Positions 1 to 64,000 are shown, counted from the first letter of the stretch. The stretch: 64,000 nucleotides of DNA from Negativibacillus massiliensis (GCF_900148495.1 NZ_FTRU01000006.1:62001-126000), one strand, 5' to 3'. The notes: generated by a model from the letters alone, not told the origin. Numbers and translations are program-made.

Positions 1-315
1 GCCAGCCGTGGTGTGGATTACAGCAACCTCACTGTCTTCTGCCGGATTGTTAAACTGAGGCAGACCGCTTTCATCCGAAAGAGTAATCTTCTCTGTGTTC
101 TGTGAAGAAGCTTCTTCCCCGGAAGTGCTTTCGGATTCTGCGCTTTCTGCATCTGTATTTTCTTCGGATGCCTGCTCTGTTGTCTGTTCTGTTGTTTCTT
201 CTGTAGACTGCTGTGTTTCGCTCTGTTCGTTCTGATTGCAGCCTGCCAGGACACTGACACTCATCATTGCTGCCAGCAGCAATGCCAGCATCTTTTTGGT
301 CGATTTACGATTCAT
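1..315 (-). CDS. Peptidyl-prolyl isomerase lipoprotein (cyclophilin type), C-terminus cut by window edge
   Basis: The reading frame is open from an ATG at 315 to the left edge (105 codons seen). A GGGAG ribosome binding site lies at 326-330. The protein starts with a lipoprotein signal whose lipobox Cys is about residue 26 (LAGC), followed by a long Ser/Thr/Glu/Gln-rich linker (about 27-80). The last visible residues (AVIHTTAG) match the first strand of a cyclophilin domain. It should be an extracytoplasmic, lipid-anchored proline isomerase helping secreted proteins fold. The gene upstream on the same strand encodes a second cyclophilin lipoprotein, so this is probably a tandem pair. The enzyme assignment rests on the short visible domain start and on the neighbour. 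Confidence 0.75.
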   Translation of the reverse strand, partial: MNRKSTKKMLALLLAAMMSVSVLAGCNQNEQSETQQSTEETTEQTTEQASEENTDAESAESESTSGEEASSQNTEKITLSDESGLPQFNNPAEDSEVAVIHTTAG

Positions 316-405
316 TGTTTGATATCTCCCTTAAACTTTGGATTCTTTGTCATTGTACCGAAAAACGCATGGAAAATCAAGCAGAAAATTTCTCCTGCTC
401 TCTGT

Positions 406-1218
406 TTAATTTCCTGATGACTGATAGCTCAAAACCGGTTTTGCTTCCTGATTGTCCGCTGAGGTCTGAAGCTCCATTCCTTCTTCCGATTGTTCCTGAG
501 CGCTTTCCTGATATTTTTCTATATTGACACTGACAATTTCAATATCGGTGATTTCTTCTTCCGGTGTACTTGGATTTTCTCTGATAATGCGGTCAATAAC
601 ATCCATACCTTCCACAACCTGGGCAAACACTGATTGATGCAGCCATTCTTCCGGATAGCCGCCCTCTTTTTCAAACAGGTCCACCATCTGTTTTGGGTAG
701 TTGTTTTCTCTGATTTCATCCAATTCTTCTTGATATACTTTGCGGGAACCCACAATAAAAAACCGGCTGTCTACTACTCCATCCGGAGCATAGGACACGA
801 CCGCTCCGGGAATGGTTGCCAGATTATAGGAAATTTCCGGTTCCAGCTTTTCTTCAAAAATACATTTTCCCTCTTCTGCCACAGGCTTTCCGCTTCCTGC
901 CACAATACGACCTTTGGTGCGGTCTTCCTGGTCTATTTTTTCAATGCGGGAAATCATCTGTCCATCAAAATAACCGCTTTCAGCAAGCTCGATAAAGTTT
1001 TCTACCGTCTTTGGCGCTTCGCTTGGGAAGAACCGCATCTTAAAAACCCCTTCCGAGGTCTCCACAACGGCAATATCCTCTCCACTCACCATATCTTCTG
1101 TTTGCAACAACACGATTTTATCCTGATCCAAAACTTCAATGCTCTGTCCCAGAGAGCAGGCCGTCATCGAAAACATCAAGCACGCTCCCATCATCATGCA
1201 TGACAAGCTTTTTATCAT
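406..1218 (-). CDS. Peptidyl-prolyl cis-trans isomerase lipoprotein (cyclophilin type)
   Basis: A 270-residue protein with a lipoprotein signal peptide; the lipobox Cys is residue 21 (MTAC). A cyclophilin-like domain spans about 46-235, with the family start AVVETSEG, the element EAPKTVENF and a DSRFFIVG segment. A Ser/Gln/Glu-rich tail follows. It is expected to catalyse proline isomerisation outside the membrane. The ATG at 1218 follows an AAGGCGGTG ribosome binding site. The next gene on this strand is a second cyclophilin lipoprotein 90 bases downstream. The domain is divergent from textbook cyclophilins, so activity is likely but not certain. Confidence 0.85.
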   Translation of the reverse strand: MIKSLSCMMMGACLMFSMTACSLGQSIEVLDQDKIVLLQTEDMVSGEDIAVVETSEGVFKMRFFPSEAPKTVENFIELAESGYFDGQMISRIEKIDQEDRTKGRIVAGSGKPVAEEGKCIFEEKLEPEISYNLATIPGAVVSYAPDGVVDSRFFIVGSRKVYQEELDEIRENNYPKQMVDLFEKEGGYPEEWLHQSVFAQVVEGMDVIDRIIRENPSTPEEEITDIEIVSVNIEKYQESAQEQSEEGMELQTSADNQEAKPVLSYQSSGN

Positions 1219-1360
1219 TTTGTTTCACCGCCTTCTTGCAAAAGATTCTAAACATTTCGCTCAAACTGACATTCATCCTGCTTTGTGATGTATCTGCGAA
1301 TTCTTTTATCATTATATACTACATTTTCTCCGCGCAGATAAACAAATTGTAAACTTTAAT

Positions 1361-1397
1361 AAAAAAGAAAACTCCTGCACCAAAAATAGCGCAGGAG
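1361..1397 (-). terminator. Intrinsic terminator after the ammonia-lyase gene
   Basis: Stem arms at 1372-1378 and 1391-1397 (CTCCTGC/GCAGGAG), followed on the minus strand by a T-rich run. Confidence 0.8.
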
Positions 1398-1432
1398 CCC
1401 TTGCTCTTTTCAAAATATTGCTTCTGAAAAGC

Positions 1433-2647
1433 CTATTTTTTGCTTGGATATTTGCCGTCCCAAACAATATCCCGATAGTTTTTGCGGTCGGTGTCCCCTT
1501 CGGTGCTGACAAAGAGCAGTCTGGAATTCTGGTCGATTCCAAGTTCTTCTTTTATGGACACCAGATCAGGGTTTGTCAAAATCTCTGCCACACAGCCAAA
1601 TGCTGATGCGCCGGATTCTCCTGAAACAACCCTTGGGTCATCTCCCATTGGATTTCCCAGAACTCTCATACCTTTTGCAGCCGCATAGTCTGGGAAGGAG
1701 ATAAAGTGGTCACAATAACCTTTGAGGACATCCCAGGCAATCGGGCAAGGCTCTCCGCAGGCAAGTCCAGCCATGATGGTATTCATTTCTTCTGTGACAA
1801 AATGAAGCTTGCCATCTCCTGCCTTAGCGGTGCGGAAAATGCAGTCTGCCTTATTTGGCTCTACAACGGTGATGACAGGCTGATTGTCCTCATAGATATT
1901 TGCAAAAAATCCGCACAGCGAAGCCGGCATTGAGCCAACCCCTGCCTGAAGGAAAATATGGGTCGGACGGTCAACGCCCATTTCGATAAGCTGCTGTGCA
2001 ATTTCATTCGCCATGGTGGTATAGCCCTGAATAATCCAGGTCGGCACTTGAGTATACCCATCCCAGGAGGTGTCCTGCACCAGGACGCAGTTAGGTTCTT
2101 CTGCACGCTTTCTTGCCATGCGAACAGTATCGTCATAACGCAGATCGGTGATGGACGCATCAGAATTTTCCTTGCGGATATTGGCAAGGCGTTCCGGTGC
2201 AGAACCTTTTGGCATATAGACGACCGAACGCTGTCCCAATTGGTTGGCAGTCCACGCTACACCGCGTCCATGGTTTCCATCTGTTGCAGTCACCAGGGTA
2301 ATCTCGCCCAGTTCCTTTTTTACCTCGTCACTGGTCATGACCGAGAAAGGCAGTTCAGACAGATCTCTTCCCAGACGGTTTGCGATATACTGACCAATTG
2401 CAAAGGAAGCACCCAGCACCTTAAAAGCATTGAGACCAAATCGATAGGACTCATCCTTCACAAAAATATCCGCTACTCCAAATTCTTTGGCCGCATTTTT
2501 TAAACGAGCCAGTGGGGTTCTGCAATATCCTGGAAAGCTTTTGTGAAACTGCGTTGTTTTCTCTGCTACTTCCCTGTTTAAAAAACGGATATTCGTTTTT
2601 CTTCCTGCTTCCCGTTTGTACGAAACAATCTCAAATCCATCTGCCAT
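1433..2647 (-). CDS. dpaL: Diaminopropionate ammonia-lyase
   Basis: A 404-residue PLP enzyme of the tryptophan-synthase-beta fold, full length for the family. It converts 2,3-diaminopropionate to pyruvate and two ammonia. The PLP lysine is near residue 76 in NAFKVLGAS, and the phosphate-binding glycine loop is TDGNHGRGVAW. The N-terminal stretch FPGYCRTPLARL and the ACGEP element are typical of the YgeX group. A GGGAGG ribosome binding site precedes the ATG at 2647. It is transcribed alone, with a terminator directly downstream and a sigma-A-like promoter at 2688-2716. It probably serves amino-acid catabolism. Confidence 0.93.
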   Translation of the reverse strand: MADGFEIVSYKREAGRKTNIRFLNREVAEKTTQFHKSFPGYCRTPLARLKNAAKEFGVADIFVKDESYRFGLNAFKVLGASFAIGQYIANRLGRDLSELPFSVMTSDEVKKELGEITLVTATDGNHGRGVAWTANQLGQRSVVYMPKGSAPERLANIRKENSDASITDLRYDDTVRMARKRAEEPNCVLVQDTSWDGYTQVPTWIIQGYTTMANEIAQQLIEMGVDRPTHIFLQAGVGSMPASLCGFFANIYEDNQPVITVVEPNKADCIFRTAKAGDGKLHFVTEEMNTIMAGLACGEPCPIAWDVLKGYCDHFISFPDYAAAKGMRVLGNPMGDDPRVVSGESGASAFGCVAEILTNPDLVSIKEELGIDQNSRLLFVSTEGDTDRKNYRDIVWDGKYPSKK

Positions 2648-2687
2648 CTTTCTTTCCTCCCATCATTCTTCATGGATATTTTCTTTG

Positions 2688-2716
2688 ATTTTACTACGCA
2701 TTAAAGGCTTTTTCAA
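2688..2716 (-). promoter_or_regulatory. Promoter of the ammonia-lyase gene
   Basis: On the minus strand a TTGAAA -35 (2711-2716), 17-base spacer and TAAAAT -10 (2688-2693), 41 bases before the ATG. It is divergent from the DegV promoter. Confidence 0.6.
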
Positions 2717-2736
2717 GCAACATTTACATCTTTCCC

Positions 2737-2765
2737 TTGACAATTCATCTTGCAGGATATAAAAT
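2737..2765 (+). promoter_or_regulatory. Promoter of the DegV gene
   Basis: TTGACA at 2737-2742, a 17-base spacer and TAAAAT at 2760-2765: a near-consensus sigma-A promoter. Confidence 0.7.
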
Positions 2766-2781
2766 TTTCTCATAAACTACC

Positions 2782-2806
2782 AAATATAGTTTTATATACT
2801 ATATTT
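2782..2806. repeat. Operator-like inverted repeat in the DegV leader
   Basis: AAATATAGT (2782-2790), 7-base spacer, ACTATATTT (2798-2806): a perfect 9-bp dyad just downstream of the promoter and just before the ribosome binding site. It could be a repressor site or a weak leader hairpin. Confidence 0.5.
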
Positions 2807-2825
2807 TCAGAAAGGATCGATTCGA

Positions 2826-3683
2826 TTGAATAAGGAAAAAATTGCTATTCTAGTCGATTCCGGAAGTGACGTTCCACCGGAACTTCTGGAACGCCACCAT
2901 ATTTTCATGATTCCACTGAAGATTTTGTTTAATGAGGGAGAATATCTGGATGGACTCACCATTGACGCTTCAGAGGTTTATCGCCGTCTTCCTTTTGAAA
3001 TCCCAAAAACTTCTTTGCCAGATGGAGAACAGATCACTTCCATTCTGGATCGAATCTATGCGGAAGGCTACCGCAAAGTGCTCGCTATCTGTATTTCTTC
3101 CTCGCTCAGCGGAACCTGCAATATGCTTCGCTTAATCTGTGAAGAATACGAAAATCTGGAGTGTCATGTTGTCGATTCCAAAAACATTTCGATCGGCAGC
3201 GGAATCATTGCCGTTCGTGCAGCTCAGCTGCTGGAAGAAGGAATGGGATTTGAGGAACTTTGCCGCAAAACAGAAGAAATGATTCCGAACAGCAAGGTTT
3301 TCTTCTGCTTAAAGACACTGGAATATCTGCAAAAAGGTGGAAGAATCGGAAAGGTTGCTGCTTTTCTTGGAAGCGCAATCTCGCTCAAACCGGTTATCTC
3401 CTGCAATGAAGAAGGCGCTTACTATGCAGTAGCAAAGAGCATCGGACGCAATCCATCCATCAAAAAGGTGCTGGAACTTGCGCAGAAGTTCGCGGAAGGT
3501 TGTCCAAAAGCAATGCTTGCTGTTATGCATGGGGATGCTGCTGAGGAAGCAGAAGCTTTGATTTCCGAAGTGAAGAAGAAAATTCCACAGGGAATCATTG
3601 CTGTCCGCGGACAGATCAGTCCTGCTTTGGGTGTCCATACCGGCCCGGGACTGGTTGGAATTTGTGTTTTAAAAGAATGCTGA
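2826..3683 (+). CDS. DegV family fatty-acid-binding protein
   Basis: A 285-residue protein of the usual DegV length. It shows the N-terminal ILVDSGSDVP motif, the KTSLP element near 61-65, the fatty-acid-head-binding SSSLSGT at 91-97 and the YLQKGGRIGK motif. DegV/FakB proteins bind a fatty acid and present it to the FakA kinase; no fakA is seen here. The start is TTG at 2826, supported by AAAGGA at 2811-2816 with a 9-base spacing. It is monocistronic, between its own promoter and a shared terminator at 3691-3716. Confidence 0.92.
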   Translation: MNKEKIAILVDSGSDVPPELLERHHIFMIPLKILFNEGEYLDGLTIDASEVYRRLPFEIPKTSLPDGEQITSILDRIYAEGYRKVLAICISSSLSGTCNMLRLICEEYENLECHVVDSKNISIGSGIIAVRAAQLLEEGMGFEELCRKTEEMIPNSKVFFCLKTLEYLQKGGRIGKVAAFLGSAISLKPVISCNEEGAYYAVAKSIGRNPSIKKVLELAQKFAEGCPKAMLAVMHGDAAEEAEALISEVKKKIPQGIIAVRGQISPALGVHTGPGLVGICVLKEC

Positions 3684-3690
3684 TAAAATA

Positions 3691-3716
3691 AAAAGCTCTC
3701 CAATTGGAGAGCTTTT
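3691..3716. terminator. Bidirectional intrinsic terminator
   Basis: A perfect palindrome AAAAGCTCTC.. / ..GAGAGCTTTT with A and T flanks serves the convergent DegV and gate-domain genes. Confidence 0.9.
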
Positions 3717-3731
3717 TATTTTATCTAATGA

Positions 3732-4919
3732 TTAACCAATCATAGAAAACAGAACATAGATCCAGTGTGCTGCAACACCTGCACACAGACCGCCGATGGT
3801 GTGGCTGATAATTGCCTTACCGGTCATCTTGCTGTAACCCAAGCTATCCATCATTGCAACATGGGTGCTCAGATAACCACTCCAGCACATACACATTGCA
3901 GTGAATACTGCAACGTCATTTCCGGTTGCCATGCCGTCACGAACCAGTTTTGGAACCAGACCGATTGCAGCGCCAGCTGCACCCAGAGAGGTAATCGGAA
4001 CCGAAACGCCCTGAGAGCTTGTAAATCCGAACAGTGGTTTCAGGATAAAGTCCAGTTTATCGCCCAAAGCAGGCAGCAGAGCAATACCTTCATAAGCTGC
4101 ACCGGTATAGGTACCTGCTTCGGAAGGACCATTGGTCAGCATCATAACAAAGGTACAGATAATCAGAACACCCGGAATAACAGCTACACCCATGCTGACA
4201 CCGGATTTTCCGCCATCCAGCATTGCGGACATGAAACGGGAAGCTGCGCTGCCCGGACGTACCATACGGTAATCGGTATACATAACTGCGTTGATACCTT
4301 CTACCTCGCACATCTCTGTTTTGCCGTATTCTTTTGCTGTAAACATCAGCATCAGACGTACACTGACAATACTTCCAACGATTGCACCCAAGTTACCAAT
4401 CAGTGCAGGACCGATGAAGCTCTCTCCACTTGGAGAGGTAATACCGATCATAAAGGAAGTGATAATCAGACCCATACCAAATGCAGTACCGATGTTAGTC
4501 AGTGCTGGCAGCTGATATCTCTTAAAATATCTGCGGAAGCCCTGGTCATCAGCCAGAGTCAGAATTGCCGGGTTATCGGACAGATAGGTTGCCAGAATAC
4601 CAACGACGCTTGCACCTGGCAGATCGTACAAAGGTTTCATCAATGGAGAAAGTATCTTATTGATAATCGCAACGACACCGAACTCTGTAAACAGACCCGA
4701 CAGTGCGCCTGCCAGAACGGCGATCGCCATGATGTAAAATACAGTATCCATCAAAAGCTGGTATGCTGTCTGCATCATGGTGTTGAGCATGTTGATTGCA
4801 CCCATTTTTGTTCCCAGCACACCAAACATTACGGCAAAGCCCGCCATAAAAATAAAGCTTTCCAGACTGACTACCTTTTTAATATTAGGATGCTCTTTAA
4901 GCTGTTCCTGTGAAGCCAT
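3732..4919 (-). CDS. Nucleoside-recognition (Gate) domain membrane protein
   Basis: A 395-residue polytopic membrane protein, about nine to ten hydrophobic segments. A nucleoside-recognition/gate-type domain covers about 70-190, including a conserved SDNPAILTLAD stretch. A second gate-like half ends the protein. Related proteins are annotated as nucleoside-recognition or SpoVV/YjiH-like carriers; the substrate is unknown. The ATG at 4919 is preceded by GGAGG. Its 5' region holds an unusual 12-bp stem (4962-4995). The stop lies next to a terminator shared with DegV. Confidence 0.8.
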   Translation of the reverse strand: MASQEQLKEHPNIKKVVSLESFIFMAGFAVMFGVLGTKMGAINMLNTMMQTAYQLLMDTVFYIMAIAVLAGALSGLFTEFGVVAIINKILSPLMKPLYDLPGASVVGILATYLSDNPAILTLADDQGFRRYFKRYQLPALTNIGTAFGMGLIITSFMIGITSPSGESFIGPALIGNLGAIVGSIVSVRLMLMFTAKEYGKTEMCEVEGINAVMYTDYRMVRPGSAASRFMSAMLDGGKSGVSMGVAVIPGVLIICTFVMMLTNGPSEAGTYTGAAYEGIALLPALGDKLDFILKPLFGFTSSQGVSVPITSLGAAGAAIGLVPKLVRDGMATGNDVAVFTAMCMCWSGYLSTHVAMMDSLGYSKMTGKAIISHTIGGLCAGVAAHWIYVLFSMIG

Positions 4920-4961
4920 CCCCTTCTACCTCCTGAAAAAATTTCCTTCATTTCATCTTTG

Positions 4962-4995
4962 TTCTGATATAAATTATTCCGCGTTTTATATCAGA
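4962..4995. repeat. Perfect 12-bp stem-loop upstream of the gate-domain gene
   Basis: TTCTGATATAAA (4962-4973) and TTTATATCAGAA (4984-4995) are exact complements around a 10-base loop, 43 bases before the ATG at 4919. It has no T-run, so it is more likely an operator or leader structure than a terminator. Confidence 0.5.
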
Positions 4996-5133
4996 ATTTT
5001 AAGTTTCATACCATCTGCCATGATAGCACAGTGCCCATAAGGTGTCAATCTATTGAAATATTTTTTGGAAGATTGCACCATATTTTTATCAAAAATTATA
5101 AAATCTATAAAATTTTTACGGCCAAACTTAAAA

Positions 5134-5158
5134 TTCATGATATCACTGGTATCATGAA
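5134..5158. repeat. Interrupted palindrome TTCATGATA-N7-TATCATGAA
   Basis: An exact 9-bp dyad in the 333-base gap 4920-5252. The rest of this gap is AT-rich and holds only the stem at 4962-4995 and the terminator at 5218-5254. Confidence 0.45.
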
Positions 5159-5217
5159 ATTTTTGGAGATTTATTTTTTTAAGACTAAAACCGCTTGCTG
5201 ATTTCTTTTCAAAACGC

Positions 5218-5254
5218 TAAAACAGCACCGCAAAAACACGATGCGGTGCTGTTT
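5218..5254 (-). terminator. Terminator of the amino-acid ABC operon
   Basis: Stem AAACAGCACCGCA / TGCGGTGCTGTTT (5220-5232, 5242-5254), overlapping the stop codon of the ATPase gene, with a T-rich minus-strand tail. Confidence 0.8.
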
Positions 5255-5999
5255 AGGAATGGTAATGGCTTAAAAATATCTTCAGACGTTCTGTTTTTGG
5301 AAAATCAAAAATCTGTTTTGGTGTCCCTTCCTCCTGAATTCTGCCATCGGCTAAAAACAAAACCCGGTCTGCAACACTTCTGGCAAAGTCCATTTCATGG
5401 GTGGTAATCAGCATGGTAATATGTTTGGATGCCAGAGTGCGCACAACATCCAAAACCTCTCCCACAAGTTCCGGGTCCAGAGAGGAGGTCGGCTCATCCA
5501 GCAACATAACCTTGGGGTGAGTTGCCAATGCCCGTCCGATTCCGACACGCTGCTGCTGTCCACCGGACATGCGGGATGGATACTCCTTTTCCTTTTCTGT
5601 TAGTCCCACCACCTTGAGGATCTCTCTGCCCTGACGTCTTGCTTCCTCTTTTTTTAAGTGTTTTACTCGGGTCAGTGGTTCTGTGATATTTTCCAGAGCC
5701 GTCTTGTTTGCAAACAGGTTATACTGCTGGAACACCATCGAGGTTTGACCCCTTAAATCATACTGTTCTTTTCTTTTGATTTTGGGAGCTGTTACTTCCA
5801 ATTCTCCAATCGTGACTGTTCCTTCATCCGGAATTTCCAGCAGATTAATACAGCGCAGCAGGGTGGATTTTCCGGTTCCGGAAGGCCCAATAATCGCTAC
5901 AACCTCTCCCCGTTTGACTTCCAGATCGATGCCATCCAGCACCGTTTTTCCTTCAAAGGATTTTTTGATTCCTTTTAACTTCAGCATAATTTCTTTCAT
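5253..5999 (-). CDS. Amino-acid ABC transporter ATP-binding protein
   Basis: A 248-residue polar amino-acid uptake ATPase of the GlnQ/HisP type. Walker A GPSGTGKS lies at 38-45, the Q-loop FQQYNLF follows, then the signature SGGQQQR, Walker B VMLLDEPTSSLDP and the H-loop TTHEM. It is the last gene of a substrate-binding protein, permease, ATPase operon, 18 bases after the permease, and energises import on the cytoplasmic face. The exact substrate is not readable. Confidence 0.94.
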   Translation of the reverse strand: MKEIMLKLKGIKKSFEGKTVLDGIDLEVKRGEVVAIIGPSGTGKSTLLRCINLLEIPDEGTVTIGELEVTAPKIKRKEQYDLRGQTSMVFQQYNLFANKTALENITEPLTRVKHLKKEEARRQGREILKVVGLTEKEKEYPSRMSGGQQQRVGIGRALATHPKVMLLDEPTSSLDPELVGEVLDVVRTLASKHITMLITTHEMDFARSVADRVLFLADGRIQEEGTPKQIFDFPKTERLKIFLSHYHS

Positions 6000-6017
6000 G
6001 ATCTATCACCCCGCTTT

Positions 6018-6680
6018 TTAATACATACGGGAAAGCACCTTCTCCAGCAACTTCTGGACATAATTAAAGAAGGTGACAATCAGCCAGTAAACGATCATAA
6101 CCGCCGTAAACGATTCCAGGAATTTGAGGTTGGTAGCACCTTCCATCTTGGCTACTGCCATGATCTCGGTTACACCAAGTGTAAAAGCAAGCGACGACTG
6201 CTTAATAATATCCACAAAGTTATTGGATAATCCTGGTACCGCTACCCGCATCGCCTGCGGCAGTACAATCCGGCAAAATCCCTGCCAGCGGGTCATTCCG
6301 CAGGCAAGGCAGGCTTCCATCTGCCCCTTGTTGACCGAAGAAAGCGCGCCGCGAAGTGTTTCGGACATATAGGAAGAAGCGTTAAATGCGACCCCCAGAA
6401 TAATCAATGTCATGATGCTCAGTTTCTGCATCGGAATGATGATCTGTGGAAGGCCATAGCAGATCCAGAACAGCTGAGCCAGCAAGGGTGTTCCTCGAAA
6501 TAAAGAAACCCATCCATGACAGATCGACTTAAGTACCGGTATCTCCAGATAGTAGGCCGCCGCAATGATAAATGCAATGGCAAGCGCCAGAACAAGTGAC
6601 GCAAGCGAAATTCCAAGAGTGACGTCGACATATCGAAACATAATGGGAAATAATCCCACAAAAAACGAGGTGTCAAACAT
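6018..6680 (-). CDS. Amino-acid ABC transporter permease
   Basis: A membrane permease of the HisMQ/GlnP type, about 220 residues, five or so transmembrane segments. It has the EAA-type loop (QMEACLACGMTRWQGFCRIVLPQAMR) near 125-150, which contacts the ATPase. The ATG at 6680 is chosen because GGAGGAAAGCGG sits directly before it; the longer frame to 6710 adds a tail with no site. It lies downstream of a terminator-like hairpin and a palindrome-containing promoter-like region. Confidence 0.92.
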   Translation of the reverse strand: MFDTSFFVGLFPIMFRYVDVTLGISLASLVLALAIAFIIAAAYYLEIPVLKSICHGWVSLFRGTPLLAQLFWICYGLPQIIIPMQKLSIMTLIILGVAFNASSYMSETLRGALSSVNKGQMEACLACGMTRWQGFCRIVLPQAMRVAVPGLSNNFVDIIKQSSLAFTLGVTEIMAVAKMEGATNLKFLESFTAVMIVYWLIVTFFNYVQKLLEKVLSRMY

Positions 6681-6745
6681 CCGCTTTCCTCCTTCTCCTC
6701 CAAAACACACACATAAAATCCAATAAACGATAATTTCTGTTCCAA

Positions 6746-6774
6746 ATTATACTAATTGTTATTATAATAACAAA
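6746..6774 (-). promoter_or_regulatory. Possible internal promoter with Rex-box-like palindrome
   Basis: Minus-strand TATAAT (6746-6751) with a TTGTTA -35 (16-base spacing). The perfect 18-nt palindrome TTGTTATTATAATAACAA occupies 6756-6773 and covers the -35 and spacer. The Bacillota Rex consensus is TTGTTAA-N4-TTAACAA, so this differs at one base per half-site. The gene for Rex is 4.4 kb away. Regulation is inferred, not shown. Confidence 0.4.
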
Positions 6775-6825
6775 TGAAAGAAAAGCCTGACTGGGAAGCC
6801 ATAGGCTCCCAAGCCAGACCTTTTT
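6775..6825 (-). terminator. Attenuator-like hairpin between binding protein and permease
   Basis: A long imperfect stem (about 6781-6800 with 6804-6825) followed on the minus strand by TTTTCTTTC. Such a site would give more transcript for the binding protein than for the membrane genes. Confidence 0.6.
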
Positions 6826-6857
6826 CAATGCATTGCGCTGATTATGCAAGTATTTCT

Positions 6858-7670
6858 TTACTGCTGCGGATTTACTGTCGCATCCATTCCAAACCACTTC
6901 TGAGAAAGTTCCTGCAATTCTCCGCTCTCTCTCATGCTGGCAAGTGTCTGATTGACTGCCTCTACCAGTTCGGTATCATCTTTCTGGAACGGATATGCTG
7001 CTTCTTCCACATACACAATATTGTCTGTGATCTTGAAATTTTGTCCTTTCTCCTCAATGTTCATCTTGGTCTGGAGCATTGGAGCTACCCTGCCGTCAAT
7101 GCGTCCCAGCTCAATATCGCTGTCCATCGCCGGAGTTGCTTCGTAACCAACAATCTCAATTCCAAGATTATGTTCTTCATTGAGTTTTTTGAGGTTCAGT
7201 TCTCCATCTCCGCCCATAACAACACCGATTTTGGTATTTTTAAAATCGTCCAGTGTTTCCAACGTGCTGTCCGCTCTGGTTACCAGATTATAGGTGCTGT
7301 ACAGATAAACATCCGAGAAAAGATATTTTTCCCGTCTTGTCTCATTGTTAGAAGACGTTTGTCTTGCCACAGTATCGATCTTGCCGGTATCAAGCATTCC
7401 AAACAAACCAGAAAAGTCCGCAACAGTATAATCGATCTTCCAGTTGTTTTCCTCTGCTATACGATTCCAGACATCAATCTCGAAGCCTTTGAGTTCATCA
7501 TTTTCCTTGTAACAGAAAGGATAGAAGTCTCCACTGACACCGACCCCAATTGTTTTGGCTACGTCGGAAGACTCAGTTTGTGCAGAAGATTGTTCGGCAG
7601 ATTGTCCACATCCTGTCAAAAGACAGATGGTCAAAATCAGAATCCAGGCTCCAACTTGTCTTAATTTCAT
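6858..7670 (-). CDS. Amino-acid ABC transporter substrate-binding lipoprotein
   Basis: A 270-residue family-3 solute-binding protein. The lipobox Cys is residue 21 (LLTGC), then a short Ser/Gln/Glu linker, then the bilobed domain starting at GVGVSGDFYPFCY. The segments FEIDVWNRIAEENNW and DFSGLFGMLDTGKID are typical. It captures a polar amino acid outside the membrane for the permease and ATPase encoded downstream. Its promoter (7724-7753) is strong, and a palindrome sits next to the -35. Confidence 0.92.
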   Translation of the reverse strand: MKLRQVGAWILILTICLLTGCGQSAEQSSAQTESSDVAKTIGVGVSGDFYPFCYKENDELKGFEIDVWNRIAEENNWKIDYTVADFSGLFGMLDTGKIDTVARQTSSNNETRREKYLFSDVYLYSTYNLVTRADSTLETLDDFKNTKIGVVMGGDGELNLKKLNEEHNLGIEIVGYEATPAMDSDIELGRIDGRVAPMLQTKMNIEEKGQNFKITDNIVYVEEAAYPFQKDDTELVEAVNQTLASMRESGELQELSQKWFGMDATVNPQQ

Positions 7671-7723
7671 GAAAACTCCTCCCTTATGTTTATAATTTTA
7701 TATCAATTTGTAAAACTATTTTT

Positions 7724-7753
7724 ATTATACTATGGAGAAGATTTTCCCGTCAA
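7724..7753 (-). promoter_or_regulatory. Promoter of the amino-acid ABC operon
   Basis: TTGACG -35 (7748-7753), 18-base spacer, TATAAT -10 (7724-7729) on the minus strand. Confidence 0.7.
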
Positions 7754-7754
7754 G

Positions 7755-7781
7755 TTAACAATTTGTGTCCAAAATTGTTAA
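7755..7781. repeat. Inverted repeat adjoining the ABC-operon -35
   Basis: TTAACAATTT (7755-7764) and AAATTGTTAA (7772-7781) with a 7-base loop lie immediately upstream of the -35 and just before the stop codon of the DUF368 gene. It has no T-run, so it reads as a regulator site rather than a terminator. Confidence 0.5.
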
Positions 7782-7783
7782 AA

Positions 7784-8605
7784 CTAGTTTTGCTCCATCT
7801 TGCCCATCCAGATGGCAATCGCTGCTCCGGCAATCAGAGTAACAACAGAAAGCACTGCCTGCAATCCCGGTGTAAAGCCTGCATTGAGCAGGATTGGAAG
7901 GATGGAACCAGCAATCAGCCCCAGGATAGCAAAATAAGTTTGCTGCTCATAGCGCTTCATACAGATGTCAATAATCTTTGCTCCTGCAAAAATACCAATC
8001 AAAACACCTACTGCAACCGGAACTAGGATTGGAATGTTCAGCGAAGAAATTGCAGTCAGAACTGAGGTATATACCCCCAGCAGCACCATTACCATCGAAC
8101 CGCTGATACCCGGCATAATCATGCATGCTGCTGCCACTGCTGCCGATAAAAGCAAACGCACTGCACTGCCAACTGTAAGGGTTGTAATCAGGGCACTTCC
8201 CTCATCTGAAACATTCTGCAGCAGAGTCATCACCATCATAATGGCAAAACTGACAAAAAACGGAAGCAAGCTGACCTTTTTAAACTTTTCCCTGACTGCA
8301 CGGTGATAAATCATCGGAATGCTTCCCAGAATCAGTCCCAGGAAAAAGATATTGGTCGGCATAGTAAAATCACGAAGCAAAAACTCGATCAGGTGGCTGA
8401 AAAGCACGATTCCCAGAACTGCACCAATTCCAATCGGAAGCAGGTAGAGCACCGAATTTTTAAAATCCTTGCGAAGATCAGAAACAGCGCCGATCAGCTT
8501 GTCATAGATTCCCATAACAACTGCCATGGTTCCTCCGCTGACACCAGGAATAATGTTTGCTACTCCCACGACCAAACCTTTTACGATGCGGGATAAAAAA
8601 TCCAT
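7784..8605 (-). CDS. DUF368 family membrane protein
   Basis: A 273-residue integral membrane protein with the hallmark N-terminal motif GVANIIPGVSGGTMAVVMG and the related second half IMPGISGSMVMVLLG. This internal duplication and the eight or so membrane spans identify DUF368. Members of this family (with DedA proteins) have been linked to undecaprenyl-phosphate recycling across the membrane; that role here is inference. The start at 8605 follows AAAGGAG. It has its own promoter at 8735-8763. Confidence 0.9.
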   Translation of the reverse strand: MDFLSRIVKGLVVGVANIIPGVSGGTMAVVMGIYDKLIGAVSDLRKDFKNSVLYLLPIGIGAVLGIVLFSHLIEFLLRDFTMPTNIFFLGLILGSIPMIYHRAVREKFKKVSLLPFFVSFAIMMVMTLLQNVSDEGSALITTLTVGSAVRLLLSAAVAAACMIMPGISGSMVMVLLGVYTSVLTAISSLNIPILVPVAVGVLIGIFAGAKIIDICMKRYEQQTYFAILGLIAGSILPILLNAGFTPGLQAVLSVVTLIAGAAIAIWMGKMEQN

Positions 8606-8642
8606 AAATACAATTCTCCTTTAATTTTTGTCCGCAACACAC

Positions 8643-8695
8643 AAAAAAAGGACGCCTGCCCTGTCTCAAACAGTACCGCATGGCTGTCCTTTTTT
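8643..8695 (-). terminator. Terminator after the flippase-like gene
   Basis: AAAAAAGGAC (8644-8653) pairs with GTCCTTTTTT (8686-8695) around a long partly paired loop. It sits between the flippase-like gene and DUF368 and ends in a T-run on the minus strand. Confidence 0.55.
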
Positions 8696-8734
8696 GTTTC
8701 TCTTTCAGCTAAAAAGTGTCCTGCGGCTGTCTTG

Positions 8735-8763
8735 ATTATACCGCGAAGTTTTCTTTGAATCAA
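8735..8763 (-). promoter_or_regulatory. Promoter of the DUF368 gene, overlapping the upstream stop codon
   Basis: TTGATT (8758-8763), 17-base spacer, TATAAT (8735-8740). The -35 overlaps the end of the flippase-like gene. Confidence 0.65.
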
Positions 8764-9803
8764 GCTGAAATTTGTTTCTTATTCTTTCTCCAAACACCGG
8801 CTGTAGCTGTAAAGCATCCACCCACACAAATCGGCAGGTAGAAGGTCAGCAGTCTCCAGAACAGGATTGCTACACTCAGGATATGCGTTGGGAAAAATAT
8901 GCTGAAAATAGTATGGAAACCGATTTCTGCACCAGCAGCAGCACCGGGCAGTGGAATAAATGAGGTAAAATTCAGTACAAAGGCTCCCGCACAGATCATC
9001 AAGAGCACATCCGCCTTTCCCAATCCGAATGCATAAAAGATACACAACGGAATCAGGAAAAATGCCGTCAGCTGCACCGCTGTCAGGGCGGACATCGCTA
9101 AAATTCCCCCAATATCCTGGCGGATCTGTGCAAAACCCTCATAAAATTCCATCAGTTCCTTTTGAATTCGTTCCTTTGCTTTGCTTGCTGCCTGCTCTGA
9201 AATCAGTTTTACCTTTTTAAGCAGGGACACACTTCCGTACAAAACCTTTTCTGTCGGTCTGCGCAAAAAGCCCAGACACAACAGTCCGGTGATCACCAGC
9301 AGGTTGACACCAAATCCTACGAAAATCAACCATCCGATGGACGAAATCCTTCCTGAAAAGCTTTTAAAGCACAACAATAGTGTCAACGCTGAATAGATGG
9401 TCAATACAAACTGATAGACAATAAATTTGATCAGTAAGGAACAGCTGGCAAAGGAGAGGGACACTCCTTTTTTCACCAAGTACCACGCCTGCATCGGCTG
9501 ACCACCACTCGAAAATGGAGTGATGCAGTTAAAAAACTGACCGATCATGGTCGCACAGAAGGTATCTCCCGGATTTTGTGTGGGAACAAACCGACTGACA
9601 GCCAGATGCAGACCCAATGATTCAAAGACCCAATAAACCACCATCAATCCCAGCGCTGCCAGAATCCACAAGGGCCGCATTCCGAGCATCATCTTCCAAA
9701 GCGCCTGAATACTGTACTGTTTGAGCAGCCAGATACACAGCACGGCAAAGGTACCTGCAATAAAAGCCAGCCCTTTTGCATAACCTTTGGTATCTGCTTT
9801 CAT
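8760..9803 (-). CDS. Flippase-like (LPG synthase transmembrane domain) protein
   Basis: A 347-residue membrane protein of the UPF0104/YbhN family, the membrane half of lysylphosphatidylglycerol synthase without its catalytic domain. Motifs include TPFSSGGQPMQAWYL near 115-130 and FIPLPGAAAGAEIGF near the C-terminus. It overlaps the glycosyltransferase gene by four bases (ATGA), so the two are translationally coupled. The pairing suggests that it moves a lipid or glycolipid made by that enzyme; this is inference. Confidence 0.88.
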   Translation of the reverse strand: MKADTKGYAKGLAFIAGTFAVLCIWLLKQYSIQALWKMMLGMRPLWILAALGLMVVYWVFESLGLHLAVSRFVPTQNPGDTFCATMIGQFFNCITPFSSGGQPMQAWYLVKKGVSLSFASCSLLIKFIVYQFVLTIYSALTLLLCFKSFSGRISSIGWLIFVGFGVNLLVITGLLCLGFLRRPTEKVLYGSVSLLKKVKLISEQAASKAKERIQKELMEFYEGFAQIRQDIGGILAMSALTAVQLTAFFLIPLCIFYAFGLGKADVLLMICAGAFVLNFTSFIPLPGAAAGAEIGFHTIFSIFFPTHILSVAILFWRLLTFYLPICVGGCFTATAGVWRKNKKQISA

Positions 9804-10918
9804 CGTACTCCTCCTGCAGCTGTTGAAAATACTTTTTTCAAAATTGGCTTATTCTGACGTCGTTGACTTTCTCCAAGCAGACCATGATAAAATTCTCTCC
9901 ACATCGAGAGTACATGCTCTTCGCTGTAAAAATCATTGCCTTTTCGGCTCATCTGAACTGCCTGTTCATAATACTGTGGCTGCTGTGACAGCTTATTGAG
10001 CTCCTCTGCAAATCCTGCATTATCCTGTGCTTTCAGATAATATCCATCCAAAATAACCGGATACAGGTCCAGATCACGCAGAAGAATCGGAACATGGCAG
10101 CTCATCGCTTCCAGAACCGTCATTGGGAACAGCTCATCAAAGCTTGGAAGCAGCATGACATCACCCATCTGATAAACCTGCGGCATTTTATCTCGCTCGA
10201 CCAGTCCGGTAAAATGCAGATTCTGTGGGTGCTCTTTGAGCAGCTTTTCAATATCTTTGTAGCCATCACTCATATTGCCGAAGGCAAAATCTCCTGCCCA
10301 TACAAACTGCATCTGTGGAAGCTGCTCTGCCAGTTTTGCATATTCAAACACACCTTTTCTGGTTTGCAGCTGACCAGCACAGACCACGGTAAATACATCC
10401 TCTTTCAGGTGATATTCTTTTCTTAATTCTCTTTTTCTCTGTTCATCCACAGGATAAAACTGTTTTGAGGAAACATAGTTTGGTATGTAGGTTACCTTGT
10501 TTTCGTCAATTCCATAGGCTGCCAGCTTTGGAATAAAACATGGATTTACCGTAACCAGATAGTCAACACTCTTATAAAACTGAATCAGATAATCATAAAA
10601 GAATTCCCGGAATACTTTTGGAATACTCAGACTCTGGTCGACTGTTTCCGGCAGAAAATGAACCGAAGCTACGGTTACTCCTTTATTTTTCAGGTACGGG
10701 ATCTGCATAAAAAACTGTGGATTTACGGTATGAATATGGGTAATATCTGCTGGACGTGCAGAATTTACAACCACTTTCATCTGAAAATCGGTGTCCTTTC
10801 CTTCAATTTGGTCCAGATTTCCTGTAATCAAATGGAGTTCTTCCAGATAAGCTGACAGCACGCCCTGTCCTTTTACCCGATCTGCGTGCGATAACATATT
10901 AAGTGTAAATTCTCTCAT
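9800..10918 (-). CDS. GT4 family glycosyltransferase, probably glycolipid synthesis
   Basis: A 372-residue retaining glycosyltransferase with GT-B fold. The C-terminal donor domain starts near VVCAGQLQTRKGV and has the E-x7-E motif ELFPMTVLE. The N-terminal domain begins NMLSHADRVKGQGV, a pattern I associate with diacylglycerol glucosyltransferases of Bacillota (LafA/MGS type). It acts at the cytoplasmic membrane face. The ATG at 10918 follows AAGGAGG. Coupling to the flippase-like gene supports a membrane-lipid role. Donor and acceptor are not provable from sequence. Confidence 0.85.
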   Translation of the reverse strand: MREFTLNMLSHADRVKGQGVLSAYLEELHLITGNLDQIEGKDTDFQMKVVVNSARPADITHIHTVNPQFFMQIPYLKNKGVTVASVHFLPETVDQSLSIPKVFREFFYDYLIQFYKSVDYLVTVNPCFIPKLAAYGIDENKVTYIPNYVSSKQFYPVDEQRKRELRKEYHLKEDVFTVVCAGQLQTRKGVFEYAKLAEQLPQMQFVWAGDFAFGNMSDGYKDIEKLLKEHPQNLHFTGLVERDKMPQVYQMGDVMLLPSFDELFPMTVLEAMSCHVPILLRDLDLYPVILDGYYLKAQDNAGFAEELNKLSQQPQYYEQAVQMSRKGNDFYSEEHVLSMWREFYHGLLGESQRRQNKPILKKVFSTAAGGVR

Positions 10919-11104
10919 AAAAGATCCTCCTTCGTCATCGTTTCTTTCTCATTTTCCTTTATTATATATGAGAAATGTTCTCTTTTCTTTTTTTTCCTGT
11001 TAAAATTTTGTTCTGATTACGAAACGATCTTTCCGGAGTCTCTTACTACAAATCTAATATTATTTTACAGAATCCTCAAAAATTCTTTACAATTAAAATC
11101 GACA

Positions 11105-11142
11105 AAAAAAACGGGAAAGCAGATCTGCTTTCCCGTTTTTTT
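11105..11142. terminator. Rex terminator
   Basis: A perfect palindrome of 38 bases with A and T flanks centred on AGATCT, overlapping the rex stop codon. Confidence 0.9.
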
Positions 11143-11794
11143 AATTTTCATCCAATTCATTTACCTGATAGCAGAGTGTCATCAGGCTGTCGCCCAGATG
11201 GACATTTTCCACTGCAATCGGAACACCGCTGTCGCGATGACGCAGTCCCAGATCGTAATGAGAAAAGTTCCAGAATGCGCGAATTCCATAGCTGATCAGA
11301 CGGTCACCCAGTTCTTCCACAACATCCTTTGGAAGACAAAGGATTGCTGCATCCGGCTTTACTTTGGTGCAAAATTCTTCCAGAGCACTTTCCGGCATAA
11401 TCTCGATGCCATGAATTTTCTGTCCAATCAGTTTTGGATTTTTATCAAAGATTCCAACCAGTTTAAATCCTTTGGATTCAAACGAAAGATGTTTAACCAG
11501 AGCCATACCCAGGTTGCCAGCACCCAGAAGGATGATCTTGCGTCCCTGGTTGATGCCCAGAATGTTTCCAATTTCTTCATACAGAGCATCTACATTGTAT
11601 CCGTATCCCTGCTGTCCAAAACCGCCAAAACAGTTTAAATCCTGTCGAATCTGGGAAGCGGTCAGGCTCATCAGCTCTGCCAGCTCCCTAGACGAAATTC
11701 GATGTACTCCTTTTTGAATCAGGTCATACAAAAACCTGTGATATCTTGGCAGTCTGCGAATAACAGATGCCGAAACTCCCTCATATCTTGCCAT
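11141..11794 (-). CDS. rex: Redox-sensing transcriptional repressor Rex
   Basis: A 217-residue protein with an N-terminal winged helix (about 1-80, with SSRELAELMSLTASQIRQDL) and a Rossmann NADH-binding domain carrying GAGNLGMAL near 93-101. Length and domain order match the family. Rex dimers bind TTGTTAA-type palindromes when NAD+ is high and release DNA on NADH binding, controlling fermentation genes. It has its own promoter at 11913-11941 and is monocistronic. A Rex-box-like palindrome occurs at 6756-6773. Confidence 0.95.
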   Translation of the reverse strand: MARYEGVSASVIRRLPRYHRFLYDLIQKGVHRISSRELAELMSLTASQIRQDLNCFGGFGQQGYGYNVDALYEEIGNILGINQGRKIILLGAGNLGMALVKHLSFESKGFKLVGIFDKNPKLIGQKIHGIEIMPESALEEFCTKVKPDAAILCLPKDVVEELGDRLISYGIRAFWNFSHYDLGLRHRDSGVPIAVENVHLGDSLMTLCYQVNELDEN

Positions 11795-12179
11795 AACGTT
11801 TCTCCTGTTCTTTTTGCTTCTCTATGATAAAAACGGAGTTCATCCCACAAAAACCCCCACTGATACAGGGATGGATGAGCACAGTCACTGTATAAAAGTA
11901 GTTTACTGATTTATTTTATGCCACTGTCAGCGGTTTGTCAATGTTTTCAGATGTTCTATTTCTTTTTTTCTCTTTGTTTGATATTATTCCGACAAAAGCT
12001 TTACAAAAAATATTATCTGCTTTATCTTTCCTTTACAGACATACTTTGTTCACAATTATCATTTATAATGAAAGCGAACACAGAAAATTTCACGGTCATT
12101 TTCGTATAAAATGCTGTGATTTTCTTTCTTTTCTTCTAATAACACAACTATGATAAATCGGAATAGGATGGATTAACGA
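11795..12179. other. Divergent intergenic region between rex and the USP-like gene
   Basis: The rex promoter (11913-11941) gives a leader of about 110 bases. That leader holds complementary CATCCC/GGGATG segments near 11831-11874 that could form a weak stem. On the plus side a TATAAT at 12064-12069 has no good -35 partner. Nothing coding was seen. Confidence 0.4.
11913..11941 (-). promoter_or_regulatory. rex promoter
   Basis: TTGACA (11936-11941), 17-base spacer, TAAAAT (11913-11918) on the minus strand. Confidence 0.75.
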
Positions 12180-12623
12180 ATGGAAAGCAACAAAACCGTA
12201 TTAACCACTTCCTTAAAAAGTACCGCTGTACTGGTAACCAATCAGTTTCAGTGCGAACGCCTGATTCAGGCCGGACGGAGTGTCGCAGACATCTCCAAAA
12301 CCGATTTAATTGTTTTAAACGTACAAAGCAATGAATATCCGGCAAACCCGCAGGCTATCCAGTATTTGTTCAATATTTCTGCACAGAACAGCGCCATCAT
12401 GAACGTCATGTACGCTGAGGATACCTTTAAAACAATCGTTCAGTACATCAAGGATCATCAGACCGCTTATGTCGTTACTGGTATGCCGCAGACAAAAAAC
12501 TCTGTTCTTCACCGAATCTGGAAAAAATTTGCTCATGTCACCTTCTTCACTGTGGACGAAAACGGTGCTCTGCATGAGGTAACCGACAAAAGCGTTTATC
12601 AAAAAAGCGCTTCCCGTTCCTGA
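12180..12623 (+). CDS. USP-like (KdpD-type universal-stress domain) protein
   Basis: A 147-residue soluble protein with a Rossmann-like alpha/beta pattern: VLVTNQFQCERLIQAGRSVAD, then TDLIVLNV, then AYVVTGMP. This resembles the universal-stress domain found in the KdpD sensor, but there is no kinase domain and no kdp operon nearby. Function is unknown. It is followed at 18 bases by a lipase-like gene with its own ribosome binding site, so the two probably share a transcript. Confidence 0.6.
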   Translation: MESNKTVLTTSLKSTAVLVTNQFQCERLIQAGRSVADISKTDLIVLNVQSNEYPANPQAIQYLFNISAQNSAIMNVMYAEDTFKTIVQYIKDHQTAYVVTGMPQTKNSVLHRIWKKFAHVTFFTVDENGALHEVTDKSVYQKSASRS

Positions 12624-12640
12624 GGAAAGGGGGTTTTTCA

Positions 12641-13603
12641 TTGAACGATCTCAGTCTTGACCGTCTTGATGACGAAAAGATTCTATGGCAAACCTTTACT
12701 CTCCCATCTTCCTGTGATGGGCAGAACTTGTTCTGCCGCCTGGCAGAGCCCACAACACCTTTGCGCGGGGTGGTCCAGATTTCCCATGGAATGTGCGAAC
12801 ATATTGACCGCTACATCCCATTCTTTCGCTTTCTTGCTTTGGAAGGCTTTGTAGTTTGCGGAAACGACCATCTCGGACATGGAAAGACCTGCCAGAATCC
12901 TGACCATTTTGGATTCTTTGCAGAGGAAAAAGGATACCAGTATCTAATCGAAGATCTTCACCAGGTTAGCCTTTTCTTAAAAAAGCGTTATCCCCAGCTT
13001 CCACTCTTTCTGTTTGGACACAGCATGGGCTCGATGATTACACGACTGTACCTTTCCAAGTATTCTTCCCTGCTTCAGGGCGTAGTAATCTGCGGAACAG
13101 CCGGACCAAATCCAGCATCCAAAGCAGGCATGCTGCTTTGCAAACAGGTCATTGCCAAAAAAGGTGAATTTTCTCACTCCTCTCAGCTGCAGAAGCTGAT
13201 TTTTGGTTCTTACAATAACCGCTGTTCCCATCCCAAAAATGAGTGGGCATGGCTTAGCCGGGATGACGAAATGGTGGATGCCTACATTCAGGACCCATTG
13301 TGTGGATTCCCGTTTACTGCATCTGCTTATCTGGATTTGTTGTCCCTGCAATATTTCTGCAACACTCGGGTATGGTACAAAACACTCGACCAAAATCTTC
13401 CAATGCTGTTGATTTCTGGAGCGATGGACCCGGTCGGCAACTATGGAAAAGGAATTCGTATGATTGAAAAGCAGCTGCTTCGTGCCGGTATCAGCGATCT
13501 GACCGTTTGGATTTATCCCGGCGCCCGCCACGAACTGTTAAACGAAACAAACCGCGATGAAGTCATGCGGGATGTTCTTTCCTGGTTTGCTCTTCACGTA
13601 TAA
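12641..13603 (+). CDS. Alpha/beta hydrolase, monoacylglycerol lipase/lysophospholipase type
   Basis: A 320-residue serine hydrolase of the Hydrolase_4 group. The oxyanion region HGMCEH is near 49-54 and the NDHLGHGKT motif is typical of monoacylglycerol lipases. The nucleophile elbow GHSMGS has Ser128, with likely Asp263 and His297 completing the triad. No signal peptide is present, so it is cytoplasmic. The start is TTG at 12641, after GAGGAAAGGGGG. Substrate is inferred from family only. Confidence 0.85.
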   Translation: MNDLSLDRLDDEKILWQTFTLPSSCDGQNLFCRLAEPTTPLRGVVQISHGMCEHIDRYIPFFRFLALEGFVVCGNDHLGHGKTCQNPDHFGFFAEEKGYQYLIEDLHQVSLFLKKRYPQLPLFLFGHSMGSMITRLYLSKYSSLLQGVVICGTAGPNPASKAGMLLCKQVIAKKGEFSHSSQLQKLIFGSYNNRCSHPKNEWAWLSRDDEMVDAYIQDPLCGFPFTASAYLDLLSLQYFCNTRVWYKTLDQNLPMLLISGAMDPVGNYGKGIRMIEKQLLRAGISDLTVWIYPGARHELLNETNRDEVMRDVLSWFALHV

Positions 13604-13637
13604 TCAAAAAGCTCTGCGAAATCGCAGAGCTTTTTTT
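13604..13637. terminator. Bidirectional terminator
   Basis: Stem GCTCTGCGA (13611-13619) / TCGCAGAGC (13622-13630) flanked by A and T runs, between the convergent hydrolase and SDR genes. Confidence 0.85.
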
Positions 13638-14370
13638 AGATTAAAAATCCACCGTTTGGGCTGATAACCTGTCCTGTCAGGAAGGAAGCTCCTTCTTCTG
13701 CCAAAAAGAATGCACAGTCCGCTACCTGCTGTGGCGTTCCGATCTGGCAAAGTGGTGTTTCTTCTTTTAATTCTTCCATCACTTCCGCTGTCAGATTGCC
13801 ATTCATTTCGGTATCGATCACGCCAGGAGCAATACAGTTGACCCGAATGCCGGAAGGTCCCACTTCCTTAGCAAGTGCCTTGGTCAGCCCAATTACAGCC
13901 GCCTTGGATGCCGAATAAGGGACCTCACAGGAAGCTCCAGCAATTCCCCAGATAGAAGAGGTTGTAATAATGCTTCCCTTCTGTCTACGGATCATCGAAG
14001 GTAGAACCTCTTTGCAGCAGTAAAAGACGCTGTCAAGGTTCACTGCCATCATGTTATGCCACTGATCCGAAGTAAAATCGGTAAAAAGACCCTGGCGGGC
14101 AATTCCGGCGTTGCAGATCAGCACATCGATATGTCCAAATTGGGAAAGAATTTCTTCCACCATTCGTTTTACCTGTACTTCATCCGAAACATCTGCCTGC
14201 ATTGGAATCACACTCAGTCCCTGTTCTGCCATCCGCTGTGCAAATTGTTCCATTCTCTCTTTGGAATTATGATAGTTTGCAATGACTTGATATCCTTCTC
14301 TGGCAAACTTTTCTGCTTCCGCACGTCCAATTCCCCGGGAAGCACCGGTGATCAGTACAACCTTTGACAT
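13636..14370 (-). CDS. SDR family oxidoreductase, FabG-like
   Basis: A classical short-chain dehydrogenase of about 244 residues. The NADP-binding motif GASRGIGRAEA is at about 8-18, NAG follows near 85, and the active-site pair is YSASK. The C-terminal IAPGVIDTEMN segment is typical of 3-oxoacyl-ACP reductases. The start ATG at 14370 is preferred; the longer open frame to 14472 runs back through a terminator and into tRNA-Lys, so it is not real coding. It is isolated from other fatty-acid genes, so the true substrate is uncertain. Confidence 0.88.
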   Translation of the reverse strand: MSKVVLITGASRGIGRAEAEKFAREGYQVIANYHNSKERMEQFAQRMAEQGLSVIPMQADVSDEVQVKRMVEEILSQFGHIDVLICNAGIARQGLFTDFTSDQWHNMMAVNLDSVFYCCKEVLPSMIRRQKGSIITTSSIWGIAGASCEVPYSASKAAVIGLTKALAKEVGPSGIRVNCIAPGVIDTEMNGNLTAEVMEELKEETPLCQIGTPQQVADCAFFLAEEGASFLTGQVISPNGGFLI

Positions 14371-14402
14371 TCCTTTTTTCCCTGCCTCTCTTTTCTGGAT
14401 AA

Positions 14403-14436
14403 AACAAAAAGCCGCTGGATATTTCCAACGGCTTTT
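14403..14436 (-). terminator. Terminator of tRNA-Lys
   Basis: GCCGCTGGA (14411-14419) pairs with TCCAACGGC (14424-14432) with one mismatch, and a minus-strand T-run follows. It lies directly after the tRNA. Confidence 0.8.
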
Positions 14437-14439
14437 CTT

Positions 14440-14515
14440 TGGTGACCTATCGGAGACTCGAACTCCGGACACCCTGATTAAAAGTCAGGTGCTCTACCGA
14501 CTGAGCTAATAAGTC
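14440..14515 (-). tRNA. tRNA-Lys (anticodon TTT)
   Basis: 76 bases including an encoded CCA. The acceptor stem is GACTTAT/ATAGGTC with discriminator A. The D-arm begins AGCTCAGTCGGTAGAGC, the anticodon loop is CTTTTAA, and the T-arm is GGAGTTCGAGTCTCC. It has a consensus promoter 37 bases upstream and a terminator downstream, so it forms its own unit. Confidence 0.97.
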
Positions 14516-14551
14516 AAACCTGTTTGTGTTGCTGTCCTTGCAACGTTGATT

Positions 14552-14580
14552 ATTATATCATCACTTTTTTGTTTTGTCAA
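14552..14580 (-). promoter_or_regulatory. tRNA-Lys promoter
   Basis: TTGACA (14575-14580), 17-base spacer, TATAAT (14552-14557): full consensus. Confidence 0.9.
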
Positions 14581-14587
14581 CACCTTT

Positions 14588-14635
14588 TTTTAAATTTCTT
14601 TATTTTCTTTTAAAAGAAAATAAAGAAATTTAAAA
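14588..14635. repeat. 48-nt perfect AT-rich palindrome
   Basis: A 24-bp exact inverted repeat with no spacer, centred between 14611 and 14612 and made almost only of A/T with a few G/C. It lies between the divergent promoters of tRNA-Lys and recG. It has no T-run tail, so it is not a standard terminator. Confidence 0.8.
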
Positions 14636-14637
14636 GT

Positions 14638-14720
14638 GTTTGCTCCGCGCTTTCTCCCGTTTCTTTGATGAAAAAAGAGAAACGTTTACTCCGTACTCTT
14701 TCCCACTTTCTTTACTGAAA
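14638..14720. repeat. Degenerate direct repeat pair
   Basis: Two units, 14638-14673 and 14684-14720, share GTTT-CTCCG, then TTTC-CCC-TTTCTTT and end in TGAAA. They abut the 48-nt palindrome and reach the recG promoter. Confidence 0.5.
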
Positions 14721-14744
14721 GGACAGAAGGTATTTGGGGAATGG

Positions 14745-14773
14745 ATGACTTTTCTTTCAAAAAAGGCTATAAT
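14745..14773 (+). promoter_or_regulatory. recG promoter
   Basis: ATGACT -35 (14745-14750), 17-base spacer, TATAAT -10 (14768-14773). Transcription would begin near 14780, at the ATG of 14779, which argues for the downstream TTG as the recG start. Confidence 0.6.
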
Positions 14774-14802
14774 AAAAGATGCTTTTAAAAGGAGTTGATT
14801 TT

Positions 14803-16848
14803 TTGGAAGCTGCACTGGATACAAACATTCAATATCTCAGCGGTGTCGGACCAAAGCGCGCCGCCCTTTATCATAAACTGGACATTCATACCATCCGCGA
14901 CCTGCTCTATTATTTTCCTCGGGCATATATTGATCTTTCCTCTCCCTGCTTTATTGCGGATGCTCCACCTTGGGAGATCTGTGCTGTTCGGGCGCGTGTG
15001 GTAGCAAAATCTTCCCCGCAGTATGTCAGAAAAGGCATGACTATCTTTAAAGTAAAGGTGGCTGATGACAGCGGCAGTATGTTGATCACCTTTTTTAATG
15101 CAAAGTTTACTGTGGAAGCCTTAAAATATGATGAGGAGTACATCTTCTATGGAAAAATTGGCGGCTCTTTGCTGCGCAAAGAGATGCATGCTCCTGCCAT
15201 CTATCCGGCATCCCTGCCGTCAGCTTTTATTCCGGTCTATCCCCTGACACAGGGACTCTCCTCCAAAATGATTGCGGCAAACATCTCACAGGCACTCCAT
15301 CTGCTGGACGAAAATCTCCCCGATCCTCTTCCTGCATCCATCCGTCAGAAATATCAGCTGTGTCACCTGCACTTTGCGCTCAAAAATATCCACCTTCCCA
15401 CCGATCGAGAAAGCGTTGAGATTGCCCGTAGGCGTTTGATTTTTGAAGAGCTTCTGATGCTTTCCCTTTCGCTGCATACTGTCCGGGATGATACCTTTTC
15501 TCAAACCTCCTATCTGTGCAAAAATGTTGACCTTTCCCCCTTCCTTGCACAGCTGCCCTTCCAACTCACCGGTGCTCAGCAGAGGGCGATTTCCGATGTC
15601 TGCTCTGACCTGCAAAAAAGCACCCCAATGAATCGTTTGGTTCAGGGGGATGTTGGTTCGGGAAAAACAATGGTAGCAGCCGCTGCCGCCTTTGTCGCCT
15701 TCCAGAATGGCTATCTGTCCGCCCTGATGGCTCCGACCGAAATTCTGGCACAGCAGCATTTTCAGGGGCTTTCCCGTCTTCTCTCGCCACTTGGAATGCG
15801 CGTTGCTCTGCTTTGCGGCTCTATGACTGCAAAGGAAAAGCGAGATGTCAAGGAACGAATCGCACTTGGGATGGTCGATCTTGTGATCGGCACCCATGCA
15901 CTCATCTCCGAAGATGTAGATTTGCCAAATCTGGCACTGGTTGTCACCGATGAACAGCATCGTTTTGGCGTTGGACAGCGAACCAAACTTTCCGAAAAAT
16001 CCGACCACCCACACACCTTAGTCATGTCCGCTACCCCAATCCCCAGAACGCTCGCTCTGATGATCTACGGAGACTTGGATGTCTCCATCATTGACGAGCT
16101 TCCACCGCACCGTCAGCCGGTCAAGACCTACGTCATCAGTTCCAAGCTAAAAGAGCGCGCTTATAACTTCCTCAAAGAACACCTTGACCGCGGCTTGCAG
16201 GGATATATTGTCTGCCCTCTGGTAGAAGCAATGGAAAATTCTCCGGTCAATCTGCAAAATGCAGAGGAATATGCTGACCAGCTTGCACGCGGACCTTTCA
16301 TAAACTACCGTGTCGGTGTCCTGCATGGAAAAATGCGCCCTAAGGACAAAGAACGCATCATGGACGCTTTTGCCTCCGGAGAGATCCAGTTGCTGGTATC
16401 CACCACTGTCATCGAGGTCGGCGTCGATGTACCCAATGCGGTCATCATGATGATCGAAAATGCCGAACGATTTGGTTTGAGTCAGCTTCATCAGCTGCGC
16501 GGACGTGTCGGTCGAGGCTCCCAGCAATCCTACTGCATCCTGATTTCGGATAACAAAAATCCCGAAACCAAGGAGCGTCTGGAAGTCATGCACCAGACAA
16601 ATGACGGCTTTAAGGTCGCAGAATATGATCTGAAAGCCCGGGGCCCCGGCGACTTTCTGGGAAAACGCCAGCATGGTCTGCCGCAATTAAAGATTGCGGA
16701 CCTTACCACCAATATGGATTTGCTCACGCAGGCACAGCAGGCTGCCGAAGAGCTCAAAGGTTTTACCAATCTGAACGAAGGGGAAAAGCAGCTTCTCAAA
16801 CAAGCGATTTCTCGTATTCTGAGCCATGTTGGAGAACAGTTAAACTAA
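14803..16848 (+). CDS. recG: ATP-dependent DNA helicase RecG
   Basis: A 681-residue superfamily-2 helicase of family length. The N-terminal wedge/OB domain covers about 1-240 (QYLSGVGPKRAALYHKL at the start). The helicase core has Walker A GDVGSGKT near 283, DEQHRFG near 383, SATPIPRTLAL and motif VI QLRGRVGRG. RecG remodels stalled forks and Holliday junctions. I place the start at TTG 14803, because AAAAGGAG ends nine bases before it. The in-frame ATG at 14779 lies at the predicted transcription start and has no site. Confidence 0.95.
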   Translation: MEAALDTNIQYLSGVGPKRAALYHKLDIHTIRDLLYYFPRAYIDLSSPCFIADAPPWEICAVRARVVAKSSPQYVRKGMTIFKVKVADDSGSMLITFFNAKFTVEALKYDEEYIFYGKIGGSLLRKEMHAPAIYPASLPSAFIPVYPLTQGLSSKMIAANISQALHLLDENLPDPLPASIRQKYQLCHLHFALKNIHLPTDRESVEIARRRLIFEELLMLSLSLHTVRDDTFSQTSYLCKNVDLSPFLAQLPFQLTGAQQRAISDVCSDLQKSTPMNRLVQGDVGSGKTMVAAAAAFVAFQNGYLSALMAPTEILAQQHFQGLSRLLSPLGMRVALLCGSMTAKEKRDVKERIALGMVDLVIGTHALISEDVDLPNLALVVTDEQHRFGVGQRTKLSEKSDHPHTLVMSATPIPRTLALMIYGDLDVSIIDELPPHRQPVKTYVISSKLKERAYNFLKEHLDRGLQGYIVCPLVEAMENSPVNLQNAEEYADQLARGPFINYRVGVLHGKMRPKDKERIMDAFASGEIQLLVSTTVIEVGVDVPNAVIMMIENAERFGLSQLHQLRGRVGRGSQQSYCILISDNKNPETKERLEVMHQTNDGFKVAEYDLKARGPGDFLGKRQHGLPQLKIADLTTNMDLLTQAQQAAEELKGFTNLNEGEKQLLKQAISRILSHVGEQLN

Positions 16849-16881
16849 AAAAAGCACAGGCATCTCTGCCTGTGCTTTTTC
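16848..16881. terminator. Bidirectional terminator
   Basis: GCACAGGCA (16854-16862) / TGCCTGTGC (16867-16875) flanked by A and T runs, between convergent recG and the C_GCAxxG gene. Confidence 0.9.
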
Positions 16882-16896
16882 TTGTTTTCTTTAGAA

Positions 16897-17343
16897 CTAT
16901 TCTGCATTTTCTGCAATAATCTTTGCCGCCTCGTAAGCCATCTCACCAGTAAAGGCAATACACTGTTCCATGTGCTCCGGAGAACCTTTTTCCATTCCTC
17001 TGGTCAGCACCTTACAGCAGCTGACCTTATGGCGCTCACAAAAGATCTGATAGAGTTTTGCGCTCAGCTCCATTGCCTTATTGACCTTTGGATCTTTTCC
17101 CTGGCTTCTGCCATAAACAAGGCCGATTGCCATGACTCCTCCTGTCAGAGCACCGCAGGTACATCCCATGCCGCCCATACCGACCGGAAAACCGGAAGCC
17201 ATCTTGATGACATCCTCGGAAACATCGATTTGAAATTCATCGATAATTGTTTTTACCACTGCCTCGGAGCAATAAAAATCGCCGTTGCGGTAATAATCCT
17301 CTGCAATCTTTCTTATTCTTTCTAAATCGACATCAAAACGCAT
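16897..17343 (-). CDS. C_GCAxxG_C_C family protein
   Basis: A 148-residue cysteine-patterned protein of the C_GCAxxG_C_C family (redox-active/split-soret type). Cysteines are at 25, 61/63 (GCTCGALTGG), 102, 109/110 and 128. Family members are thought to bind metal or haem/FeS and some are secreted, but this one has no signal peptide. Molecular function is unknown. It starts 24 bases after the pncB stop and is likely the last gene of that operon. Confidence 0.82.
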   Translation of the reverse strand: MRFDVDLERIRKIAEDYYRNGDFYCSEAVVKTIIDEFQIDVSEDVIKMASGFPVGMGGMGCTCGALTGGVMAIGLVYGRSQGKDPKVNKAMELSAKLYQIFCERHKVSCCKVLTRGMEKGSPEHMEQCIAFTGEMAYEAAKIIAENAE

Positions 17344-17367
17344 ATCGTTTCTCCTGTTCCTCTTTTG

Positions 17368-18828
17368 CTATTTCTGCAATCCTGCCAGCAGTTCGTTCTT
17401 GATATCCCACAGCTTCTGCGAAAGGTCAACATAATAGTTGTGCGGATTTTCAAAACGTTTTACCTCATCCCACAGAGTATCTACCTGTTCTTTACAGTGC
17501 TTGCGGATATCGTGGATGTTTGGCAGTGCATAAACCAGTTTGCCTTTCTGGAAAATCGGTTTGAGCATTTCCTTTGCGTATACATTTTCCAGAGTACATT
17601 TTTTCCAGGTAGCAAGTGGGTCAAAAATAGTGATGGTGATTGGATTTTCAGTGTCGAGTTGTTCATCATGGATGCAGACATAATCTGCAACTGCTTTGCC
17701 GTTTTCATCAAAGAAGCGGTATACCTTCTTAAAGTGCGGATTGGTAATCTTTTCTGCACTTTCGCTTACCTTAATCTTCGGGATAAATTCCCCGTCCTTT
17801 TCCACTGCAACCAGCTTATAAACGCCGCCGAATACAGGGTCAGATTTGCTGGTAATCAGTCTTTCACCGATACCGAAACTGTCAATCTTTGCACCCTGAA
17901 TCTGAAGATCACGGATAATATATTCATCCAGAGAGTTGGAAGCAACAATCTTAACATCGGAATATCCTGCTGCATCCAGCATTTTTCTTGCTTTTTTGGA
18001 CAGGTACGCAATATCTCCGCTGTCGATGCGGACGCCTTTTGGACGATATCCCTTTGGAACCACCACTTCATCAAATACTTTGATTGCGTTTGGAATACCG
18101 GATTTTAAAACATTGTAGGTATCAATAAGCAAGGTGCAGTCATCCGGATAGATTTCTGCATAGGAGCGGAATGCTTCATACTCGCTGTCAAACATCTGTA
18201 CCCAGCTGTGTGCCATAGTTCCAACTGCAGGAACACCATAGTCACGGTCGGTGATGGCGCAGGCAGTTGCACCGCATCCACCGATATAGGTCGCTCTTGC
18301 ACCCAGAATTGCTGCATCATAGCCCTGTGCACGACGGGAACCAAATTCCATAATCAGCTTGTCACCAGCTGCACGGACCATACGGTTTGCTTTGGTTGCA
18401 ACCAAAGACTGATGGTTGATGGTCAAAAGGATCATGGTTTCTACCAGCTGTGCCTGGATGATAGGGCCTTTTACGGTAACAATCGGCTCATTTGGGAAAA
18501 TTGGGGTACCTTCCTCCATTGCCCATACATCACATTCAAAATGGAAGTTTGCAAGATAATCGAGGAACTGCTCATTGAATATCTTTTTGGAGCGGAAGTA
18601 TTCAATATCCTGCTGGGTAAAACGAAGATTTTCCAGATAATGAATCATCTGTTCGAGTCCAGCAAAAACAGCAAATCCGCCGCCATCCGGAATATTGCGG
18701 AAGAACATATCGAACACTGCGATTTTGTCCTTCATTCCATTAATAAAATAACCATTGGACATCGTAAATTCATAGTAGTCTGTCAGCATGGTCAGATTTC
18801 GTTCTTCTGTCCAGTTTATCTGCATCAC
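17368..18828 (-). CDS. pncB: Nicotinate phosphoribosyltransferase
   Basis: A 486-residue enzyme of the Preiss-Handler salvage pathway, making nicotinate mononucleotide from nicotinate and PRPP. Features are the N-terminal LTDYYEFTMSNGYF, the EFGSRRAQGYDAA active-site segment, GTMAHSW with the phospho-accepting His, and RIDSGDIAYL. Two starts compete: GTG 18828 lies nine bases from GAAAGG, and ATG 18825 lies twelve; the first is listed. It sits in a minus-strand run with Zn-dependent PLC upstream and the C_GCAxxG gene downstream. Confidence 0.95.
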   Translation of the reverse strand: MMQINWTEERNLTMLTDYYEFTMSNGYFINGMKDKIAVFDMFFRNIPDGGGFAVFAGLEQMIHYLENLRFTQQDIEYFRSKKIFNEQFLDYLANFHFECDVWAMEEGTPIFPNEPIVTVKGPIIQAQLVETMILLTINHQSLVATKANRMVRAAGDKLIMEFGSRRAQGYDAAILGARATYIGGCGATACAITDRDYGVPAVGTMAHSWVQMFDSEYEAFRSYAEIYPDDCTLLIDTYNVLKSGIPNAIKVFDEVVVPKGYRPKGVRIDSGDIAYLSKKARKMLDAAGYSDVKIVASNSLDEYIIRDLQIQGAKIDSFGIGERLITSKSDPVFGGVYKLVAVEKDGEFIPKIKVSESAEKITNPHFKKVYRFFDENGKAVADYVCIHDEQLDTENPITITIFDPLATWKKCTLENVYAKEMLKPIFQKGKLVYALPNIHDIRKHCKEQVDTLWDEVKRFENPHNYYVDLSQKLWDIKNELLAGLQK

Positions 18829-18881
18829 AATATCAAACCTTTCTTCAATGTTAACGTTATCTTTTTCAGAGCCAAAATCTC

Positions 18882-19820
18882 TTATTCTGCATATCCTGCC
18901 GATTCCGGAGAACCATTATCGAAGGATGGCAGATTCTTTGGTTCATAAATTATTCCCTTTTCCGAACAGTTATAGATGCTTTCCATCATATCTGCAGCCT
19001 GATATGCCGCTACATAGAATAGCTGAGGAAAGCTGCGGTGATCCACCTTTTCCGGATGATCCAGATGAAACCACGAATCGTTATTGAGGTTCAGGATATC
19101 CTCCTTGACCTTTTTACGACGGATATGCGGGGAAAAGCGGTTTGGAAGCGCGAGCAATGATTCCGCCGCCCCTACCATGCGGATCATATATCCTTTTCGG
19201 TCAAGCAACAGTCTCATCAGCATTCTAGTCTCAGTAAAGCATTTTTTGATCTCGCTTTCCTTGACGCGGATTCCATAAACCTCCCAAAGGATGGTCACAT
19301 ACAGCCGGGCAATCACTTCATATTCCCACTCGCTTCCAAAAAGGCGGCTTGCCGGGCGATATTTCCGGATATTTTTTCCCGTTTTCATCTCATAAAAAGC
19401 CGTATCAATATCGCTTTCAATCCGCATATGGACACCACGTTTGAGATCATCATCCAACACCCGTTCCTTTTGGATCTGCTTAAAATAGACATAAGGGTGC
19501 GCCTCACGGTCCAGACAGTAATGTCCTGCAAATCCCAGGATATAAACTGCCAGCGTTTCATACTGTTTTCTGCCTTTGTGCAGGTTCAGATAGCAGCTCA
19601 TTGCCGCAAACAGTTCATCTGTTTTTTGGGTGTGCATGATGTTCCCGTACTTTGGAAGCATGCTCCTTCCAAAAACTGCATCGCGGAAAAACAGAAGATC
19701 CGGTCCCTGAAGTCCCCAGAAATATGGGGATGGATTTAATTCCAACATCTCCGCAATCGGTTCATCCAGCATGGAGAACACCTGGGTTCCCAGCAGTTCA
19801 TGTGTAACAAATGCCGGCAT
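18882..19820 (-). CDS. Zinc-dependent phospholipase C family protein
   Basis: A 312-residue protein of the zinc-dependent PLC/S1-P1-like fold. Conserved metal-site residues include H7 in FVTHELLG, GLQGPDLLFF, and FAGHYCLDREAHPY. No signal peptide is evident, unlike secreted PLC toxins, so an intracellular role is likely. It lies 30 bases after the TSUP transporter stop and 53 before pncB. The substrate is unknown. Confidence 0.82.
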   Translation of the reverse strand: MPAFVTHELLGTQVFSMLDEPIAEMLELNPSPYFWGLQGPDLLFFRDAVFGRSMLPKYGNIMHTQKTDELFAAMSCYLNLHKGRKQYETLAVYILGFAGHYCLDREAHPYVYFKQIQKERVLDDDLKRGVHMRIESDIDTAFYEMKTGKNIRKYRPASRLFGSEWEYEVIARLYVTILWEVYGIRVKESEIKKCFTETRMLMRLLLDRKGYMIRMVGAAESLLALPNRFSPHIRRKKVKEDILNLNNDSWFHLDHPEKVDHRSFPQLFYVAAYQAADMMESIYNCSEKGIIYEPKNLPSFDNGSPESAGYAE

Positions 19821-19850
19821 AACAAGCTCCTTTCCTGTTTGGAATCTATC

Positions 19851-20603
19851 TTAAAACATTTCGGTAGCAATTTTAATCAGCAGCAAGGTCATGGTAACAA
19901 TCATAATTGGACGAACAATCTTGACACCTTTTTTCAGTGCAAGGCCAGCTCCCACCCAGTTGCCCAGAATGGAAAAGATGGTGCACTGAATACCAATCTG
20001 GAACCAAACGTTTCCACTGAGCGCATAGGTAACCAGTGCTGCCACATTCGAGGAAAGATTGACAATTTTGGTGGTACCGCAGGAACGAAGAATGCTGAGT
20101 CCCAGAACTGAATTAAGCAGCAAAGTTAAAAAGGTTCCCATACCAGGTCCAAAAAATCCATCGTACATACCCAAGCTAAAACCTATTGCAATGGAAAGCA
20201 GCACCGATTTTAAAATTGGCGGTTCATGCTCGATCTCCTGACCAAAATCTTTTTTGCGCAAAATCATAACGGCAATAATCGGAACTGCAATCAGCAAAAC
20301 ATAACGAAGGTATTTTTCATCGATCGCCATTGCAAGCTTTGCTCCCAGAGGCGAACCGATCAGCGCTGCAACAGAAGCCACTGCTGCAACCTTAAAGTTT
20401 ACCTGATGTCCTTTGATAAAACGCAGCGAAGCAGTAAAGGTACCAATACTGGATGCAAATTTATTGGTACCCAGTGCCATGTGCGGCGGAATTCCTACTG
20501 CATAATAAGCTGGCAATGTGATCAGACCTCCACCGCCTGCGATGGAATCCACCAGACCACCCAGAAAAATACACGCAAACAAAATTAACTTAGAACCTTC
20601 CAT
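19851..20603 (-). CDS. TSUP family sulfite exporter TauE/SafE-like transporter
   Basis: A 250-residue membrane protein, about eight spans. The N-terminal FLGGLVDSIAGGGGLITLPAY and the repeat-half GMYDGFFGPGMGTFL are signature TauE/SafE motifs. It exports sulfite or sulfonate-type anions in characterised homologues; the substrate here is unknown. It is in a minus-strand run with the HD protein upstream and the PLC-like gene downstream. Confidence 0.88.
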   Translation of the reverse strand: MEGSKLILFACIFLGGLVDSIAGGGGLITLPAYYAVGIPPHMALGTNKFASSIGTFTASLRFIKGHQVNFKVAAVASVAALIGSPLGAKLAMAIDEKYLRYVLLIAVPIIAVMILRKKDFGQEIEHEPPILKSVLLSIAIGFSLGMYDGFFGPGMGTFLTLLLNSVLGLSILRSCGTTKIVNLSSNVAALVTYALSGNVWFQIGIQCTIFSILGNWVGAGLALKKGVKIVRPIMIVTMTLLLIKIATEMF

Positions 20604-20647
20604 AAAAACAAACCTCTCTCATCAACTGTCAATTCAAAAAGGGGAAT

Positions 20648-21241
20648 TTATCTTCTTCCCACCTCGGATGTGCCCCTTTCCTTTAAATAGGTGGACTGCA
20701 AATCTGCCAGATGTAATTTCACCGCCAGAGGATATTTCTCATACGCATGGCTAATTGCAAAGCTTCCGCCCCTTGCTGCTTCGTCAAATCCGCCCATATG
20801 CCAGCGGATGGCTACCGCCTCGGAAGGCTTCAGGCGCAGAAAACGCTCAATCAAAAACACGGATTTTTCTCCATGTCCGTATGGGAACTGGTCTTCAATC
20901 GAATAAAACGGCTGGGCTTCCCAGCGTCCGGTTTCCGGATTTTTGACATTTCGAGAGCTCACCTTATAAAACTGCGCCTTGCACACATCGTGCAGTAATC
21001 CACAGATGGCAAAGCTCTCCATGCTGTCCCCTTCTTCAAAATACTGCTCTACCATCGTTTCAAAGACGCTCAGGCTATGCATTACCAAACCTTTTTCACA
21101 GGCGCAGTGATACTTTGTGCTGGCTGGCGCCGTAAAAAAATCGGTGCGCTTGAGCCAATCCAAAAGCTGTTGAGCTCCTTCTCGTTTGATATTCGTGCAA
21201 AACAGTTCCTCAAATTTTTGCTGGTAGTCTGTCTGCTCCAT
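20648..21241 (-). CDS. HD domain phosphohydrolase
   Basis: A 197-residue HD-superfamily protein. Likely metal ligands are H55 (GLVMHSLSVF), H84-D85 (GLLHDVCK) and H/D residues further on (AIRWHMGG, KLHLADLQS). The segment YKVSSRNVKNPETGRW resembles phage-type and clostridial nucleotide hydrolases. Substrate unknown. It begins the minus-strand run down to 16897, which may be one operon, with gaps of 24-53 bases. Confidence 0.8.
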   Translation of the reverse strand: MEQTDYQQKFEELFCTNIKREGAQQLLDWLKRTDFFTAPASTKYHCACEKGLVMHSLSVFETMVEQYFEEGDSMESFAICGLLHDVCKAQFYKVSSRNVKNPETGRWEAQPFYSIEDQFPYGHGEKSVFLIERFLRLKPSEAVAIRWHMGGFDEAARGGSFAISHAYEKYPLAVKLHLADLQSTYLKERGTSEVGRR

Positions 21242-21364
21242 CGTTGTTCCTCCGCATTGTTCGTTATGGTATCAAAAATTCATTGCTTTTTTTGTGAAAA
21301 CTTTTCAGAAACATTATAGCACAAATCTTAACAGAAACCATACTATTTTTAAAAAATGAAGCAG

Positions 21365-21404
21365 AAAACAAACGACATCCTGTAATCAGGATGTCGTTTG
21401 TTTT
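21365..21404. terminator. Terminator after the radical SAM gene
   Basis: An 18-bp perfect stem (21365-21382 / 21387-21404) with A and T flanks. Confidence 0.9.
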
Positions 21405-22344
21405 ATCTGATATAGTTTTTTCCCTGCCAGCTGTCCCTTCGGACAAGCTCTTTGTCAATTTCATTCATGACACACAATTTTTTGAGACTCCATTCCGGTC
21501 CGATCAGTGATTCCTTTTCTCCATCACCGGTCACCCTTTGGATCACCAGTTCCGGTGGAAACAGTTCCAACTGATCGCAGACTGTCTGCACATATTCCTC
21601 GCGGGACAGAAGCTCAAACTCACCATCGGCAAGCTGTTTTGCCATTACTGTTCCCTTGAGCACATGCAGAAGGTGAATCTTCACACTGTGCAGTTTAAGA
21701 TGGCTCAAAGTCCTCGCTGTCTGAAGCATCATCTCCCTGTCTTCTCCAGGAAGTCCATTGATGATGTGGACACAAACAAAGATTCCTCTGTCAACCAGTT
21801 TTTGATAGCCTTCCAGAAAATCAGCATAGCTGTGGCAGCGGTTGATCCGCTCACCGGTCACATCGTGCACCGACTGAAGTCCCAGTTCGACCTCCAGATA
21901 GGTTCGTTTTGCAAGCTCTCCCAGATAATCTGCAATCTCATCACTGATACAATCAGCGCGGGTCGCAATTGCAAGACCTACTACATTCGGGAAGGTCAGT
22001 GCTTCCTCAAACTTTTCCTTTAAAACAGACAAAGGAGCATAGGTATTGGTATGGGCCTGAAAATAGGGGATATATTTAGTGTCCGCCCATTTTTTTCCCA
22101 TCATGGTGCGAATCTGGTCAAATTGCTCCCGCAGAGGAAGGTTCTTGTCACCGGCAAAATCGCCGCTTCCCTTTGCAGAGCAGTAGGTACAGCCGCCGTA
22201 TCCCTTGGTTCCATCGATATTAGGGCAGGTAAATCCTGCATCCAGCGAGATTTTTGCTACCTTACAGCCAAATTTCTGTTTCAGGAAATAGTGGAAGGTG
22301 TGATAGCGCTTATTGGTGTCTGAATAAACAAATGGATTTTCCAT
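21403..22344 (-). CDS. TIGR01212-type radical SAM protein (YtqA-like)
   Basis: A 313-residue radical SAM enzyme. The FeS cluster cysteines are C40, C52 and C55, followed by the AdoMet-binding barrel with ELGLQSVHD and HIINGLPGE motifs. These match the YhcC/YtqA group, whose reaction is not settled. Its ATG overlaps the nagB stop by one base (TAATG), so the two are translationally coupled; no metabolic link is obvious. Confidence 0.9.
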   Translation of the reverse strand: MENPFVYSDTNKRYHTFHYFLKQKFGCKVAKISLDAGFTCPNIDGTKGYGGCTYCSAKGSGDFAGDKNLPLREQFDQIRTMMGKKWADTKYIPYFQAHTNTYAPLSVLKEKFEEALTFPNVVGLAIATRADCISDEIADYLGELAKRTYLEVELGLQSVHDVTGERINRCHSYADFLEGYQKLVDRGIFVCVHIINGLPGEDREMMLQTARTLSHLKLHSVKIHLLHVLKGTVMAKQLADGEFELLSREEYVQTVCDQLELFPPELVIQRVTGDGEKESLIGPEWSLKKLCVMNEIDKELVRRDSWQGKNYIR

Positions 22345-23075
22345 TATTTCTTGAGCAGTGCTCCTGCTTCTTCATCAACAAAGATGGTTACATCTGGATG
22401 CAGACGGAGGATACTTGCTGGTACTTTTGGAGTGATTGGACCATAAACGGTATCATAGATGGTCTGTGCTTTCTTTGCACCGTTTGCAAGAAGAACGATC
22501 TTCTTTGCTTTCATGATGGTTCCGATACCCATGGTCAGTGCTTTTTTCGGAACATCATCCATAGATGCAAAGAATCTTGCGTTTGCTTCGATGGTGTTCT
22601 GAGTGAGGTTAACAACATGAGTTTTTTCTGGGAATTCTTCGCATGGTTCGTTAAATGCGATATGTCCGTTGTTGCCGATACCCAGCAGCTGAACATCTAC
22701 ACCGCCCATGCTTGCAACAACCTGCTCATAGCGTTCACATTCTGCTTCCAGGTCTGCTGCGGTTCCGTTTGGAACATTGGTGTTTTCCTTGTTGATGTTG
22801 ATGTGATCAAACAGATTGTGGTTCATGAAGTAACGATAGCTCTGATCGTTGTCGCCGGAAAGACCTGCGTACTCATCCAGATTTACTGTTTTTACCTGGC
22901 TGAAATCAACGCGATGTTCATTGTACATTTCTACCAGTTCTTTATACATACCAACTGGTGTGGAACCGGTTGCAAGACCCAGTACACAGTCTGGTTTCAG
23001 GGTGATCTCTGCTGCAAAAATGCGGCTTGCCAGTTTGCACATTTCAGTATAGTCTTTGGTAATTACAACTTTCAT
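22344..23075 (-). CDS. nagB: Glucosamine-6-phosphate deaminase
   Basis: A 243-residue enzyme converting glucosamine-6-phosphate to fructose-6-phosphate and ammonia. Hallmarks are LGLATGSTPVGMY near 33-45, NLDEYAGL with the catalytic Asp near 71, and GIGNNGHIAFNEP with the catalytic His. It feeds amino sugars into glycolysis. A TGG-extended -10 lies upstream. No nagA is present. It is followed with one-base overlap by the radical SAM gene. Confidence 0.95.
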   Translation of the reverse strand: MKVVITKDYTEMCKLASRIFAAEITLKPDCVLGLATGSTPVGMYKELVEMYNEHRVDFSQVKTVNLDEYAGLSGDNDQSYRYFMNHNLFDHININKENTNVPNGTAADLEAECERYEQVVASMGGVDVQLLGIGNNGHIAFNEPCEEFPEKTHVVNLTQNTIEANARFFASMDDVPKKALTMGIGTIMKAKKIVLLANGAKKAQTIYDTVYGPITPKVPASILRLHPDVTIFVDEEAGALLKK

Positions 23076-23123
23076 GATAATTCCCTCTCTTCTTTTTGTT
23101 AAACTTTTGGTTTTCCTTCTCTT

Positions 23124-23152
23124 ATTCTACCACAAAGAGCGGTTTGGGTCTA
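23124..23152 (-). promoter_or_regulatory. Possible nagB promoter
   Basis: TAGACC (23147-23152), 17-base spacer, TAGAAT (23124-23129) with an upstream TG dinucleotide on the minus strand. Confidence 0.45.
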
Positions 23153-23190
23153 TAAGTTTTTCTTTCTTTCCTATAATATTTGCAGACAAC

Positions 23191-23223
23191 AAAAAACAGC
23201 ACCCAAAACAGGGTGCTGTTTTT
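23191..23223 (-). terminator. Terminator after the DUF4358 gene
   Basis: AAAAAACAGCACCC (23191-23204) / GGGTGCTGTTTTT (23211-23223). Confidence 0.9.
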
Positions 23224-23232
23224 AATTCATTT

Positions 23233-23730
23233 TTACTGCTCCAGTTTGCCAGCAATTGCATCGTTTACGATGGTCTTTGCCTTGTCGTTATCTGGGGAGA
23301 TAACAACAAAAATGTAGCATCCATCATCTACGATAACTGCACTGTCGATCTTGCTCATTTCTTCTGGTTTATAGTCCTCATAGCGAACTTTCAGGTCGGT
23401 GATTCGGTCATTGATCAGCGCTTTTACCGCTGCAACCTGATCCTCTTCTTTTACCTGGAACATCGCAATCTCGTCTGCATTACCGGTAGCGTAATCACTC
23501 ATATAGATCGCATAGTTTTCCAGAGTGGTTGGATCAATATAATAGTAGTTATTCAGTGCAGCTTCTCCCTGTTTCTGCATATTGCTTGCAGAGAAATCAA
23601 TTTCGGTGGTCAGTTTGCTGTACAGTGCATCAAAGGAAATATAATTGTCCTTTTTTCCACATCCTGCAAAGCTCAGTACCATCATCATGACTGCCAGAGT
23701 AAGTGCAAATAATTTTTTCATTCTCATCAA
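23233..23730 (-). CDS. DUF4358 family lipoprotein
   Basis: A 165-residue lipoprotein with lipobox Cys near residue 24 (FAGC). The mature part has the DUF4358 pattern: FDALYSKLTTEIDF, an acidic YYIDPTTLENYAIY stretch, and a C-terminal helix. Function is unknown; the family often occurs next to SGNH hydrolases and MBOAT acyltransferases, and here it is 44 bases after an SGNH gene. Start candidates are TTG 23730 (ten bases from GAAAGG), ATG 23727 and ATG 23721. Confidence 0.82.
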   Translation of the reverse strand: MMRMKKLFALTLAVMMMVLSFAGCGKKDNYISFDALYSKLTTEIDFSASNMQKQGEAALNNYYYIDPTTLENYAIYMSDYATGNADEIAMFQVKEEDQVAAVKALINDRITDLKVRYEDYKPEEMSKIDSAVIVDDGCYIFVVISPDNDKAKTIVNDAIAGKLEQ

Positions 23731-23774
23731 AATCGCCGTACCTTTCTGTTATCTGTTATGTTCTTTATGTTGTC

Positions 23775-24782
23775 TTATTCTTCGGTTACAGTATGTGTTT
23801 TGAGGTAGTCAAACCAGATATTATAATATTTTCCGCCAAAGTGCATTCCGTCACCGTTGGAATCTTCTGGAAGACATCCCTTTTCGTCCTTAAATGCCGA
23901 AGCGACATCCAAATAATAGACATCCTCATTTTCTGCAATCTCAACGATCAGTTCATTGTAACGATTAATCTTTTCGTTGGAGATATCCTCGCGCGAATCA
24001 TCAAACTCCTGCGTTACCGGCAGGATGGACTGCAGGAAAATCTGGCTGTCAGGATGCTGCTCCTTGACGCTCTGAACAAACTTGGTATAGACCTCGGTAA
24101 AGTGTTCTTCGGTAAACCATCCAACTCCGTTTGCTCCGAACATAATATAAATCTTTTTCGGATTTGCCTGTTCCAGTGCTCCCAGAACGGTGGTGTTTCC
24201 TTCTGCTGTGCGGATCTGATCATCACTGAAAACAGTATCCAGATTGATTCCTCTTGCCGCCACAACCGTGGAGTTGTTCATGATCTCATAGAGCTTGATT
24301 CCCTCGGTGATCGAGTCACCAACAAAAGCAACATCATCAAAGTACTCGTCCGATACGCTGAATCCGGAATTTGGAACCAGTGCCGGGGACTCCAGAATTC
24401 TCTGGGAAGTCATAGTTACCACATCAGTATTTTCTACCGGAGTCTGGGTAACCGGCTGCGATGATGCTTCCTGTGTCTGCTCCTCCTGCTCTTCTTCTTT
24501 TTCCTTTTCTTCCGCCGCTACCGCTGCCTCATCCTGAGAATCCGGCTGCTTGTCCGACTCTTCCTGCTCCTTCTGCTGTTGGGTAGGAGCTTCTTTTGGA
24601 AGATCTGTATTCTCCTCTGCACTTGCCATCAGGTGATCCTTTTTCTGCTCCTGCAGCTTTTCCCAATACATGGATGCTCCCAGTGCAATCGCCAGCGATA
24701 TCAGCAATATGATCAAAAAAGACAGCATGGATTTCTTGCGGTCTTTTTTGCGGTGGGCATAGATGCTCGACTTGCTGTACAA
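23775..24782 (-). CDS. Membrane-anchored SGNH/GDSL hydrolase
   Basis: A 335-residue protein: short basic N-terminus, one membrane anchor (about 20-40), a Glu/Gln-rich linker (about 50-115), then an extracellular SGNH domain. The nucleophile is in GDSITEG (Ser near 157) and the D-x-x-H pair is GDGMHFGG near 311-314. It likely removes or moves acyl groups on a cell-surface polymer. The start is TTG 24782, directly after GGGGGAG; the longer frame starts from a TTG without a site. It is co-transcribed with the DUF4358 lipoprotein. Confidence 0.87.
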   Translation of the reverse strand: MYSKSSIYAHRKKDRKKSMLSFLIILLISLAIALGASMYWEKLQEQKKDHLMASAEENTDLPKEAPTQQQKEQEESDKQPDSQDEAAVAAEEKEKEEEQEEQTQEASSQPVTQTPVENTDVVTMTSQRILESPALVPNSGFSVSDEYFDDVAFVGDSITEGIKLYEIMNNSTVVAARGINLDTVFSDDQIRTAEGNTTVLGALEQANPKKIYIMFGANGVGWFTEEHFTEVYTKFVQSVKEQHPDSQIFLQSILPVTQEFDDSREDISNEKINRYNELIVEIAENEDVYYLDVASAFKDEKGCLPEDSNGDGMHFGGKYYNIWFDYLKTHTVTEE

Positions 24783-25001
24783 TGTTTCTCCCCCTTGTTC
24801 CTCGTTACACAATATGGCTTGTACAAAGCCTTTTTGTTAACCAGGAAAATCTTTCTCTCTTAGTATACTACATGCACCCCAAAATTCAAATACCCCCTTC
24901 AAATTTTCATAAAAAATTAAAAAAACTTTTACTGGTGTCGGTGCAGCTTTTTGTCGTTTTGCATGCACAAATATTTTGTGCAAAAAAGCGCAAAAAAATG
25001 C

Positions 25002-25030
25002 TTGACTTTTTTAAATCACGGTGATATAAT
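25002..25030 (+). promoter_or_regulatory. tRNA-Leu promoter
   Basis: TTGACT (25002-25007), 17-base spacer, TATAAT (25025-25030). Confidence 0.9.
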
Positions 25031-25045
25031 AGACAACGTTGAAAC

Positions 25046-25129
25046 GCGAGTGTGCTGGAATAGGCAGACAGGCACGTTTGAGGGGCGTGTGTCTTCGACG
25101 TACGAGTTCAAGTCTCGTCACTCGCACCA
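25046..25129 (+). tRNA. tRNA-Leu (anticodon GAG)
   Basis: 84 bases with encoded CCA. The acceptor stem is GCGAGTG/CACTCGC with discriminator A. The anticodon stem is CACGT/GCGTG around the loop TTGAGGG, giving GAG. A long variable arm follows, as expected for class II Leu tRNA, and the T-arm contains GTTCAAGTC. It has its own promoter and terminator. Confidence 0.96.
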
Positions 25130-25165
25130 AAAACCATCGACCAACTGGTCGATGGTTTTTTTGTT
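25130..25165 (+). terminator. tRNA-Leu terminator
   Basis: AAACCATCGACCA / TGGTCGATGGTTT stem followed by a long T-run. Confidence 0.9.
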
Positions 25166-25288
25166 TTTTCTATACTTTTTAATTTGGTCATCTAATCAAA
25201 CGGCATAAAATTTACTGACTTCTTCCTTTGTTAGTTAAGTCAAGATTACTCCATCCTCCACGATACCGTTTGTTATCTTATCCTCCTA

Positions 25289-25325
25289 ACAAAAAAGGGA
25301 CTCCTTCGGAGTCCCTTTCTTTTTA
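25289..25325 (-). terminator. pepV terminator
   Basis: GGGACTCC (25297-25304) / GGAGTCCC (25308-25315) with A and T flanks. Confidence 0.85.
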
Positions 25326-25338
25326 TCCTATATAATGA

Positions 25339-26745
25339 TTACAGGCTCAGTTCATTCAGTCCGATCAGGGAGAGAATGTAGATCTTAAGTGCTTTCATCA
25401 GGAAATCAACACTGTTGCATTCATCTGGCATGTGTTCTTCCCCTTTGCCCTCGCCGCATGGGTTTGGCATATTATGGAAGTGAGGACCAAAAGCAACCGC
25501 ATTATCAAAACGTCTTGCATAAGTACCGCCGCCGATTGTGTATGGAACACCTTTTTCACCGGTTACATGGTCATATGCTGCAAGCAGAGTTTTGATTTCC
25601 GGTGTATCTGCTGGTTTATAGCATGGAACGGAGTTGTTGCGCAGAACTGCTTTTGCTCCGATCTGTGCGATGTGTTTTTCGATGGAAGCAAACAGTTCTT
25701 CACCTTTCATGGTAACTGGATAACGGATATCCAGCTTGAGCTGAAGGTTGTTGTTTTCCATTGCATCAACGCCGTTGATGTGGGTCAGTTTGCCGGATGG
25801 TTCATCCTCTACCTCTACGCCAATACCAGCGCCGTGGCAGTCTTTGAGTACTTCTGCAACAACTTTTACAGCATTCTTTTCAGCCTCAGAAAGCTGTGGC
25901 AGAGTTGCAATCAGTTCAAACAGAACTTTTGTTGCGTTGATGGAACCTTCTGGTTTTGCTGCATGAGCGGTTTTGCCCACAGCAGTCAGTTTGATTCCAC
26001 CCTCTACAGCTTCTACACTGTAAACAGCTTTATCGTAGCTGCCAAGATCTGCTTCCGTTACACCTTTGAGGGTTGCTGTTGCACTTGCACAAACTGCATT
26101 GCTTACTGTTCCGCCAACCAGATTGGTGATAACCTTGCCATCAACCGGGATCTCGATGGTAACGCCCAGCTGACCTTTTTCACCGATGCAGACAGGGAAA
26201 TCAGCATCTGGTGTAAATGCGAAGGTTGGCATTTTTTCTGCTTCCAGATAATGTGGCAGGTCTCCCATACCAGTTTCTTCACTGCATCCCATTACCAGAC
26301 GGAAGGTGTAATTTGGCTGGACACCCAGCTCTTTCATGCATTTGAGCGCATACAGACCAACAACGGTTGGACCTTTGTCATCTGCAACGCCACGGCCATA
26401 GATGTAGCCGTCTTTCTCGATCATATCATAAGGATCATGGCTCCAGCCTTCACCTTCCGGAACAACGTCCAGATGACCCAGAATTGCAATTTCCTTGTCG
26501 CCGCTGCCAAAAACAGCAGAACCTGCATAGTAATCGTAATTTCTGGTCTTGAAGCCCATTGCCTCGCACATTTCCAGTGCTTTGTCCAGTACTTTATGGC
26601 ATCCTTCGCCAAATGGAGAATTTGGGTCATCACTGTGTGTGCTGACGCTCTTAATATTGACCAATTTCGCAATATCGTTTACGATATTCTGTCGATTCTC
26701 TTCAATAAATTTGTCGATTCTCGATTCCATTTCTTTGGAAATCAT
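25339..26745 (-). CDS. pepV: Dipeptidase PepV (M20 family)
   Basis: A 468-residue M20 metallopeptidase of PepV length. The first metal motif is ILGHLDVVPEG, followed by GRGVADDKGP, the general-base pair SEETG, and the C-terminal GGTYAR and HMPDE motifs. It hydrolyses dipeptides in the cytoplasm with two zinc ions. The ATG at 26745 is chosen because GGAGGG lies eight bases before it; the upstream ATG at 26760 overlaps that site. An extended -10 (TGGTATAAT) lies upstream. Confidence 0.93.
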   Translation of the reverse strand: MISKEMESRIDKFIEENRQNIVNDIAKLVNIKSVSTHSDDPNSPFGEGCHKVLDKALEMCEAMGFKTRNYDYYAGSAVFGSGDKEIAILGHLDVVPEGEGWSHDPYDMIEKDGYIYGRGVADDKGPTVVGLYALKCMKELGVQPNYTFRLVMGCSEETGMGDLPHYLEAEKMPTFAFTPDADFPVCIGEKGQLGVTIEIPVDGKVITNLVGGTVSNAVCASATATLKGVTEADLGSYDKAVYSVEAVEGGIKLTAVGKTAHAAKPEGSINATKVLFELIATLPQLSEAEKNAVKVVAEVLKDCHGAGIGVEVEDEPSGKLTHINGVDAMENNNLQLKLDIRYPVTMKGEELFASIEKHIAQIGAKAVLRNNSVPCYKPADTPEIKTLLAAYDHVTGEKGVPYTIGGGTYARRFDNAVAFGPHFHNMPNPCGEGKGEEHMPDECNSVDFLMKALKIYILSLIGLNELSL

Positions 26746-26952
26746 GGTTAATCCCTCCATTGCCTTGATTCATTATCAGAAGTCCATGCTTCTAATTTAA
26801 ATTCATTATACCACAAAACTTGTTTTTTACCATCACTTTCCAAAAAAATTTATACTGCACCGAAACAGTGTACTTTTTAACCTTTGTTGCATAAAAATAA
26901 GTCATATTAAGGCTTTGGAATTGTATGTTTTCGAAATTTTTTCCGGAACTAT

Positions 26953-26980
26953 TTGTATATTTGGGAAAATGCGTTATAAT
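26953..26980 (+). promoter_or_regulatory. Possible promoter of the pilus-like cluster
   Basis: A consensus TATAAT (26975-26980) with a weak TTGTAT -35 at 16-base spacing, 56 bases before the transglutaminase gene. No cyclic-di-GMP riboswitch-like element was recognised. Confidence 0.4.
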
Positions 26981-27036
26981 GAAACTGACATTTATTTTTC
27001 TATTTATGCATTTTCCAAGAAAGGAAATCAGATGAT

Positions 27037-27954
27037 ATGACTTTGCATTTACCTTCTGTGCTCAGGCGTTGTCTGTGCATCATAACCTTACTGATTTTCC
27101 TCTTTGCCGCACTTCCACCTTTTTCCACGGTTGCTGCGCTTGATACTACTCCAAAAGTATATACACCATCTGCCAGCGGAAAAAAGGTTGTGGGAAACAG
27201 CAAGGCAAAGATTGATATTTCCAATGTGGACCAGGGATATCTGATGGTTCGTTATAACGGAAACAGCAAAAAGGTTAAACTTCAAATCACCAAAAAAGGT
27301 TCTACCACCTATACGTATAATCTTTCTTCGGGTTCCTATGAGGCCTTTCCTCTCTCTGAAGGCAGCGGAACCTATACTGTAAATGTGTATGAAAATGTTT
27401 CCGGCAACCAATATTCTCTGGCCTGTGGTGAATCGGTCAAGGTAGAGATCAAAAACAGCCTGACCCCGTTTTTATACTCCAATCAGTATGTAAAATTTAA
27501 CGCGAACAGCAAAACTGTTGCGATGGGAGCACAAATTGCTGCCGGGGCACAAAATCAGCTGCAGGTCGTGGACCGGATCTATGACTATGTTGTATCCAAC
27601 ATTTCATACGATTATCAAAAAGCCAAAACCGTTACCTCTGGATACCTTCCTAATGTAGACACCATTCTTCAATCTAAAAAGGGAATCTGCTTTGACTACG
27701 CTGCGGTAATGGCAACCATGCTCCGCACGCAGGGAATTCCGACCAAATTGGTGGTTGGTTATGCCGGAAGTGCTTATCATGCCTGGGTCAGCGTTTATAT
27801 CAATGAAATTGGATGGATTGACAACATCTTTTATTTTGACGGCAAATCCTGGGTTCGCATGGACCCGACCTTCGCTTCCAGCGGAAACAGCAGCGCTTCC
27901 ATCATGAAGTATATCGGAGATGGAAAAAACTACAAAGCAATGTATGCTTACTAA
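27037..27954 (+). CDS. Secreted transglutaminase-like protein
   Basis: A 305-residue exported protein. A Sec signal peptide with Arg-rich start and hydrophobic core covers about 1-34 (cleavage near VAA). A beta-rich region (about 45-140) is followed by a transglutaminase-like domain with Cys219 (KGICFDYA), His249 (AYHAW) and Asp277 (MDPTF), so the triad is intact. It probably acts as a peptidase or amidase outside the cell. It lies 30 bases upstream of a PilC-like gene, so it appears to be the first gene of the pilus-like cluster. Confidence 0.88.
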   Translation: MTLHLPSVLRRCLCIITLLIFLFAALPPFSTVAALDTTPKVYTPSASGKKVVGNSKAKIDISNVDQGYLMVRYNGNSKKVKLQITKKGSTTYTYNLSSGSYEAFPLSEGSGTYTVNVYENVSGNQYSLACGESVKVEIKNSLTPFLYSNQYVKFNANSKTVAMGAQIAAGAQNQLQVVDRIYDYVVSNISYDYQKAKTVTSGYLPNVDTILQSKKGICFDYAAVMATMLRTQGIPTKLVVGYAGSAYHAWVSVYINEIGWIDNIFYFDGKSWVRMDPTFASSGNSSASIMKYIGDGKNYKAMYAY

Positions 27955-27984
27955 AAATTCATGGATCATAAAAGGAGTGACAAC

Positions 27985-29040
27985 ATGGCTGCACAGCTCA
28001 ACCAAAAAAATCTTTCTTCTTTGCAGATTGCTTCCTTCTGCACCCAGCTTTCTCTGTTGATCAAAGCCGGTATCTCTCTTCAGGAAGGAATCCACATTCT
28101 TTACGAAGACGCTTCCTCTCAGGCAGAAAAGGAACTCTTAAAACAAATTCTGGAACCAATTGAAGAGGGACAGCCCCTTGCTTTTTCTCTCAGACAGAGC
28201 GACGCATTTCCACAGTATATGGTGGAAATGGTGGAGATCGGTGAAACTTCCGGTAAACTGGAAGAGGTTCTGGATTCTCTGACCGAATACTATGAACGCA
28301 GCGAAAATATTTCCAAAAGTATCCGCAGCGCGGTCACCTATCCAATGATCATGATTTTGATGATGGCTGTTGTAATCGGTGTTCTGATGATTAAAGTACT
28401 TCCGATTTTCCGCCAGGTATTCAGTCAGCTGGGTACAGAAATGTCCAATTTCTCTCAGAATATCATGGATTTCGGTTCGATTGTTGGAATGATCGCTTCA
28501 GTATTCATCGGTTTAATCCTGCTTCTTATTATCATTGCGCTTGTTTTGCGGATGACACCTTCCGGTCAAAAAACATTGTCCAATATCTTCTCTCGTCTTC
28601 CGGTCATCAAACCATTGTACCGCAAAATGGCTTCCGGTCGCTTTGCTTCGGCAATGGCTCTGATGCTTTCCAGCGGACTGGATACTGACCAGGCCCTCTC
28701 GATGACCCAGCAGTTAATTACCGATCAGGAAACCTCCCAGAAAATTTCCTCCATGCAGCAGCAGATTCACGAAGGTTCTTCCTTTGCTGACGCATTGGTT
28801 TCTGTTTCGATCTTTTCCAGCGTCTATGCCCGCATGGTCAGTGTTGGATTCCGTACCGGAGCCATCGACTCTGTTATGGCAAAAATCGCTCACCATTATG
28901 AAGATGAAGTCAACGATAAAATTGCTTCTATCATCGGCATTCTGGAACCTACCTTTGTTGCTATTCTGTCCATTGTCATCGGAATGATCCTGCTGTCTGT
29001 CATGCTTCCACTGATGGGGGTCATGTCCTCTATCGGTTAA
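27985..29040 (+). CDS. Type II secretion/type IV pilus inner-membrane platform protein (GspF/PilC)
   Basis: A 351-residue polytopic protein with two GspF repeats, about 12-135 and 215-340, and three membrane spans. Motifs include FCTQLSLLIKAGISLQEGI, VEMVEIGETSGKLEE and MVSVGFRTGAIDSVM, all typical of the platform that couples ATPase rotation to pilin movement. The ATG at 27985 follows AAAAGGAG; the frame to 27961 includes that site and is not used. It is the only platform gene in the cluster. Confidence 0.92.
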   Translation: MAAQLNQKNLSSLQIASFCTQLSLLIKAGISLQEGIHILYEDASSQAEKELLKQILEPIEEGQPLAFSLRQSDAFPQYMVEMVEIGETSGKLEEVLDSLTEYYERSENISKSIRSAVTYPMIMILMMAVVIGVLMIKVLPIFRQVFSQLGTEMSNFSQNIMDFGSIVGMIASVFIGLILLLIIIALVLRMTPSGQKTLSNIFSRLPVIKPLYRKMASGRFASAMALMLSSGLDTDQALSMTQQLITDQETSQKISSMQQQIHEGSSFADALVSVSIFSSVYARMVSVGFRTGAIDSVMAKIAHHYEDEVNDKIASIIGILEPTFVAILSIVIGMILLSVMLPLMGVMSSIG

Positions 29041-29064
29041 TCGCGTGCAAAAGGAGGTATGGTG

Positions 29065-29439
29065 ATGACCATCTTAAAAAAACAACATCCTTTTCTTTCC
29101 CTGATTCGGGAAAATATTCTCGCGGTTTTATTTTTCCTGTTTCTGGTGCTGGTAATCTGGATTGGACTGGAAAACCTTTCCACCTCCACACAATCGGAAC
29201 AGTTGATTGCAACTGAACAGGCAGTGCGCCGCGCTGCAGTTCAATGCTATGCACTGGAAGGTTCTTATCCTTCTGACCTTACATATCTGGAACAGCATTA
29301 TGGATTGATGTTAAACCATGACCGTTATGTGGTGCACTATCAGTCGCTTGGCTCCAACCTGATGCCTCAAATTGCTGTTTTCAGTCTGGAAGAAGAATCT
29401 CCGGTTTCCAATCTTCTCTCTGAGGAGGCATCATCATGA
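29065..29439 (+). CDS. Pilin-like membrane protein
   Basis: A 124-residue protein with one N-terminal hydrophobic helix (about 18-40) and a small extracellular region containing EGSYPSDLTYLEQHYGL, a pattern common after the first helix of type IV pilins and GspG proteins. The canonical G|FxxxE processing site is absent: there is no Gly before the helix and the Glu lies at another position. The ATG at 29065 is preferred by spacing from AAGGAGG. It overlaps the next gene by four bases. Pilin identity is inferred. Confidence 0.6.
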   Translation: MTILKKQHPFLSLIRENILAVLFFLFLVLVIWIGLENLSTSTQSEQLIATEQAVRRAAVQCYALEGSYPSDLTYLEQHYGLMLNHDRYVVHYQSLGSNLMPQIAVFSLEEESPVSNLLSEEASS

Positions 29440-29918
29440 TCAAGCAAAAAAATCATGTTGTTGATCTTTTGTTTTCTCTGGCACTGTTCTGTGTTTTTGC
29501 CGCATCTGCATTGACAATCGTTATTATGGGTGCGGATGTCTATCAAAAATCTGTCAATGACATGAACAGAAATTCCACGATACGCACCTCTTTAAGCTAT
29601 CTTTCAGAAAAGATTCATCAGAATGATGCGGAAAATGGAATCCGGATTGACCAGTTAAACGACCTTCCTTCTCTGGTTCTGACACAAAACTTAAATGGAG
29701 AAACCTACGAAACCTGGATTTATGCTTATGATGGCATGCTCTGTGAGATTATGACCGACCTGGAAAATGGATTTACTCCGGAAGAGGGCCAGCCGATTCT
29801 GGAAATCGGAAGCTTTTCTCTGGAGCAAAACGGTTCGCGGATCATCCTGACCGTTTCCGACACACAAGGAAACACCTCATCTCTTTCTGTTTCTCCAAGA
29901 AGTAGCATATCATCCTGA
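29436..29918 (+). CDS. DUF4860 protein, pilin-like
   Basis: A 160-residue protein with a single N-terminal membrane helix (about 11-31) and a beta-rich extracellular domain; sequence pattern matches DUF4860, a family of unknown function. The N-terminus has the layout of a pilin but with Asp where Glu5 would stand and no preceding Gly. The ATGA overlap with the upstream gene shows translational coupling. Probably a minor pilin or scaffold of the same machine. Confidence 0.65.
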   Translation: MIKQKNHVVDLLFSLALFCVFAASALTIVIMGADVYQKSVNDMNRNSTIRTSLSYLSEKIHQNDAENGIRIDQLNDLPSLVLTQNLNGETYETWIYAYDGMLCEIMTDLENGFTPEEGQPILEIGSFSLEQNGSRIILTVSDTQGNTSSLSVSPRSSISS

Positions 29919-29951
29919 CCAATATCCTGAATTTTGAAAGGGGGTTATATC

Positions 29952-30386
29952 ATGGGTGGAAAAAGAGCTTCCAAGTCTGAGCTCTTTCTGATGGAGTTGA
30001 TTTTCAGCATCCTGTTTTTTTCCATTGCCAGCGCGGTCTGTGTCACATTATTTGTCCATGCAAGGCTGACTAGTATCGAAAGTACTCAGCTAACAACAGC
30101 TACACTTCAGGCACAATCTGCCGCAGAAACCTTTAAGTCTGTGAATGCCGATCTCGATCAGGCTGCTGACCTCCTGAATGCTCAGCAAACACCGGAAGGC
30201 AGCCTGCAGATTTTATACGATCAAAACTGGAATCCGGTCTCGGAGCCTGACAGCGCTTCCTATCTTCTCACCCTGACACCGGATGATCCATCTCCCGATT
30301 CCAATCAGCTGTGCAGTGCCCAAATTCAGGTCAGCAAACAGGGCGAATCCATCTATGAACTGACTGTCACACAGTATGTACGATAA
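29952..30386 (+). CDS. Prepilin-like minor subunit
   Basis: A 144-residue protein. After a short basic leader (GGKRASKSE) a pilin-like helix begins LFLMELIFSILFF, where a Glu occupies the +5 position of type IV pilins, but the residue before the helix is Glu rather than Gly. The rest is an alpha-helical spine extension and a Ser/Asp-rich head. The ATG at 29952 follows GAAAGGGGG. It fits a pseudopilin role. Confidence 0.62.
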   Translation: MGGKRASKSELFLMELIFSILFFSIASAVCVTLFVHARLTSIESTQLTTATLQAQSAAETFKSVNADLDQAADLLNAQQTPEGSLQILYDQNWNPVSEPDSASYLLTLTPDDPSPDSNQLCSAQIQVSKQGESIYELTVTQYVR

Positions 30387-30408
30387 TTCATGAAAGGAAC
30401 TGATAAAT

Positions 30409-30903
30409 ATGAAGCAGCAAAGCAAAAACCATTCTGCTGGCGTCAGCATCGGAATGGTATCGATTCTCATGATCTTTGTCGTACTCTGTCTGACCACATT
30501 TGCTACACTTTCTTTTGTTTCTGCAAGGGCTGATCTGAAACTCAGCAAAAAAGCTTCCGATTCGGTAAGTGAATATTATGCTGCGGATTCTGCCGCAGAA
30601 ACATATCTTGCTCAGATTGCAAGCCAGCTTGAAACTGCTGATTCTTCCTGGCAGCAGACAGTTTCTCTGTCCGACACATCATTGGAGTGCTCTGTTGCAG
30701 AAAACAACGCATTGTTTTCTTATTCTGTTTCGGTCAACGAACAAAAAAATCTTATGGTTGTTCTTTCCTGCCCTCTCGATTCCAATGGAATTCCTTCTGG
30801 TGAACTTTCTGTCCAGAAATGGCAGGTTGAAACCCTCGCTAACGATACCCTGCAGGAAGAACCCGTATTGAATCTGGCTTCCCAGCCGCCGCTTTTACCT
30901 TAA
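30409..30903 (+). CDS. PilX/GspK-like minor pilin candidate
   Basis: A 164-residue protein with a pilin-like N-terminus: leader ending SAG, then VSIGMVSILMIFVVLCL. The Gly at -1 is present but Glu5 is replaced by Met, as in some GspK/PilX-type tip subunits. After the helix, EYYAADSAAETYL resembles the PilX-like spine. The stop codon is embedded in a strong terminator hairpin (30884-30919). Confidence 0.6.
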   Translation: MKQQSKNHSAGVSIGMVSILMIFVVLCLTTFATLSFVSARADLKLSKKASDSVSEYYAADSAAETYLAQIASQLETADSSWQQTVSLSDTSLECSVAENNALFSYSVSVNEQKNLMVVLSCPLDSNGIPSGELSVQKWQVETLANDTLQEEPVLNLASQPPLLP

Positions 30904-30919
30904 AGCTGCGGCTTTTTTC
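30884..30919 (+). terminator. Terminator/attenuator upstream of pilT
   Basis: AGCCGC-C-GCTTT pairs with AAAGC-T-GCGGCT (one mismatch, 6-base loop), followed by TTTTTTCT. The TAA stop of the minor-pilin gene lies at the loop edge. The pilT gene starts 41 bases later with no clear promoter of its own. Confidence 0.8.
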
Positions 30920-30960
30920 TACCATTCGCAATACAATTCCCACAGAAAGGATGTATTCTC

Positions 30961-32019
30961 TTGGAACTGAGTCAAATTTTAAAATCCGCTGTTGAAAAAC
31001 AGGCCTCTGATATTTTTATTGTCTCCGGCCTTCCTCTTTCCTTTAAAGTAAACCACGTCATTGAACCACAGTCGGAAGAAAAGTTGTTTCCTGATGCAAC
31101 CGAAGCTTTGATTCGGGAAATTTACTCTCTGGCAAACGAACGGGATATCGACCGCTTTTTAGATTGCGGAGATGATGACTTCTCTTTTTCGCTTCCGGGT
31201 GTATCCCGTTTTCGTGTCAGCACCTATAAACAGCGCAGCTCGCTTGCTGCTGTCATCCGTGTTGTAACATTCGATCTTCCTGATCCGGAAAAGCTGGGAC
31301 TTCCTTCGGTAATGATGGATCTTGCATTGCGTAAAAAAGGTATGGTACTAGTTACCGGCCCTGCCGGAAGCGGTAAATCCACCTCTCTCGCCTGCATGAT
31401 TGACCGAATCAATCAAACTCGAAATTCCCACATCATCACCCTGGAAGATCCAATTGAATTTTTGCATCGTCACAAAAAGAGCATCGTCAGCCAGCGTGAA
31501 ATCCCAAACGATACTCAAAGTTATGTTACCGCTCTGCGTGCTGCTTTAAGACAGTCCCCAGACGTTATTCTGCTTGGTGAAATGCGTGACTATGAAACCA
31601 TCAATACTGCCTTAACCGCAGCTGAGACCGGTCATCTGGTATTCTCCACCTTGCACACCGTCGGCGCTTCCAGCACAATCGACCGAATCATTGACGCTTT
31701 CCCTCCAAACCAGCAGGCACAAATCCGCATTCAGCTTTCTATGGTACTTCAAGCAGTTGTTTCCCAGCAGCTTATTCCTACTGTAAACGGCGGTGTTGTG
31801 GCTGCATTTGAAATCATGATCTGCAACGGTGCGATCCGAAACCTGATCCGCGAATCCAAAACCCATCAGATCGATACTGTTATCTTTTCTTCTGCTTCTG
31901 ACGGCATGATTACAATGGACAACAGTATTCTGAATCTTTATAAGCAGGGAATCATCTCTGCTCAGGATGCTGTTTTGTACAGCACCAATCCAGAATTGAT
32001 GTCCAAGAAAGTACGTTAA
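30961..32019 (+). CDS. PilT-type pilus retraction/secretion ATPase
   Basis: A 352-residue GspE/PilT-family ATPase of PilT length. The N-terminal PAS-like domain (1-105) starts with the PilT pattern KQASDIFIVSGLPL. Walker A GPAGSGKS is at 133-140, the Asp box ITLEDPIEF at 159-167, Walker B DVILLGEMRD at 201-210 and the His box TGHLVFSTLHT near 223-233. It powers pilus dynamics from the cytoplasm. The start is TTG 30961, ten bases after AAAGG. It is the only ATPase in the cluster. Confidence 0.9.
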   Translation: MELSQILKSAVEKQASDIFIVSGLPLSFKVNHVIEPQSEEKLFPDATEALIREIYSLANERDIDRFLDCGDDDFSFSLPGVSRFRVSTYKQRSSLAAVIRVVTFDLPDPEKLGLPSVMMDLALRKKGMVLVTGPAGSGKSTSLACMIDRINQTRNSHIITLEDPIEFLHRHKKSIVSQREIPNDTQSYVTALRAALRQSPDVILLGEMRDYETINTALTAAETGHLVFSTLHTVGASSTIDRIIDAFPPNQQAQIRIQLSMVLQAVVSQQLIPTVNGGVVAAFEIMICNGAIRNLIRESKTHQIDTVIFSSASDGMITMDNSILNLYKQGIISAQDAVLYSTNPELMSKKVR

Positions 32020-32058
32020 AAAATCCCCGCCAGATTTTGACTGGCGGGGATTTTTTAT
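32018..32058. terminator. Bidirectional terminator
   Basis: A 13-bp perfect stem (32021-32033 / 32041-32053) between convergent pilT and YitT genes. Confidence 0.92.
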
Positions 32059-32068
32059 TTACATCAAA

Positions 32069-32947
32069 TTATTCGTATCGAACACCATACTTGGTATTCC
32101 AGCTTCCGACAATTTCGCTGACAGTGCTGACTGTAACAAAAGCACTTGGATCATTTTTGCGGATATGCTCCATCAACAGGGCATATTCGTTCTTTGCAAG
32201 GATGGTAACGACTTCGCAGCGAACCTGTTTATCATATCCACCTTTTGCCTCATAAAGTGTAACACCACGTTTGAGTTCATGCATAATGTAGTCTGCCACC
32301 TCTTCATGTTTCTGAGACAGGATGCAGACACGTTTTCTTCTGGAAAAACCACTGATAAACTCATCCAGCACGATACCGTTAAAGTAGGTACCCAGTACAC
32401 CGACCACCAGTGTTTTGGTGTCATAAACCAGGATAGTACTTGCAACCGTCAGGATACCGATAATCGCAATTCCCTTGCCCAGCTCAATATGCAGATATTT
32501 GTTCAGAACCTTTGCCAGAATATCCAATCCGCCGGAAGAAGCGTTTGCATTGAACATCAGTGACTGGCCAATGCTGATTAAGATAATACAGCACAGGGTG
32601 TCCAGAATAATATCTCCGGTCAGAGAAGGATTGTTTGGGAAAAACAGCTCAAATACATACAGGAAAAATGGAAGCAGAATAGATGTGTATACCGTTTTTC
32701 CTCCAAATTCTTTGCCAACAAAAATAAATCCGATAATCAGGCACAGCACGTTCAAAATAAATGTCATGGCTGAAACCTGAAGCGGAATGAAGTTTACCAG
32801 AACAATCGCCAAACCGGTAACACTTCCCAGAACAATGTTTGCTGGCATCATAAAGAAATAAACTGCCAATGCTGTTAAAAAAATTCCTGCCGTAATGACA
32901 GCATATTCTTTTAGCATCTCTGTTTTGTTTGTACCTTTGGTACCCAT
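32069..32947 (-). CDS. YitT family membrane protein (DUF2179)
   Basis: A 292-residue protein with five to six N-terminal membrane spans (YitT/DUF161) and a C-terminal cytosolic DUF2179 domain (about 205-275, RGVTLYEAKGGY and KNEYALLMEHIRKNDPSAFV). Length and domain order are those of the family. Transport function is assumed but uncharacterised. It has its own promoter at 32989-33017. Confidence 0.9.
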   Translation of the reverse strand: MGTKGTNKTEMLKEYAVITAGIFLTALAVYFFMMPANIVLGSVTGLAIVLVNFIPLQVSAMTFILNVLCLIIGFIFVGKEFGGKTVYTSILLPFFLYVFELFFPNNPSLTGDIILDTLCCIILISIGQSLMFNANASSGGLDILAKVLNKYLHIELGKGIAIIGILTVASTILVYDTKTLVVGVLGTYFNGIVLDEFISGFSRRKRVCILSQKHEEVADYIMHELKRGVTLYEAKGGYDKQVRCEVVTILAKNEYALLMEHIRKNDPSAFVTVSTVSEIVGSWNTKYGVRYE

Positions 32948-32988
32948 ACCATAGATTCCTCCTTCAAAATATAAAAGTCCTACCCTTT

Positions 32989-33017
32989 ATTATAGATGAT
33001 ACAAACTTTCTTGTCCA
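32989..33017 (-). promoter_or_regulatory. Promoter of the YitT gene
   Basis: TGGACA (33012-33017), 17-base spacer, TATAAT (32989-32994). Confidence 0.7.
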
Positions 33018-33076
33018 TTTCCATATCTGCACAAGAAATGTTTGATAAATTTATCTTATCTGATTAATCACAGCCT

Positions 33077-33111
33077 AAAAAAGACTCAACCTGAGGGTTG
33101 AGTCTTTTTTT
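33077..33111 (-). terminator. Terminator of the MBL/AI-2E operon
   Basis: AAAGACTCAACC / GGTTGAGTCTTT stem with A and T runs. Confidence 0.85.
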
Positions 33112-33122
33112 ATAAATCATAA

Positions 33123-33359
33123 TTAAAAATCTCTGCTGTATGGCTTTGCAAACATAACACGGAAAAATTTGCTCATCAGCGGCAGATAAGTGATAACAAA
33201 AACGCAGCATGCTGTCATCAGCACCACTTTTTTGGAGCGAGATGGAACAAACAGACCGATAATAACACCCATGGAGAACAGACAAAATTTAATGAGTGCC
33301 AAATCCTTCCAGTCAGACTGCTGGATATACTCGTTTGCAATGAAAAACAAATTTTTCAT
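33123..33359 (-). CDS. Small two-span membrane protein
   Basis: A 78-residue protein with two hydrophobic segments separated by a basic turn (PSRSKK). It starts KNLFFIANEYIQQSDWKDLALIKFCL, a pattern I recall from a conserved clostridial family often labelled permease of phosphate ABC transporter, a label the sequence itself does not support. The ATG at 33359 follows GGGAGG. It lies 33 bases after the AI-2E-type transporter gene and ends that operon. Confidence 0.7.
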   Translation of the reverse strand: MKNLFFIANEYIQQSDWKDLALIKFCLFSMGVIIGLFVPSRSKKVVLMTACCVFVITYLPLMSKFFRVMFAKPYSRDF

Positions 33360-33392
33360 AGAGATCCTCCCTTTCAAATGCATCAAACTTCT

Positions 33393-34610
33393 CTATCCGT
33401 TTTCTTTGCTCTGCCGATATTTTTCCCGCGGAATCTGCTTGTTCTGCAGTCTCTTCTTGACTGCCTCTCGAATCAGGCTGTAAGCTACTGAGAATGCCGG
33501 AATATAGATCAGCATTCCCACAACACCCATCATACTTCCACCCAGAGTAACTGCCACCAGTACCCAGATTGCCGGCAATCCAACCGATCCGCCAACAACC
33601 TTTGGGTAAATGACGTTGCCTTCAAACTGCTGCAAACACAAAAACAGAACAACAAACCAGATTGCCCGAATTGGATTGACCAGCAGAATCAAAAATGCTC
33701 CGATAAAACATCCAATGAAGGCGCCAAATACCGGAATCAAAGCGGTAAACGCAATCAGTACACTGATCATCAGTGCATACGGGAACCGGAAGATGCTCAT
33801 GGTAATAAAGAACAAGCTTCCCAAAATCACAGCCTCAAGGCACTGCCCCGAAAGGAAGTTGGAAAAAGTACGGTTTGCCATATTTCCTACACGCACCAGA
33901 TAATCGGCATGTTCTTCTTTCAGGCAAGCGTACAGAATTTGTTTTACCTGACTTCCCAATTTTTCCTTGTTAAGCAGCAGGTAAAAGGAAAATACAATCG
34001 CCAAAAATCCGGTAACCAGTCCACTGAAAATGGAAGCTGCCACATTAAAAGTGGTATTAAGAACATTTCCTGCACCGTTCTGCAGAAAACTGATCAGATC
34101 GGTAATTGTCTTCTGCCAGTCAATATTAAAATCAAACTGGATATTTTCCAGCCAAACTGCTGCCTGCGGCATCCAGTTCATCAATTCCAGGCTCCACTGA
34201 TGCAGTGTCTGTGGAAATGCCTTGACACTGTTGGCAATTGTGGTAATGCTGTTGGCAATCTCTGGAACAATCAGGAACATGCCGATAAACACAACTCCAA
34301 TTACCAGAATCAGCGAAATCAACAAGCTCAAAGGCCGCTTCATCCGATAAGCCATTGGCGGCTTGGATGCTTTTTTCTTTGCTGCATTTTTCTTGCGATA
34401 AGGCTCGTCAAACAATTTTCGTTCCACAAAGCGCATCGGAACATTGATAACAAACGCCAGCGCTCCACCAATCAGAAACGGCATAATTAAACCTACTGTC
34501 AAGCGGAACAGTGTCCCCAAGATCTCGGTATTTTTCAGTCCCCAACTGAGCAAAATTGCAAATGTAACAATGCCAATAATTTTTTTGACATTTTCTTTAT
34601 TTAGCTCCAT
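33393..34610 (-). CDS. AI-2E family transporter
   Basis: A 405-residue membrane protein with about eight spans and the AI-2E transporter/TqsA/PerM pattern: GFLAIVFSFYLLLNKEKL, LSGQCLEAVILG, and the C-terminal VGLPAIWVLVAVTLGG. A Lys/Arg-rich cytosolic loop (about 68-90) is present. Substrates vary across the family and none is implied here. It begins six bases after the MBL hydrolase stop. Confidence 0.9.
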   Translation of the reverse strand: MELNKENVKKIIGIVTFAILLSWGLKNTEILGTLFRLTVGLIMPFLIGGALAFVINVPMRFVERKLFDEPYRKKNAAKKKASKPPMAYRMKRPLSLLISLILVIGVVFIGMFLIVPEIANSITTIANSVKAFPQTLHQWSLELMNWMPQAAVWLENIQFDFNIDWQKTITDLISFLQNGAGNVLNTTFNVAASIFSGLVTGFLAIVFSFYLLLNKEKLGSQVKQILYACLKEEHADYLVRVGNMANRTFSNFLSGQCLEAVILGSLFFITMSIFRFPYALMISVLIAFTALIPVFGAFIGCFIGAFLILLVNPIRAIWFVVLFLCLQQFEGNVIYPKVVGGSVGLPAIWVLVAVTLGGSMMGVVGMLIYIPAFSVAYSLIREAVKKRLQNKQIPREKYRQSKENG

Positions 34611-34616
34611 TTATCT

Positions 34617-35369
34617 CTACCCTCTCTTCGGATTATCCTCCAAAATCAAACCTTTTGCCGCAACCGGAACAATCCGGTCATAAAAATCCTGTTTCTGCAA
34701 GCTCTGCATCATTGTTTTGAGTGCATCAAAATCATTCCAGAAATGAATTGGAACAATATGCTTTGCATACACCGATTCACAAAAACAGATAACACCTCTT
34801 GCAAAATCCTGCTCCAGGCGCTGGTCCATCGGAATAAATGCAAGATCCAGAGATTTTCCCTGAAGTGTCTTTTTGAGCTGCTGCATCTCATGCTGATATC
34901 TTGTTGCCTGATCCAGATTAAAACTTTCCTCTTCGCCTTCCCAGTGCCACCAGTTTAAATCTCCTGCATGATAAATCCGCATTCCGTCTATTTCAACCAG
35001 GTAAGCAACCCCGATATCGGTTGAATCAAAGGTGGTGATCCGGCAATCCTCCAACTGCACCTGCATGTTGGCATGGACAAAAATACCGTCCTCAAAAATC
35101 TCATCAAACTCTTCGGGCAGAACATAGCGAACCCGTTTTCCCATCTTGTCCAATCCAAAGATTTTCGGATCGAAATGATCGTGGTGCTCATGGGAAACAA
35201 AAAACAAAATATCTTTATCCTGCATCTGAGCCGGATTAATAACACCTTTTTCCAGGCCCTCATTTTCAGCCGAGGTCAGTGCTTCTCCAAAAATATCAAA
35301 AAACAATAGATGATTTTCTGTTTCTACCGCTACGCCGCTGTGATTCAAATGCCAAACTTTCATGCTCAT
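34617..35369 (-). CDS. MBL-fold metallo-hydrolase
   Basis: A 250-residue metallo-beta-lactamase-fold protein of the UlaG-like short group. The metal-binding motif SHEHHDHF is at 59-66, and the second metal site HAGD follows in RIYHAGDLNWW. It lacks a signal peptide. Substrate unknown. It heads a likely three-gene operon with the AI-2E transporter and a small membrane protein. Start Met at 35369 or 35363. Confidence 0.88.
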   Translation of the reverse strand: MSMKVWHLNHSGVAVETENHLLFFDIFGEALTSAENEGLEKGVINPAQMQDKDILFFVSHEHHDHFDPKIFGLDKMGKRVRYVLPEEFDEIFEDGIFVHANMQVQLEDCRITTFDSTDIGVAYLVEIDGMRIYHAGDLNWWHWEGEEESFNLDQATRYQHEMQQLKKTLQGKSLDLAFIPMDQRLEQDFARGVICFCESVYAKHIVPIHFWNDFDALKTMMQSLQKQDFYDRIVPVAAKGLILEDNPKRG

Positions 35370-35381
35370 ACCTCTTATATG

Positions 35382-35407
35382 AAAAAAGAGGCCGCAGGTG
35401 CGACCTC
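35382..35407 (-). terminator. Terminator of the acidic-protein gene
   Basis: GAGGCCGCA (35388-35396) / TGCGACCTC (35399-35407) with a T-run on the minus strand. Confidence 0.7.
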
Positions 35408-35420
35408 CTGATTCATCCGT

Positions 35421-35789
35421 CTAGATCGTTTCTTCGTCTTCTTCGCCTGTTTGTTCGGATGGCTCCTGAGACGCTTGCTGTTCCATCTCAACCAGTTCGA
35501 TGGTTACTTCTGGTTCTTCCTGCGATTCTTCCTGATTTTCCTCTGTTTCTTCCTCGAAGAATGCATCCGGAACCTCTTCCTGTGCCTGAGAAGCTTCCTC
35601 TTCGGTCAGGCTTTCGTCCTGCTGTGTCTGTTTTGCTTCTTCGGTCTCTTCTTCCTCTTCGCATCCGCATGGACATTCGGTATAATCAAACTCCTCCTGT
35701 GCTCTGCGGTCTTTAATAATCTTTGCGCAAACAGCGGCAGCACCTGCTGCAGCTGCTCCTAAAATTGCCAGAACTGCAAATTTTTTCAT
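35421..35789 (-). CDS. Acidic single-span protein with CPCGC motif
   Basis: A 122-residue protein not assigned to a known family. One Ala-rich membrane segment (about 4-20) is followed by a short basic stretch (KIIKDRR), then CPCGCEEEEE and a highly Glu/Gln-rich disordered tail. The CPCGC cluster could bind metal. The ATG at 35789 fits AAGGAG spacing; a TTG at 35795 is an alternative. It is monocistronic with a candidate promoter at 35838-35866. Confidence 0.7.
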   Translation of the reverse strand: MKKFAVLAILGAAAAGAAAVCAKIIKDRRAQEEFDYTECPCGCEEEEETEEAKQTQQDESLTEEEASQAQEEVPDAFFEEETEENQEESQEEPEVTIELVEMEQQASQEPSEQTGEEDEETI

Positions 35790-35837
35790 AAACAAAAAGC
35801 TCCTTTCTTTTTGTGGATTCTCATTTGTGTTATTCCA

Positions 35838-35866
35838 TATATATCATAAAATGAAACATTTGTCAC
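35838..35866 (-). promoter_or_regulatory. Possible promoter of the acidic-protein gene
   Basis: GTGACA (35861-35866), 17-base spacer, TATATA (35838-35843). Confidence 0.5.
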
Positions 35867-36060
35867 TAGAAAAAAGGTAAACAAATTAATAACTTTCTAT
35901 TTTTTTCATCATCTTTGCTGTTTCAAAGAAAAACTTGTCAAAGAAAAGGCAAAATTTTGGAGAAACCCTTTATTCCCGCCTCAATTTAGGCTATAATAGG
36001 ACTCCAAGAGGTTTATCCTGACCTTCATGAAACCATCGACTTGATAAAAGGAGTCTTTTT

Positions 36061-36702
36061 ATGAACATATTAATCATCGGATGTGGAAAGGTTGGTTCCC
36101 GCCTTGCCGATATTCTCTGCCAGATTGGCCACGATGTCTCCATTATCGCGCTCAAACGTGAAAGCTTTGACCTGCTGTCGGATGACTTTTCCGGCTTCAC
36201 CATTCAGGGCGTGCCGATCGACCTTGACATTCTGCGCCAGGCGGGCATTGAAGGCTGTGATGCCATCGCAGCCGTCACCGAAGATGATAACACCAACATT
36301 ATGGTTTGCCAGATTGCCAGAGAAATATTCAATGTTCCAAAAATCATCGCGCGAATTTTTGACCCGCTGCGAGAGGATATTTTCTCCCGTTTCGATATCC
36401 AGTCTGTCTGCCCAACCAACATTACCGTTTCTTCTGTTTATGCCATGCTGACCGACCGCACCCAGACCAAACATATTACGGTAGGTAATGAAGTTATGTC
36501 CGTTTCTACCATGAAAGCTCCCCATGAGCTGATTGGCAAAAGCGTTGCTGAAGCTGCACGCTATCTCCAGCCGGAATCGCTGATTGCTGTCATTGATGAA
36601 ACCGGAGAAATTACCATGGCAGTGGATATTCTGCTCAATCCAACCCATCACCGCACCATCTCGGAACATGACAAACTGCTTGTCAGCACCGATATCCGCT
36701 AA
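36061..36702 (+). CDS. TrkA/KtrA-type RCK protein (first copy)
   Basis: A 213-residue cytosolic gating subunit: an RCK_N Rossmann domain (1-120, IIGCGKVGSRLAD at 5-17) and an RCK_C domain (about 135-213). Such proteins bind NAD(H), ATP/ADP or c-di-AMP and regulate a K+ channel subunit such as TrkH or KtrB. AAAGGAG precedes the ATG. It is followed after 24 bases by a second RCK gene. No membrane subunit is encoded in this window. Confidence 0.92.
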   Translation: MNILIIGCGKVGSRLADILCQIGHDVSIIALKRESFDLLSDDFSGFTIQGVPIDLDILRQAGIEGCDAIAAVTEDDNTNIMVCQIAREIFNVPKIIARIFDPLREDIFSRFDIQSVCPTNITVSSVYAMLTDRTQTKHITVGNEVMSVSTMKAPHELIGKSVAEAARYLQPESLIAVIDETGEITMAVDILLNPTHHRTISEHDKLLVSTDIR

Positions 36703-36726
36703 CAGAACGCGGGGAAAGGAACTGTT

Positions 36727-37386
36727 ATGAACGTTATTGTAATTGGCGGAGGAAAAGTAGGGTTCTATCTTTGCAAGACCCTTTTGGAACATGGTCACCA
36801 GCCTCTGATCATTGAAAAGAACAAGCACGCCTGCGAATATGCCTCCAATCAACTGGACATCCCTACCATCAATGCGGATGGCTCCACCATCGAAGCGTTA
36901 AAGACTGCCAACGCACCAAAGGCAGATGCACTGATTGCCGTTACTGGTCTGGACCAGGACAACCTGATTTCCTGCCAGCTGGCAAAGAAAATTTTCCATG
37001 TGCCAAAAACGGTTGCCCGCGTCAACAACCCGAAAAATGCTGCTGTTATGAAACAACTGGGCGTCGATATCCCGATTTCCAGTACCGACAACATTGCGCG
37101 TCTGCTGGAACGTGAGGTAGACAGTGCGCGCATCAAGTCCTTGCTCTCCTTAAATCGTGGTGAGGCTTCCTTAAGCGAGATGCTCATTCCAGATAACTAT
37201 GTTCTGCACGGAAAAAGACTGTTTGAGCTGGATATTCCGGAAGATGCTGTTATTGCGGCAATCTTCCGTGATGACAAGCTGATCATCCCGCGCGGTAACG
37301 CACAGATTATGAGCGGCGACAAAATCCTTGTCATAGCAAAGGATCGCATTATTCACGAACTGTCCGAATCGCTCAAATTAAAATAA
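36727..37386 (+). CDS. TrkA/KtrA-type RCK protein (second copy)
   Basis: A 219-residue paralogue of the upstream gene with the same two-domain order: VIGGGKVGFYLCKTL at the N-terminus and an RCK_C domain from about 135. The acidic residue ending the second strand (IIEKN) suits NAD or nucleotide binding. The two proteins may form a mixed ring. A terminator follows directly. Confidence 0.92.
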   Translation: MNVIVIGGGKVGFYLCKTLLEHGHQPLIIEKNKHACEYASNQLDIPTINADGSTIEALKTANAPKADALIAVTGLDQDNLISCQLAKKIFHVPKTVARVNNPKNAAVMKQLGVDIPISSTDNIARLLEREVDSARIKSLLSLNRGEASLSEMLIPDNYVLHGKRLFELDIPEDAVIAAIFRDDKLIIPRGNAQIMSGDKILVIAKDRIIHELSESLKLK

Positions 37387-37392
37387 AGATGC

Positions 37393-37424
37393 AAAAAACC
37401 TCCTGCAAATGCAGGAGGTTTTTT
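37393..37424. terminator. Bidirectional terminator
   Basis: AAAAAACCTCCTGC / GCAGGAGGTTTTTT with a 4-base loop, between convergent RCK and S1-domain genes. Confidence 0.92.
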
Positions 37425-37433
37425 CATTTCAAA

Positions 37434-37958
37434 TTAGTCCTGACGGGAACGGCGATTTGCCGAACCACGCTTGATTTCGCCGCGATACTTTTTCAAATCG
37501 GACATTTTATCGTCGCTGGTCTGTTTGAATTTATTGAGCATATCTTCAAAAGAGGCATTTTCATTTCTTCGAGGATTCCACTCGTAGCTGCTGACCTGCT
37601 GAGGATTAAACGGACGTTTGTTCTCATAACGCTTGTTGTTAAAATTTCTGGAGCCATTTTTCTGACCAAAGCCACGCTGGGACTGGCCTGCACCGCGTTC
37701 GCCCTGTTCCTGACGGGGTTTTGGCGGCATCGCTTTTTTAATCGAAAGGCTGATCTTGCCTTCTTCCGTAATATTGATTACCTTTACCTTAACGATCTGA
37801 TCCTGTTTGAGGTACTGGGAAATATCCTCAACATAATCTGCGGATACTTCAGAAATGTGTACCATACCGGTTTTGCCTTCTGGCAGCTCCACAAAAGCTC
37901 CAAATTTTGTGATACCGGTTACTTTACCTTCCAGTACATCTCCAATTGCTAACTGCAT
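37434..37958 (-). CDS. yabR: S1 RNA-binding domain protein (YabR-like)
   Basis: A 174-residue protein with an S1 domain at about 1-75 (GDVLEGKVTGITKFGAFVELPEGKTG) and a long basic, Arg/Asn/Gln-rich disordered tail. The position after divIC is the conserved yabP-yabQ-divIC-yabR order of sporulating Bacillota. It probably binds RNA or ribosomes; the exact role is unknown. Confidence 0.9.
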   Translation of the reverse strand: MQLAIGDVLEGKVTGITKFGAFVELPEGKTGMVHISEVSADYVEDISQYLKQDQIVKVKVINITEEGKISLSIKKAMPPKPRQEQGERGAGQSQRGFGQKNGSRNFNNKRYENKRPFNPQQVSSYEWNPRRNENASFEDMLNKFKQTSDDKMSDLKKYRGEIKRGSANRRSRQD

Positions 37959-37989
37959 ACTATTCCTACGTCCTCCTCAAAAAATTTGC

Positions 37990-38289
37990 TCAGCTTGCCT
38001 GACTGTCGATGTAGATATGCTCATCCGGATACCCATATCCATACTGCTCGAATGCCGCTTTTCCGATCGCTTCGTTCTGATCGGTCTTGCCTTTTTCCAG
38101 CTGATTTTCCAATTCCTGATTGATTTTCTGCTGTTCTTCAATGCTTTGTTCGAGCTGCTTGAGCTGGTATTGTTTCTCGGAAATCTTCATCTGAGTTCCC
38201 ACGATCTTAAAAGAGCAGATTCCTACAAAGACAGCCATCGCAATGACCAGAAGACGGTTTGTGCTGTGTTTTTTTCTTTTTGCTGCCAT
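37990..38289 (-). CDS. divIC: Septum formation initiator DivIC/FtsL-like protein
   Basis: A 99-residue bitopic protein with a basic cytosolic start, one membrane span (about 11-26) and a coiled coil (about 33-70). The C-terminus includes AFEQYGYGYPDEHIYID, typical of DivIC. It joins the FtsL-DivIB complex of the divisome. It sits between yabQ and yabR, as in other spore formers. Confidence 0.88.
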   Translation of the reverse strand: MAAKRKKHSTNRLLVIAMAVFVGICSFKIVGTQMKISEKQYQLKQLEQSIEEQQKINQELENQLEKGKTDQNEAIGKAAFEQYGYGYPDEHIYIDSQAS

Positions 38290-38304
38290 GGGAATCTTCC
38301 TCCT

Positions 38305-38826
38305 TCATACCCGTGTTTTCCTAAATCGGCTACCTAGATTATACAACATCATCCGCTTTCGTTTCAAGTTATATTTTTCCTTTTGCATAACTTTTTTTAA
38401 ATTTATGCAAAGTCGTTTTTCTATCTTCCTGATAAGCCGACAGAATCTTCTTCCAATCCACACAAAAGGAGAAATCAGTATCGAAATCCAAAAGCATACG
38501 ATCCTTTTTACCAGATCAAATACCCAGACAAAAATCCGCACCGCTGCTTCTCCGACAGTCATATGGCAGATTATCCAACCGATCACTTCCCCCACCACGA
38601 TATATCCGCGCACCTGCCCACTGTTGTCTTTCAGGATAAATCCAAAGGTCACCATCCCGCAGACAAGAAAATAGACAATATCCTCCAGAGAAACTGCAAC
38701 CGCCTGATGCCGGGTTTCTCTGCGGATGATGCGCAGCACATCATACAGCAAAGACAACCCGGCACCCAGAATCAGTGACTGGAAAAACAGCATCGTTTCT
38801 TTTGCCACAGTAACATCGGTCATCAT
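38305..38826 (-). CDS. yabQ: Spore cortex protein YabQ
   Basis: A 173-residue membrane protein with four or so hydrophobic segments (QSLILGAGLSLLYDVLRIIRR at the start) and a basic C-terminus. The pattern and its place directly after yabP identify YabQ, required for spore cortex formation and made in the mother cell. The ATG immediately follows the yabP TAG. Confidence 0.88.
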   Translation of the reverse strand: MMTDVTVAKETMLFFQSLILGAGLSLLYDVLRIIRRETRHQAVAVSLEDIVYFLVCGMVTFGFILKDNSGQVRGYIVVGEVIGWIICHMTVGEAAVRIFVWVFDLVKRIVCFWISILISPFVWIGRRFCRLIRKIEKRLCINLKKVMQKEKYNLKRKRMMLYNLGSRFRKTRV

Positions 38827-39111
38827 CTATCGAAACATCCTCGCAAAAAATCCACCCCGGGAAACCGGCTGATCAGAATAGCTGAGCGAATCGATCTCCC
38901 CTTCCAGCTCCAGTTCTCCGGCATCCACGTCAATCTTGTTGATATGAAGCCCGCTTCCCCGCACCGTCAGCTCTCCCAAATCTGTATATACCACCACCGT
39001 TTCTTCATCAAAACTGTCGATGTCCGAAACACCGGTCACGGTCAGGCTGCCTCTCTCCTCCAAAATCAGATTGTGCGCTCCTGTGCTGCGTTTTTCTTCA
39101 TTGTTGTTCAT
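38827..39111 (-). CDS. yabP: Sporulation protein YabP
   Basis: A 94-residue beta-rich protein of the YabP/YqfC family (HNLILEERGSLTVTGVSDIDSFDEETVVVYT). It works with YabQ in spore assembly. It is the first gene of the minus-strand run to 37434, since the next gene upstream is divergent. The promoter may use a sporulation sigma factor; no clear sigma-A site was seen. Confidence 0.9.
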   Translation of the reverse strand: MNNNEEKRSTGAHNLILEERGSLTVTGVSDIDSFDEETVVVYTDLGELTVRGSGLHINKIDVDAGELELEGEIDSLSYSDQPVSRGGFFARMFR

Positions 39112-39180
39112 AAAAATGCCGTCCTTTCTATTTTGATTATCCGCTTTATTTTTATGAATGTCTGTCCGATGATAGAACGC

Positions 39181-39209
39181 TTTACAAGGATTCTTCTATT
39201 GTTTATACT
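39181..39209 (+). promoter_or_regulatory. Promoter of the nitrilase-GNAT gene
   Basis: TTTACA (39181-39186), 17-base spacer, TATACT (39204-39209). Confidence 0.65.
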
Positions 39210-39255
39210 CATGATAAAAAGACTTCTTCATTTTCATTGTAAGGAGGACAGGCAA

Positions 39256-40611
39256 ATGACATTAAAAGTTGCCCTGATTCAAAAAAGTGCAGCACCAAAC
39301 GACCCTGAAAAAAACATGGAGCTTGGCATATCTTATCTGGAAAAAGCCAAAGAACTGGGGGCTGATCTTGCTCTTTTCCCGGAAATGTGGTCTACCGGCT
39401 ATGCAGAACCATTTTTTGATGCATTAAATTACCCTGATAATCGACACTATGTCTATGAACGACAGAAGTGGAGTGAGCTTGCTCTGACCCCTTCCGATTC
39501 CTTTGTTCAGGCCTTTTGCAATACTGCAAAAAAACTTTCCATCGGTGTGGTGCTTACCGGACTCTTCTCCGGCAAAAAAGCACCCCGCAACACTGCTTTG
39601 CTCATTGATCGAACCGGAAACATCCTGCTTCGATATGACAAGGTACACACCTGTGACTTTTCCATGGAAGCTTTGCTGGAAAACGGAGAAGATTTTCCTG
39701 TCTGCGAGTTTGACGGGATAAAAATCGGGCTGATGATCTGTTTTGACCGGGAATTTCCGGAAAGTGCCCGCATTTTGATGTTGAATGGAGCCGAAATCAT
39801 ATTGGTTCCCAACGCCTGCGACATGAACCCTGCAAGACTCTCCCAGCTTTCCACCCGCGCGATGGAAAATATGGTTGGTGTTGCGATGGCAAACTATCCG
39901 TCCGATCCATCCCTAGATCGACAAGGTTGGGGACAATCCTGTGCTTTCGACCCTGTCTTCTTTGATGAAAACGGAAGATATCAGGACCGAACCCTCCGTA
40001 TGCTTGGAGAAAAGGAAGAGATCTCTTTGGTCGAATTTGACCTTGATCTCATCCGCAGTTTTCGTCAAAACGAGGTTTGGGGCAACGCTTACCGGAAGGT
40101 AAACACCTATTCGGCATTACTCAGTCCAAAAGTGGAGCCTCCGTTTGTCCGTCAGCCAATCACTGTCCCATCTGTACACATCCGTGCCATGCATCCGCAG
40201 GATATGGATGACATCATGAAAATCTGGCTAAATGGAAACCTCGATGCACACCATTTTATCGACCCATCCTTTTGGAAAGAACATCTGGATGAAGTGCGCA
40301 CAGCAATCTCAGATTCTGACATCACTGTCCTGACCGAAGATGAACGGGTCGTTGGGTTTTTAGGCATGAACCAAAATTATGTGGAAGGATTGTTTGTCGA
40401 TAAAGCACACCAGGGCAAAGGCTATGGTCTTGCTCTCATCCGCTCTGCACAGGAAAATCATCCTTTCCTGCAATTATCGGTCTATCAGAAAAACACCTCC
40501 GCCATCACATTTTATCAGCACTGCGGATTTTGTATCCTGTCCGAAAAAACGCAGTCCAATCAAAATTTCAACGAGTTTTTGATGGAATGGAGGAAAACAC
40601 GAAGGGAGTAA
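39256..40611 (+). CDS. Carbon-nitrogen hydrolase fused to GNAT acetyltransferase
   Basis: A 451-residue two-domain protein. The N-terminal nitrilase-superfamily domain (about 1-285) has the complete Glu43, Lys129, Cys162 triad (FPEMW, YDKVH, ICFDRE). The C-terminal GNAT domain (about 306-447) carries the acetyl-CoA loop HQGKGYG at 385-391 and the FYQHCGF strand. It could couple amide hydrolysis with N-acetylation of the same small molecule. The ATG at 39256 follows AAGGAGG; the longer frame to 38944 overlaps yabP antisense. No in-frame stop or frameshift separates the domains. Confidence 0.9.
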   Translation: MTLKVALIQKSAAPNDPEKNMELGISYLEKAKELGADLALFPEMWSTGYAEPFFDALNYPDNRHYVYERQKWSELALTPSDSFVQAFCNTAKKLSIGVVLTGLFSGKKAPRNTALLIDRTGNILLRYDKVHTCDFSMEALLENGEDFPVCEFDGIKIGLMICFDREFPESARILMLNGAEIILVPNACDMNPARLSQLSTRAMENMVGVAMANYPSDPSLDRQGWGQSCAFDPVFFDENGRYQDRTLRMLGEKEEISLVEFDLDLIRSFRQNEVWGNAYRKVNTYSALLSPKVEPPFVRQPITVPSVHIRAMHPQDMDDIMKIWLNGNLDAHHFIDPSFWKEHLDEVRTAISDSDITVLTEDERVVGFLGMNQNYVEGLFVDKAHQGKGYGLALIRSAQENHPFLQLSVYQKNTSAITFYQHCGFCILSEKTQSNQNFNEFLMEWRKTRRE

Positions 40612-40616
40612 CCTTT

Positions 40617-41513
40617 ATGAAAAAAAGTTTGCTTTTGGTATCACTGTCTCTTTCTCTACTGATTGCCCTCTCCGGATGCAACAAAGACGTCAAAGTTTCT
40701 GAAATTGATGTGGAAAACAAACCCGTTTCCCGCTCGATTGCTGCCGAACCAACTGCCGAAGAAGATACTCCTATGTCATCTTCTACAGAAGAAAACACCC
40801 ATCAGCCACAATCCCAGCCTTCTGCAGATGCCCCTGTTGGAATGCGCAAATTTTTAAACTATAACGGTTTCCGCTACGCTTTTGTGGAAGACGGAAAAAG
40901 CTTTGATTTTTCCTCCCTTACCCTCGGTGACGAGCTTGGCACACTGGAATATGATATTGTTGCCGGAATGGCAAGCGGACAAAGTGTCAGTGATAAGGAA
41001 TTTTCTGCTTCCTTTGCTGTAGGTGGCAAACTGTATGCTCACCCTGATTATGACCCGGCATTTCGCCTGATTGTAAAGCTGGACGATCAGTCTTATCTTG
41101 CCGAGCTGGTCGGCAAAACTGACAACACAACGATTGAACCTGATTATTTCTTTGAGCATTCCAAACTCAGTACCACTGCAACTGGCTGCGATATCCTCAA
41201 TCATATCGGAAATACAACTTTTTCCTCTCTGGACAGTGAGGATGCAAAAGCAATGCTGGAAATTATCTCAACAAGTACAGCGGCTGAACTTGCTTCCTCC
41301 GATTATGAACAGATCGCATCCGCACAGTCGGAAGGAAAATCTTATCAGCTGCATGTTACCCTGCCAGACAACACCTATTACTCGATGTACCTTTTGCCGG
41401 AACTTGGGCTTATCAGCATTGGTGATGACTACTACTGTCTGCCTGACAGTTTTTCTCAAAACTATAGCGAGCTTTTTTCCAGTCTTCCAACTCAAACCCC
41501 TCCGTTAAACTAA
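40617..41513 (+). CDS. Lipoprotein of unknown function
   Basis: A 298-residue protein with a lipoprotein signal (lipobox Cys21, LSGC), a Pro/Ser/Glu-rich linker (about 30-80), and a globular region with no family I can name. It starts six bases after the nitrilase-GNAT stop, at an ATG behind AAGGGAG, so the two are probably co-transcribed. The region DQSYLAELVGKTDN followed by a Thr/Ser-rich segment looks like a beta-rich extracellular domain. Confidence 0.8.
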   Translation: MKKSLLLVSLSLSLLIALSGCNKDVKVSEIDVENKPVSRSIAAEPTAEEDTPMSSSTEENTHQPQSQPSADAPVGMRKFLNYNGFRYAFVEDGKSFDFSSLTLGDELGTLEYDIVAGMASGQSVSDKEFSASFAVGGKLYAHPDYDPAFRLIVKLDDQSYLAELVGKTDNTTIEPDYFFEHSKLSTTATGCDILNHIGNTTFSSLDSEDAKAMLEIISTSTAAELASSDYEQIASAQSEGKSYQLHVTLPDNTYYSMYLLPELGLISIGDDYYCLPDSFSQNYSELFSSLPTQTPPLN

Positions 41514-41525
41514 TAAACCAAAAAT

Positions 41526-41555
41526 AAAAAAAGGAGCCAAATGGCTCCTTTTTTT
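41526..41555. terminator. Bidirectional terminator
   Basis: AAAAAAAGGAGCCA / TGGCTCCTTTTTTT between convergent genes. Confidence 0.92.
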
Positions 41556-41558
41556 ATT

Positions 41559-42938
41559 TTAGCGATACCATATCTTTTGTCCTTGAGAATCCACAGTGAT
41601 AACCGAGATATTCTCCCGATCAAGCTGCTCTTTTTCCAGTGAAGCGGCGTATCCATCCTCTTCTTTTAAGAGATCATACACCGTATCCCCGCACAAGAGA
41701 TAAGCATACTCTGTCTCCTGTGGCAACTGGACCGAAACTGTGGCAAGTGTCTGTCCTTCCTCTATATCCGGAGAAATAACAGATAAATCCTCTTGCTGTT
41801 CGGCACTTAATTCATCCAGCTTTGGATTGAGTGAAAAGTTCTTCAGGTTTTCCTCATTAAAGTAGGTAGGGTTGATGGTATATTCTGCTGCTTCCACTAC
41901 AACACATTCTGGCTGGAAAATATTAAAATAGTAAGCAAAGTTTAAAACATTCTCATAATTGTGGACATGGATATATTCTCCCAATCCGGTCTGCAAAAAC
42001 TTAAATCCCATTTCATTAAGGTAGCTTCCCTGAAAGACCAGTGTTTTTGGAACTCCAGCTTCCTTATTTTCAGGATTTACATAGTATCCAAAGCCCCGGT
42101 GCTGGGAATTTCTTTTTACTTCCGATTCGTACTCCTCTGTCTTTACTTCCAGCGGACAGGTTCTTCCGAAAATCGGCTCATACTCATGGATCGGGAACTG
42201 AGAGGATGGCAGCGTTTCGTTGAGCTTTTCCTCTACCACAAAGTCGCTCAATTCATTCGGCGTAATCTGCGGGAAATTTTTGGACAGCTCTTCCAAAACG
42301 TTATTGATTCCATAAAATGCACCCAAGTCGTTCCAATGACCGGCATTGTACATCTTATTGAATACCTGTTCTCCCTCTTCCCTTTTATCCTTCATCAGCT
42401 GGGTATTGTCGATATAATGTACCCCGCGTTTCTCAAGCTCCTGTTCAAACTGCTGCACCCAGCTGTTGTCATAATTGATTCCTTCATGGAGCTCATCGGT
42501 ATAAACCGCTGCTTTTTCGGGGTCAAACACAAACAGAAACGGTACATCCCGCTGCTCACAGTAGTTCTGAATCTCCGCAAGCATATCCGCAAACGCAATG
42601 TGATAATCAGTAAGCTTAATATTTGCCTTCTGCTTGGAAAAAACATAACCGTCTTTGCCGTATTCATACAGCGGGTGAATCATCTTGTGAAACAGTTTAT
42701 CATTCAAGACGGTGTAATTTAAAATCATTTCATCACGAAAACCGATTCTATCCTGAACGTAGCTTTCCAGCTGAGAGGTAAGGTCTGCCCCAGGCGTACG
42801 ATTTTCTCCAAACGGATTGTTGGTGAGCTGTCGGTTGTCGATCTCGGACACCACATTTTCTTCCCAGTTAAAAAAGGCGATCGGCAAAAGAAGCAGGACA
42901 AAGAAGAGTGTGATAAATACTATCTGTAATTTTTTCAT
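41559..42938 (-). CDS. DHHW family / AlgX-like acetyltransferase-associated protein
   Basis: A 459-residue protein with an N-terminal signal anchor (about 5-24) and an extracellular SGNH/AlgX-type domain. Conserved elements include YVQDRIGFRDEMI near 66-80, FVFDPEKAAVY and the NAGHWNDLGAF motif of DHHW proteins. It probably acts with the MBOAT protein encoded 13 bases upstream to O-acetylate a cell-surface polymer. The polymer is unknown. Confidence 0.87.
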   Translation of the reverse strand: MKKLQIVFITLFFVLLLLPIAFFNWEENVVSEIDNRQLTNNPFGENRTPGADLTSQLESYVQDRIGFRDEMILNYTVLNDKLFHKMIHPLYEYGKDGYVFSKQKANIKLTDYHIAFADMLAEIQNYCEQRDVPFLFVFDPEKAAVYTDELHEGINYDNSWVQQFEQELEKRGVHYIDNTQLMKDKREEGEQVFNKMYNAGHWNDLGAFYGINNVLEELSKNFPQITPNELSDFVVEEKLNETLPSSQFPIHEYEPIFGRTCPLEVKTEEYESEVKRNSQHRGFGYYVNPENKEAGVPKTLVFQGSYLNEMGFKFLQTGLGEYIHVHNYENVLNFAYYFNIFQPECVVVEAAEYTINPTYFNEENLKNFSLNPKLDELSAEQQEDLSVISPDIEEGQTLATVSVQLPQETEYAYLLCGDTVYDLLKEEDGYAASLEKEQLDRENISVITVDSQGQKIWYR

Positions 42939-42951
42939 ATCTTTATCCTCC

Positions 42952-44406
42952 TTAATACTGGAAGTAAATAAAGGGACTGTAGGTAGAGTTAATCATGAAC
43001 ATCACCGCAAGTACACCAAGACCCAGCAGCAGAACCTGCGAGATACAAAATACTGCCTTGTTTTTTGAAATCCTGTTCCAGCAATTCTGCACCGGAGAAA
43101 GTCCCGGCAAAATTGCTCCCACCGTACCAACTATCATCAGGAAAACCATGCGCAAGTCAAAATAATACTGCCAGGTAAAGTTGACAGTATCAAAATGGAC
43201 AACACCAAACAAAATCTGGAAATACTGTCCGATTTCGCTCATGCTGCTTAAACGGAATACCTGCCAGCTGAGCAGCACGATTGACATGGTCACCGCCCAT
43301 TTGATCACTGCCGGTGTCTTTTGATACCAAGTCTTATTCTTGCTCATTCGTTCCAGCACAGAGAACACACCGTTAATTACACCCCAAAGTATATAATTCC
43401 AGCCTGCTCCATGCCAAATACCGGTAACCAGAAAAACGATGAACAGATTGACAAACGTTCTGTTTTTTCCTTTTCGGTTTCCTCCCAGCGGGATATAGAT
43501 GTATTCGCGAAACCAGGTTCCCAGCGAAATGTGCCACCGACGCCAGAATTCTCCAATAGACTGTGAGAGATAAGGAAAGCAGAAATTTTCCTTTAAGCGG
43601 ATGCCAAACAGCGCCGAAAGTCCCAGCGCAATATCCGAGTATCCGGAAAAATCATAGTAGATTTGCAGCATGTATAAAAACGCCATCCCCCATGCTGTGA
43701 TGATATCAATGCCGCCGGACATATTGCCGCTGATCTGGGAAATAAGCAACCCAAACACATCGGCAAGGATGACCTTTTTGGCAAAACCCAGAATCATCCG
43801 GTTTAATCCCCACAAAAAATTCTCGGTGTCAAGCTTTCTGTCTGCCCAGCAGATCTGCACCGAAAAATCCTTCCACAGAGCAATCGGTCCGGAAATCACC
43901 TTTGGAAAAAAGCTCAGATACAGTGCTGCATCCAGTAAGTTTCCTGCCTTGGCATCCTGGCGGTAGATGTCCACAAAATAGGAGATCGCCGAAAAGGTGA
44001 TAAAGGATACTCCCAAAGGTGCCGCAATGCTTTTAACCGATAGAGAGAAGGAAAAAATCTGATTTATGGTTGTAACCAAAAATCCGGTATATTTAAAGTA
44101 AATCAGGGCTAGTGTTACCACAAGGACGCTGCACAGCACTGCAAGCAGTCTGGCCGGCGTTTTCTGAGGAACTTTTTCGATGAGTTTTCCCAGCAGGAAA
44201 ACCAGAAAAATCATGCCGACCATCCAGAAAATGCCATCAAACGATGCCCAGCCATAAAAAATCAGCCCAATTCCGACCAAAAACAGATCGGACAGACGAA
44301 GTTTCTTAAAAACAGAACCGACCTTTTCCACTGCATGTGCCAGAAAAAATCCAAGCAGACAAATCGGAAAAAATACAAACAAAAAAATAGAGCTGGTAAA
44401 AGCCAT
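42952..44406 (-). CDS. MBOAT family O-acyltransferase (AlgI/DltB-like)
   Basis: A 484-residue polytopic protein with about eleven membrane spans. The family Trp-His region is FWRRWHISLGTWFREYIYIPLGGNR and the catalytic His lies in GIWHGAGWNYILWG. It moves acetyl groups across the membrane for a partner enzyme, here the DHHW protein. The ATG at 44406 follows AAAGGAG; a longer frame to 44427 includes that site. Promoter TTGACG-17-TATGAT at 44447-44475. Confidence 0.93.
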   Translation of the reverse strand: MAFTSSIFLFVFFPICLLGFFLAHAVEKVGSVFKKLRLSDLFLVGIGLIFYGWASFDGIFWMVGMIFLVFLLGKLIEKVPQKTPARLLAVLCSVLVVTLALIYFKYTGFLVTTINQIFSFSLSVKSIAAPLGVSFITFSAISYFVDIYRQDAKAGNLLDAALYLSFFPKVISGPIALWKDFSVQICWADRKLDTENFLWGLNRMILGFAKKVILADVFGLLISQISGNMSGGIDIITAWGMAFLYMLQIYYDFSGYSDIALGLSALFGIRLKENFCFPYLSQSIGEFWRRWHISLGTWFREYIYIPLGGNRKGKNRTFVNLFIVFLVTGIWHGAGWNYILWGVINGVFSVLERMSKNKTWYQKTPAVIKWAVTMSIVLLSWQVFRLSSMSEIGQYFQILFGVVHFDTVNFTWQYYFDLRMVFLMIVGTVGAILPGLSPVQNCWNRISKNKAVFCISQVLLLGLGVLAVMFMINSTYSPFIYFQY

Positions 44407-44446
44407 CTCTTTTTTTCTCCTTTCCATTTACAGATTGAACCTTTTT

Positions 44447-44475
44447 ATCATACTATTTTTACTTTGTCCCGTCAA
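44447..44475 (-). promoter_or_regulatory. Promoter of the MBOAT/DHHW operon
   Basis: TTGACG (44470-44475), 17-base spacer, TATGAT (44447-44452) on the minus strand. Confidence 0.7.
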
Positions 44476-44536
44476 TTTTTTTGACAAATTCTCCTGTTTT
44501 CTTACTGCACTTTCTTAAAATCCTGCCAAAATCCTC

Positions 44537-44565
44537 TCGACATTCCCTGTAAATTCTTCTATAAT
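44537..44565 (+). promoter_or_regulatory. Promoter of the chromate transporter genes
   Basis: TCGACA (44537-44542), 17-base spacer, TATAAT (44560-44565). Confidence 0.65.
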
Positions 44566-44599
44566 GGCAGATAGAATTGTATGAGGAGATGAGGATTGA

Positions 44600-45172
44600 T
44601 TGAAAAAAGATCTCGCTTTTTACCGAAAACTGTTTACCTCCACCTTCTATCTCAGTGCCTTTACCTTTGGCGGAGGGTATGTCATCATCCCATTGATGCG
44701 AAAAAAGTTTGTGGAGCAGTTTCACTGGATTGAAGAGGAGGAAATGCTTGACCTCACTGCGATTGCTCAGTCTGCCCCAGGTGCCATTGCTGTTAACGCT
44801 TCCATCCTGATCGGGTATCGGCTCGCCGGCTTTGTAGGAGCAATGGTCACCGTTGCCGGAACTGTTTTGCCTCCGCTGATTATTCTGTCTGTCATCTCCC
44901 TTGCCTATACTGCCTTTCAGAACAGCCTGATTGTAGCTTTGGTCCTGCGCGGCATGCAGGCAGGTGTTGCTGCTGTCATCGCGGATGTAGTTATCAGCAT
45001 GGGATGGGATATTTTAAAGAAGAAAAAGATTCTTCCTATTTTTATTATGTTTGCTTCCTTTCTGGCATCCGTTGTATTTGACGTCAACGTTATCCTGATT
45101 ATTTTAGTTTGTGCGGTAATCGGACTGCTTGCAACCCTGCACGATGAACGCAACGGAAAGGCAGGTGCCTAA
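44600..45172 (+). CDS. Chromate transporter, first half-size subunit
   Basis: A 190-residue membrane protein of the short-chain CHR family. The N-terminal FTFGGGYVIIPLM and AQSAPGAIAVNASILIGYR motifs are diagnostic. Half-size CHR proteins work in pairs of opposite topology, and the partner starts three bases after this stop. They may transport chromate, sulfate or another oxyanion. The start is TTG 44600 behind GAGG. Confidence 0.9.
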   Translation: MKKDLAFYRKLFTSTFYLSAFTFGGGYVIIPLMRKKFVEQFHWIEEEEMLDLTAIAQSAPGAIAVNASILIGYRLAGFVGAMVTVAGTVLPPLIILSVISLAYTAFQNSLIVALVLRGMQAGVAAVIADVVISMGWDILKKKKILPIFIMFASFLASVVFDVNVILIILVCAVIGLLATLHDERNGKAGA

Positions 45173-45175
45173 GAC

Positions 45176-45757
45176 ATGATTTATCTCAAATTATTCTGGA
45201 GCTTTTTCCAGATCGGTCTGTTCAGTGTCGGCGGCGGTTATGCTGCCATGCCGCTCATCCAGCATCAGGTGGTAGAACTAAACAACTGGCTTACCATGCA
45301 GGAGTTTGTAGACATCATCACCATCTCCCAGATGACTCCTGGTCCGATTGCGATCAACTCTGCCACCTTCGTTGGCATCCAGATTGCCGGACTGCCTGGT
45401 GCAATTGTTGCAACACTGGGATGTGTCTTTCCTTCCTGTGTCATCGTTCTGACCCTCGCCTGGGTATATTTTCGCTATCGCAATCTTTCGGTGGTTCAGG
45501 GTGTTCTGGGCGGACTTCGCCCGGCGGTCGTTGCAATGATCGCCTCTGCCGGATTATCCATCCTGATTTTGTGTCTGTGGGACAGCGGCAACATTTCGCT
45601 GAGCCTTTCCTCCATCGACTGGATCGGTGCCTTTTTGTTTGTCTGTGCACTGTTTGCCTTGAGAAAATGGAAACTCAACCCCATCTATGTCATGTTGGGT
45701 GCTGGTGTACTGGGACTTATTTTATACCTGCTTTCTGGTGTAAGGTATGCCGGATAA
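45176..45757 (+). CDS. Chromate transporter, second half-size subunit
   Basis: A 193-residue CHR-family partner with IGLFSVGGGYAAMPLI and ISQMTPGPIAINSATFVG motifs. It is translationally close to the first subunit and shares its transcript. A strong terminator follows at 45776-45812. Confidence 0.9.
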   Translation: MIYLKLFWSFFQIGLFSVGGGYAAMPLIQHQVVELNNWLTMQEFVDIITISQMTPGPIAINSATFVGIQIAGLPGAIVATLGCVFPSCVIVLTLAWVYFRYRNLSVVQGVLGGLRPAVVAMIASAGLSILILCLWDSGNISLSLSSIDWIGAFLFVCALFALRKWKLNPIYVMLGAGVLGLILYLLSGVRYAG

Positions 45758-45775
45758 AACATCATAACATCATGC

Positions 45776-45812
45776 AAAAACGCGGTGCCCAAAATTTGGG
45801 CACCGCGTTTTT
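45776..45812. terminator. Bidirectional terminator
   Basis: An extended perfect palindrome AAAAACGCGGTGCCC / GGGCACCGCGTTTTT, between convergent genes. Confidence 0.93.
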
Positions 45813-46475
45813 CTATTCGATCACACTTATTTCAATATCTTTTGCACTGCAATAACATTCCAGTGCTCTCTTTGCATCACAGAGCACCTCATCCAGATCT
45901 GCCCTGCCGCCAAATCCATAAACACACAGCAAAATCTTTTTGGTGCGTTCGGTAATCATGGCGCGGGTGTTGTCGCTGTTTGGATTTCCAAAATATCCGA
46001 GCTCATCCTGCAAAACTGGCAGGAATTCGATGTTGACCGCTTCCTTGCCGATTCCCTGATAGTGAATCCCTTCACCGGTCACTGTCCAGCAGATTTCTCC
46101 CTGCAAACAGTCAAGGTCATAAGTTCCCAACGAATATCCGGTCTTGACCGAAATCAGGTTGTTGACTTCCACCACATTGTTGATGTGATACAGTCCCTTT
46201 CCCTGCAGGATTCGACGATTCATCGCTTCGGCAGAATTGCGGTAACGTTTCACGTCCTTGCCCAGCGCCTTACAGCAGGCTCTGGTCTGTGCAATGTGTT
46301 CCCGCGATTTGATATCTTCAATCTGCATGGAAGAGATAAGCTGCTGGGATACTTCTTCTATTTCATCAAGCAGCTCCTTTGGACTGTCCGTCACCTCTAC
46401 ACTGCACTGGATACATCCCAGAACTGTCTGATTCCATTTTTCTTTGAGCTTGCGGTCAATCTGAATGTTTTGCAT
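45813..46475 (-). CDS. Free-standing B3/B4 tRNA-synthetase-like domain protein
   Basis: A 220-residue protein resembling the B3/B4 domain of phenylalanyl-tRNA synthetase beta subunit, the fold that edits mischarged Tyr-tRNA. Elements include AEAMNRRILQGKGLYHINNVVEVNNLIS and YGFGGR near the end. It is expected to act in translation quality control or to modify an amino acid; the substrate is unknown. It ends the methionine-importer operon, 33 bases after metQ. The ATG at 46475 (behind AAAGGAAG) is preferred over a start at 46502. Confidence 0.82.
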   Translation of the reverse strand: MQNIQIDRKLKEKWNQTVLGCIQCSVEVTDSPKELLDEIEEVSQQLISSMQIEDIKSREHIAQTRACCKALGKDVKRYRNSAEAMNRRILQGKGLYHINNVVEVNNLISVKTGYSLGTYDLDCLQGEICWTVTGEGIHYQGIGKEAVNIEFLPVLQDELGYFGNPNSDNTRAMITERTKKILLCVYGFGGRADLDEVLCDAKRALECYCSAKDIEISVIE

Positions 46476-46508
46476 AAACAGATGCTTCCTTTCTGTCGGC
46501 ACCTTTCC

Positions 46509-47339
46509 TTAAAAAACTGGGATTACAGTAGAACCGAAGGTTTCCTCGATATATGCCTTAACCTCATCGGACTGGAGCGCTTCGACCAGAGCCTTGATAT
46601 CCTCTCTGTTTTCGTCGCCTTCCCGAACTGCCACGATATTGGCATACTGTTTTGCAGCTTCCGAATCCTTATCCTCTGTTACAAGAACCTGATCTGCAAT
46701 CTCTGCCGCTACCGCATAGTTTCCGTTGATAACTGCAAAATCGACATCGGCAAGTGCTCTTGGCAGCTGAGCTGCTTCCATCTCAACAATCTCAACATTT
46801 TTCGGATTGGAGGTAATGTCCTGCTTGGTCGCTTCCAGACCTGCCTGCTCATCTACCTCGATGATGCCCTGTGCCTGAAGCAGCCAGAGTGCTCTTGCTT
46901 CGTTGGTAGTGTCGTTTGGAACTGCAATCTGTGCGCCTTCCGGTAAATCTGCAAGGTCTGCGGTTTTTCCGCCGTAGATTCCCAGCGGCTCAAAGTGGAT
47001 TGCTGCCGCAGAAACCAGTTTAGTTCCGTTTTTCTCATTAAAGTCGGTGAGATACGGCTGATGCTGGAAAAAGTTTGCGTCCAGCTCCCCATCCTCTAAA
47101 GCAGTGTTTGGCATGATATAATCGGTAAATTCCTTGATTTCCAGCTGATAACCTTTCTGTGCAAGCTGTTCGCTCACTGCCTCCAGAATCTGTGCATGTG
47201 GAGAAGGTGATGCTCCCACTACAATAGAGCCTTCCTTAACAGGACCCTGTTTTTGAGCACCGCAGCCGGTCAGACCAACTGCCAGAGAGAGTGCAATCGA
47301 ACAAGCCAGGAAAGATACCACAAATTTTCTTAATTTCAT
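46509..47339 (-). CDS. metQ: Methionine-binding lipoprotein MetQ
   Basis: A 276-residue NlpA/MetQ lipoprotein with lipobox Cys26 (LTGC). The mature protein has the family pattern VVGASPSPHAQILE, DGELDANFFQHQPYL and AVINGNYA. It captures L- or D-methionine for MetI/MetN encoded upstream in the operon. Transcription is controlled by a T-box leader whose specifier codon appears to be ATG. Confidence 0.94.
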   Translation of the reverse strand: MKLRKFVVSFLACSIALSLAVGLTGCGAQKQGPVKEGSIVVGASPSPHAQILEAVSEQLAQKGYQLEIKEFTDYIMPNTALEDGELDANFFQHQPYLTDFNEKNGTKLVSAAAIHFEPLGIYGGKTADLADLPEGAQIAVPNDTTNEARALWLLQAQGIIEVDEQAGLEATKQDITSNPKNVEIVEMEAAQLPRALADVDFAVINGNYAVAAEIADQVLVTEDKDSEAAKQYANIVAVREGDENREDIKALVEALQSDEVKAYIEETFGSTVIPVF

Positions 47340-47414
47340 TATAAAAACCTCTTTTCATCATACTCTTTTTTTATTTTCTTGTCTATCTTTTGTTTCTGTT
47401 AAATCTTTTTGCAA

Positions 47415-48071
47415 TTAACGGAGGCGTTTGTCAATTCTGCGTGCAGTTTTATTAAATGCAAACTGAATGACTGCAACGATCACGATGATTAAAACCAAAG
47501 TGACATTCATCATCGCCACATCATAGCGGTGCATGCCATAGCGGATTGCAATGTCACCTAAACCGCCGGCTCCCACCGCGCCCGCCATTGCCGAGTAACC
47601 GATCAGCGTAATGGTTGTAATCGACATTCCCCGAAGCAGGGAAGGAACCGATTCCGGCAGCAATACTTTGGTGATAATCTCCCAGCCGGTTGCGCCCATC
47701 GTTTTGGCTGCTTCCACAACTCCATGGTCGACCTCTTCCAGTGAGGTTTCCACCATTCGTGCCACAAACGGTGTTGCCGCGATGACCAGCGGAACAATCG
47801 CTGCAGTAGGTCCGATGACCTTTCCCACAATCGCTCTGGTCACCGGAATCAGCTCCACAATCAGGATGATAAATGGGATGGAGCGCCCGATATCAATGAT
47901 CCAGCCCAAAACGGTGTGCAGTTTTTTGCGGGGAGCAATTCCATGTGCAGAAGTTGAAACAAACAGCACACCCAGCGGCAGCCCCAGCAGATAAGAAAAC
48001 ACAACCGAGGCAATGGTCATATATAACGTTTCCCACATTCCCTGTAAAAGCATCGCAATATTTTCTGTCAT
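47415..48071 (-). CDS. metI: Methionine ABC transporter permease MetI
   Basis: A 218-residue permease with five membrane spans. The coupling loop VEAAKTMGATGWEIITKVLLPES contacts the MetN ATPase. Length and sequence match MetI. It lies 17 bases after metN and 75 before metQ. Confidence 0.94.
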   Translation of the reverse strand: MTENIAMLLQGMWETLYMTIASVVFSYLLGLPLGVLFVSTSAHGIAPRKKLHTVLGWIIDIGRSIPFIILIVELIPVTRAIVGKVIGPTAAIVPLVIAATPFVARMVETSLEEVDHGVVEAAKTMGATGWEIITKVLLPESVPSLLRGMSITTITLIGYSAMAGAVGAGGLGDIAIRYGMHRYDVAMMNVTLVLIIVIVAVIQFAFNKTARRIDKRLR

Positions 48072-48088
48072 GACCTTTCTGCCTCCCT

Positions 48089-48823
48089 TTAAAAATCATT
48101 GTCCAAAAGCTGTTTTGCAGCCTGTGACTGAGGCGCTGCAAATACCTCTTTGGTTAGTCCGCTTTCCGCAATCTCACCGGCGTCGATTACCGCAACCTTG
48201 TTGCAGATGCTTCTGACCACGCCGATTTCATGAGTGATAATCACAATGGTCACACCTAATGTGTGGTTAATCTCCCGCAGCAGCTTTAAAATCGAGCGGG
48301 TGGTCAGCGGGTCGAGCGCACTGGTCGGTTCATCACACAGCAAAACCTTTGGATTACTTGCCAGCGCCCTTGCAATTGCAACTCGCTGGCGCTGCCCGCC
48401 TGAAAGCTGAGAGGGATACTCCTCCGCTTTGTCCGAAAGTCCCACCAGACTAAGCAGCTCATCCACCCGTTTTGCAATCTGGTCTTTTGGCATTTTGATA
48501 AGCTCCAGCGGAAACGCAATGTTTTGGCGGATGCTGCGCTGCATCAGAAGGTTATACCCCTGAAAAACAACACCAAGACTCTTTTTTAGGTCAAGAAGTT
48601 CTTTGCCTTTCAGCGAAAAGATGTCCCTGCCGTCGATCTCAATGCTGCCGCTGCTTGGTGTTTCCAGCATGGCAATACAGCGAAGCAATGTGCTTTTACC
48701 CGCACCGCTCATTCCGATCACTCCACAGACATCTCCAGCTTCAATCGAGAGATTCACATTTTTGAGTGCATCCACGTTGCAGCTTTTATCAAATGTCTTG
48801 GATAGATTTTTAATTCTTATCAT
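48089..48823 (-). CDS. metN: Methionine ABC transporter ATP-binding protein MetN, without NIL domain
   Basis: A 244-residue ATPase. Walker A GMSGAGKS is at 37-44, then the Q-loop FQGYNLL, signature LSGGQRQR, Walker B VLLCDEPTSALDP, and a switch His in ITHEI. Typical MetN proteins are about 340 residues and end in a NIL/ACT methionine-sensing domain; this one stops just after the ATPase core. The ATG at 48823 is chosen because GAGGTG precedes it. It is the first gene after the T-box leader. Confidence 0.92.
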   Translation of the reverse strand: MIRIKNLSKTFDKSCNVDALKNVNLSIEAGDVCGVIGMSGAGKSTLLRCIAMLETPSSGSIEIDGRDIFSLKGKELLDLKKSLGVVFQGYNLLMQRSIRQNIAFPLELIKMPKDQIAKRVDELLSLVGLSDKAEEYPSQLSGGQRQRVAIARALASNPKVLLCDEPTSALDPLTTRSILKLLREINHTLGVTIVIITHEIGVVRSICNKVAVIDAGEIAESGLTKEVFAAPQSQAAKQLLDNDF

Positions 48824-48867
48824 TCCTGTCACCTCATGCTTTGCTCCGAGTTGAGGTTTTTAATACA

Positions 48868-49125
48868 AACAAAAAAGCTCTCATCCCCGGAAAATCTTCC
48901 GAGGACGAGAGCTTATAACAGCTTCGTGGTACCACCTCAGTTTGCCCATTCCTTACGGAATAAGCCTCATCAGGCACGGCAGAATAAAATCTGATTATGC
49001 CTTATCGCTGTAACGGGCGAAACCGTCGCAACCTAAATGGGAAATCCCAACTCAGCGCGCAACTCCGAGACCATCTTCAGTAAACAAATTACCTCATCCC
49101 TTCTCAGCTACCGGGATTCTCTGGA
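48868..49125 (-). promoter_or_regulatory. T-box riboswitch, methionine specifier
   Basis: The leader of metN on the minus strand carries the T-box sequence TGGTACCACG (48925-48934) followed by a terminator stem (48871-48914, T-run). The Stem I base pairs GAGA with TCTC, and the codon next to it, ATG at 49072-49074, is followed by G, the usual specifier layout. It should read uncharged tRNA-Met and allow transcription when methionine is short, fitting the metNIQ genes. The extent of Stem I is estimated. Confidence 0.88.
48871..48914 (-). terminator. T-box terminator hairpin
   Basis: The AAGCTCTC / GAGAGCTT outer stem with GGACGAG/CTCATCC-type inner pairing and TTTTTT on the minus strand. It competes with the antiterminator that uses the T-box sequence. 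Confidence 0.85.
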
Positions 49126-49181
49126 AAGGTTTCATTTACCTACTCTTCTCTTCAACGTCTTTTTTTCTGATATTGAACCCT

Positions 49182-49210
49182 ATTATAATCGCTTTAGCAC
49201 GTTAAGTCAA
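49182..49210 (-). promoter_or_regulatory. Promoter of the metNIQ operon
   Basis: TTGACT (49205-49210), 17-base spacer, TATAAT (49182-49187). Between this site and the pyrE promoter (49211-49372) the sequence is AT-rich with nothing recognised. Confidence 0.9.
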
Positions 49211-49372
49211 GGAGAATAATTCAGAATATTTTGAATGATTTTTGTTTATATTTCATAATTTTTTAGAAAATTCCATCAAAATCCATCCAAAATTCTTTGT
49301 TTTTCTCATTCTTTCTTATTTAAAAAATCAGAATCTTTTCGCAAAAACTTTCCTGTTTTTTATGAGAAACAG

Positions 49373-49401
49373 TTGAGGACTACCCTAAGCTGTGGTAAAC
49401 T
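49373..49401 (+). promoter_or_regulatory. pyrE promoter with extended -10
   Basis: TTGAGG (49373-49378), 17-base spacer, TAAACT (49396-49401) preceded by TGG. A small CCGGT/ACCGG hairpin follows in the leader near 49414-49430. Confidence 0.7.
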
Positions 49402-49463
49402 AGAGAAGAAGAAACCGGTTTTAACTACCGGCTCAAAACGATTTATGTAAAGGATGTTGCATC

Positions 49464-50126
49464 ATGATTTCTGCATCGAAAAAAGAATTCATCGAATTTA
49501 TGATGAGCGCAGACGTTCTGCGTTTTGGCGAGTTTAAAACAAAAAGCGGCAGACTCTCCCCATACTTTGTAAACACCGGAAACTACAAAACCGGCGCTCA
49601 GATTTCCACTCTGGGTAAATTCTATGCTCAGTGCATCATGGAACACTGCGGCGAAAACTTTGACGCAATGTTTGGTCCTGCATACAAGGGTATTCCGCTT
49701 GCAACTTCTGCAGCAGGCGCTCTTGCAAGAGAATACAACGTGGACAAACCATACTTCTTTAACCGTAAAGAAGCAAAAGACCACGGTGAAGGCGGCAACC
49801 TGGTTGGCTATCAGCCAAAAGACGGCGACCGCATCATCATCATCGAGGACGTTATCACCGCTGGAACCGCAGTTCGTGAAACCGTTCCGATTCTGCAGAA
49901 CGCTGCAAAAGTAACTATTCCAGATATGTTCATCTCGGTAAACCGCTGCGAGGTTGGTCAGAACCCAGGCAAGACCGCTGTTATGGAAGTAAAAGAACAG
50001 TTTGGCATCAACGTTCATGCAATCATTACCGTAGCAGATATCTATGAATACCTCAAAGAAAAACCAGAATACGCTTCGGTTCTGGCAAACATGGAAAAAT
50101 ACATGGAGCAGTACTGCATCCTGTAA
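49464..50126 (+). CDS. pyrE: Orotate phosphoribosyltransferase
   Basis: A 220-residue enzyme transferring PRPP ribose-phosphate to orotate to make OMP in pyrimidine synthesis. The PRPP-binding motif IIIIEDVITAGTAV is near 121-134, and FGPAYKGIPLA and the flexible loop FNRKEAKDHGEGG are present. It is monocistronic, with a promoter and a terminator. No other pyr genes lie nearby. Confidence 0.95.
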   Translation: MISASKKEFIEFMMSADVLRFGEFKTKSGRLSPYFVNTGNYKTGAQISTLGKFYAQCIMEHCGENFDAMFGPAYKGIPLATSAAGALAREYNVDKPYFFNRKEAKDHGEGGNLVGYQPKDGDRIIIIEDVITAGTAVRETVPILQNAAKVTIPDMFISVNRCEVGQNPGKTAVMEVKEQFGINVHAIITVADIYEYLKEKPEYASVLANMEKYMEQYCIL

Positions 50127-50142
50127 TTTCTCTTTATGCACT

Positions 50143-50175
50143 AAAAACCAGCACAGATTCTCTGTGCTGGTTTTT
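50143..50175. terminator. Bidirectional terminator
   Basis: AAAAACCAGCACAGA / TCTGTGCTGGTTTTT, between convergent pyrE and the GNAT gene. Confidence 0.93.
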
Positions 50176-50619
50176 TTATGTTCTGTGGTATCGAAGAATC
50201 ACTCTGGTTGTTCCCACTTCCTGGGAAAACACAAATCCCAGCCGTTCATACAGCCTTACTGCACCGGTATTTTGAGTAAACACATAAAGCATCAGCGGTT
50301 GAGGAGCTGTCTGCTCGATGATATCACGCACCACCTGTGTGCCGATTCCCTGATTTTGAAACTGTGGGAAGAGGTACAGGTCATCCAGTTCCCACTCCCC
50401 GGAATCTTCCTTGTGAAGCGCAAAATAGCCTGCCAGTTCTTTCTCCACCATGATTCTCCGGTAATCCTGCATGGTAATCTGAATCTTCTTTTTACACCAC
50501 GCAAACACCTTTTCACAGTCGATACTGCTTAAGTCCTCGTACCGCTCAATCAGTTCTTTTTGAAGTTGAAAGATTTTTTCCACATCCTCCGGTTTAATCG
50601 GTTGGAAGCTGATCTGCAT
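50176..50619 (-). CDS. GNAT family N-acetyltransferase
   Basis: A 147-residue GNAT protein. The acetyl-CoA loop is FQNQGIGTQVV near 90-100, followed by YVFTQNTGAVRLYERLGF. The ATG at 50619 follows GGGAGGAG; the longer frame to 50721 runs into the divergent promoter region. Substrate unknown. Confidence 0.88.
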   Translation of the reverse strand: MQISFQPIKPEDVEKIFQLQKELIERYEDLSSIDCEKVFAWCKKKIQITMQDYRRIMVEKELAGYFALHKEDSGEWELDDLYLFPQFQNQGIGTQVVRDIIEQTAPQPLMLYVFTQNTGAVRLYERLGFVFSQEVGTTRVILRYHRT

Positions 50620-50679
50620 TTGTGAAACTCCTCCCTTTACCTTTTTTCTCAAAAGAATCATATCACAAAAATCCCAGCC

Positions 50680-50708
50680 TTGCACCACCTGTTTTTCCGA
50701 TGTATAAT
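50680..50708 (+). promoter_or_regulatory. Promoter of the membrane pseudo-hydrolase gene
   Basis: TTGCAC (50680-50685), 17-base spacer, TATAAT (50703-50708). Confidence 0.7.
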
Positions 50709-50743
50709 AAAACATAATCAATCAGCAGAAAGGTGGTTTTTTG

Positions 50744-52363
50744 ATGAGCCGTTCCCTTTTGAAAAAATACCTTACTCCCCAACATGTTCTGATTGCTGCG
50801 CTGATTCTGCTCGTTTTTTCACTGATAGGTCTGCTTTTGCTTGACCCTGTTTTTGTTGCAAAACCGCAGAAGATTTCCTATTCCGCTTCTTCAGAAAGCG
50901 GACCATCCGAGCTCGAAGCTTCGTTCTATCCGGGAGAAGGTGACACTGCCTTTTTGCTCTGCTGTCCAAAAGATGGGTTTGCTCACAAAGCCATCCTGCG
51001 TGAGCTGCTGGACTCCGGTTATCCGGTGCTGGTCGCCAAAAATCCCGAATTCCCCTATTTTCTGCCCGAAACGCAAGTCTCCTTTTTTGAAACTGCAGTA
51101 CAGGAATTGACTGCGCAGAGCGGCATAGCAGAAGACCAGCAGGTCTGGATTGGCTTTCATGAAGGTGCGGACACGCTGCTAGATGAGATCGTCTATGGCA
51201 GCAAAACCGCAAAAGCTGCTGCGCTGATCGCTCCAACCCTCAACACCCAGCACGTTGACGATGCCATCATCGTTGACGGCAACTATCAAAATCAGAGTGA
51301 CTGGATCAATTCCCTTTCCCCTGATATGGTGCGTCAACCCATGCTTTTGTACACTTCCAACGGGGACAACATTGCCTCCCCCTACCAGATGACCCTCTTG
51401 TACAACAAGTTTTCCACCGACACCATCATCCATGTCGGTGGGGTATATCACGCCAGCCGAAATGATGTCTCTCTTTCCATCACCGATGCAAGCTTTCATC
51501 CGCTGGTACCGACCCATTATCAGACCATCTATGAGCTGACAAGCTTTATCAATCAAACAACCGGTCAAACCATTTTGCGGCACAGCTTTCTTCCTCGTCT
51601 GCGCAATATTCTATTGTTTGCAGCGGGAATCTTCCTGTTTGTCTGCCTTGGCTGCGGTGTACTGATTGCGCCAAAATACGCGCCGTCCATCTCCTACGGC
51701 ATCCCTTCCCCGTTCACCCCAGAGAAAAAGGGAAAACTGTTTGGGATTTTGGTGCTTAGCTGGGTATGCGCATTAATTGCCTGCCCGATTCTTTGGATTT
51801 TCTGCAAGAACGGCGATTCTCCACTGTTTTTGACCCTTGCCTTCACACTGCTGTGTCTGCTGGGCTGTATTATTCTGTTTTCTAAGCTGTTTGGTATTTC
51901 GGTCCTTCACCGTTTTAAGCCACTCAAAACCTCCTGGAAGCGGACGTTGTTCTGCTCTGGACTGGAAATCGGTTTGATATTGCTGATGTTGTTTTACCTG
52001 TGGCTTTTTTATCCTTGGACGTTCTCGGGCTATGCCTCTAACGCCACTGCTTTACTGATCTGTGCAGCCTCTGTGCTGCTGATCTACCTGTTCTTAAGAC
52101 TGGAGGAGCCACTGAAACCGAAGGATAATCTCCCGCTTCGTGTTGCCTTGTACGCTGTTTTTCTGTTACCGATGATTTTCCTGCTTCTGGTATTCTCCAT
52201 CTTGCTTGGAAATACTGCTGCCTTTTGCTGTCTGGTCTACGGCGTGATGCTGGTACTGCATTTCCTTTTGATGAAAATTTTGATCGCGCTCAATGACCGC
52301 GACATTGTGCTTGGATGTTATATTCCATTTTGGGCTTCCGCCATCTTTTTCTGCTTTGTTTAA
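50744..52363 (+). CDS. Membrane protein with degenerate extracytoplasmic alpha/beta-hydrolase domain
   Basis: A 539-residue protein: one N-terminal span (about 17-38), an alpha/beta-hydrolase-like domain outside the membrane (about 45-275), then about seven C-terminal spans (290-539). In the hydrolase fold the nucleophile elbow reads GFHEG (about 137-141), so the usual Ser is His. Plausible partner residues Asp208 (SNGDN) and His236 (GVYHAS) remain. It is therefore probably a binding or sensor domain rather than an esterase. I do not recognise a named family. The ATG at 50744 fits AGGTGG spacing. Confidence 0.75.
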   Translation: MSRSLLKKYLTPQHVLIAALILLVFSLIGLLLLDPVFVAKPQKISYSASSESGPSELEASFYPGEGDTAFLLCCPKDGFAHKAILRELLDSGYPVLVAKNPEFPYFLPETQVSFFETAVQELTAQSGIAEDQQVWIGFHEGADTLLDEIVYGSKTAKAAALIAPTLNTQHVDDAIIVDGNYQNQSDWINSLSPDMVRQPMLLYTSNGDNIASPYQMTLLYNKFSTDTIIHVGGVYHASRNDVSLSITDASFHPLVPTHYQTIYELTSFINQTTGQTILRHSFLPRLRNILLFAAGIFLFVCLGCGVLIAPKYAPSISYGIPSPFTPEKKGKLFGILVLSWVCALIACPILWIFCKNGDSPLFLTLAFTLLCLLGCIILFSKLFGISVLHRFKPLKTSWKRTLFCSGLEIGLILLMLFYLWLFYPWTFSGYASNATALLICAASVLLIYLFLRLEEPLKPKDNLPLRVALYAVFLLPMIFLLLVFSILLGNTAAFCCLVYGVMLVLHFLLMKILIALNDRDIVLGCYIPFWASAIFFCFV

Positions 52364-52394
52364 TCTTAAACCGTCCCCAAAGGAGTGTCTTTTC

Positions 52395-52736
52395 TTGATC
52401 TGCAAAACCGTCAATCTCGAACGAAACTTTCCGCTTGCTTCCGAGGCTTCTGTCCGCTTAAGTCAGGAAATTCGCCTTGCCAAATGCTCCCGCTGCCGCG
52501 CCTTAAAGGTAATCCACGGCTATGGTTCTTCCGGCAAAGGCGGCGCCATCAAGGCTGCCTGCTTAAAGCTGTGTGCTGAGCGCAAGCGCTCCGGCATGAT
52601 CCGCCATTTTGTCAAAGGGGAAGATTTTACCCCCTTTACCGAAGACGGACGAAAAGCCATCGAGATTTGTCCGCAGCTTAAAACGGACATCGATTACGGT
52701 CGGCAGAACGATGGAGTAACCATCATTTTGTTTTAA
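52395..52736 (+). CDS. Short stand-alone Smr-domain protein
   Basis: A 113-residue protein close to a single Smr (MutS2 C-terminal-like) domain. The core VIHGYGSSGKGGAIK at 39-53 is the Smr HGxGxG motif, preceded by a CSRC pair (Cys31, Cys34). Such proteins can nick DNA or cleave RNA. The start is TTG 52395, nine bases after AAAGGAG; the longer frame starts inside the upstream gene. It follows the pseudo-hydrolase stop by 31 bases. Confidence 0.78.
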   Translation: MICKTVNLERNFPLASEASVRLSQEIRLAKCSRCRALKVIHGYGSSGKGGAIKAACLKLCAERKRSGMIRHFVKGEDFTPFTEDGRKAIEICPQLKTDIDYGRQNDGVTIILF

Positions 52737-52781
52737 TTTTGTCTTACGCTAAAACACAATCTATTCTTTGAGGTGTATTTT

Positions 52782-52979
52782 ATGAAAAAAACATCAACTC
52801 CATTCTTGTCCATCCTTCTGTGGGGAATTACCGCCCTGATCTGGGGAATCAATGCTCTGTTTGACATTTTTTCCCGTTCAATCGGTCTTGTTACATGGGT
52901 TAGTGTTGGATTTGCCGTTCTCTGCGGCTACCTGTTTGTGACAAACCTGATTCAGTATCATGAGGATAAAAATCAGTAG
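52782..52979 (+). CDS. Small membrane protein A
   Basis: A 65-residue protein with two hydrophobic spans and a charged C-terminus (YHEDKNQ). The start ATG at 52782 lies behind TTGAGGTG. It resembles the next gene in length, N-terminal KK and span layout, suggesting a duplication. No known family recognised. Confidence 0.65.
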   Translation: MKKTSTPFLSILLWGITALIWGINALFDIFSRSIGLVTWVSVGFAVLCGYLFVTNLIQYHEDKNQ

Positions 52980-53005
52980 TTCTCCTGCCTAAAGGAGGAG
53001 TCAGA

Positions 53006-53200
53006 ATGAAAAAATATGTAAGCCTCATTTCTGTTATTTTATGCGGTACTGCTGCTGTTGTCTGGATCATCAATGCTGTTCTGCATTTTACGATTCCGTA
53101 CTCTAACCCGCTCCTGCAGTTTTTAAATACACTCTGTGCCCTACTTTGGTGCATAGCCTTTGTGGTTAATTTGATCCGCTACAAAAACAGACAGAAATAA
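53006..53200 (+). CDS. Small membrane protein B
   Basis: A 64-residue paralogue-like protein with two spans and a basic end (RYKNRQK). AAAGGAGGA precedes the ATG at 53006. Shared motifs with gene A include an internal W-x-INA block and a closing VxNLIxY element. Confidence 0.68.
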   Translation: MKKYVSLISVILCGTAAVVWIINAVLHFTIPYSNPLLQFLNTLCALLWCIAFVVNLIRYKNRQK

Positions 53201-53233
53201 TCATCTTGTTCTTATTACAAAGGAGGAGTGAGA

Positions 53234-53617
53234 ATGAGCTCATTTGTTTTATCCCATAAGAAAGGCTTTTTCCTCTTTGTGTGTGCATGGTTTGTTTTTA
53301 TTGGTTGCTGCGCCTTTCCCGTTATCAACCTGACCAAAGCTTTTCCGCTCCAGATTACACTGCTTAACCTGTTTACCGTCTGTATCTCCTGCGTTTATCT
53401 TGGTAAAATTATGGAGATTATTTTCTCTAAGAAAATAACGAAATCGATTTTGATTGCTCTATCGATGACCATGATTGGTTTTCTCTGCCGTTATCTTCTG
53501 GAATATGGGGAAGTTTCCAACACCTATAACTTTACCCTTCCCAATATCGCACTGCATCTTTTGATAACAGGAATACTGATTTTATTGTCTCATTTCTTCG
53601 GTTCAAAAATTGCGTAA
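53234..53617 (+). CDS. Membrane protein C, four-span
   Basis: A 127-residue hydrophobic protein with about four spans and basic loops (SKKITKS). It follows gene B by 33 bases, behind AAGGAGG; ATG 53234 is preferred over GTG 53228 by spacing. No family recognised. A terminator overlaps its stop region. Confidence 0.68.
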   Translation: MSSFVLSHKKGFFLFVCAWFVFIGCCAFPVINLTKAFPLQITLLNLFTVCISCVYLGKIMEIIFSKKITKSILIALSMTMIGFLCRYLLEYGEVSNTYNFTLPNIALHLLITGILILLSHFFGSKIA

Positions 53618-53650
53618 AAAAAGCTGTCGTACTAATTCGACAGCTTTTTT
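53616..53650. terminator. Bidirectional terminator
   Basis: AAAAAAGCTGTCG / CGACAGCTTTTTT between convergent genes. Confidence 0.88.
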
Positions 53651-53658
53651 CTGTTTCA

Positions 53659-54600
53659 TTATTCCTGCTTTGGCGATGGCTTTTTGATCCAGTAAAGATT
53701 TAACAGGAACACAGCACTGATAATCAGAACAAAACCGACCAAATCTGCTGCTGTAAACTTTGTACCAAGCAAAACTGCGGTCAAAATAACCGATGAAACC
53801 GGGTCAAAGTTTGCGATAATTCCCGCTTTTACCGGCGGCAGCAGGGATGCTCCAAAATGGTAAAGGGTGGAACCGGCTGCTGTTCCAATCAGAATCAATC
53901 CGCAGAATCCCAGCAGAACCTGTCCGGACAATTCCAGATGATAGGTCCATGGACGTACAAAAATCGAAAGAAAGATTCCGCTGATCAGCATTCCCCTGCC
54001 CACGATATATTTTGACCCGTATGTCCGCACGATCTGCCCAGGAACGAGGGTATAGGTGGAATAAGCCAGCGCACAGACAATCCCGAAAAACAATGCATGT
54101 CCGGAGATTGCAAGCTGATTGAATCGTCCGCCCGTACTGATCACAAAGGTACCTGCAACCGCCGCAAGGATTGCCAGAAGTTCTTCTCTCTTTGGGAAGA
54201 TCCTTTGCTGAATACAGGTTACAATCAAAATAATGATGGTGGAAAGATACTGCAAAACGGTAGCTGTTCCGGAATCGGCATAATAGATCGCCATAAAAAA
54301 GCTAAACTGTGTCAGGCAGATTCCAAACAGAGAAAAGAAAAGAAGAGTTTTGCAGTCCTGTTTGGATTTCCAGATAGATGGACGCGGCTGTGTATCCTTT
54401 CCTTTCTGCCGAAACAGTTTATCCAGTACAATCAGGATCAGTCCTGCGCTGACCTGCCGGATACAGAGCACAACGGGGGTCGGGAGGGAAAGATCGTGCA
54501 GCAGATACTGCCCGGAACATCCGGAAAGTCCCCAACACAGAGTTGCAAGGATAATGCAGACCGTTCCCACAACATTGTTTCTTTTTTCAAGTGCATTCAT
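53659..54600 (-). CDS. EamA/DMT family transporter
   Basis: A 313-residue protein with ten spans in two EamA repeats (about 12-150 and 163-305). The first begins CIILATLCWGLSGCSGQYLL; the second has ISGHALFFGIVCALAYSTYTLV, and a proline-rich PVSSVILTAVLLG closes it. It likely exports a metabolite or amino acid; no substrate can be named. The start at 54600 is ATG. Confidence 0.9.
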   Translation of the reverse strand: MNALEKRNNVVGTVCIILATLCWGLSGCSGQYLLHDLSLPTPVVLCIRQVSAGLILIVLDKLFRQKGKDTQPRPSIWKSKQDCKTLLFFSLFGICLTQFSFFMAIYYADSGTATVLQYLSTIIILIVTCIQQRIFPKREELLAILAAVAGTFVISTGGRFNQLAISGHALFFGIVCALAYSTYTLVPGQIVRTYGSKYIVGRGMLISGIFLSIFVRPWTYHLELSGQVLLGFCGLILIGTAAGSTLYHFGASLLPPVKAGIIANFDPVSSVILTAVLLGTKFTAADLVGFVLIISAVFLLNLYWIKKPSPKQE

Positions 54601-54680
54601 GATAAGAGTTCCTCTCTGAAGATAGATGTCATATTTTTAAATTATAATATAAAACTCTACAAAATTCCAGAAGATTTTGC

Positions 54681-54729
54681 ACACAAAAACGGCGGCGCTG
54701 TTTTCCGTTCCTGGCGCCGCCGTTCTCAT
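54681..54729 (-). terminator. Terminator after the pyruvate-kinase-domain gene
   Basis: AACGGCGGCGC (54688-54698) / GCGCCGCCGTT (54714-54724) with TTTTTG on the minus strand. Confidence 0.85.
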
Positions 54730-54739
54730 TTTTAATTGT

Positions 54740-55318
54740 CTATCTCGGTTCTTCTGTCATCAGGGATGGTTTGCACAAAATCTCATGGATTTTGGTTTCC
54801 ATCAGGTTTGCGGTATAACCGGGAGTGAGCACACAGGCTGTATCCGCCCCTCTGCCGCTTCCACCGATTGCCACAATTGGTTTTCCATAGGAGATGCTGC
54901 CGCAGTCCAGAGCCATCAGAGCAACCTCAACACACACTTTGGTTCCCTGTCCGAACATGCGCAGGGTATAGGCAATCAGTTCCACCGGATGTACGCTGCC
55001 AAACATCTTGGTCAGTCCTCGTTCACCGCCACTGAGCGCATGGGCTGCTGTTACGACACGAATACCATTTTGCTCAAGTGTGGTGCGGCGCTCCTGAGAA
55101 AAGCGGTTTTCTCCCGGTGTTTTGGAGCCATAGGCACAGCTGACACAGACAATCTTTCCGGCAAATCCTGCTTCCTTTGCTTTCTGCATCAGACTCAGTG
55201 CTGTGTCACCTTCGCTGGAAGCAACTACAATGTCAAGGTTTCTCTCCTTTGCCGTTTTCAGGGCAATGTTCAAGGTCTCTTCGGTGTTGACAGGGCCTGT
55301 CTTTTCAAAAATGGTCAT
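54740..55318 (-). CDS. Stand-alone pyruvate kinase C-terminal domain protein
   Basis: A 192-residue protein matching the alpha/beta C-terminal domain of pyruvate kinase (PF02887 type) without the catalytic barrel. Elements are IVVASSEGDTALSLMQKAKEAGF and GRGADTACVLTPGYTANL. In pyruvate kinase this domain binds allosteric effectors; alone its role is unknown. It lies 33 bases downstream of the ModE-like gene in the same direction, so the two may form one unit. Confidence 0.8.
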   Translation of the reverse strand: MTIFEKTGPVNTEETLNIALKTAKERNLDIVVASSEGDTALSLMQKAKEAGFAGKIVCVSCAYGSKTPGENRFSQERRTTLEQNGIRVVTAAHALSGGERGLTKMFGSVHPVELIAYTLRMFGQGTKVCVEVALMALDCGSISYGKPIVAIGGSGRGADTACVLTPGYTANLMETKIHEILCKPSLMTEEPR

Positions 55319-55351
55319 AAAGCTTCCTCCTGTTCTCTGTTACAGTGCAGA

Positions 55352-55720
55352 TTATTTTTCATCCGGATGTTCAAAATCCAGAAAATATTTTTGAAACAAT
55401 CGGTCGGCTTCTTTTCGAAGTTCCTGCTCAAAGGCAAGATAGCGTTGGAGATATTCTCTCCCCTCTTCGGTCAGGACCGAGCCGCCACCACCTGAACCTC
55501 CCACCGTTTTGTGGATGATCTCAAAGCCGATATTTTTCTGTGCTTCCTTGAGAATCCGCCATGCTTTGCTGTACGCAATGTGCATCTCCTCGGTTGCCTT
55601 GTGCAGGGAGTGATGCTGGTCAATCAGCTGCATCAGCTGTGCCACTCCGGGACCAAAAAATTTCTCTCCACGGCAGATCCTTACCTGCAATTTATATTCC
55701 AGTGGCTGTTTGGATTCCAT
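55352..55720 (-). CDS. ModE-like winged-helix regulator
   Basis: A 122-residue DNA-binding protein matching the N-terminal LysR/ModE-type helix-turn-helix: FFGPGVAQLMQLIDQHHSLHKATEEMHIAYSKAWRIL. It lacks the molybdate-binding MOP domains of full ModE. Glycine-rich GGSGGGGSVLTEEG is the typical wing. It is divergent from the yqeC-yqeB-xdhC genes, so it may regulate them. ATG 55720 is preferred (GAGGGGG eight bases upstream). Confidence 0.85.
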   Translation of the reverse strand: MESKQPLEYKLQVRICRGEKFFGPGVAQLMQLIDQHHSLHKATEEMHIAYSKAWRILKEAQKNIGFEIIHKTVGGSGGGGSVLTEEGREYLQRYLAFEQELRKEADRLFQKYFLDFEHPDEK

Positions 55721-55885
55721 CCTTCCCACCCCCTCAAATTTCTTCCATTATATCACAAAATCTGTTTCTTTTCATCCTCTTTTGCTTCAAAGAGCATATC
55801 TGGATACCATTCTCCGATAGAAAAAATCCATCGATTATGATACAATGAAAAAAGAATTGATGAAAGAAAGGTAGTGGGAAACAAA

Positions 55886-56641
55886 ATGTCACCGTTAAAA
55901 CAACTGTTATCTCTTCCTGAACGCGGGATCATTTCGGTAATCGGCGGCGGCGGAAAAACCTCTGTCATCGCACATCTTGCCGATGAATTTTGCAGGGAAG
56001 GTAAAACGGTTCTCTGTACAACCACTACCCATATTGCTGCTCTGCATCCAGTTCCGCCCTGGGTCGTGCTGGAAGAGGAAGCTCAAACTCTCGATTTTGT
56101 GCAGATTCAGAAACTGCTTGCCCGCTACCGTGTCGTTACCTGTGCCAAAAAATCCCAAAACCCTCAGAAATTTTCGGCACCTTCCGATCAATTTTTCGCT
56201 CAGGCAGAAACACTTGCCGACATTGTACTCATCGAAGCGGACGGAGCAAGACATCTTCCCTTTAAAGCTCCTGCTGAACATGAACCGGTCATTCTCGCTC
56301 ATACCAAGCATATCGTCGGCGTAGCCGGTATGGACGCTGCCGGTGTTCCCATTTTACAGCGCTGTCATCGTCCTGAACAGGTCTGTGCTATTTTAGGCTG
56401 CTCTCCCCAGGACATTTTGACACCTCAGATGATGGCAGAGGTAATTGTAAGCCCTCTGGGATATCAAAAATGTGTGGATCATTCCAAAGCCTTTTCGCTT
56501 GTGCTGAATAAATGCGATACTTTGGAAAGAATCTCTATGGCACAGCAAATTCTTTCTTCCCTGCGCTTATCCCATGCGTCTTTCCCTGTTGCGTTTACCT
56601 CACTGCATCAGGATAAGATCATCGATCCCACCAAACTCTGA
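55886..56641 (+). CDS. yqeC: Selenium-dependent hydroxylase accessory protein YqeC
   Basis: A 251-residue P-loop protein with GGGGKTS at 20-26, and LIEADGARHLPFKAPAEHEPV, a conserved family stretch. YqeC is genetically linked to selenium-dependent molybdenum hydroxylases. The start could be ATG 55886 or GTG 55874; neither ribosome binding site spacing is ideal. It is the first of three genes with 14- and 15-base gaps. Confidence 0.87.
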   Translation: MSPLKQLLSLPERGIISVIGGGGKTSVIAHLADEFCREGKTVLCTTTTHIAALHPVPPWVVLEEEAQTLDFVQIQKLLARYRVVTCAKKSQNPQKFSAPSDQFFAQAETLADIVLIEADGARHLPFKAPAEHEPVILAHTKHIVGVAGMDAAGVPILQRCHRPEQVCAILGCSPQDILTPQMMAEVIVSPLGYQKCVDHSKAFSLVLNKCDTLERISMAQQILSSLRLSHASFPVAFTSLHQDKIIDPTKL

Positions 56642-56655
56642 AAGGAACCTTTTCC

Positions 56656-57447
56656 ATGCTCATATTGATTAAAGGTGCCGGTGATATTGCCACCGGTATC
56701 GCTGTTCGTTTAAAAAATGCCGGCATGCAGGTTGTCATGACCGAAATTGCCATTCCCACCACAGTGCGCCGCTCGGTTGCTTTTTCCCGCGCTGTTTATG
56801 AGGGAAGTGCTGTTGTCGAAAACATCACTGCCAGACTGATTTTGGACTTTGCACAAATTCCTTCTGTTTTGCAGCGAGACGAAATTCCTGTATTGATAGA
56901 TTCCCGCTGTGAGGTCCTTAAATCCATTCATTTCGATGCAGTAGTCGATTCCATCCTAGCAAAGAAAAACCTCTCCACCGACCCCACACAAGCTCCTGTG
57001 GTCATTGGAGTCGGTCCTGGATTCTCAGTCCCACAGGATTGCCACTGTGTCATTGAGACACAGCGCGGACATGACCTAGGACGTTGTATCTATCAGGGGT
57101 GTGCTTCCAAAAATACTGGTATCCCTGGAGAGATCGGCGGGTATACTGTCGAGCGTCTGCTGCGTGCTCCCTGTGATGGAATCTTCCATCCAATTCTTGC
57201 AATCGGCGACATTGTCAAAGCAGGACAAACTGTTGCACTGGTCGATGACCAGCCGGTAACTGCTCAGATTGACGGCATTGTCCGTGGACTGCTTCAGGAT
57301 AATGTTCCGGTTAAAGCAGGAATGAAATCCGGCGACATCGACCCGCGTGGCTGCTATGAACATTGCTTTACTGTATCTGACAAGGCAAGAGCGGTCGGAG
57401 GCGGCGTGCTGGAAGCGATTCTGCACCTTGGACTGCAAAACCGATAA
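56656..57447 (+). CDS. yqeB: Selenium-dependent molybdenum hydroxylase maturation protein YqeB
   Basis: A 263-residue protein of the EF2563/YqeB family. It starts with a Rossmann-like ILIKGAGDIATGIAVRL, followed by TTVRRSVAFSRAVYEG and a C-terminal biotinyl-lipoyl-like fold (DGIFHPILAIGDIVKAGQTVALVD). It is thought to help insert selenium or sulfur into the molybdenum cofactor. It lies between yqeC and xdhC. Confidence 0.9.
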   Translation: MLILIKGAGDIATGIAVRLKNAGMQVVMTEIAIPTTVRRSVAFSRAVYEGSAVVENITARLILDFAQIPSVLQRDEIPVLIDSRCEVLKSIHFDAVVDSILAKKNLSTDPTQAPVVIGVGPGFSVPQDCHCVIETQRGHDLGRCIYQGCASKNTGIPGEIGGYTVERLLRAPCDGIFHPILAIGDIVKAGQTVALVDDQPVTAQIDGIVRGLLQDNVPVKAGMKSGDIDPRGCYEHCFTVSDKARAVGGGVLEAILHLGLQNR

Positions 57448-57462
57448 GAAAGGACTGTTGTT

Positions 57463-58506
57463 ATGAGTCAATCATTTTTTCGCTCCATGATGGAAGTTTC
57501 CCGCCAGTGCCGCGGCGGTCTGTTCGCCCTGATCACCAACTCTCCTGACCCACAAAAGATTGGAGAAAAGGCCTTTTTTGCATCGGTTCATCCAATTCCA
57601 CAGTCACCTTCCCTTGCCGCTTTCTGGGATGATTTTTTCCAGCAGCTGACCCCAGACCAGCAGCTTCCTGCCACCATTTCCTTTCAGGGGCACAGTATCT
57701 TTGTCGAGCATCTTGCCCCAAAGCCACAACTTATTTTGCTGGGCGGAGGTCATGTCTCCTACTTTGTTTATCAGCTGGCTGTCATGCTGGGATTTTCGGT
57801 CACCGTTGTGGATGAACGCGAAGAGTTTTGCAACCCATCCCGCTTTCCTAAAGCTGCCACTCTCTGCCTGCCCTTTGACAAGGCTTTGCCGCAGCTTCCC
57901 TGCGACAACAGCACCTATTATGTCATCGTCACCCGCGGTCACCAGCACGATTACACCTGCCTGTCCTATCTTCTTGCACAGCAGCCCTGTGCCTATCTCG
58001 GTATGATCGGCAGCCGCCGCAAGGTAGCATTGGTTCATCAGTCTCTGTTGGAAGACGGATTTACTCAGCAGCAGATTGACCGTGTATTCAGTCCGATCGG
58101 GCTCCCTATCCACGCGCAGACACCGGAAGAAATTTCGGTAAGCATCATGGCGCAGATCATCGAAGTCAAAAACACCCGTCTCCCAGATTCCTCTTTGGAA
58201 GACCCTGTCTTTGATGCAATCGACAAAGCAGAAGGTCCGGTTGCCTTCTGCATGATTGTTCGTAAATCCGGTTCTATCCCGCGCGGTGCCGGCTCCAAGA
58301 TGGCGGTGGATCAAAATGGCATGATCTGTGGCACCATCGGCGGTGGAAAAATCGAATACGATGTTATCCAGACAGCGCGAAACCTATGCCTGAATCGAGA
58401 CCATACCCCGGTTTTCCAGACCTTCCTGATGGACAATCAGAGTGCCAAAGAAGACGGCATGATCTGCGGCGGCAGTGCAGATGTTTTCATCTGTCTTGTC
58501 GACTAA
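57463..58506 (+). CDS. XdhC family maturation factor, Rossmann domain first
   Basis: A 347-residue XdhC-type protein. The NAD-binding Rossmann half (about 88-235, LILLGGGHVSYF, YLGMIGSRRK, SPIGLPIHAQTPEEI) precedes the XdhC_CoxI domain (about 255-347, GSIPRGAGSKMAV and GTIGGGKIEYD), the reverse of classical XdhC. XdhC proteins deliver sulfurated molybdenum cofactor to hydroxylases. A terminator follows. No hydroxylase or SelD gene is in the window. Confidence 0.88.
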   Translation: MSQSFFRSMMEVSRQCRGGLFALITNSPDPQKIGEKAFFASVHPIPQSPSLAAFWDDFFQQLTPDQQLPATISFQGHSIFVEHLAPKPQLILLGGGHVSYFVYQLAVMLGFSVTVVDEREEFCNPSRFPKAATLCLPFDKALPQLPCDNSTYYVIVTRGHQHDYTCLSYLLAQQPCAYLGMIGSRRKVALVHQSLLEDGFTQQQIDRVFSPIGLPIHAQTPEEISVSIMAQIIEVKNTRLPDSSLEDPVFDAIDKAEGPVAFCMIVRKSGSIPRGAGSKMAVDQNGMICGTIGGGKIEYDVIQTARNLCLNRDHTPVFQTFLMDNQSAKEDGMICGGSADVFICLVD

Positions 58507-58513
58507 TGTTCCA

Positions 58514-58545
58514 CAAAAAAATCCGGTCAAATGACCGGATTTTTC
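58514..58545. terminator. Bidirectional terminator
   Basis: AAAAAAATCCGGTCA / TGACCGGATTTTTCT between convergent xdhC and brnQ. Confidence 0.9.
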
Positions 58546-58548
58546 TTT

Positions 58549-59877
58549 TTATGAATTTCTCAGTTTTTTGCCGATGGCTTTTCCCAGAGGACTTAATCCA
58601 ACCACAAGACCAATGGCTGCCGGGATAATCCATCCGATTCCAAGGGAAGCAAGCGGAAGTTTCATGACCTGTTCCGTCAGTCCGCCCAACGACCATCCAA
58701 GTGTTTTGAATCCATCAAAGATAGAAAACGCCAGCGTAAATACCATGCTGCATACATAAACTTCTGTTTTTCCTTTCCAGAATCGATCAAAGAAGGAAAG
58801 GATTACCAGCACGATCAACAGTGGATAGAGGATTACCAGAATTGGCAGAACTGTATCCAGAAGCATCTGAAGGCCCACGTTGGAGATTAGCCAAGTAAAC
58901 AGGGTTACAACGGTTACGATGCTCTTATAAGAAAAACGCGGGAACATTTTAGAAAAATATTCTCCAAAAGAAGTGGTCAGACCAATCGAAGTGGTCATAC
59001 ATGCCAGAACCACCGCAGAACCAAGAATCAGATTACCCCATTTTCCAAACAGCTGATAAACTGCAAAGTTTAACAGAACGCCACCGTTTGCGAATGGTTC
59101 CATACCAGAAGTCTGTGCACCGATAAAACACAGAGCACTGTAAACCAGACAGAGCAGAACAATCGCAATCACACCAACAATAGCGGTGTTGCGGATGATT
59201 TCCTTTCGATTGGAAATCCCGCGCTGACGGAAACTGTCGATGATAATAATAGCAAATACCGGGGCAGCAAATCCATCCAGTGCCAGATATCCCTGAAGCA
59301 ATCCTTCTACAAATGGTCCATTTGCATAATTGACCGAAGTCTGCTGAATCTCTCCCAGTGGATTTATAACGGCTGCCACAAAGATAATCAGGATGGAAAG
59401 CAGCAGGAGAGGTGTCATAACCTTGCCTACAATATCAATAATCTTGGTAGGTTTGAGCGAAAAGAAATAAGTAAGGGCAAAAAAGATTCCTGTATAAAGG
59501 AACATCGGTAAAAAGGTACTGGTTCCTTCCGGCAGAAACGGAGTTACACCGATCTCAAACGAAACAGAACCGGTTCTTGGGAGCGCAAACAGAGGCCCCA
59601 GCAAAAGATAAATCGCTGCGGTCAAGAAGATTCCGATCTTTTTTCCGGCTTTGCCAATCAGGTCGTTCATGCTGTTTCCGGCAATAACTACTGCCAAAAT
59701 TCCCAAAACGGCAAGACCTGCATCGGTGATAATAAAGCCCAACAGCGCAACAGCTGCCTGTGTTCCTGCCTGCTGACCCAAATTTGGTGGGAAGATCATA
59801 TTGCCCGCTCCAAAAAAGATGGAAAACAACATACAGGAAACGTAGATCATCTGCATGGTTCCCAGTTTTTGCTTCAT
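58549..59877 (-). CDS. brnQ: Branched-chain amino acid carrier BrnQ
   Basis: A 442-residue membrane protein with about twelve spans and the LIVCS family motifs FSIFFGAGNMIFPPNLG at the start and GYLALDGFAAPVFAIIIIDS in the middle. It takes up leucine, isoleucine or valine with Na+ or H+. ATG at 59877. It is monocistronic. Confidence 0.93.
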   Translation of the reverse strand: MKQKLGTMQMIYVSCMLFSIFFGAGNMIFPPNLGQQAGTQAAVALLGFIITDAGLAVLGILAVVIAGNSMNDLIGKAGKKIGIFLTAAIYLLLGPLFALPRTGSVSFEIGVTPFLPEGTSTFLPMFLYTGIFFALTYFFSLKPTKIIDIVGKVMTPLLLLSILIIFVAAVINPLGEIQQTSVNYANGPFVEGLLQGYLALDGFAAPVFAIIIIDSFRQRGISNRKEIIRNTAIVGVIAIVLLCLVYSALCFIGAQTSGMEPFANGGVLLNFAVYQLFGKWGNLILGSAVVLACMTTSIGLTTSFGEYFSKMFPRFSYKSIVTVVTLFTWLISNVGLQMLLDTVLPILVILYPLLIVLVILSFFDRFWKGKTEVYVCSMVFTLAFSIFDGFKTLGWSLGGLTEQVMKLPLASLGIGWIIPAAIGLVVGLSPLGKAIGKKLRNS

Positions 59878-60411
59878 TTTTGCGTCACTTCCATTTCTTC
59901 AAAAAAATTATGGTATTTGCGATTATCTTATTATGCCTTATACATATTGTCAATATTTTTTATTTATTAGGAAAAATATTTAGTGATTTTTTATATTAAA
60001 TTGCTCTTTCTTTATTACGAATACGCGTACTTACTTTAAAGTACTTTTTAGATAATAGATTAAAACAAACCTGTTTTTTCCTTTATTCTTCACTGTCAAT
60101 CTTTTCCTTAAAAATTTAATCTCTCCATATAAAATATATCGGACCATTTTTATAGGATTTGCACGAAAAAAGAATCTCTTCCTCTTTTTCGTGCAAAGAA
60201 AGCTGTGATAATTTACAAATTCATTCGCTGAAAATATTCGATTTGTTCAGTATCATTTTTTCCTTTGTTTTTTCCTGTTCTTGCACTATCCAAAGGGTTG
60301 TGATATACTGTTTTCGATAAATTAAAAGTATTTACATTACTTTTTAAAGCTTATTTTCTGTTTTAACGATACTTTCCGTTAATACAGTTCCAAAAAGGGA
60401 GGTCATGTAAA
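59878..60411. other. 534-base AT-rich divergent intergenic region
   Basis: It separates brnQ and the M42 peptidase gene. A 13-bp stem TTTGCACGAAAAA / TTTTTCGTGCAAA (60158-60170 / 60185-60197) and the M42 promoter (60281-60309) are the only structures recognised. No ORF with a ribosome binding site was found. Confidence 0.5.
60281..60309 (+). promoter_or_regulatory. Promoter of the M42 peptidase gene
   Basis: TTGCAC (60281-60286), 17-base spacer, TATACT (60304-60309). Confidence 0.7.
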
Positions 60412-61485
60412 ATGAATTCTTTAAAATTGATTGAACAACTTTCCAACGCATACGGCGCTTGCGGCTTTGAAGACCAGGTTGTTGAAATTGCAGAAAAATT
60501 TGCACAGGACGAAGCTCTTGGTTCGGTAAGACACGACTGCAACCTCAACGTTTACATCACACCAGAAAAAAATGCTGGCAAAAAACCAGTTGTTATGGTT
60601 GATGCACACAGCGACGAAGTTAGCTTTATCGTTCAGGCAATCAAACCAAACGGAACCCTGCAGTTCCTTCCTTTGGGCGGCTGGTCCAACTACACCGTTC
60701 CAGCTCACAAAGTAAAAGTACAGACCTATGATGGCAGATGGGTTTCCGGTATTGTTGCCAGCACACCAGTTCACTTCCTCTCCGCTGCACAGAAAAATGC
60801 CTGCCCAACCATCGCTGATATGGTAATCGATATCGGTTCTACCTCCAAAGAAGAAACCGAGAAAGTATACAACATCCACATCGGTGCACCAGTTGTTCCA
60901 GACGTAACCTTCGAGTACGATGAAAGCAACGATGTCATGCTGGGTAAAGCATTTGACAACCGCCTTGGCTGCGCAGCTGTTCTGGACACCATGAAAGATC
61001 TGAAAAACGAAGATCTGGGTGTTGATGTTGTCGGCGTTCTGTCCTCTCAGGAAGAAATCGGCGAACGCGGCGCATTTGTTACCCGTGACGTTGTAAAACC
61101 TGACATCGCAATCTGTTTCGAAGGCTGCCCTGCTGATGACACCTTCAATCCAGATTACTTCATCCAGACCGCAATGAAAAAAGGTCCAATGCTCCGTCAC
61201 TTCGACAAATCCATGGTAACCAATCCTCGTTTCCAGCGTTTTGCTCTGGAACTTGGTCGTGAACTTGGTATCCCGGTTCAGGAATCGGTTCGTTCCGGCG
61301 GCGGCACAAACGGTGGTCCAATCCATCTGTCCAACGGTGGTGTTCCGGTCATCATCATCGGTGTTCCGGTTCGTTACATCCATTCTCACCATGGATTCGC
61401 ATGCATGGCTGACTACAACAACAGCGTAAAACTGGCTGTTGAAATCATCAAACGCCTCAATGACGAGACAATCAAATCTTTCTAG
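60412..61485 (+). CDS. M42 family metallo-aminopeptidase
   Basis: A 357-residue di-zinc aminopeptidase of the M42 (tetrahedral/glutamyl aminopeptidase) family. Metal and catalytic motifs are MVDAHSDEVSF, the bridging Asp in GKAFDNRLGCAAV, SSQEEIGERGAF and a C-terminal HSHHGFA. It is a likely dodecameric cytoplasmic peptidase. Bridging-Asp, Glu and His positions are intact. AAAGGGAGG precedes the ATG at 60412. Confidence 0.93.
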   Translation: MNSLKLIEQLSNAYGACGFEDQVVEIAEKFAQDEALGSVRHDCNLNVYITPEKNAGKKPVVMVDAHSDEVSFIVQAIKPNGTLQFLPLGGWSNYTVPAHKVKVQTYDGRWVSGIVASTPVHFLSAAQKNACPTIADMVIDIGSTSKEETEKVYNIHIGAPVVPDVTFEYDESNDVMLGKAFDNRLGCAAVLDTMKDLKNEDLGVDVVGVLSSQEEIGERGAFVTRDVVKPDIAICFEGCPADDTFNPDYFIQTAMKKGPMLRHFDKSMVTNPRFQRFALELGRELGIPVQESVRSGGGTNGGPIHLSNGGVPVIIIGVPVRYIHSHHGFACMADYNNSVKLAVEIIKRLNDETIKSF

Positions 61486-61511
61486 ACAATATCTTCATCT
61501 CTTAAAAAGCT

Positions 61512-61543
61512 GAAAATCCCCGAGGAAATTCCTCGGGGATTTT
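61512..61543. terminator. Bidirectional terminator
   Basis: GAAAATCCCCGAGGA / TCCTCGGGGATTTTC between convergent genes. Confidence 0.9.
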
Positions 61544-61570
61544 CTTTATGGATGAATCTAAAAGGAAAAA

Positions 61571-62719
61571 TCAAAGATTTGGGGTAACAACCGCGCTGTC
61601 CCAATCATAGCCCTGTTCTTTCAGGGAAGTTTTCCACACATTGATCTGCTCACTCATGCTGCGAATAGAAGTTTCATAAGACTGAACAATACTGTTATAC
61701 TGCTCCTGTGTGATGAAACCTTCATTATAGTCGCGCTGTGCGTTGAGGATCTGGGCATCAATCCGGTTATACTCCAGAATCAAATCTGCGGTTTCTTCCA
61801 CCATTGGCAGAACATCCTCTCTGCCTGCCTGTATTACCTGCTGCTGACGTGCATTGCTGATGTCTCTGCTCATACTGTTCAAAGTTCTGATATAATCATC
61901 CTTGCTGATCTTCCATTCTTTGAACATATCTCGCTGTTTAGAAAGTTCTGTTTCTTTCTGGATGATATCGGATGGAAAGATTGTTTCATTTGATTCCGAT
62001 GGCTCTTCTATCGTCATCTCTCCACTTGGTGAAACAATAATATCTGTCTCCTCAGAATCTTCATAAAGGGACTCCAGCTCTTCTTGAAGCATCCGATTTT
62101 CTTGAGTCAATTCTTCCACCTGATATTCCAGTTGTTCAATCTGACTCAGTGACTCTTCATATTGAATTTTCCAGTTCTGGTTTTCACTTGGAACATATCC
62201 GTAATTGTGGACAAGCTGGGAATTTACAAATTCTACTCCCCCATCCACACCAAAATAAACACCATCTGTTTCGCTGCTGGTCAGGCTAACTGTCTTTGGC
62301 ACTTCCAAAATCAGGTTATTTTGAGAGTGAATTCCATCCCGAATCAATTCAACCAGCAATTCCTTGCTGATCTGCAAATTTTGACTTGGAACCTCTTTCA
62401 GAATGATTTCTGCCTTGTTTCCTTCTGTCACAATCTCTGCATCAAAGCCGGAAAATTCGGAACGATACACCTGCAAATGAATCTGGTCATCCGGAGACTG
62501 TCTGACCTCCACCAGACTCATCCCCATCGTATCCTGATTTACCATTCTCAGCTCGGTAATTCCCGCCGGAAGGTCCTGTGTTGTATAAAAATTTGTTGTT
62601 TCTGATACGGTATCATTGTATAAATGAATCACATCTTTGGCTACCATTGGCAGGCTGATGGTACATCCAATCAGTCCCGCCACAAAGCATGCAGATGCTG
62701 CAATAACGGCTTTTTTCAT
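61571..62719 (-). CDS. Lipoprotein-like protein with beta domain and coiled coils
   Basis: A 382-residue protein. It starts with a signal/lipoprotein segment (LIGC near residue 19), then a beta-rich region (about 40-150, DUF4097-like spacing), then coiled coil QIEQLEYQVEELTQENRMLQ and a Glu/Ser-rich linker, then a helical tail with further coiled-coil character. No catalytic motif is seen. The ATG at 62719 follows GGAGG; it begins one base after the upstream gene's stop. Its partners are a DUF1700 protein and a PadR regulator. Confidence 0.65.
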   Translation of the reverse strand: MKKAVIAASACFVAGLIGCTISLPMVAKDVIHLYNDTVSETTNFYTTQDLPAGITELRMVNQDTMGMSLVEVRQSPDDQIHLQVYRSEFSGFDAEIVTEGNKAEIILKEVPSQNLQISKELLVELIRDGIHSQNNLILEVPKTVSLTSSETDGVYFGVDGGVEFVNSQLVHNYGYVPSENQNWKIQYEESLSQIEQLEYQVEELTQENRMLQEELESLYEDSEETDIIVSPSGEMTIEEPSESNETIFPSDIIQKETELSKQRDMFKEWKISKDDYIRTLNSMSRDISNARQQQVIQAGREDVLPMVEETADLILEYNRIDAQILNAQRDYNEGFITQEQYNSIVQSYETSIRSMSEQINVWKTSLKEQGYDWDSAVVTPNL

Positions 62720-62720
62720 C

Positions 62721-63743
62721 TTAGAGGACCTCCTTTCCCCCATCAAGGGAATCTTCCTTGGAATCCTGCTGCTCTGCATCATCCATTGGCAGAGGAAGCA
62801 CCGGAACAGAATTTTCTTTTTGGGATACAGTTTTTTCAGACTTGTTGATTGTGGATTTTTCTGCTGTTTTTTCTTTCTTCACAATCAACCAACTTTCAAT
62901 TTTTCTAAGCATTCGCATCCAAAGCTCTGCCGATTTTGCAAAGACATTTTTGCTGAATGACCAGAACATTTTTAACATTTTCAGGAGGAAAAGTTCCAGC
63001 AAGGCACAAAAACCAAGCAGTGCAACAGAACCCGACAATACTGCAATGCCGGTCCAGAAATTAAAAAAGGCAAATCCAAAACCAGAAGCCACGATTCCTG
63101 CAAGACCTATTAACACACCGATTACTACAAAAGCGATCGCTGTTGCCAGTCCTCCCAGAACCATTGCGGCAAAACCGACCAGTCCCATGGAAATCATAAA
63201 TGCAATGGTCAACATCATGAATGCCATCGCAGCATAAATGCACCATCTGCATCCTCTGCCAATCGCTTTGAACCCGCGTATCAGCAACGAATCGGAAGTG
63301 GATTGTTTGCATTTTTTATGATTTTCTTTTTCCCGTATCTCTTCTTCTGCATCTTGGAATGATTCTTGCTGACAGAAATTTTCCTCCTGCGAATTGCTTT
63401 CTTCTCTGCGTTTTCCTTCTCCTTTATCCCATTCCTGGAATTTGTCTTTCAGCCGATGCAAACCTTCAGCCGCATAATTCCACGGCATTTTCTTTTCTGT
63501 GGATTTGCTGGAAGGATGATATTCATTCTTCTGTTCCTGACTTTCCTCAATCAACTGCTGAGCCACCAGTTCCGGATCTCCCAATTTTGCAGAAATCTCC
63601 GAATCCTGCTTGCTTTGTCTTCTTCCTTCTTCAAAATATTCTGCGTAATCACGCATAATATCCTCGATCTCATCTCGGGATAATTTATGTTTTAAGCACG
63701 CCTCCAGGCGCTCCAAATATTCCTGCTTATTCAAGAACCTCAC
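62721..63743 (-). CDS. DUF1700 (HAAS) domain membrane protein
   Basis: A 340-residue protein. The N-terminal HAAS/DUF1700 domain (about 1-70, KQEYLERLEACLKHKLSRDEIEDI) is followed by a charged linker and a large hydrophobic region (about 165-270) with about four spans, then a Lys/Ser/Gln-rich tail. Such proteins occur after PadR regulators and often act as membrane sensors with DUF4097 partners. Its start overlaps the PadR stop region by 17 bases. Confidence 0.85.
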   Translation of the reverse strand: MRFLNKQEYLERLEACLKHKLSRDEIEDIMRDYAEYFEEGRRQSKQDSEISAKLGDPELVAQQLIEESQEQKNEYHPSSKSTEKKMPWNYAAEGLHRLKDKFQEWDKGEGKRREESNSQEENFCQQESFQDAEEEIREKENHKKCKQSTSDSLLIRGFKAIGRGCRWCIYAAMAFMMLTIAFMISMGLVGFAAMVLGGLATAIAFVVIGVLIGLAGIVASGFGFAFFNFWTGIAVLSGSVALLGFCALLELFLLKMLKMFWSFSKNVFAKSAELWMRMLRKIESWLIVKKEKTAEKSTINKSEKTVSQKENSVPVLPLPMDDAEQQDSKEDSLDGGKEVL

Positions 63744-64000
63744 CTCTCAAAATATCATTTACCATCTTTGAAAAATCGTTCCAGTCTGCTTTGAGCGAAC
63801 CAAGATAGCCCTTTCCTTTTTCTGTCATGTGATAATACTTTCGGGCGGGACCGACTGTGCTTTCCTTCAGATAGGTCACAAAATATTCTTCCTGTGTCAA
63901 TCTTCGTAAAATTGGATAAACTGTCCCTTCATTGATCTCGGTGTAGTAAGCAATACTTTGAACAATTTCGTAGCCGTACATATCTTTTCGTTCGATCAGT
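63727..64000 (-). CDS. PadR family transcriptional regulator, N-terminus cut by window edge
   Basis: The visible 91 codons carry the PadR winged helix: MYGYEIVQSIA, EGTVYPILRRL and YYHMTEKGKGYL. The frame stays open to the right edge, and residues LIERKD before MYGYE fit the expected upstream helix, so the start is outside. It probably represses the DUF1700/lipoprotein genes downstream, as is usual for this arrangement. Confidence 0.9.
   Translation of the reverse strand, partial: LIERKDMYGYEIVQSIAYYTEINEGTVYPILRRLTQEEYFVTYLKESTVGPARKYYHMTEKGKGYLGSLKADWNDFSKMVNDILRGEVLE

Follow-up and report, generated by a model that had tools for sequence, protein, structure and literature searches.

How can an operon that encodes a pilus platform, pilin-like proteins and a PilT-type ATPase operate when neither a prepilin peptidase nor an extension ATPase is encoded beside it? 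This question is raised by a locus in a 64,000-nucleotide stretch of the Negativibacillus massiliensis genome (NZ_FTRU01000006.1:62001-126000), which we call the window. A first-pass annotation had described seven closely packed genes here, for a transglutaminase-like protein, a GspF/PilC platform, four pilin-like proteins and PilT. We confirmed that positions 27037-32019 of the plus strand hold seven tightly packed, intact open reading frames for these products. The flanking genes lie on the opposite strand (25339-26760, and from 32069 on). The predicted features are as follows.

27037..27954, + strand: TG, a secreted transglutaminase/cysteine-protease-like protein (PF01841, 2.7e-25; signal peptide; Cys218-His248-Asp276; C-terminal Tyr-x5-Tyr)
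27961..29040, + strand: GspF/PilC inner-membrane platform (T2SSF, PF00482, 1.2e-47; nearest NCBIfam profiles GspF and PilC)
29065..29439, + strand: p1, a single-helix pilin-like protein without a leader motif (alignment to relatives; AF2)
29436..29918, + strand: p2, a DUF4860 protein, GspJ/PilW-like minor pilin (PF16152, 4.2e-33; AF2; XcpV-XcpW match)
29952..30386, + strand: p3, a minor pilin in the GspI/PilV position (alignment; family profile against solved pilins; N_methyl in relatives)
30409..30903, + strand: p4, a minor pilin in the GspK/PilX position (alignment and gene position only)
30884..30919, + strand: terminator-like hairpin and T run in the p4/pilT gap (RNA fold -17 kcal/mol, z -5.6)
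30961..32019, + strand: PilT-family ATPase with a TTG start (TIGR01420, 438 bits; Walker A, GEMRD and AIRNLIRE intact)

The ATPase falls within the PilT/PilU family, its TIGR01420 score exceeding the cut-off of 319 bits and its AIRNLIRE motif being present. Ribosome-site spacing favors 29065 over 29059 as the start of p1 and 29952 as the best start of p3. In the family profile search, p1, p3 and p4 of the window matched no family above the cut-off. The hairpin between p4 and pilT, which is specific to the window as far as seen, may depress pilT expression.

Motifs, fold and ancestry of the pilin-like proteins

Pilin motifs were placed by alignment to relatives with canonical leaders. The class III signal G|FxxxE is absent: none of the four proteins has both of its features, and partial traces are left in p2-p4. 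p1 has neither Gly-1 nor Glu5, p2 carries Lys at -1 and Asp at +5, p3 has Glu5 with Glu at -1, and p4 has Gly-1 (G15, IG|MVSIL) but lacks Glu5, as cap subunits of the GspK/PilX type normally do. The aligned motifs agree with the first-pass annotation that Glu5 is found only in the protein at 29952 (p3) and Gly-1 only in that at 30409 (p4). Its further statement that the proteins at 29065 and 29436 lack both is right for p1 and half wrong for p2, given the two residues just named.

Structure predictions were made from alignments of two rows each, the window sequence and that of locus L066. AF2 models p2 with a 61-residue helix and a head of eight strands (pLDDT 80). Among PDB structures, the XcpV-XcpW pseudopilin complex matches this model with the highest probability (0.96; TM 0.46, E-value 0.24), although no PDB match reached an E-value of 0.001 or better. 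The p1 model (pLDDT 69) consists of a long helix and a small sheet, and Foldseek returned weak pilin matches only for it. In profile searches of the PDB, p1 and p2 stayed at chance level and nothing was found for p4; the p3 family profile matched solved pilins at 3.7e-4, and 7/17 relatives of p3 have an N_methyl match. Pilin ancestry and fold are indicated by N_methyl-bearing homologues for p1, p2 and p3, by the predicted fold of p2, and for p4 by alignment alone. By sequence, p1-p3 are homologues of canonical prepilins.

Searches for a peptidase and an extension ATPase

The genome that holds the window (G000; 2.88 Mb, 8 contigs, 99% complete) gave no Peptidase_A24 match at E<=1. In case PF01478 had missed the peptidase, we searched again with a PilD profile built from eight full-length Clostridial PilDs. 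In two control genomes this profile recovered PilD (1e-74 and 1e-104), and it returned nothing at E<=1 in G000, G118, G148 or G244. The T2SSE search of the whole genome gave one strong match, the operon PilT, and three weak ones: RecD2; SpoIIIAA, adjoining SpoIIIAB; and a 178-aa frame at 19.6 bits. By this search, no PilB, GspE or TadA is found in the genome, and with no N_methyl match anywhere in it, no N-methylation-type pilin is either. The lack of a prepilin peptidase and of a PilB/GspE-type ATPase, first noticed in the window, is therefore true of the entire genome: the genome-wide search that the first-pass annotation had proposed turned up neither PilD nor PilB.

Distribution, transglutaminase partner and stepwise loss

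DUF4860 occurs in 31/291 genomes of the class and in 20/61 nearer relatives. It is present in only two of the six genomes of the window's genus, which marks the operon as accessory. The synteny of DUF4860, PilT and TG across Clostridia, a comparison also proposed earlier, revealed the same cassette in 28 loci from about 24 genera, mostly in identical order (the window and L066 of Faecalibacillus intestinalis counted in). This recurrence places the arrangement beyond chance. Each of these 28 compact loci has GspF and p1-p4, and TG is a stable partner, adjoining the operon in 25 of them; G325 encodes a TG of the same type at a different site. No further neighbor is common to the compact clade: CheY adjoins a few loci, and an RNase H-like protein lies by family f11 loci only (names read from the sequences). 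A scan of genome contigs returned F. intestinalis as the single named relative. In L063 (G118) the operon is cut down to GspF and p1-p4 without an adjacent TG, and that genome (100% complete) has no T2SSE match anywhere, so PilT has been lost. A scan of viral contigs found one PilT, of 63% identity, at the edge of an IMG/VR contig (L090:1-1053), probably host DNA beside a provirus.

TG belongs to the PF01841 superfamily, and its Cys-His-Asp triad is invariant in the compact loci. A lipobox-like motif is present in 17/25 compact copies and absent in the window's own. All 31 operon-linked copies end in Tyr-x5-Tyr/Phe, as against 0/6 other TGs of the same genomes with readable ends; these six belong to other subfamilies, so descent alone could explain the difference. 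L062 (G159) is a canonical PilB/PilT cluster whose p4 homologue has 861 aa; TG stands beside PilB there, which indicates that the TG link predates the reduction. Only gene linkage ties PilT action to TG, and coupled peptide processing by the predicted enzyme is a guess.

The loci can be compared by the signals that they retain. In the PilB-linked loci L060-L062, p2 is canonical, and so is p1 (G|FTLIEL) in the two where it was found. Intermediate loci (f11, f33, f43, f77) have no PilB in the cluster and a p1 without any motif; Gly-1 is kept in p3 (7/7), p4 (15/15) and 10/16 copies of p2, all 16 of which have Glu5. Within the compact loci, Gly-1 is found in 0/28 copies of p2, 6/28 of p3 and 26/28 of p4, and p3 has Glu5 in 27/28. 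Both the leader and Glu5 of p1 are lost in all PilB-less loci. The sequences show that the cleavage and polymerization signals of p1-p3 were lost stepwise. Two f11 genomes, G125 (L076) and G287 (L084), encode PilD and no PilB and have cleavable p2-p4; they represent an intermediate stage of loss.

Compact GspF proteins form one clade (100/99), and so do the compact operon PilTs (100/100), from which the PilTs of pilus loci in the same genomes are separate. In both trees the f43 branch is placed closer to the loci that carry PilB, so that PilB may have disappeared on more than one occasion. In three f31 genomes (L077, L078, L079), the closest relative of PilT is encoded 30-40 kb away from the rest of the operon and branches outside the compact clade. 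Between the members of two closely related pairs of compact loci, each gene has a dN/dS within 0.02-0.23; the operon consists of working genes under purifying selection.

Most genomes compared are drafts. The operon is INDEPENDENCE from PilD and PilB in six carriers of at least 98% completeness, namely G000, the closed G148, G244, G300, G308 and G325, in which the operon PilT is the sole strong T2SSE match and no A24 peptidase is found. Only short A24 peptidases, plus a further ATPase, as in Tad systems, occur in G165, G282, G181, G223, G243 and G304. A separate canonical pilus locus with PilB, PilT and PilD is present in G265, G026, G263 and the Faecalibacillus genome G291, and its PilT falls outside the compact clade. 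The scenario that the earlier annotation named as its refutation, in which the genes are remnants of a complete pilus encoded elsewhere, does not hold, as the N. massiliensis genome has no canonical pilus and the one in these four genomes is a separate locus. Among the 61 relatives, A24 tracks PilB (18/19 PilB genomes vs 5/42 others; p 4e-10, kin genomes counted as independent) and does not track the operon (9/20 vs 14/41; p 0.57, kin genomes again counted as independent). The closed genome G148, without A24 or PilB, has three orphan, canonical GFTLIE pilin-like genes among unrelated neighbors (L080:3832-4614, L081 near 3400 and L082:3995-4834), so a processing enzyme of another kind is conceivable.

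Mode of action and relation to known systems

With a probability of about one half, we interpret the operon as derived by reduction from a Clostridial type IV pilus and as now encoding a PilT-only, peptidase-independent membrane machine, the mechanism of which we infer. Since the extension motor and the pilin-cutting peptidase have been dropped and PilT kept, the machine probably acts within the membrane and assembles no pilus. p2, p3 and p4 would form a GspJ/GspI/GspK tip complex on the PilC platform, with p1 alongside. Because there is no peptidase, the N-termini of p2-p4 would stay uncut and cytoplasmic, and the proteins would remain membrane-anchored. Rather than retract a filament, PilT hexamers may then take PilC and this stub through conformational cycles. 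Such a cycle could position, activate or release the surface TG, a predicted lipoprotein in most carriers, perhaps via its conserved C-terminal Tyr-x5-Tyr tail, and TG would in turn modify or cleave envelope proteins. We propose tentatively that the compact loci make up a widespread class in which PilT is the only motor, the pilin-like subunits stay uncleaved and form no filament, and the machine serves a TG-like enzyme at the cell surface. The retained Glu5 of p3 (27/28) speaks against the PilT-only model, as it would be expected if the subunits still pack in a pilus-like manner, and so does the Gly-1 retained in p4 and in 6/28 copies of p3. The first-pass annotation had suggested a divergent pilus or a secretion or uptake pseudopilus. 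Its type IV pilus origin, non-canonical prepilins and missing PilD and PilB are borne out, genome-wide and in many genomes; a filament is unlikely because p1 has no leader and no Glu5, and PilB loss also argues against it.

The main rival is a short true pseudopilus, in which PilT is an assembly or two-way motor and p1-p4, their leaders uncut or cut by another protease, polymerize and move material across the cell wall by pushing or pulling. The helical pilin-like proteins and the partly retained Glu/Asp5 would fit, and Com, T2SS and Tad systems run on a single ATPase, although known single-motor systems use the PilB, GspE or TadA types. PilT is also required for extension of the MSHA pilus of V. 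cholerae (PMC9815625). However, p1, the apparent major subunit, has lost its leader and Glu5 in all PilB-less loci, and the PilD profile found no peptidase, which leaves this alternative possible but unlikely. A DNA-uptake pseudopilus, in which the pilin-like complex binds DNA and PilT draws it toward ComEC, is improbable: ComEC is encoded by 11/11 PilD-less carriers tested, but also by 10/14 control genomes, so that its presence carries no information. The Com pilus as known, moreover, needs ComGA and ComC, both absent here (138 bits with the ComGA model vs a cut-off of 300; no A24 in the genome), and the TG partner would be left unexplained.

That a normal type IV pilus is present, with a PilB and a PilD that have diverged beyond detection or lie in unassembled sequence, could be argued from the draft state of most genomes and from the orphan GFTLIE genes of G148, which has no detectable A24. 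Closed and near-complete genomes nevertheless agree, the PilD profile had no match at E<=1 in G000, G118, G148 or G244, and cleavage sites have disappeared from p2 and from most copies of p3, making this quite improbable. Functionless decay of a lost pilus might be suspected from the two missing parts out of four core ones, the patchy carriage (2/6 in the genus) and the state of G118, without PilT and adjacent TG. It is highly improbable in view of intact reading frames, a gene order kept in 28 loci, purifying selection (dN/dS <0.25 in the pairs tested), invariant catalytic residues and a monophyletic reduced state.

According to a current review (PMC10191384), pilins, a prepilin peptidase, an extension ATPase and a platform occur in every type IV filament system. 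The operon has the platform of this core set, but the genome-wide searches revealed neither the peptidase nor the extension ATPase and the proteins lack the pilin signature, so by that definition it is not a type IV filament system. By descent it clearly belongs to the type IV filament superfamily. It shares PilC, PilT and homologous pilins with the Clostridial type IVa pilus, of which L062 has DUF4860 and TG genes beside PilB, but has no PilB, PilD or PilMNO, has lost the leaders and most Gly-1, and has PilC and PilT clades of its own. Like the Com pilus (ComGA-GG, ComC), it is a small monoderm operon with one ATPase, one platform and several pilins; unlike it, the ATPase is of the PilT type, ComC is missing, the pilins are not cleavable and TG is a partner. 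p3, p2 and p4 match GspI, GspJ and GspK of the T2SS pseudopilus tip by order and motifs, and p2 resembles XcpV-XcpW, whereas GspE, a GspG-type major subunit, GspO and a secretin are missing. The sporulation pair SpoIIIAA-SpoIIIAB, both encoded in this genome, likewise combines a secretion-type ATPase with a platform-like protein (SpoIIIAB resembles GspF) without a pilus or PilD, but it has no pilins, another ATPase subfamily and a sporulation locus.

In the open-access literature, we found no paper that names DUF4860 and no description of a PilT system without PilB or of a system like the compact operon. Frequent loss of PilT has been noted in an evolutionary survey (PMC6668835); the compact operon is the opposite case, a conserved system under selection in which PilT remains and PilB, PilD and pilin processing are gone. 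The route of this loss can be read from living intermediates, and a closed genome puts the absence on firm ground. The operon offers a natural minimal system for studying the action of PilT by itself and that of a minor-pilin tip complex in the absence of a pilus. If our interpretation is true, PilD and PilB would be dispensable, and PilT would be able to power a non-pilus function.
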